The notes under the pieces are model-generated. The model did not search any database. It worked only from the letters and a program-made list of their open reading frames with translations, and had not been told where the DNA came from. Shown one piece after another: positions 1 to 13,849 of a stretch of 13,849 nt of DNA; position 1 is the first letter of the stretch, and each line of letters begins with the position of its first letter. The translations under genes were made by a program, and so were the position numbers. Source of the DNA: Bacillota bacterium (GTDB taxonomy: Bacteria; Bacillota; Dethiobacteria; DTU022; JAAZDR01); assembly GCA_012512705.1 (NCBI GenBank), contig JAAZDR010000141.1, positions 1-13,849 of the forward strand, in the 5' to 3' direction.

Positions 1-696
1 ACTAGCTAATTTTTCAGACCACAAAAGATTCTGTTCTACAATATGGGCATCAGCGAAATCAAGGAGGGCTAAAAGATCGCTACGACTGTCAACAGTGCCA
101 TCACTAAAACCAAGAGCCTCTGCTTCCTGTGTGGTTAAGGTCAAAAGCTCCCCTTTCTTTACAATACCGTCTATTTCTATTTCACGTCTGACCATTGCCT
201 CTGCCAGCTGTGGGTCTTTACCCTGCTCCTGGGCAGCACTGCGCATCTTCCCTACCCACGCAGAAAGGTTTTTCTCATCGATCGCTTCACTGCTGCCGAG
301 GAGCACCGGTTCAGCCGCACCGATCACACTATTAGGGGCCATAAAGAAAGCATCTGTGGATAAGGCAATATAAGCGCCAGCCGATAAAGCATTGCCGCGT
401 ACAAACCCATAGACTTTGCCCGAATAATCCCGTAAAAGACGGTTTATCTTCTCTGCTGAATCTACCATGCCCCCAGGCGTATCAATTTCAAGAATTACCG
501 CTTTGGCAGCCTCATTTTCCGCTTCTAGCAGGACACGTTCCAAAAAATTAACCTGCCCGGGATCGATTGTGCCTTTAAGGGGGACAATATAGACTATCCC
601 TCCCGAAGCAGTAGAAGAGTTAACAACATAGAAAAGAAACAATAAAAATACAAAAAGAAATCTTAACAGAAACTGTTTTTTCTTACACATGCTCAT
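1..696 (-). CDS. NfeD/ClpP-class membrane serine protease (NfeD1b-type), partial, 3' end outside the window
   Basis: Only the first 232 codons are present; the gene continues past the left edge. The N-terminus has a short basic stretch and one hydrophobic segment (about residues 9-26), read as a signal peptide or membrane anchor. A ClpP/crotonase-fold domain of the NfeD1/SppA-like family follows. IDTPGG at about 71-76 is the family motif, and the serine in GNALSAGAY (Ser105) is the expected nucleophile. Lys142 in DEKNLSAW is the likely dyad lysine. Full-length NfeD1b proteins continue with membrane helices and an OB-like NfeD domain, which cannot be seen here. In archaeal homologues this protease cleaves hydrophobic stomatin-like partners; a membrane quality-control role is inferred. 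I chose the ATG at 696 because a GGGGG run lies 7 nt upstream; the in-frame ATG at 690 is an alternative. Its position downstream of rpsU matches common Firmicutes synteny. Confidence 0.85.
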   Translation of the reverse strand, partial: MSMCKKKQFLLRFLFVFLLFLFYVVNSSTASGGIVYIVPLKGTIDPGQVNFLERVLLEAENEAAKAVILEIDTPGGMVDSAEKINRLLRDYSGKVYGFVRGNALSAGAYIALSTDAFFMAPNSVIGAAEPVLLGSSEAIDEKNLSAWVGKMRSAAQEQGKDPQLAEAMVRREIEIDGIVKKGELLTLTTQEAEALGFSDGTVDSRSDLLALLDFADAHIVEQNLLWSEKLAS

Positions 697-721
697 ACTT
701 CAGCCCCCCGTAAAATCTCCC

Positions 722-764
722 ATATAAATTGAAACTTGGCCAATCACCAAGTTTCAATTTATAT
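722..764. repeat. Perfect 18-bp inverted repeat between rpsU and the NfeD-type gene
   Basis: The arms at 722-739 and 747-764 are perfectly complementary over 18 bp, with a 7-nt loop at 740-746. Only the outer part of each arm is A/T-rich; the inner part carries the pairs AACTTGG/CCAAGTT. It sits in the short gap between rpsU (stop at 789) and the next minus-strand gene (start at 696). Neither side has a T run, so it is not a canonical Rho-independent terminator. It could be a terminator variant, an mRNA-stabilising or processing hairpin, or a copy of a dispersed intergenic repeat. No second copy was noticed in the window. Confidence 0.75.
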
Positions 765-788
765 TCTCACATATCCAATAATCTATTA

Positions 789-974
789 CTAATAGAACCG
801 GCGTTTCTTCTTTTTGCGAGCCGCCTCAGATTTTTTCTTCCTCTTGACGCTTGGTTTCTCATAGTGTTTTCGCTTCTTGATCTCGGCGAGAATACCTGTG
901 CGAGCACACTGTTTTTTAAACCTTCGTAATGCGCTATCTAAGTTTTCGTTCTTACCAACCTTGACCTCAGCCAT
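789..974 (-). CDS. rpsU: 30S ribosomal protein S21
   Basis: This 61-residue, very basic protein belongs to the small ribosomal subunit, where S21 sits near the 3' end of 16S rRNA and assists initiation. The sequence has the family signature: a start of the type [20 protein letters not shown], the segment [19 protein letters not shown], and a lysine/arginine-rich tail ending KKKKRRFY. Length fits the usual 57-65 residues. The open frame extends 8 codons further upstream, but the ATG at 974 has a GGAGGG ribosome binding site 7 nt away and matches family N-termini. It follows the HIT gene by about 80 bp on the same strand. The yqeY gene that often follows rpsU in Bacillota is not here; an 18-bp inverted repeat and the NfeD-type gene follow instead. 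Confidence 0.96.
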
Positions 975-1054
975 ACTATTTCCCTCCCCTCGCCGCACGC
1001 TTCTATAAATAAAGAATGTAGCTTGCTAGCCGGATGCTCCTTCCTGATAGACAA

Positions 1055-1405
1055 CTATTGTCCTCCCAAATTTTGCGGCAGAGGGCGCCCTCCAAGAAGG
1101 TGAAAGTGGAGGTGAAAGACAGCCTGTCCGGAGTCTTTGCCACAATTGTTGATAACACGAAACCCGGACCGGTCAATCTTGAAATCCCGGGCCAGCTTTT
1201 GCAAAACAAGATGAATATGCCCGATCAGCTCTTTGTCCTCTTCTCCAATTTCCAACAGGGAGGGAACATGTTTGCGGGGAATAACCAGCAAATGAACAGG
1301 TGCTGCTGGGTTGATATCTTTAAAAGCAATGACCTTTTCGTCTTCATAAACGATATCGCTTTTTATATCACCAGCAGCGATTTTACAAAAAATGCACTCG
1401 TCCAA
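1055..1405 (-). CDS. HIT-family protein (histidine triad nucleotide-binding hydrolase)
   Basis: A 116-residue member of the HINT/PKCI branch of the histidine triad superfamily, which hydrolyses purine nucleoside phosphoramidates and related AMP-lysine-type adducts in the cytoplasm. The catalytic motif HLHFHLL lies in the C-terminal third, preceded by the expected GQAVF, and the N-terminal CIFCKI segment with two cysteines is typical. The fold elements VYEDE, AFKDINPAAPVH and VIPRKH are all present. An open frame reaches an ATG at 1435, but homology starts at LDECIFCK; the TTG at 1405 has an AAGGAG ribosome binding site 9 nt upstream, so I take a TTG start. The product precedes rpsU on the same strand, as in many Bacillota. 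A good promoter lies just upstream. Confidence 0.93.
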   Translation of the reverse strand: MDECIFCKIAAGDIKSDIVYEDEKVIAFKDINPAAPVHLLVIPRKHVPSLLEIGEEDKELIGHIHLVLQKLARDFKIDRSGFRVINNCGKDSGQAVFHLHFHLLGGRPLPQNLGGQ

Positions 1406-1439
1406 TCGCAAACACTCCTTATAAAATTGCATCATAAAA

Positions 1440-1468
1440 ATTATATCATATTAAATCTCCCTTGAGAA
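1440..1468 (-). promoter_or_regulatory. Sigma-A-type promoter for the HIT gene (and possibly rpsU)
   Basis: On the minus strand, TTCTCA (1468-1463, 4 of 6 matches to the -35 consensus) is separated by 17 nt from a perfect TATAAT (1445-1440). The predicted transcript starts about 25-30 nt upstream of the TTG start of the HIT gene, leaving room for the AAGGAG ribosome binding site. Confidence 0.6.
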
Positions 1469-1540
1469 GAGTTTGCTCTGGAAAACTTTAATACCTAGAG
1501 GTAAACAGGAATAACTCTTTTTTTTAAAGCTTAATTTCGT

Positions 1541-1570
1541 TATAATAATTATAAATTCTTCTAAGGAGGT
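1541..1570 (+). promoter_or_regulatory. -10 element and strong RBS for the YlbF-like/HAD pair
   Basis: A perfect TATAAT stands at 1541-1546, and AAGGAGGT at 1563-1570 lies 6 nt before the ATG at 1577. At the right spacing upstream there is only a T-rich stretch (about 1518-1523), so the -35 is weak or absent. If used, the leader would be about 25 nt. The region between this and the divergent HIT promoter holds nothing else I can identify. Confidence 0.5.
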
Positions 1571-1576
1571 AAATAG

Positions 1577-1948
1577 ATGAATATTTATGACAAAGCCCAC
1601 TCCCTTGCAGCTGCCATTAAAAAATCAAATGAATACAGGGAGTTTCTAGCAAAAAAAAATAAACTTAAAGAAAACAAAAAAGCTCTGGAAATGCTTAAAG
1701 ACCTCAGAAAAGCCCAGTTTGAGCTACAAAAACAGAAGCTTTCCGGAAATGTAGTCTCCTCAGAGCAGGAAGAGAAAGTTAAACGTCTGGCAGAAATCGC
1801 TAATATGAATAATTTTATTCGCGAATATCTCGAAGCCGAGTATCGATTTATGGTCATGATTCAAGACATTCAAAAAATTCTCGGTGGTGCAATGAAGGAA
1901 GCAGAAGAGGCTTTACTGCAAACAGAGGGAGATAAAAACGATGCCTGA
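1577..1948 (+). CDS. YlbF/YmcA/YheA-family protein
   Basis: A 123-residue, mostly helical and highly charged protein of the YlbF/YmcA family (older name DUF964). Family signs are the N-terminal IYDKAHSLAAAIKKSNEYREF, a long central charged helix rich in Lys/Glu, and the C-terminal block NFIREYLEAEYRFMVMIQDIQKIL. In Bacillus subtilis YlbF and YmcA act with YaaT as a complex that modulates RNase Y, competence and sporulation; YheA is a paralogue of unclear role. This protein has no cysteine at all, so it lacks the Fe-S-ligating cysteines reported for the Bacillus complex, and it may be closer to YheA. It overlaps the next gene by 8 nt, implying translational coupling. No membrane segment or signal peptide is seen. 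Confidence 0.85.
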   Translation: MNIYDKAHSLAAAIKKSNEYREFLAKKNKLKENKKALEMLKDLRKAQFELQKQKLSGNVVSSEQEEKVKRLAEIANMNNFIREYLEAEYRFMVMIQDIQKILGGAMKEAEEALLQTEGDKNDA

Positions 1949-2654
1949 AAAAATAGAAACACTGCTTCTTGATCTCGACGGGACGCTCCTCAGCGTAGAT
2001 ATGAGAATCTTCGTACCCGCGTATATTGAGCTCCTTGCACCCCGTCTAGCCCATCTAATACCCCCGTCAAAATTTAAATACTACCTGCTAAATGCTACTC
2101 AAGTGATGGTCAATAACCTTGACCCTTCTCTCTCTAATGAGGAGGTTTTCTACCGGGCATTCTGCGATCTGACAGGATGCTCACGCCAAGAAATTACTCC
2201 GATTCTAGAAGATTTTTATGAAAATGATTTTGGTTCGCTGGACTACCTTACGGAAGCTTTGCCTACTGCCCGTTTACTGTTAGAGTCCGCCTGCCAGAAA
2301 GGACTAGAAATTATCATCGCTACCAACCCGGTCTTCCCGAAGAGAGCTGTCGAACATCGCCTTCGCTGGGCAAAAATTGACGATCTGCCGTTTCGCCTCA
2401 TAACCACGCTAGAAAATATGCACTTCTGCAAACCGCACCCGCAGTACTATGCAGAAATATTAGAAAAAATTGATCAAAAAGCAGAGCTCTGCCTGATGGC
2501 TGGCAATGACGCTGGCGAAGACCTCACAGCAGGCGCCCTTAACATAAAAACCTTTCTTGTTGAAGATTATCTGATCCCCTCCGCAAAAGCGTTACCTTAT
2601 ACCTACAAAGGTTCACTTTATGATCTCTACCTTTTTATTAAATATACCCTGTAA
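1941..2654 (+). CDS. HAD-superfamily hydrolase, subfamily I phosphatase
   Basis: A 237-residue protein with all four HAD motifs. Motif I is LLLDLDGTLL, with nucleophile Asp11 and acid/base Asp13. Motif II is IIIATNP, with Thr128. Motif III is FCKPHPQYY, with Lys164. Motif IV is MAGNDAGEDLTA, with Asp190 and Asp194 for Mg2+ binding. A helical cap lies between motifs I and II (about 16-105), as in phosphoglycolate-phosphatase-like members. The substrate cannot be told from sequence; sugar phosphates or phosphoglycolate are possible. The ATG overlaps the end of the YlbF-like gene by 8 nt and has a GGGAG ribosome binding site about 9 nt upstream inside that gene, so the two are probably one operon. 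It converges with the minus-strand gene ending at 2782. Confidence 0.9.
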   Translation: MPEKIETLLLDLDGTLLSVDMRIFVPAYIELLAPRLAHLIPPSKFKYYLLNATQVMVNNLDPSLSNEEVFYRAFCDLTGCSRQEITPILEDFYENDFGSLDYLTEALPTARLLLESACQKGLEIIIATNPVFPKRAVEHRLRWAKIDDLPFRLITTLENMHFCKPHPQYYAEILEKIDQKAELCLMAGNDAGEDLTAGALNIKTFLVEDYLIPSAKALPYTYKGSLYDLYLFIKYTL

Positions 2655-2734
2655 GCTCTAATATTTTATTATTAAAATCACTACTGAGAATAAAAAAGCA
2701 ACCCATAAACTTTGGACTGTAATTGTGTTAACAA

Positions 2735-2777
2735 ATGACTGGGTTTCAGCTGGTGCTATCCCTGCAGAACCAGTCAT
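2735..2777. terminator. Imperfect hairpin between convergent genes, possible bidirectional terminator
   Basis: ATGACTGG at 2735-2742 pairs perfectly with CCAGTCAT at 2770-2777, and the stem continues imperfectly inward (GGTTTC..GCTGG against CCCTGCAGAACC). It lies in the 127-nt gap between the convergent HAD gene and the membrane-anchored protein gene, where a shared terminator is expected. No clear T run follows on either side, so this is a placement-based call. Confidence 0.4.
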
Positions 2778-2781
2778 ATTA

Positions 2782-3354
2782 CTATTTTATCTGCTCTTCT
2801 TCGCCCTCTATCTCTTCGTCTTCTGCAAGCACATCTTCTTGTTCGCCTTTATCAACAGTCCTAAACGGAGCTAGTTGAGCAATAACCCTATCTTCCTCAT
2901 CAATAAAAACCCAATGAGTTTCTTCCGCCTCAACTTCCTTTCGATCTACGGTTATAACATGATAATAATTTTCCCTTGGTGCAACCCGAACCTGAACCTG
3001 AAGCGTATTTTCACCTTGTGATACTGGACGAACAGCTTCGATCTCCCCATTTAAGGAAAGAACAGCAACTTCATAGGCAGCATTAAACGGATAGTCGGGC
3101 AACTGCACCCCTGCATTTTCTTTCAACGCTTCCCAATCCTCTTCATCATAGGCGACTAGAAAATCGGGAGAATATTTGATAGCGCCGCGGTCAGTAGTTA
3201 CAAACGTAATTGTGTTTTCCAGCTCTTCCGGTGCCTCACTCGTTGTTTCCAAACGAAAAAAATTATCATAGACCGACAAGCTGATTAAAAGAACTAACAA
3301 GAAAAGTAGCGGTAAAAGTCGCCGAGCCTCTACAATAAAAAACCGAGTACGCAT
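2782..3354 (-). CDS. Membrane-anchored protein with acidic C-terminal tail, unknown function
   Basis: I do not recognise this 190-residue protein. It begins with a basic stretch (MRTRFFIVEARR), then one hydrophobic segment at about residues 13-28 (LLPLLFLLVLLISLSV). This suggests a single membrane anchor with the rest outside, or an uncleaved signal. The middle, about 50-160, looks like a beta-rich globular domain with alternating charged and hydrophobic residues and no cysteine or obvious catalytic motif. The last 25 or so residues are almost all Glu/Asp/Gln (DVLAEDEEIEGEEEQIK). The frame can start at a TTG (3378) or ATG (3363), but the ATG at 3354 is the one with a GAGAGGG ribosome binding site at about 9 nt. 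It lies about 105 nt downstream of mtaB on the same strand and may be read through from it. Confidence 0.7.
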   Translation of the reverse strand: MRTRFFIVEARRLLPLLFLLVLLISLSVYDNFFRLETTSEAPEELENTITFVTTDRGAIKYSPDFLVAYDEEDWEALKENAGVQLPDYPFNAAYEVAVLSLNGEIEAVRPVSQGENTLQVQVRVAPRENYYHVITVDRKEVEAEETHWVFIDEEDRVIAQLAPFRTVDKGEQEDVLAEDEEIEGEEEQIK

Positions 3355-3459
3355 AAAAGACATCCCTCTCTTTACCAACTTAGTTCACAAGCGAACCAAA
3401 CCTGCTAAGATATTAATATTCATCAACTAAATTATTTATGTCCGCTTACGGTAAAAAAA

Positions 3460-4779
3460 TCAGTCTTCTATACGACCCAAAAGATAACCGTCACTGTCAG
3501 CATAAATTTTAGTTGAAATCAGCTTGCCGGACAGCTCTGCTTTTGCTTTAGCCCTTACTCGTAAATAGTGCTCTGTCAGACCCTCCAGCCAACCTTCAGC
3601 AAAAAACCCCTCAAATAAAACAGGTAGGGTTCTGCCGATGAATCTGCGCCGATAACGGCTGGAAAGCTCATCAGCAAGCTTCATAAGCACCTTGCTGCGC
3701 TCATCTTTTACCTCTGGTGTGATTTGCCCGGACATTTTTGCTGCCGGCGTTCCTCTACGAGGAGAGTATTTAAAGACGTGAATGCGACTGAACTGCATCT
3801 CTTCGATAAAACGATAGCTGCACCAAAAATGTGCTTCCGTTTCCCCGGGAAAGCCCACCATAACATCGGTGGTGAGAGCAATATCGGGAAGCTGCTGCCG
3901 TAAATGCTGCACAAGCGCTCTAAACCAACTGCGATCATAAGGGCGCCGCATCTTTTTTAAGATCTCGTCGTCCCCGCTCTGTAAAGGAAGGTGTAAGTGG
4001 GCGCAAATCTTCTCGAGCTTGACCACGGTTTCGATTAAGTCTGGGGTCATATCAGCAGGCTCTAAGGAGCTAAGGCGCAGGCGCTCAATCCCACCCGTAT
4101 CTTCAAGTAAGCGATGGATCTGTTCTAAGAGGCTAGCAAGAGAATTATTGCCACCTAAATCTTTCCCGTAAAGACCGAGATGCACCCCTGTAAGCACCAG
4201 TTCCTTAAAACCAGAAGCAGCAAGCTCCTTAACCGCTTTTAAAACTGATTCAACGCTCCTGCTGCGTAAAGGCCCGCGGGCATAAGGGATAATACAATAG
4301 GAACAAAACTGTCGACAGCCTTCTTGGATTTTTAAGAAAGCGCGTGTCCTCCCTTGTCCGCTCACCGGCAGCTCTTCAAAATTTACTTCACCATCCCCCT
4401 CAGGATATCTTTCTACCAAGTTCACAGGGACATGCCTCTGCCTTGCCTCATCCACCATCTGCGGTAGGTTTTGACGGTTATGAGTGCCGACAATAAGGTC
4501 AACCTCCTCTATTTGTAATACCTCTTCAGAGCTGACCTGAGCATAGCACCCGGTAACACAGATTATTGCTTCTGGGTTTTGTCTCCTAGCTTTACGGATC
4601 AGTTGTCTCGACTTACGATCGCTCAGATGGGTCACCGTGCAGGTATTGATAATATATAAATCAGCCTTTTGTCCAAAATCTACAATCTTATAACCGTTCT
4701 GGCGAAAAAGTTCTTTCAAAGCTTCTGACTCGCAATAATTTACTTTGCAACCTAGGGTCGCGACTGCCATTTTCTGCAC
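3460..4779 (-). CDS. mtaB: tRNA (N6-L-threonylcarbamoyladenosine(37)-C2)-methylthiotransferase
   Basis: A radical SAM methylthiotransferase that converts t6A37 to ms2t6A in ANN-decoding tRNAs. The N-terminal UPF0004 domain carries three cluster-binding cysteines (LGCKVN Cys11, NTCTV Cys47, VTGCYAQ Cys78). The radical SAM motif is EGCRQFCSYCIIPYARGPLR, with Cys155, Cys159 and Cys162. The C-terminal 65 residues form a TRAM-like RNA-binding domain. Length of 439 residues is normal for MtaB, and the short LGCKVNYCESEAL start points to MtaB rather than MiaB or RimO. I chose the GTG at 4779: GGGGTGAT lies 7 nt upstream, whereas the ATG at 4770 has the same site too far away. The start is 4 nt after the rsmE stop, so the two are coupled. 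Confidence 0.93.
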   Translation of the reverse strand: MQKMAVATLGCKVNYCESEALKELFRQNGYKIVDFGQKADLYIINTCTVTHLSDRKSRQLIRKARRQNPEAIICVTGCYAQVSSEEVLQIEEVDLIVGTHNRQNLPQMVDEARQRHVPVNLVERYPEGDGEVNFEELPVSGQGRTRAFLKIQEGCRQFCSYCIIPYARGPLRSRSVESVLKAVKELAASGFKELVLTGVHLGLYGKDLGGNNSLASLLEQIHRLLEDTGGIERLRLSSLEPADMTPDLIETVVKLEKICAHLHLPLQSGDDEILKKMRRPYDRSWFRALVQHLRQQLPDIALTTDVMVGFPGETEAHFWCSYRFIEEMQFSRIHVFKYSPRRGTPAAKMSGQITPEVKDERSKVLMKLADELSSRYRRRFIGRTLPVLFEGFFAEGWLEGLTEHYLRVRAKAKAELSGKLISTKIYADSDGYLLGRIED

Positions 4780-4783
4780 TAGA

Positions 4784-5524
4784 TCACCCCAGATCCCCAT
4801 ACACATGTTGCAGTATAGTAACTGCTGCCAAAGCTGCTGTTTCCGAACTCATTATCCTTGGACCGAGACTTACTATTTTTGCTCCCGCCTTTCGGGCATT
4901 TTCTACCTCGTGCTCGCTGAATCCCCCCTCCGGGCCGATTAGCAAAAGAATACGCGCCATTTCTTTATCCTCTATAAGGTTGCGAAACATATTTTCCTTT
5001 TCCTCTTCCCAAGGAAGAAAAACCGCATCATAAGTATGCGCAGTCTCTAAAACTTCACCGATGGAAGACACCTCCAGCACTTTTGGAATAACACTGCGTT
5101 TTGCCAAAGCAGCTGCTGAGCGGGCAATTTTTTGCCAGCGATGACACTTTTTTAGCCCCTTTTGCGCGGAAAAACGTGGAACAGTACGCTCGGTACGCAT
5201 TGGTATAATCGCCGATACTCCCAACTCCACTGCATGCCTGATTATATTATCCATCTTCTCACCTTTGGGAATACCCTGAGCAAGGGTAAGGGAAAGGCTA
5301 GGTTCCCTTAAGTCCAGTTCCTGCTCTAAAAGGACCGCTTTGACCCAACCTTCCCGCACAGTTTCCAAACGTGCCCTATACACTTCCCCTTTACCAGAAC
5401 CAATAGAAATCTCTTCACCCTTAACAAGACGCAAAACATTAAAAATATGATGTGCATCCTCACCTGTTAACAATATCTCCTGACCAGGACTAAAATTTTC
5501 CTGCTCAACAAAAAATCTATGCAT
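4784..5524 (-). CDS. rsmE: 16S rRNA (uracil(1498)-N(3))-methyltransferase
   Basis: A SPOUT-class methyltransferase that methylates N3 of U1498 in 16S rRNA using S-adenosylmethionine. The 246 residues match the usual length. The N-terminal PUA-like domain begins MHRFFVEQENF and contains GEDAHHIFNVLRL. The trefoil-knot SAM-binding elements are IGPEGGFSEHE and LGPRIMSSETAALAAV. The second usually reads LGPRILRTETA, so the arginine commonly found there is replaced by serine here. An open frame extends 43 codons upstream, but that stretch runs through a terminator hairpin and is not conserved. The ATG at 5524 has a GGGGGG run 8 nt upstream and matches the family start. In many Bacillota prmA lies between dnaJ and rsmE; here it is absent. 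Confidence 0.94.
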   Translation of the reverse strand: MHRFFVEQENFSPGQEILLTGEDAHHIFNVLRLVKGEEISIGSGKGEVYRARLETVREGWVKAVLLEQELDLREPSLSLTLAQGIPKGEKMDNIIRHAVELGVSAIIPMRTERTVPRFSAQKGLKKCHRWQKIARSAAALAKRSVIPKVLEVSSIGEVLETAHTYDAVFLPWEEEKENMFRNLIEDKEMARILLLIGPEGGFSEHEVENARKAGAKIVSLGPRIMSSETAALAAVTILQHVYGDLG

Positions 5525-5568
5525 CACCGCTTCCCCCCGGCAAGCAAATCTATGATACAAATCAATTA

Positions 5569-5604
5569 CAAAAATGGGTGCCTCTGCTAAAAGCAAGCAC
5601 CCAT
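5569..5604 (-). terminator. Rho-independent terminator after dnaJ
   Basis: On the minus strand, ATGGGTGC (5604-5597) and GCACCCAT (5581-5574) form a perfect 8-bp GC-rich stem, with extra GC pairing inside the loop, followed at once by a T run (5574-5570). It lies 27 nt past the dnaJ stop and 50 nt before the rsmE start. It probably ends or attenuates the heat-shock transcript, leaving rsmE-mtaB partly uncoupled from HrcA control. Confidence 0.7.
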
Positions 5605-5630
5605 ACATAAACCAGCTGATTGCTTCTAAG

Positions 5631-6779
5631 TTATTTCCCTCCGCTAAAAGCATCTTTCATCCGATGAAAAAATTTTTTTTCATCACCTTCCAGCACCTCA
5701 CCGCTAGCAGCAGCGAACTCGCGGAGCGCCTTACGCTGTCGCGTATTGAGACGCCGAGGCACTTCCAGATTTACCTTAACACGCAGATCCCCGCGGCCAA
5801 ACCCTCGCAAGCGAGGCATCCCTTTCCCTTTTAAACGAAAAACTGTCCCGGTCTGTGTACCCTCCGGGATACGCAGCGTTGCCCCACCATCAAGGGTAGG
5901 AATTTTGATCTCTCCTCCCAGGGCTGCCTTGGCAAAACTGATTCCGACCTCGTAGTAAAGATGGTCTCCTCTACGCTCAAACAGTTTATGCGGCTTAACC
6001 CTAATTACAATATATAGATCCCCCGGTGGTCCGCCACGCACTCCGGCTTGGCCTTCACCGCCTATGCGCAGTTTAGAGCCGGTATCAACGCCCGCGGGGA
6101 TATTGATTTTAATCTTACGACGGCGCAACACCCGGCCTTCACCATGACATTCCGGGCATTTCTCTTTTATAATCTGTCCTTCACCATGGCACTGCTCACA
6201 GGTCTTCACATTTACAAATCGCCCGAAAGCGGTACTGCGTACATACTGCTGCTGACCGCTTCCCCCGCAGGCAGGGCAGGTTTGCGGACTGGTTCCGGGT
6301 TTGGCTCCACTGCCATGACAGGTGGGGCAATTCTCCGCACGTGGGATCTCGATCTCTTTTTCTAGACCCTGGGCAGCTTCATTAAGAGTTATATCAAGAT
6401 CATAGCGCAAATCGCTGCCCCGCTGTGGGCCACGCGGATGGCTTTGGCGCATGCCGCCGCCAAAAAACGTCTCAAAAATATCTTCAAACCCGCCAAAATC
6501 GCCAAAACCACCAAAACCTCCGGCGCCGCCAAAACCGCCATACCCTTGCCCCATATCATCTGCAGTATGGCCAAACCGGTCGTACTGTTGACGCTTTTGG
6601 GGATCGCTCAACACATCGTATGCTTCCTTAATCTCCTTAAACTTCTCTTCCGCATCTTTGTCACCGGGATTCATATCCGGATGGTATTTGCGTGCCATCT
6701 TACGGTATGCTTTTTTGATCTCGTCGCGGGTGGCATCTTTACTTATGCCCAAAACCTCATAATAATCCCGTTTGGCCAT
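5631..6779 (-). CDS. dnaJ: Chaperone protein DnaJ (Hsp40)
   Basis: The 382-residue co-chaperone stimulates DnaK ATPase and delivers unfolded clients. Domains in order: a J domain (1-70) with the HPD motif at 33-35; a Gly/Phe-rich linker (about 75-110); then a cysteine-rich zinc-binding domain with four CxxCxGxG repeats at about 151-158 (CPTCHGSG), 168-175 (CPACGGSG), 194-201 (CEQCHGEG) and 208-215 (CPECHGEG). Two C-terminal substrate-binding beta domains complete a type I DnaJ. The frame could begin at a TTG two codons earlier, with better spacing to AAAGG, but I kept the conventional ATG ([11 protein letters not shown]). It follows dnaK by 54 nt in the hrcA operon. Confidence 0.97.
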
Positions 6780-6833
6780 TACCAAACAAACCTTTCTTTT
6801 ACGTTCTTAGTTATAATAAAAAGGCTTCAACCG

Positions 6834-8681
6834 TTAATTTTCATCGTCTTTCACTTCATAGTCTGCATCGACAACATCTTCATCGTCGACCTGCTGTTCT
6901 GCTCCGGGATTCCCTCCTCCCGCAGCGTCACGGCTACTTTGTTCTTGCTTAACCTGCTCATACAACTTTGCTGATAGCTCGTGCAGATGCTCAGTAAGTT
7001 TCTCCGATGCTTCTTTAATTTTTTTGGTATCATCACCCTTAATTTGCTCCCTGAGCTCCTCGATTGCTTTTTTCACTTCTTCTTTCTTAGCACTATCCAC
7101 CTTATCTTTAAGGTCTTTAAGCGCTTTTTCAGTAGAATGTATGAGTGATTCGGCATTATTACGTGCATCTACAAGCTCTTTACGCCGACGATCTTCTTCA
7201 GCAAATTTTTCCGCTTCTTCGACCATGTGTTCAATCTCCTCATCGTCAAGGCCGCTGGAAGCGGTAATAGTAATCTTTTGCTCTTTGCCGGTGCCCAGAT
7301 CTTTTGCCGAAACATTAACAATACCGTTAGCATCTATATCAAAAGAGACTTCAATCTGCGGCACTCCACGTGGAGCCGGGGGAATTCCATCAAGAATAAA
7401 TCGCCCCAAAGTTTTATTATCAGCGGCCATCGCCCGCTCACCTTGCAAAACATGAATCTCCACACTTGTCTGGTTATCAGCTGCTGTGGAGAAAATCTGT
7501 TTCTTAGAGGTAGGGATCGTAGTGTTCCGTTCAATAATTTTAGTGAACACCCCACCTAAGGTCTCAATCCCTAAAGACAGGGGAGTGACATCAAGTAAGA
7601 GGACGTCTTTTACCTCTCCAGCTAAAACCCCGGCCTGAATTGCCGCCCCAAGAGCAACTACCTCATCAGGATTTACCCCCTTATGCGGCTCTTTACCAAT
7701 CAAATTTTTAATCGCTTGTTGTACAGCCGGAATACGTGTGGAACCACCAACAAGGATCACCTTATCAATATCTTCCGGTTTTAGTCCTGCATCATTCAAA
7801 GCCTGGCGTGTTGGCCCCATCGTTTTTTCTACCAGATGGGCGGTCAGCTCTTCAAATTTAGCACGGCTTAGATCCATATTCAAATGCTTCGGGCCAGCTT
7901 CTGTTGCCGTAATAAAAGGCAGATTTATATTCGTGGAAGTGACACTGGAAAGTTCAATCTTTGCCTTTTCTGCTGCCTCCTTTAAGCGCTGCAGGGCCAT
8001 GCGGTCACTTCGTAGATCGATACCTTCTTCTTTTTTAAACTGCTCAGCGATATAATTCACAACCGCATCATCAAAATCATCGCCGCCCAGCTTGTTATTG
8101 CCACTCGTAGCCCTAACCTCAAATACACCGTCGCCTAACTCCAAAATGGAAACATCCAATGTTCCTCCACCAAGGTCAAAAACTAGGATAGTTTGGTCTT
8201 CGCCTTTATCTAAACCATAGGCCAAAGATGCAGCAGTGGGTTCATTAATGATCCGTAACACTTCTAGACCTGCGATTCTACCAGCATCTTTGGTCGCTTG
8301 GCGCTGGCTATCCGTAAAATAGGCAGGAACCGTGATTACTGCCTGTGTTACTTTCTCACCTAGATATGCTTCGGCATCTTCTTTTAATTTGCGGACAATC
8401 ATTGCTGAGATTTCCTGAGGCGTATACTCCTTGTCGCCAATTTTCACCCTATGTTTAGTTCCCATATATCTTTTAATGGAGAGAATCGTCCTGTCGGGGT
8501 TCGTTATCGCCTGCCTCTTTGCTACCTGCCCCACCAGGCGTTCCCCATCTTTACTAAAAGCAACCACAGAGGGCGTAGTACGACTTCCCTCAGCGTTGGA
8601 TATAATTTCTGGTTCACTGCCGATCATCGCTGCAACAACGGAGTTTGTTGTTCCAAGATCAATGCCAATTACTTTGCCCAC
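6834..8681 (-). CDS. dnaK: Chaperone protein DnaK (Hsp70)
   Basis: A 615-residue ATP-dependent chaperone. The nucleotide-binding domain opens with [12 protein letters not shown] (phosphate 1). Further on come [34 protein letters not shown] (phosphate 2), KLGGDDFD and [11 protein letters not shown] (adenosine site). The hydrophobic interdomain linker [18 protein letters not shown] leads into the beta substrate-binding domain and a charged helical lid. The C-terminus [12 protein letters not shown] resembles the usual bacterial tail. Length and the compact nucleotide-binding domain fit the Gram-positive type. The start is GTG, supported by AGGGAGGAG 6 nt upstream and by the [13 protein letters not shown] family start. 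It lies 37 nt after grpE and shares CIRCE/HrcA control. Confidence 0.98.
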
Positions 8682-8718
8682 TTAGATCTCCTCCCTAACC
8701 TTAAATTAACAGATGTAT

Positions 8719-9360
8719 TTAACACGATACTTTTACTTTACTGGCACGGAGAACTCGTTCATTTAGTTTATATCCTTTTTGCACTACTTCTATTACTGTA
8801 TTAGGTTCATAACCCTCTTTCTCTTCCTTTCCTATCGCTTCATGGATATTCGGATCAAAAGGCTGCCCCTCCGCCTCAATAAGTGAAACTCCTTCTCTCT
8901 TCATAACCTCTAAAAGCTGCCTATGGATCATCTCCACCCCTTGGACGAAAGAACCTGCTTCAGAAACCTCTGCCGCTTCTAAAGCACGCTCTAGGTTATC
9001 AACTACAGGTAGAAGTTGCTGTATAAAGTTAAAAAGAGCCTGTTCGCTAATCTTTGCCTTCTCCCTCTGCATACGGCGACGATAATTATCAAAGTCCGCC
9101 CGTAAGCGCAGAAGCATATGCGAAAGCTCTTCATTTTCTTTCGACATTAACTCTAATTCCTCCTGAAGCGCTTCGTATTCTTCTCGGGTGGGGATCCTTA
9201 ATTCGTCTTCTTCTGTTAATTCCTGTCCTGATTCTTCCTCTAGATCCACAGGCTGTTCACAATCCCGAGGGTCTTCATTTTTTTGCTGGCTGCTCTTGTC
9301 TGCCTTTTCTTCCGCTTCTGCCCTTAACTCCTGTGGTACTTTTTCTTCAGCCCCTGCCAA
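8719..9360 (-). CDS. grpE: Nucleotide exchange factor GrpE
   Basis: GrpE dimers exchange ADP for ATP on DnaK. The 213-residue protein has an acidic, low-complexity N-terminal arm (about 1-65) and a long coiled-coil helix (about 66-125, rich in Glu, Leu and Lys). The conserved block LRADFDNYRRRM...EK is followed by a helix with LLPVVDNLERAL and the C-terminal beta domain with GQPFDPNIHEAI and VIEVVQKGYKLNERVLRASKVKV. The frame extends to a GTG at 9369. I favour the TTG at 9360 because AAGAAGGTGA, nine of ten matches to the anti-Shine-Dalgarno complement, lies 6 nt before it and overlaps the GTG. It sits between hrcA and dnaK in the standard order. Confidence 0.95.
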   Translation of the reverse strand: MAGAEEKVPQELRAEAEEKADKSSQQKNEDPRDCEQPVDLEEESGQELTEEDELRIPTREEYEALQEELELMSKENEELSHMLLRLRADFDNYRRRMQREKAKISEQALFNFIQQLLPVVDNLERALEAAEVSEAGSFVQGVEMIHRQLLEVMKREGVSLIEAEGQPFDPNIHEAIGKEEKEGYEPNTVIEVVQKGYKLNERVLRASKVKVSC

Positions 9361-9415
9361 AAAAGTCACCTTCTTTCAAGCATTGCTTCTAAACCACAAC
9401 CCTTGTTCAAACGCT

Positions 9416-10435
9416 TTAAAAAAGTTGATTAAGCTGTTCTGCAAAATACTTAACAATAGCAATAACCTTTGCATATTGCATACGCGTTGGGCCAAGGACA
9501 CCGATTGTGCCAATCGTCTTACCGCCAACTTTATAGCTCGCGGTAACCAAGCTGCATTCTTGAGCTTCTTTTAGTTTGTTTTCTTTGCCGATCTTAACCC
9601 AGACATCCTTTTTCTCCAGTGCAGAGGATAAAAGGGACATTAACAACGAATCTTGTTCAAAAAGGGATAATAGTCGCTTAATCTTTTCCACATTTTTAAA
9701 CTCCGGCTGATTAAGAATTTTCGTTGTGCCACCTAAAAAAATGCGATTATCGTCTTCACTCAGACTTTCCTCGAGTAACAAAAAAGCCTGCTCTAAAATT
9801 TCAATACGGTGGAAAAGATCCCTCTTAAGCTCTCGCAGTAAGGAATTTGTTACCTGATCAATAGCAAGCCCGCGCAACCGTTTGTTAAGGTAGTTAACCA
9901 CCTGATTAAGTTCCTGGGGATTTAACATGCGGGGCAGGTTGATGATCTTATTTTTGATAAAGCCTGTATCAGTAATCAGCACCACAATTCCCCGCTGTTC
10001 GTCAATGGGTATAATTCGCATCTCTTTGAAAGCACTCTTTGTTAGCTGGGGGGCTATCACCAGAGAAGTGTAATTTGTGATCTCTGAAAGTCCCTTTGAT
10101 ACATTCTGGATAATCTGTTCGATCTCCCGCATTTTCTCAAGCTTCAAGGCTTTATTGAGCCTAATTTCCTCTTCTTCAGTAAGAGCGGGAACCTCCATAA
10201 GGAAATCCACGTAATAGCGATAGCCTTTTTCAGAAGGAATTCTGCCGGCCGAAGTATGGGGCTGCTTAAGATACCCCATTTCCTCCAGATCAGCCATTTC
10301 GTTACGAATAGTTGCCGAACTAAACCCCAGATTGTAACGGCGTGCTAGGGTTCTAGAGCCTACAGGTTCAGCATTATTTACATGTTCCTTGACTACAGCG
10401 TATAATATCTGCTTTTTGCGTTCATTAAGAGGCAC
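9416..10435 (-). CDS. hrcA: Heat-inducible transcription repressor HrcA
   Basis: A 339-residue repressor of class I heat-shock genes. It binds CIRCE; in the established model GroEL keeps it active and heat-denatured clients titrate GroEL away. The N-terminal winged helix (about 1-75) has LNERKKQILYAVVKEHV, PVGSRTLARRY, SSATIRNEMADLEEMGYL and HTSAGRIPSEKGYRYYVD, all family signatures. The rest is the GAF-like dimerisation region and an inserted helical domain, ending in GVLGPTRMQYAKVIAIVKYF. The start codon is GTG at 10435, with AGGAGGTG 7 nt upstream. It is the first gene of the operon, directly downstream of a perfect CIRCE, so it is autoregulated. Confidence 0.97.
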   Translation of the reverse strand: MPLNERKKQILYAVVKEHVNNAEPVGSRTLARRYNLGFSSATIRNEMADLEEMGYLKQPHTSAGRIPSEKGYRYYVDFLMEVPALTEEEEIRLNKALKLEKMREIEQIIQNVSKGLSEITNYTSLVIAPQLTKSAFKEMRIIPIDEQRGIVVLITDTGFIKNKIINLPRMLNPQELNQVVNYLNKRLRGLAIDQVTNSLLRELKRDLFHRIEILEQAFLLLEESLSEDDNRIFLGGTTKILNQPEFKNVEKIKRLLSLFEQDSLLMSLLSSALEKKDVWVKIGKENKLKEAQECSLVTASYKVGGKTIGTIGVLGPTRMQYAKVIAIVKYFAEQLNQLF

Positions 10436-10450
10436 TGACTACACCTCCTT

Positions 10451-10477
10451 TTAGCACTCTTAATAAAAGAGTGCTAA
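10451..10477 (-). promoter_or_regulatory. CIRCE operator (HrcA binding site)
   Basis: A perfect 9-9-9 element: TTAGCACTC at 10451-10459, a 9-nt spacer, and GAGTGCTAA at 10469-10477. Both arms match the CIRCE consensus exactly. It lies between the promoter and the hrcA ribosome binding site, with only about two bases between the operator and AGGAGG. HrcA binding would block transcription of hrcA-grpE-dnaK-dnaJ. Confidence 0.97.
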
Positions 10478-10489
10478 GCATCCCTTTAT

Positions 10490-10518
10490 AAAATATCATT
10501 GCCTTTTTCATTTGTCAA
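10490..10518 (-). promoter_or_regulatory. Sigma-A promoter of the hrcA-grpE-dnaK-dnaJ operon
   Basis: Consensus TTGACA (10518-10513) is followed after exactly 17 nt by TATTTT (10495-10490) on the minus strand. The expected start site falls just before CIRCE. The -35 hexamer lies inside the last codons of the hemW remnant (the reading ...LILDK-stop passes through it), so the promoter was embedded in hemW coding sequence. Confidence 0.85.
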
Positions 10519-10635
10519 GAATTAACGGATCTAAAAATTCCCTGAATACAAGGTTGGCAAAGGAACTGCCTCTGGAGTAAGACAGATATAATCTCCCCTA
10601 ATCTCTAAAAGTCCTCTCTTTACCAACAAAATAGT
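10508..10635 (-). pseudogene. hemW: hemW 3'-end remnant (native orientation)
   Basis: On the minus strand this reads LLVKRGLLEIRGDYICLTPEAVPL, then, after a one-base frame change near 10557, ANLVFREFLDPLILDK and a TGA at 10508. This matches the C-terminal winged-helix-like end of HemW (formerly annotated as oxygen-independent coproporphyrinogen III oxidase, a radical SAM heme chaperone). The frame change looks like loss of one G from a GG pair (TTTG-CC for TTTGGCC). Without correction the frame stops at 10531. Its place right before hrcA is the usual hemW position. Upstream, the hemW sequence breaks at about 10635, where the flipped middle of the gene begins. Homology is by eye from family knowledge. 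Confidence 0.75.
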
Positions 10636-11238
10636 TGGCTATTAGCGAGGGAAATTGGCTTTAACAATTTAAATATTGACCTTATCTATGGCCTCCCCGC
10701 ATAAACTGTTGCTGACTGGGAGGATACGCTGCGGGATATCCTTTGTTTTAAACCGGAACATATTTCCCTCTATGGTCTTAGCATAGATGAAGGTGCAATC
10801 TTTGCAGAACAACTGCACCGTAAAAAAATGCAAGGACTACCTGGCGAGGAAGAACAGCGCCTTATGTTCGAAAAGTCACGCCAATTGCTAGAGGAGGAAG
10901 GTTATCTGCATTATGAAATCTCAAACTATGCGTGTCCGGGATTTCAAGGGCAGCATAACTGTCGCTATTGGCAGGCAAAACCATATCTTGGGATCGGTGC
11001 TGGGGCCAGCGGCTATCTGTATGGGGAGCGCTACACAAATACTTGTTCTGTGCGTGACTATATTAATATCTTGTCTGCCGGAAAATTGCCTCTAGCTCAG
11101 AGGGAGCATGTTGGGTATAGGGAAGCGATGGCAGAAAAGATGTTTTTAGGGCTTCGGCTTCTAGAGGGGGTTTCCATGACAGATTTTGAAAAACAATTTG
11201 GTGTTAAACTGAAAGATGTTTTTGGCAGATCTCTTGTG
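10636..11238 (+). pseudogene. hemW: hemW middle fragment, inverted
   Basis: Plus-strand translation gives LLAREIGFNNLNIDLIYGLP, an in-frame TAA at 10702 where HemW normally has GLPGQT (a CAA-to-TAA change would explain it), then TVADWEDTLRDI. From 10828 it is open through YEISNYACPGFQGQHNCRYW, YLGIGAGASGYL, MAEKMFLGLRLLEGV and [10 protein letters not shown]. These are the middle and HemN_C parts of HemW, about residues 155-345 of a usual 380. The N-terminal radical SAM region with the CxxxCxxC cluster motif is absent from the window. The fragment points opposite to its own 3' end at 10508-10635 and to hrcA. With no promoter, no start region and a stop, it is not a working gene. Confidence 0.82.
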
Positions 11239-11580
11239 GATGACTCCCCGGGAGGCACTTTGTGCCGGGGAAGTAGGGTATATTATTGCGGGGATAAAAA
11301 ATATTAGGGATGGATTTTTGGGACTTTTACATATGGAGATTATTCAGGAAAGGTTGGAACGCGAATATGGGCTGGAGTTGATCGCTACCGCACCGAACGT
11401 TAATTATAAGGTAACAAAGACTGATGGGAAAATACTTTTCGTTGACAACCCTTCGCGGATGCCGCCGATCAAGAGATCGAGATAATCGCTGAGCCTTATG
11501 TTGAGGCGCGGATTATTGCTACGCAGGAATTTATCGGTGCAGTGATGGAGCTGTGCCAGGAAAAACGCGGAGCCTTTAAG
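11239..11580 (+). pseudogene. lepA: lepA middle fragment, inverted, with internal deletion
   Basis: Plus-strand translation gives [20 protein letters not shown] then NIRD, which jumps directly (at about 11311) to [20 protein letters not shown], skipping some 70 codons in frame. [21 protein letters not shown] follows. A one-base loss near 11465 shifts the frame, after which [37 protein letters not shown] resumes. These are EF4/LepA domains II-IV (roughly residues 255-435 of 600). EF4 is a ribosome-associated translational GTPase. The fragment joins hemW sequence on its left without spacer and meets the lepA 5' fragment, on the opposite strand, on its right. The last quarter of lepA is missing. 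Confidence 0.85.
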
Positions 11581-11583
11581 ATC

Positions 11584-12088
11584 CCTGTTCCTTCCTTTGC
11601 TGCCGAAACGAGTATAGCATCATCAGCGTCAAGCCGATTATCTCCTCCAACTCGTGCTTCACTCGCTCCGGATCAGCACTGGGAATATCAATCTTATTAA
11701 TAACAGGAACGATCTCCAAATCGTGTTCAAGAGCAAGAAAGACATTGGCTATAGTTTGCGCCTCGATCCCTTGGGCAGCATCAACCACTAACAGCGCCCC
11801 TTCAGCCAAACTGCGCGAAACTTCATAAACAAAGTCAACATGACCCGGTGTGTCAATAAGGTTGAGCAGGTAAATCTGTCCATCACGCGCCTTATATTCC
11901 AAAGCGTACAGCCTTTAGTTTAATGGTTATACCGCGTTCCCGTTCAAGGTCCATCGAATCAAGAACCTGGTTTTTCATTTCCCTTTCGGTAAGGTGCCTG
12001 TATACTCGAGCATGCGGTCGGCAAGCGTTGATTTCCCGTGATCAATGTGAGCAATAATCGAAAAATTGCGGATCTGCTTCCGATGCAT
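11584..12088 (-). pseudogene. lepA: lepA 5' fragment (native orientation), frameshifted
   Basis: On the minus strand, starting at the ATG at 12088, this reads [27 protein letters not shown] (the G1 P-loop of EF4). It shifts frame after EYTGTL (one base lost before CCGAAAGG), continues [24 protein letters not shown], and shifts again at an extra T near 11908. It then runs [20 protein letters not shown] (G3), a two-residue deletion in [10 protein letters not shown], and [25 protein letters not shown] (G4 NKID). A third frameshift (TTG-ACG for TTGGACG) follows, ending ...ILVSAAKE near 11590. That is about residues 1-165 of 600. It lies between spoIIP and hrcA, the standard lepA position, and keeps its promoter. 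Confidence 0.88.
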
Positions 12089-12149
12089 TTACATCAAAGC
12101 CCCCGTTCCAACACCTAGTATCGTTCATCAATAATTATTTCGGTATATA

Positions 12150-12178
12150 ATTATAACACCACCCTTACTTCCAAGCAA
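12150..12178 (-). promoter_or_regulatory. Sigma-A-type promoter upstream of the lepA remnant
   Basis: TTGCTT (12178-12173) and a perfect TATAAT (12155-12150) are separated by 17 nt on the minus strand, about 60 nt upstream of the lepA ATG. If still active it would drive transcription through the lepA 5' remnant and then antisense to the inverted lepA and hemW fragments. Confidence 0.6.
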
Positions 12179-12205
12179 TGAAGGAGAGGGGTCGGCAATG
12201 TAAAT

Positions 12206-12234
12206 AAAAACCCGCCACACAACTAAGTAGCGGG
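12206..12234 (-). terminator. Rho-independent terminator after the small membrane ORF
   Basis: On the minus strand, CCCGCTAC (12234-12227) pairs with GTGGCGGG (12218-12211), eight pairs including one G-U, with an 8-nt loop, and is followed by TTTTTATTT. It begins 2 nt past the stop of the small ORF, so it ends that transcript and separates it from lepA. Confidence 0.85.
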
Positions 12235-12236
12235 AC

Positions 12237-12506
12237 CTACAAACCAGTAAAACCTGGAACCCACTGCAGCAGCTCGCTGCCAAAGACTAAGCATTCCTTG
12301 AGCTCAAGGCGGTAGCTTTTACCAGCAAAAATTAATGTTATCGTATACTCAGGTTCTAATCTCAAACGTAGGGCTTGAAGCTCTTTTTCTTCCCCTGTCA
12401 GGGAAAGCAACCCAATTTCAGCTACTGTCAGAGATAAGTGAAGGAAAATCAAGATAAGCAAAAAGGCAAAAATTGTTAACCAAAAATTTCTTTTAAAAAA
12501 AAACAT
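12237..12506 (-). CDS. Small single-pass membrane protein, unknown function
   Basis: I do not recognise this 89-residue product. It starts with MFFFKRNFW, has one strong hydrophobic segment (about residues 8-27, WLTIFAFLLILIFLHLSL), and then a small soluble part of about 60 residues. That part has an amphipathic charged stretch (GEEKELQALRLRLEPE) and beta-like segments (YTITLIFAGKSYRLEL). It follows spoIIP by 66 nt on the same strand and is closed by a good terminator, which supports a real transcription unit. The start is uncertain: the frame opens upstream to a TTG at 12548 without a ribosome binding site, while the ATG at 12506 has only a weak GGGA and lies inside a terminator-like hairpin. 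A sporulation link is suggested only by position. Confidence 0.5.
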   Translation of the reverse strand: MFFFKRNFWLTIFAFLLILIFLHLSLTVAEIGLLSLTGEEKELQALRLRLEPEYTITLIFAGKSYRLELKECLVFGSELLQWVPGFTGL

Positions 12507-12550
12507 TTTGTCCCATTCCGTTTTGAAATTATTATTAGCATGGGACAAAA
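12495..12550 (-). terminator. Hairpin plus T9 downstream of spoIIP
   Basis: On the minus strand, TTTTGTCCCAT (12550-12540) and ATGGGACAAAA (12516-12506) are a perfect 11-bp inverted repeat with a 23-nt loop, followed after two bases by nine T residues (12503-12495). It lies 23 nt after the spoIIP stop and looks like its terminator, though the loop is long. The T run also encodes the Phe residues at the start of the small ORF. Confidence 0.55.
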
Positions 12551-12572
12551 CAATGCAAAATATTCATCTATG

Positions 12573-13757
12573 TCAATCCTTAAAATTGGCATGATAAGTT
12601 TCAGCAATAGCTCTTGCCAGATAGGGGATGGTAAGCAAAGCTTCTTCCAAGCTATTCTCATGTCCGCCAATTTCAATAATCAATGCCCCTGGATGGAGAT
12701 CCTGATTGTAATTAAATTTTTTCTGCCGTATGCCTCGTGATAAATCGGCTGACTCTCTTTCCAGGTGCTGCTGTAGACTTAAGGCAAGCTTCAGATTATC
12801 CTGCCAGCCTTCATGGTTAGAACCGAGCACAATTAAAATATTGCCGATCTCCTTTCCATCCACAATAGCTGTGGTCAACGACCGTGAAACACCATCTCGA
12901 TGCAGATCAATGACCATCTTTACATTCTGGTTTTCTTGAAGGAGCTTTTCTAAAGTAGGCCTAGCTTTGCTGTAAGCTAATGTTCGAGGCACATCGTGGA
13001 TTTTTTTATTGTGCAATACTGCCAGACCGTATTCCTCCTCCAACTGCTGTTTCAATTTCTCTCCCAGGAAGGCAACACTCTTCTCTAATTCTTCTGTAAA
13101 AGCTTTGCCGACTGTTGGTACAAATGTTTCCGTAGTATGAGTATGGTAAATAATAATTACCGGTTCGTCTCTATTAACCGTATCCATGGAGGAGCTTGTT
13201 CCCGTCCCTTTCCCCTCGCCTTTTGGCAGGTTGTTCTTACCGCGCTGCTGTTCACTTTTATCCCTCCATTCACCACCTTCTATCACCACAGACGGGTAGT
13301 AAACAGCAGGTAAGGGGAAAAGCTCCATCCCGCTCAACTCGGCAACAAGTAACGTCTGTGGCCGAGAAAAATCCAACCCTAATAATACATTTATAACTCC
13401 GTTTATTATTCCCGGTTCGCTTAAACCGGGGAAAAGACGAAAAGAACCCGTTTCCATTACGGGAATATTTTCGGCAAGTGCAGATTTTAAAAAAGACAAG
13501 TCTCTAAAATAAGAACCTTTCTCTAGGGTAGCCCCCTTATCTTCAATCCCTCCTCCATTCTCAGTCTTAGCCACTGGTAAGCCCTCTTCCGCCGCTTCCT
13601 CATAAAAGGGTGTTTCCGTATTCATATTTTTTAATGAAGCAAAACTATGCAAAAGGGCAAACCCCAGCATCAAAGTAATTAACACATGAATACAAAGGAA
13701 TCTATCGTTTCGATATCGACGTCGTCTATAACCCCGGTTCAATATTTTTGAAATCAC
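12573..13757 (-). CDS. spoIIP: Stage II sporulation protein P (engulfment peptidoglycan hydrolase)
   Basis: SpoIIP is the amidase/endopeptidase of the SpoIIDMP complex that thins septal peptidoglycan and drives engulfment of the forespore. The 394-residue form has a basic N-terminus, one membrane anchor (about residues 22-38) and a low-complexity linker. The C-terminal catalytic domain has IYHTHTTE (His205, His207), VIDLHRDG (His286) and NQDLHPGALIIEIGGHEN (Glu362, Asn368), the expected zinc-enzyme motifs. The frame opens at an ATG (13781) with no ribosome binding site; the GTG at 13757 has GGGAGG 5 nt upstream and is preferred. It lies in the usual place upstream of lepA. The 92 bases between this start and the right edge hold no gene and no promoter I can call with confidence. 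It shows the organism or its recent ancestor was an endospore former. Confidence 0.92.
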   Translation of the reverse strand: MISKILNRGYRRRRYRNDRFLCIHVLITLMLGFALLHSFASLKNMNTETPFYEEAAEEGLPVAKTENGGGIEDKGATLEKGSYFRDLSFLKSALAENIPVMETGSFRLFPGLSEPGIINGVINVLLGLDFSRPQTLLVAELSGMELFPLPAVYYPSVVIEGGEWRDKSEQQRGKNNLPKGEGKGTGTSSSMDTVNRDEPVIIIYHTHTTETFVPTVGKAFTEELEKSVAFLGEKLKQQLEEEYGLAVLHNKKIHDVPRTLAYSKARPTLEKLLQENQNVKMVIDLHRDGVSRSLTTAIVDGKEIGNILIVLGSNHEGWQDNLKLALSLQQHLERESADLSRGIRQKKFNYNQDLHPGALIIEIGGHENSLEEALLTIPYLARAIAETYHANFKD

Positions 13758-13849
13758 TTTTTCCTCCCAGTACTTGTACATGGAATTTAGTATTAAATTT
13801 TATTAATAAACACCCCTTTTTATGTCTGCCAGATTACTACTGTCTCTTA

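What the first reader, a model, noticed from the sequence alone, without database searches (positions are those of the whole stretch)
10508..12088. lepA and hemW broken into four pieces with both middles flipped in place
Left to right the locus reads: hemW 3' end (minus), hemW middle (plus), lepA middle (plus), lepA 5' end (minus). The ancestral order is all minus. A single inversion would also swap the two middles, but they keep their order, each reversed where it stands, and the hemW 5' and lepA 3' parts between them are lost. At least two inversions plus a deletion, an inverted duplicate, or serial template switching is needed. All flanking genes are intact. Losing both lepA and hemW in an otherwise normal chromosome would be unusual.
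Basis: partly seen in the sequence, partly recalled or inferred. Interest (0 to 1): 0.75.

Follow-up and report, generated by a model that had tools for sequence, protein, structure and literature searches.

The report
Scrambled remains of two discarded genes
An uncultured bacterium carries the broken, partly flipped remains of two neighbouring genes, one of them (lepA) kept by nearly all bacteria, and comparison with its relatives suggests that this group often loses both genes and sometimes takes up a replacement lepA.

Summary
Between intact hrcA and spoIIP lie hemW 3' end (-), hemW middle (+), two lepA middle pieces (+) and lepA 5' end (-), joined at four junctions; hemW ~1-147 and lepA ~169-242, ~265-339 and ~429-end are missing. 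The pieces also carry a stop and five frame breaks, while 12 other ORFs (10.4 kb) are open: a decaying relic rather than a chimera of intact genes. No intact lepA or hemW was found elsewhere in this 87%-complete assembly. The ancestral lepA-hemW-hrcA order survives in G002 of the same order. Such loss is not unusual here: lepA passes its cut-off in 34 of 71 genomes of the order, hemW in 1 of 71, and 13 of 66 fetched slots are closed. Most surviving lepA genes are another, relocated type; vertical descent of lepA within family f5 is rejected (p-AU 2.6e-7). The relic falls outside that type. The hemW cut is clean, as a true inversion leaves. One shatter-and-rejoin event or several steps: undecided. 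No reads or second assembly were available.

The parts
9416..10435 (-). hrcA, intact; left flank of the slot
   Evidence: TIGR00331 367.1 bits against a cut-off of 197.2
10451..10477 (.). CIRCE element (TTAGCACTC-N9-GAGTGCTAA): hrcA keeps its own control region, so losing lepA-hemW upstream need not silence it (inference)
   Evidence: exact match, 0 in 200 shuffles; the name and consensus of CIRCE are recalled
10508..10635 (-). hemW 3' end relic, residues ~346-382, one frame break
   Evidence: tblastn to G002 HemW; frames; alignment
10636..11234 (+). hemW middle relic, inverted in place, residues ~147-346, stop at 10702-10704
   Evidence: TIGR00539 160.3 bits
11235..11311 (+). lepA middle relic, first part, residues ~243-264, inverted
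11312..11577 (+). lepA middle relic, second part, residues ~340-428, inverted, one frame break
   Evidence: TIGR01393 72.7 bits for 11303-11473
11580..12088 (-). lepA 5' end relic, residues 1-168, three frame breaks and a 6-base in-frame loss
   Evidence: TIGR01393 213.6 bits, E 2.5e-63
12573..13781 (-). spoIIP, intact; right flank of the slot
   Evidence: TIGR02867 173.5 bits against a cut-off of 123.15

Best explanation
This is the decaying relic of the native lepA-hemW pair of an uncultured Bacillota bacterium, in its ancestral slot between spoIIP and hrcA. Shown: the pieces, their order and strands, the missing parts, the extra point lesions, the open neighbours, and the ancestral order in relatives. 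Inferred: the locus was broken by local double-strand-break repair that re-joined two inverted fragments (hemW ~147-346 and lepA ~243-428) between the two outer ends and dropped what lay between, after or while the genes were free of selection; small indels then built up. Relatives show where this leads: in some the slot is closed, with spoIIP next to hrcA. In this order losing the pair is the rule for hemW and common for lepA, and several lineages have a lepA of another, horizontally spread type at another place.
For: Pieces and lesions. Five frame breaks and a stop lie in 1.57 kb of relic, none in 12 ORFs of 10.4 kb (4e-5 for the five frame breaks under a uniform rate; lesions were counted by eye and the ORFs were picked because they are open, so this is a guide only). 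Order spoIIP-lepA-hemW-hrcA in 7 of the 11 outgroup loci L048-L058; lepA C-terminus, hemW and hrcA in a row in G002. spoIIP beside hrcA with no lepA or hemW match between in 13 of 66 slots. hemW over its cut-off in 1 of 71 genomes of the order; at 95% completeness or more, in 0 of 24 of the order (window genome not counted) against 11 of 13 of the rest of the class, all 11 next to lepA. lepA in 14 of 24 against 12 of 13 (Fisher p 0.057). At least 8 changes of lepA state on the species tree. The relic lies outside the relocated lepA type. A Ku gene is present; LigD was not searched.
Against: No reads, coverage or second assembly could be examined. Two ORFs at the junctions were found in the protein collection, at this identity, only from this contig. 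The genome is 87% complete in 327 contigs, so an intact copy elsewhere cannot be ruled out. The contrast in lepA presence between the order and the rest of its class is weak on its own (p 0.057). In one search the relic stands beside LepA of the rest of the class (support 81) and not with the slot copies of its own order; with 46% of columns filled its place is unsure.
Confidence: 0.78

Rival explanations
1. Assembly or whole-genome-amplification chimera: the real genome has intact lepA and hemW here and the scrambled order was made in the laboratory or the assembler.
For: The junction ORFs are seen only in this contig; the genome is in 327 contigs; inverted joins with missing sequence are a known amplification artefact (recalled).
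Against: The pieces carry a stop and five frame breaks, absent from the 12 other ORFs counted; no intact copy was found in other contigs; the order as a whole has mostly lost hemW and often lepA.
Confidence: 0.14
2. Stepwise history, as a variant of the relic reading: hemW and lepA were each inverted in place in separate events, followed by separate deletions, rather than one multi-break repair event.
For: Each junction can be written as a simple inversion or deletion; the lepA 264/340 join is a plain deletion.
Against: Two independent small in-place inversions in neighbouring genes, plus a deletion ending within about two codons of one inversion end, is a coincidence that a single event does not need.
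Confidence: 0.4
3. A programmed invertible switch that turns lepA or hemW on and off.
For: Two inverted segments inside genes. Two imperfect inverted-repeat pairs (14 and 11 nt, I1 and I4) enclose the stretch from the first to the third junction.
Against: Large parts of both genes are absent. The arms of I1 and I4 lie about 10-90 bases outside the junctions, and the slot has no more inverted matches than shuffled sequence (76 at score 8 or more against 64-100 in 8 shuffles). No recombinase was found among the 15 distinct window proteins scanned (44 ORFs are listed).
Confidence: 0.01

Closest known systems
Pseudogenes formed by inversion and deletion in bacterial chromosomes (known kind, recalled)
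   Same: Recognisable gene pieces with a stop, frame breaks and missing parts in the ancestral slot.
   Different: Two neighbouring genes are each flipped in place by at least four junctions.
lepA (elongation factor 4, TIGR01393)
   Same: The N-terminal piece and two middle pieces together are 72-78% identical to the 12 closest LepA rows listed.
   Different: Three parts missing, pieces on opposite strands, four frame breaks; no piece reaches the family cut-off.
hemW (radical SAM haem chaperone, TIGR00539)
   Same: Middle and 3' parts align to G002 HemW.
   Different: The N-terminal part is gone, one stop, one frame break, two strands.
Small-scale shatter-and-rejoin or template-switch rearrangements (recalled from work on eukaryotes)
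   Same: Several short fragments re-joined locally in mixed orientation with loss between.
   Different: In a bacterium, at gene scale, and one event is not shown.

Membership tests
lepA, TIGR01393 | score over the curated cut-off of 533.9 bits | tested here: not met
   best piece 213.6 bits
lepA, TIGR01393 | one open reading frame from the G domain to the C-terminal domain | tested here: not met
   pieces on two strands, part after residue ~428 absent
hemW, TIGR00539 | score over the curated cut-off of 205.4 bits | tested here: not met
   160.3 bits
hemW, TIGR00539 | N-terminal radical-SAM part with the cysteine cluster (feature recalled) | tested here: not met
   residues ~1-147 of G002 HemW find no credible match in the slot
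pseudogene in the ancestral slot | disabling lesions and no functional copy in the genome | tested here: met
   limited by 87% completeness
pseudogene in the ancestral slot | functional orthologues at the same place in relatives | tested here: met
   lepA-hemW-hrcA in G002 (lepA split over two contigs), spoIIP-lepA-hemW-hrcA in 7 of 11 outgroup loci
invertible DNA switch | inverted repeats at the ends of the segment and a site-specific recombinase | tested here: not met
   no repeat at the junctions themselves and no excess over shuffles; no recombinase among 15 window proteins scanned
assembly or amplification chimera | no reads span the joins | not testable with these tools
   no read data

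The most novel reading that the evidence does not exclude
One break-and-rejoin event, probably by Ku-type end joining, shattered the native lepA-hemW pair into inverted fragments in a lineage where the near-universal translation GTPase LepA is dispensable: native lepA is repeatedly lost and a mobile, horizontally spread lepA comes and goes in its place. The order would then be a natural experiment on what LepA is for.
Probability: 0.25. Interest if true: 0.65.

Novelty: new member of a known kind. Interest (0 to 1): 0.5.

Why it matters
LepA is described as found in all bacteria (PMC4245954, start of abstract) and was missing from only 1 of 191 genomes in an early survey (PMC1780047, passages), yet its role in the cell is unsettled. 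An order in which 15 of 35 well-assembled genomes lack it, in which the native copy can be seen dying in one member, and in which other members carry a horizontally spread type, gives near-matched genomes with and without it. The same order has almost completely dropped hemW. The relic also records an unusual multi-junction break in a bacterial chromosome.

Tried and rejected
Independent confirmation of the junctions: two ORFs at the junctions were searched in the large protein collection; apart from the window's own contig, the next best by E-value were 45% (hemW ORF) and 78% (lepA ORF) identical, so the junctions are neither confirmed nor refuted. Only proteins of 0.55 to 1.75 times the query length can appear there. 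The plasmid collection gave 47 records, all at 60-80% identity; the 20 listed all lie on the lepA 5' piece.

A link between lepA and sporulation (spoIIP): the raw table looks inverse (42 genomes with both traits known: 15 lepA-/spoIIP+, 15 lepA+/spoIIP-, 9 with both, 3 with neither), but in 8 independent pairs that differ in lepA, spoIIP hardly ever differs, so it reflects shared ancestry and is no evidence of a link.

Gene neighbours as an explanation of the relocated lepA: Pfam of 10 neighbours in 5 genomes shows no shared family; one is an IS200-like transposase.

Inverted repeats as the cause: six pairs, no more matches than in 8 shuffles. Papers on template switching or small inversions in bacteria: listings only (2 papers, 12 of 37 listed), nothing used.

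One search gave a false placement of the relic in the LepA tree because three fragments were translated in wrong frames; it was discarded and redone. Weak HemW matches (G031, 24.5% identity, E 9e-6; G019, 27%, E 0.002; G051, 27%, E 0.036) were taken as other proteins or chance, without a test; in G031 and G051 they lie beyond spoIIP, outside the slot.

Full report
WHAT IS THERE. The window is a whole contig (C94) of a genome of 1.54 Mb in 327 contigs, 87% complete. Between intact hrcA (9416-10435, -) and intact spoIIP (12573-13781, -) lie pieces of hemW and lepA. Against the intact HemW of G002 and the LepA of G017 and G002 (pieces placed on alignments) they read, left to right: hemW residues ~346-382 on the minus strand (10508-~10635); hemW ~147-346 on the plus strand (~10636-~11234); lepA 243-264 (plus, to ~11311); lepA 340-428 (plus, to 11577); lepA 168-1 on the minus strand (11580-12088). 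hemW ~1-147 and lepA ~169-242, ~265-339 and ~429-end are absent. Neither gene reaches its family cut-off anywhere in the genome, and the slot DNA has no other match in it.

LESIONS. Reading all frames, the hemW middle has one stop; the hemW 3' piece one frame break; the second lepA middle piece one; the lepA 5' piece three, and a 6-base in-frame loss. Twelve other ORFs of the contig, 10,374 bases, are open (length sum). If the five frame breaks fell evenly over relic and ORFs, all would land in the 1,571 bases of relic with probability 4e-5. This is a guide only: the lesions were counted by eye, the ORFs were picked because they are open, and in-frame losses in them were not looked for. It speaks against random sequencing error and against a chimera of intact genes; it is what a dead gene accumulates. 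At the protein level the lepA pieces are still 78% identical to G002 LepA over 222 positions and 72-73% to the other rows among the 12 closest, so the death looks recent compared with the age of the lineage (inference).

THE REARRANGEMENT. In the HemW alignment the middle piece is homologous to its relatives up to about the codon where the 3' piece begins: both sides of one cut are kept, with no more than about two codons of overlap or loss. That is the mark of a fragment flipped in place. The other end of the flipped fragment joins the 3' piece at about codon 147. In lepA the right-hand join (428 on plus, 168 on minus) is what an in-place flip of ~169-428 would leave; its left-hand join is gone, removed with hemW 1-147, lepA 429-end and lepA 169-242. 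lepA 264/340 is an internal in-frame deletion. The deletion that ends at the hemW cut suggests that flip and deletion were one event, with four or more breaks and re-joining of the fragments (inference). A Ku gene is present in the genome, at a contig edge, so end joining is possible; LigD was not searched. Of six inverted-repeat pairs in the slot two imperfect ones enclose the stretch between the first and third junctions, some 10-90 bases outside them; the number of such matches is that of shuffled sequence. A 5-base hairpin straddles the first join (seen by eye), too short to weigh.

ANCESTRAL STATE AND RELATIVES. Of 28 hrcA loci examined (L031-L058 of the 80), 7 outgroup loci (L048, L049, L051, L052, L053, L056, L057) have spoIIP, lepA, hemW and hrcA in this order, three (L050, L055, L058) show hemW before hrcA without lepA or spoIIP in the locus, and L054 shows none of them; in the 17 nearest (L031-L047) no lepA or hemW match was found, some of these loci being short on that side. 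In the window's order, G002 has the lepA C-terminus, hemW and hrcA in a row, with the front part of its lepA at the end of another contig. Slots next to hrcA were fetched for 66 genomes, the window's included (several cut short by contig ends), and searched: lepA end and hemW in G002; lepA without hemW beside hrcA in G010, G039 and G066; the relic in G000; spoIIP within about 0.6 kb of hrcA and no match to lepA or hemW between in 13 (G001, G003, G005, G016, G024, G030, G031, G034, G050, G051, G052, G053, G054); in the rest no lepA or hemW in the fetched part, apart from the weak matches told under Tried and rejected.

HOW COMMON IS THE LOSS. In 71 genomes of the order, the window's included, lepA passes its cut-off in 34; two more (G041, G058) have a clear piece at a contig end. 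Among the 35 genomes at least 90% complete and at most 5% contaminated, 20 have it and 15 do not (my count from the rows). hemW passes in 1 of 71, G002; four others (G024, G034, G058, G012) have longer relatives below the cut-off, in frames of 418-426 aa, which I did not count as hemW. With genomes at least 95% complete, the window genome set aside, lepA is in 14 of 24 of this order and 12 of 13 of the rest of the class, hemW in 0 of 24 and 11 of 13, all 11 beside lepA by their coordinates; Fisher p 0.057 for lepA and 9e-8 for hemW. In the 14 control genomes, which include four archaea, each of the two families passes its cut-off in 10.

TWO KINDS OF LEPA. A tree of HrcA, GrpE and DnaK (72 rows, quick method, SH-aLRT) makes families f2, f4 and f5 each one clade (100, 97, 99) and puts G000 beside f4+f2 (96, 98); the tool warned of long branches in the outgroup and in G002. 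The fewest changes of lepA state on it are 8 (41 rows with lepA, six of them outgroups; 18 without; 13 not counted because they are under 90% complete). The LepA tree is different: lepA genes not found in the hrcA slot, 28 rows from f2, f4 and f5, together with G083 of the rest of the class, form one group (support 95; 100 for the part without G083, G017 and G019), while the slot copies of G002, G010, G039 and G066 and the window relic lie outside it. For six of the 28 the slot was fetched only for 0.6-3.3 kb (G065, G009, G042, G036, G043, G063), for G006 4.3 kb, G061 has no hrcA match, and the slot of G083 was not fetched. Holding all f5 LepA together is rejected (p-AU 2.63e-7; the family label is the database's, but I chose the test after seeing the first tree). 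So most lepA genes found in this order are a relocated and, most likely, horizontally spread type, and the native lepA survives in few. Neighbours of the relocated copies differ in the 5 genomes looked at. The exact place of the relic is unsure: 46% of columns filled, support 81 beside LepA of the rest of the class, at the base of the order.

WHAT IS KNOWN. LepA is called found in all bacteria (PMC4245954, start of abstract in the listing) and nearly universal, missing from 1 of 191 genomes (PMC1780047, passages); PMC4342817 calls it universal or almost so, and non-essential (passages); it is kept in all Mollicutes of one survey (PMC4014445, passages). Searches for lepA loss, or for lepA with hemW or hrcA (1, 20 of 101, 4, 15 of 31 and 15 of 43 papers listed) showed, in titles and starts of abstracts, no report of loss across an order; most subscription papers are not in that library. 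HemW as a haem chaperone: listing only.

VERDICT. The feature is real in the sequence, most likely real in the genome, and best read as a recently dead native lepA-hemW pair broken by local multi-break repair. As a pseudogene it is of a known kind; its setting, an order that discards hemW and turns lepA over, is the more interesting part.

Noticed in passing
L111-L140 and L307-L319 (lepA loci), tree: lepA genes not found in the hrcA slot form one group that crosses families f2, f4, f5 and G083 of the rest of the class: probably a horizontally spread lepA.
   Followed up: partly
L120:648-1445: An IS200-like transposase lies next to the relocated lepA of G012.
   Followed up: no
window 12237-12548 (-): ORF of 103 aa with a hydrophobic stretch (by eye) between lepA and spoIIP, no Pfam or NCBIfam match.
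   Followed up: no
window 2782-3378 (-): ORF of 198 aa beside a radical SAM gene (3460-4806), no Pfam or NCBIfam match.
   Followed up: no
window 4784-6785: dnaJ is followed directly by an RNA methyltransferase of the RsmE kind; prmA, which often lies between them (recalled), was not seen by eye in the ORF list; no profile search was made for it.
   Followed up: no
order-wide: spoIIP is found in 35 of 71 genomes; G000 has three copies (C94, C140, C281), while many genomes of family f2 have none, which may mean loss of sporulation there.
   Followed up: partly
window 10451-10477: Perfect CIRCE element beside the hemW 3' relic, on the hrcA side.
   Followed up: yes
G072 (rest of the class): This 98%-complete genome has neither lepA nor hemW over the cut-offs, which suggests a further loss outside the window's order.
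   Followed up: no
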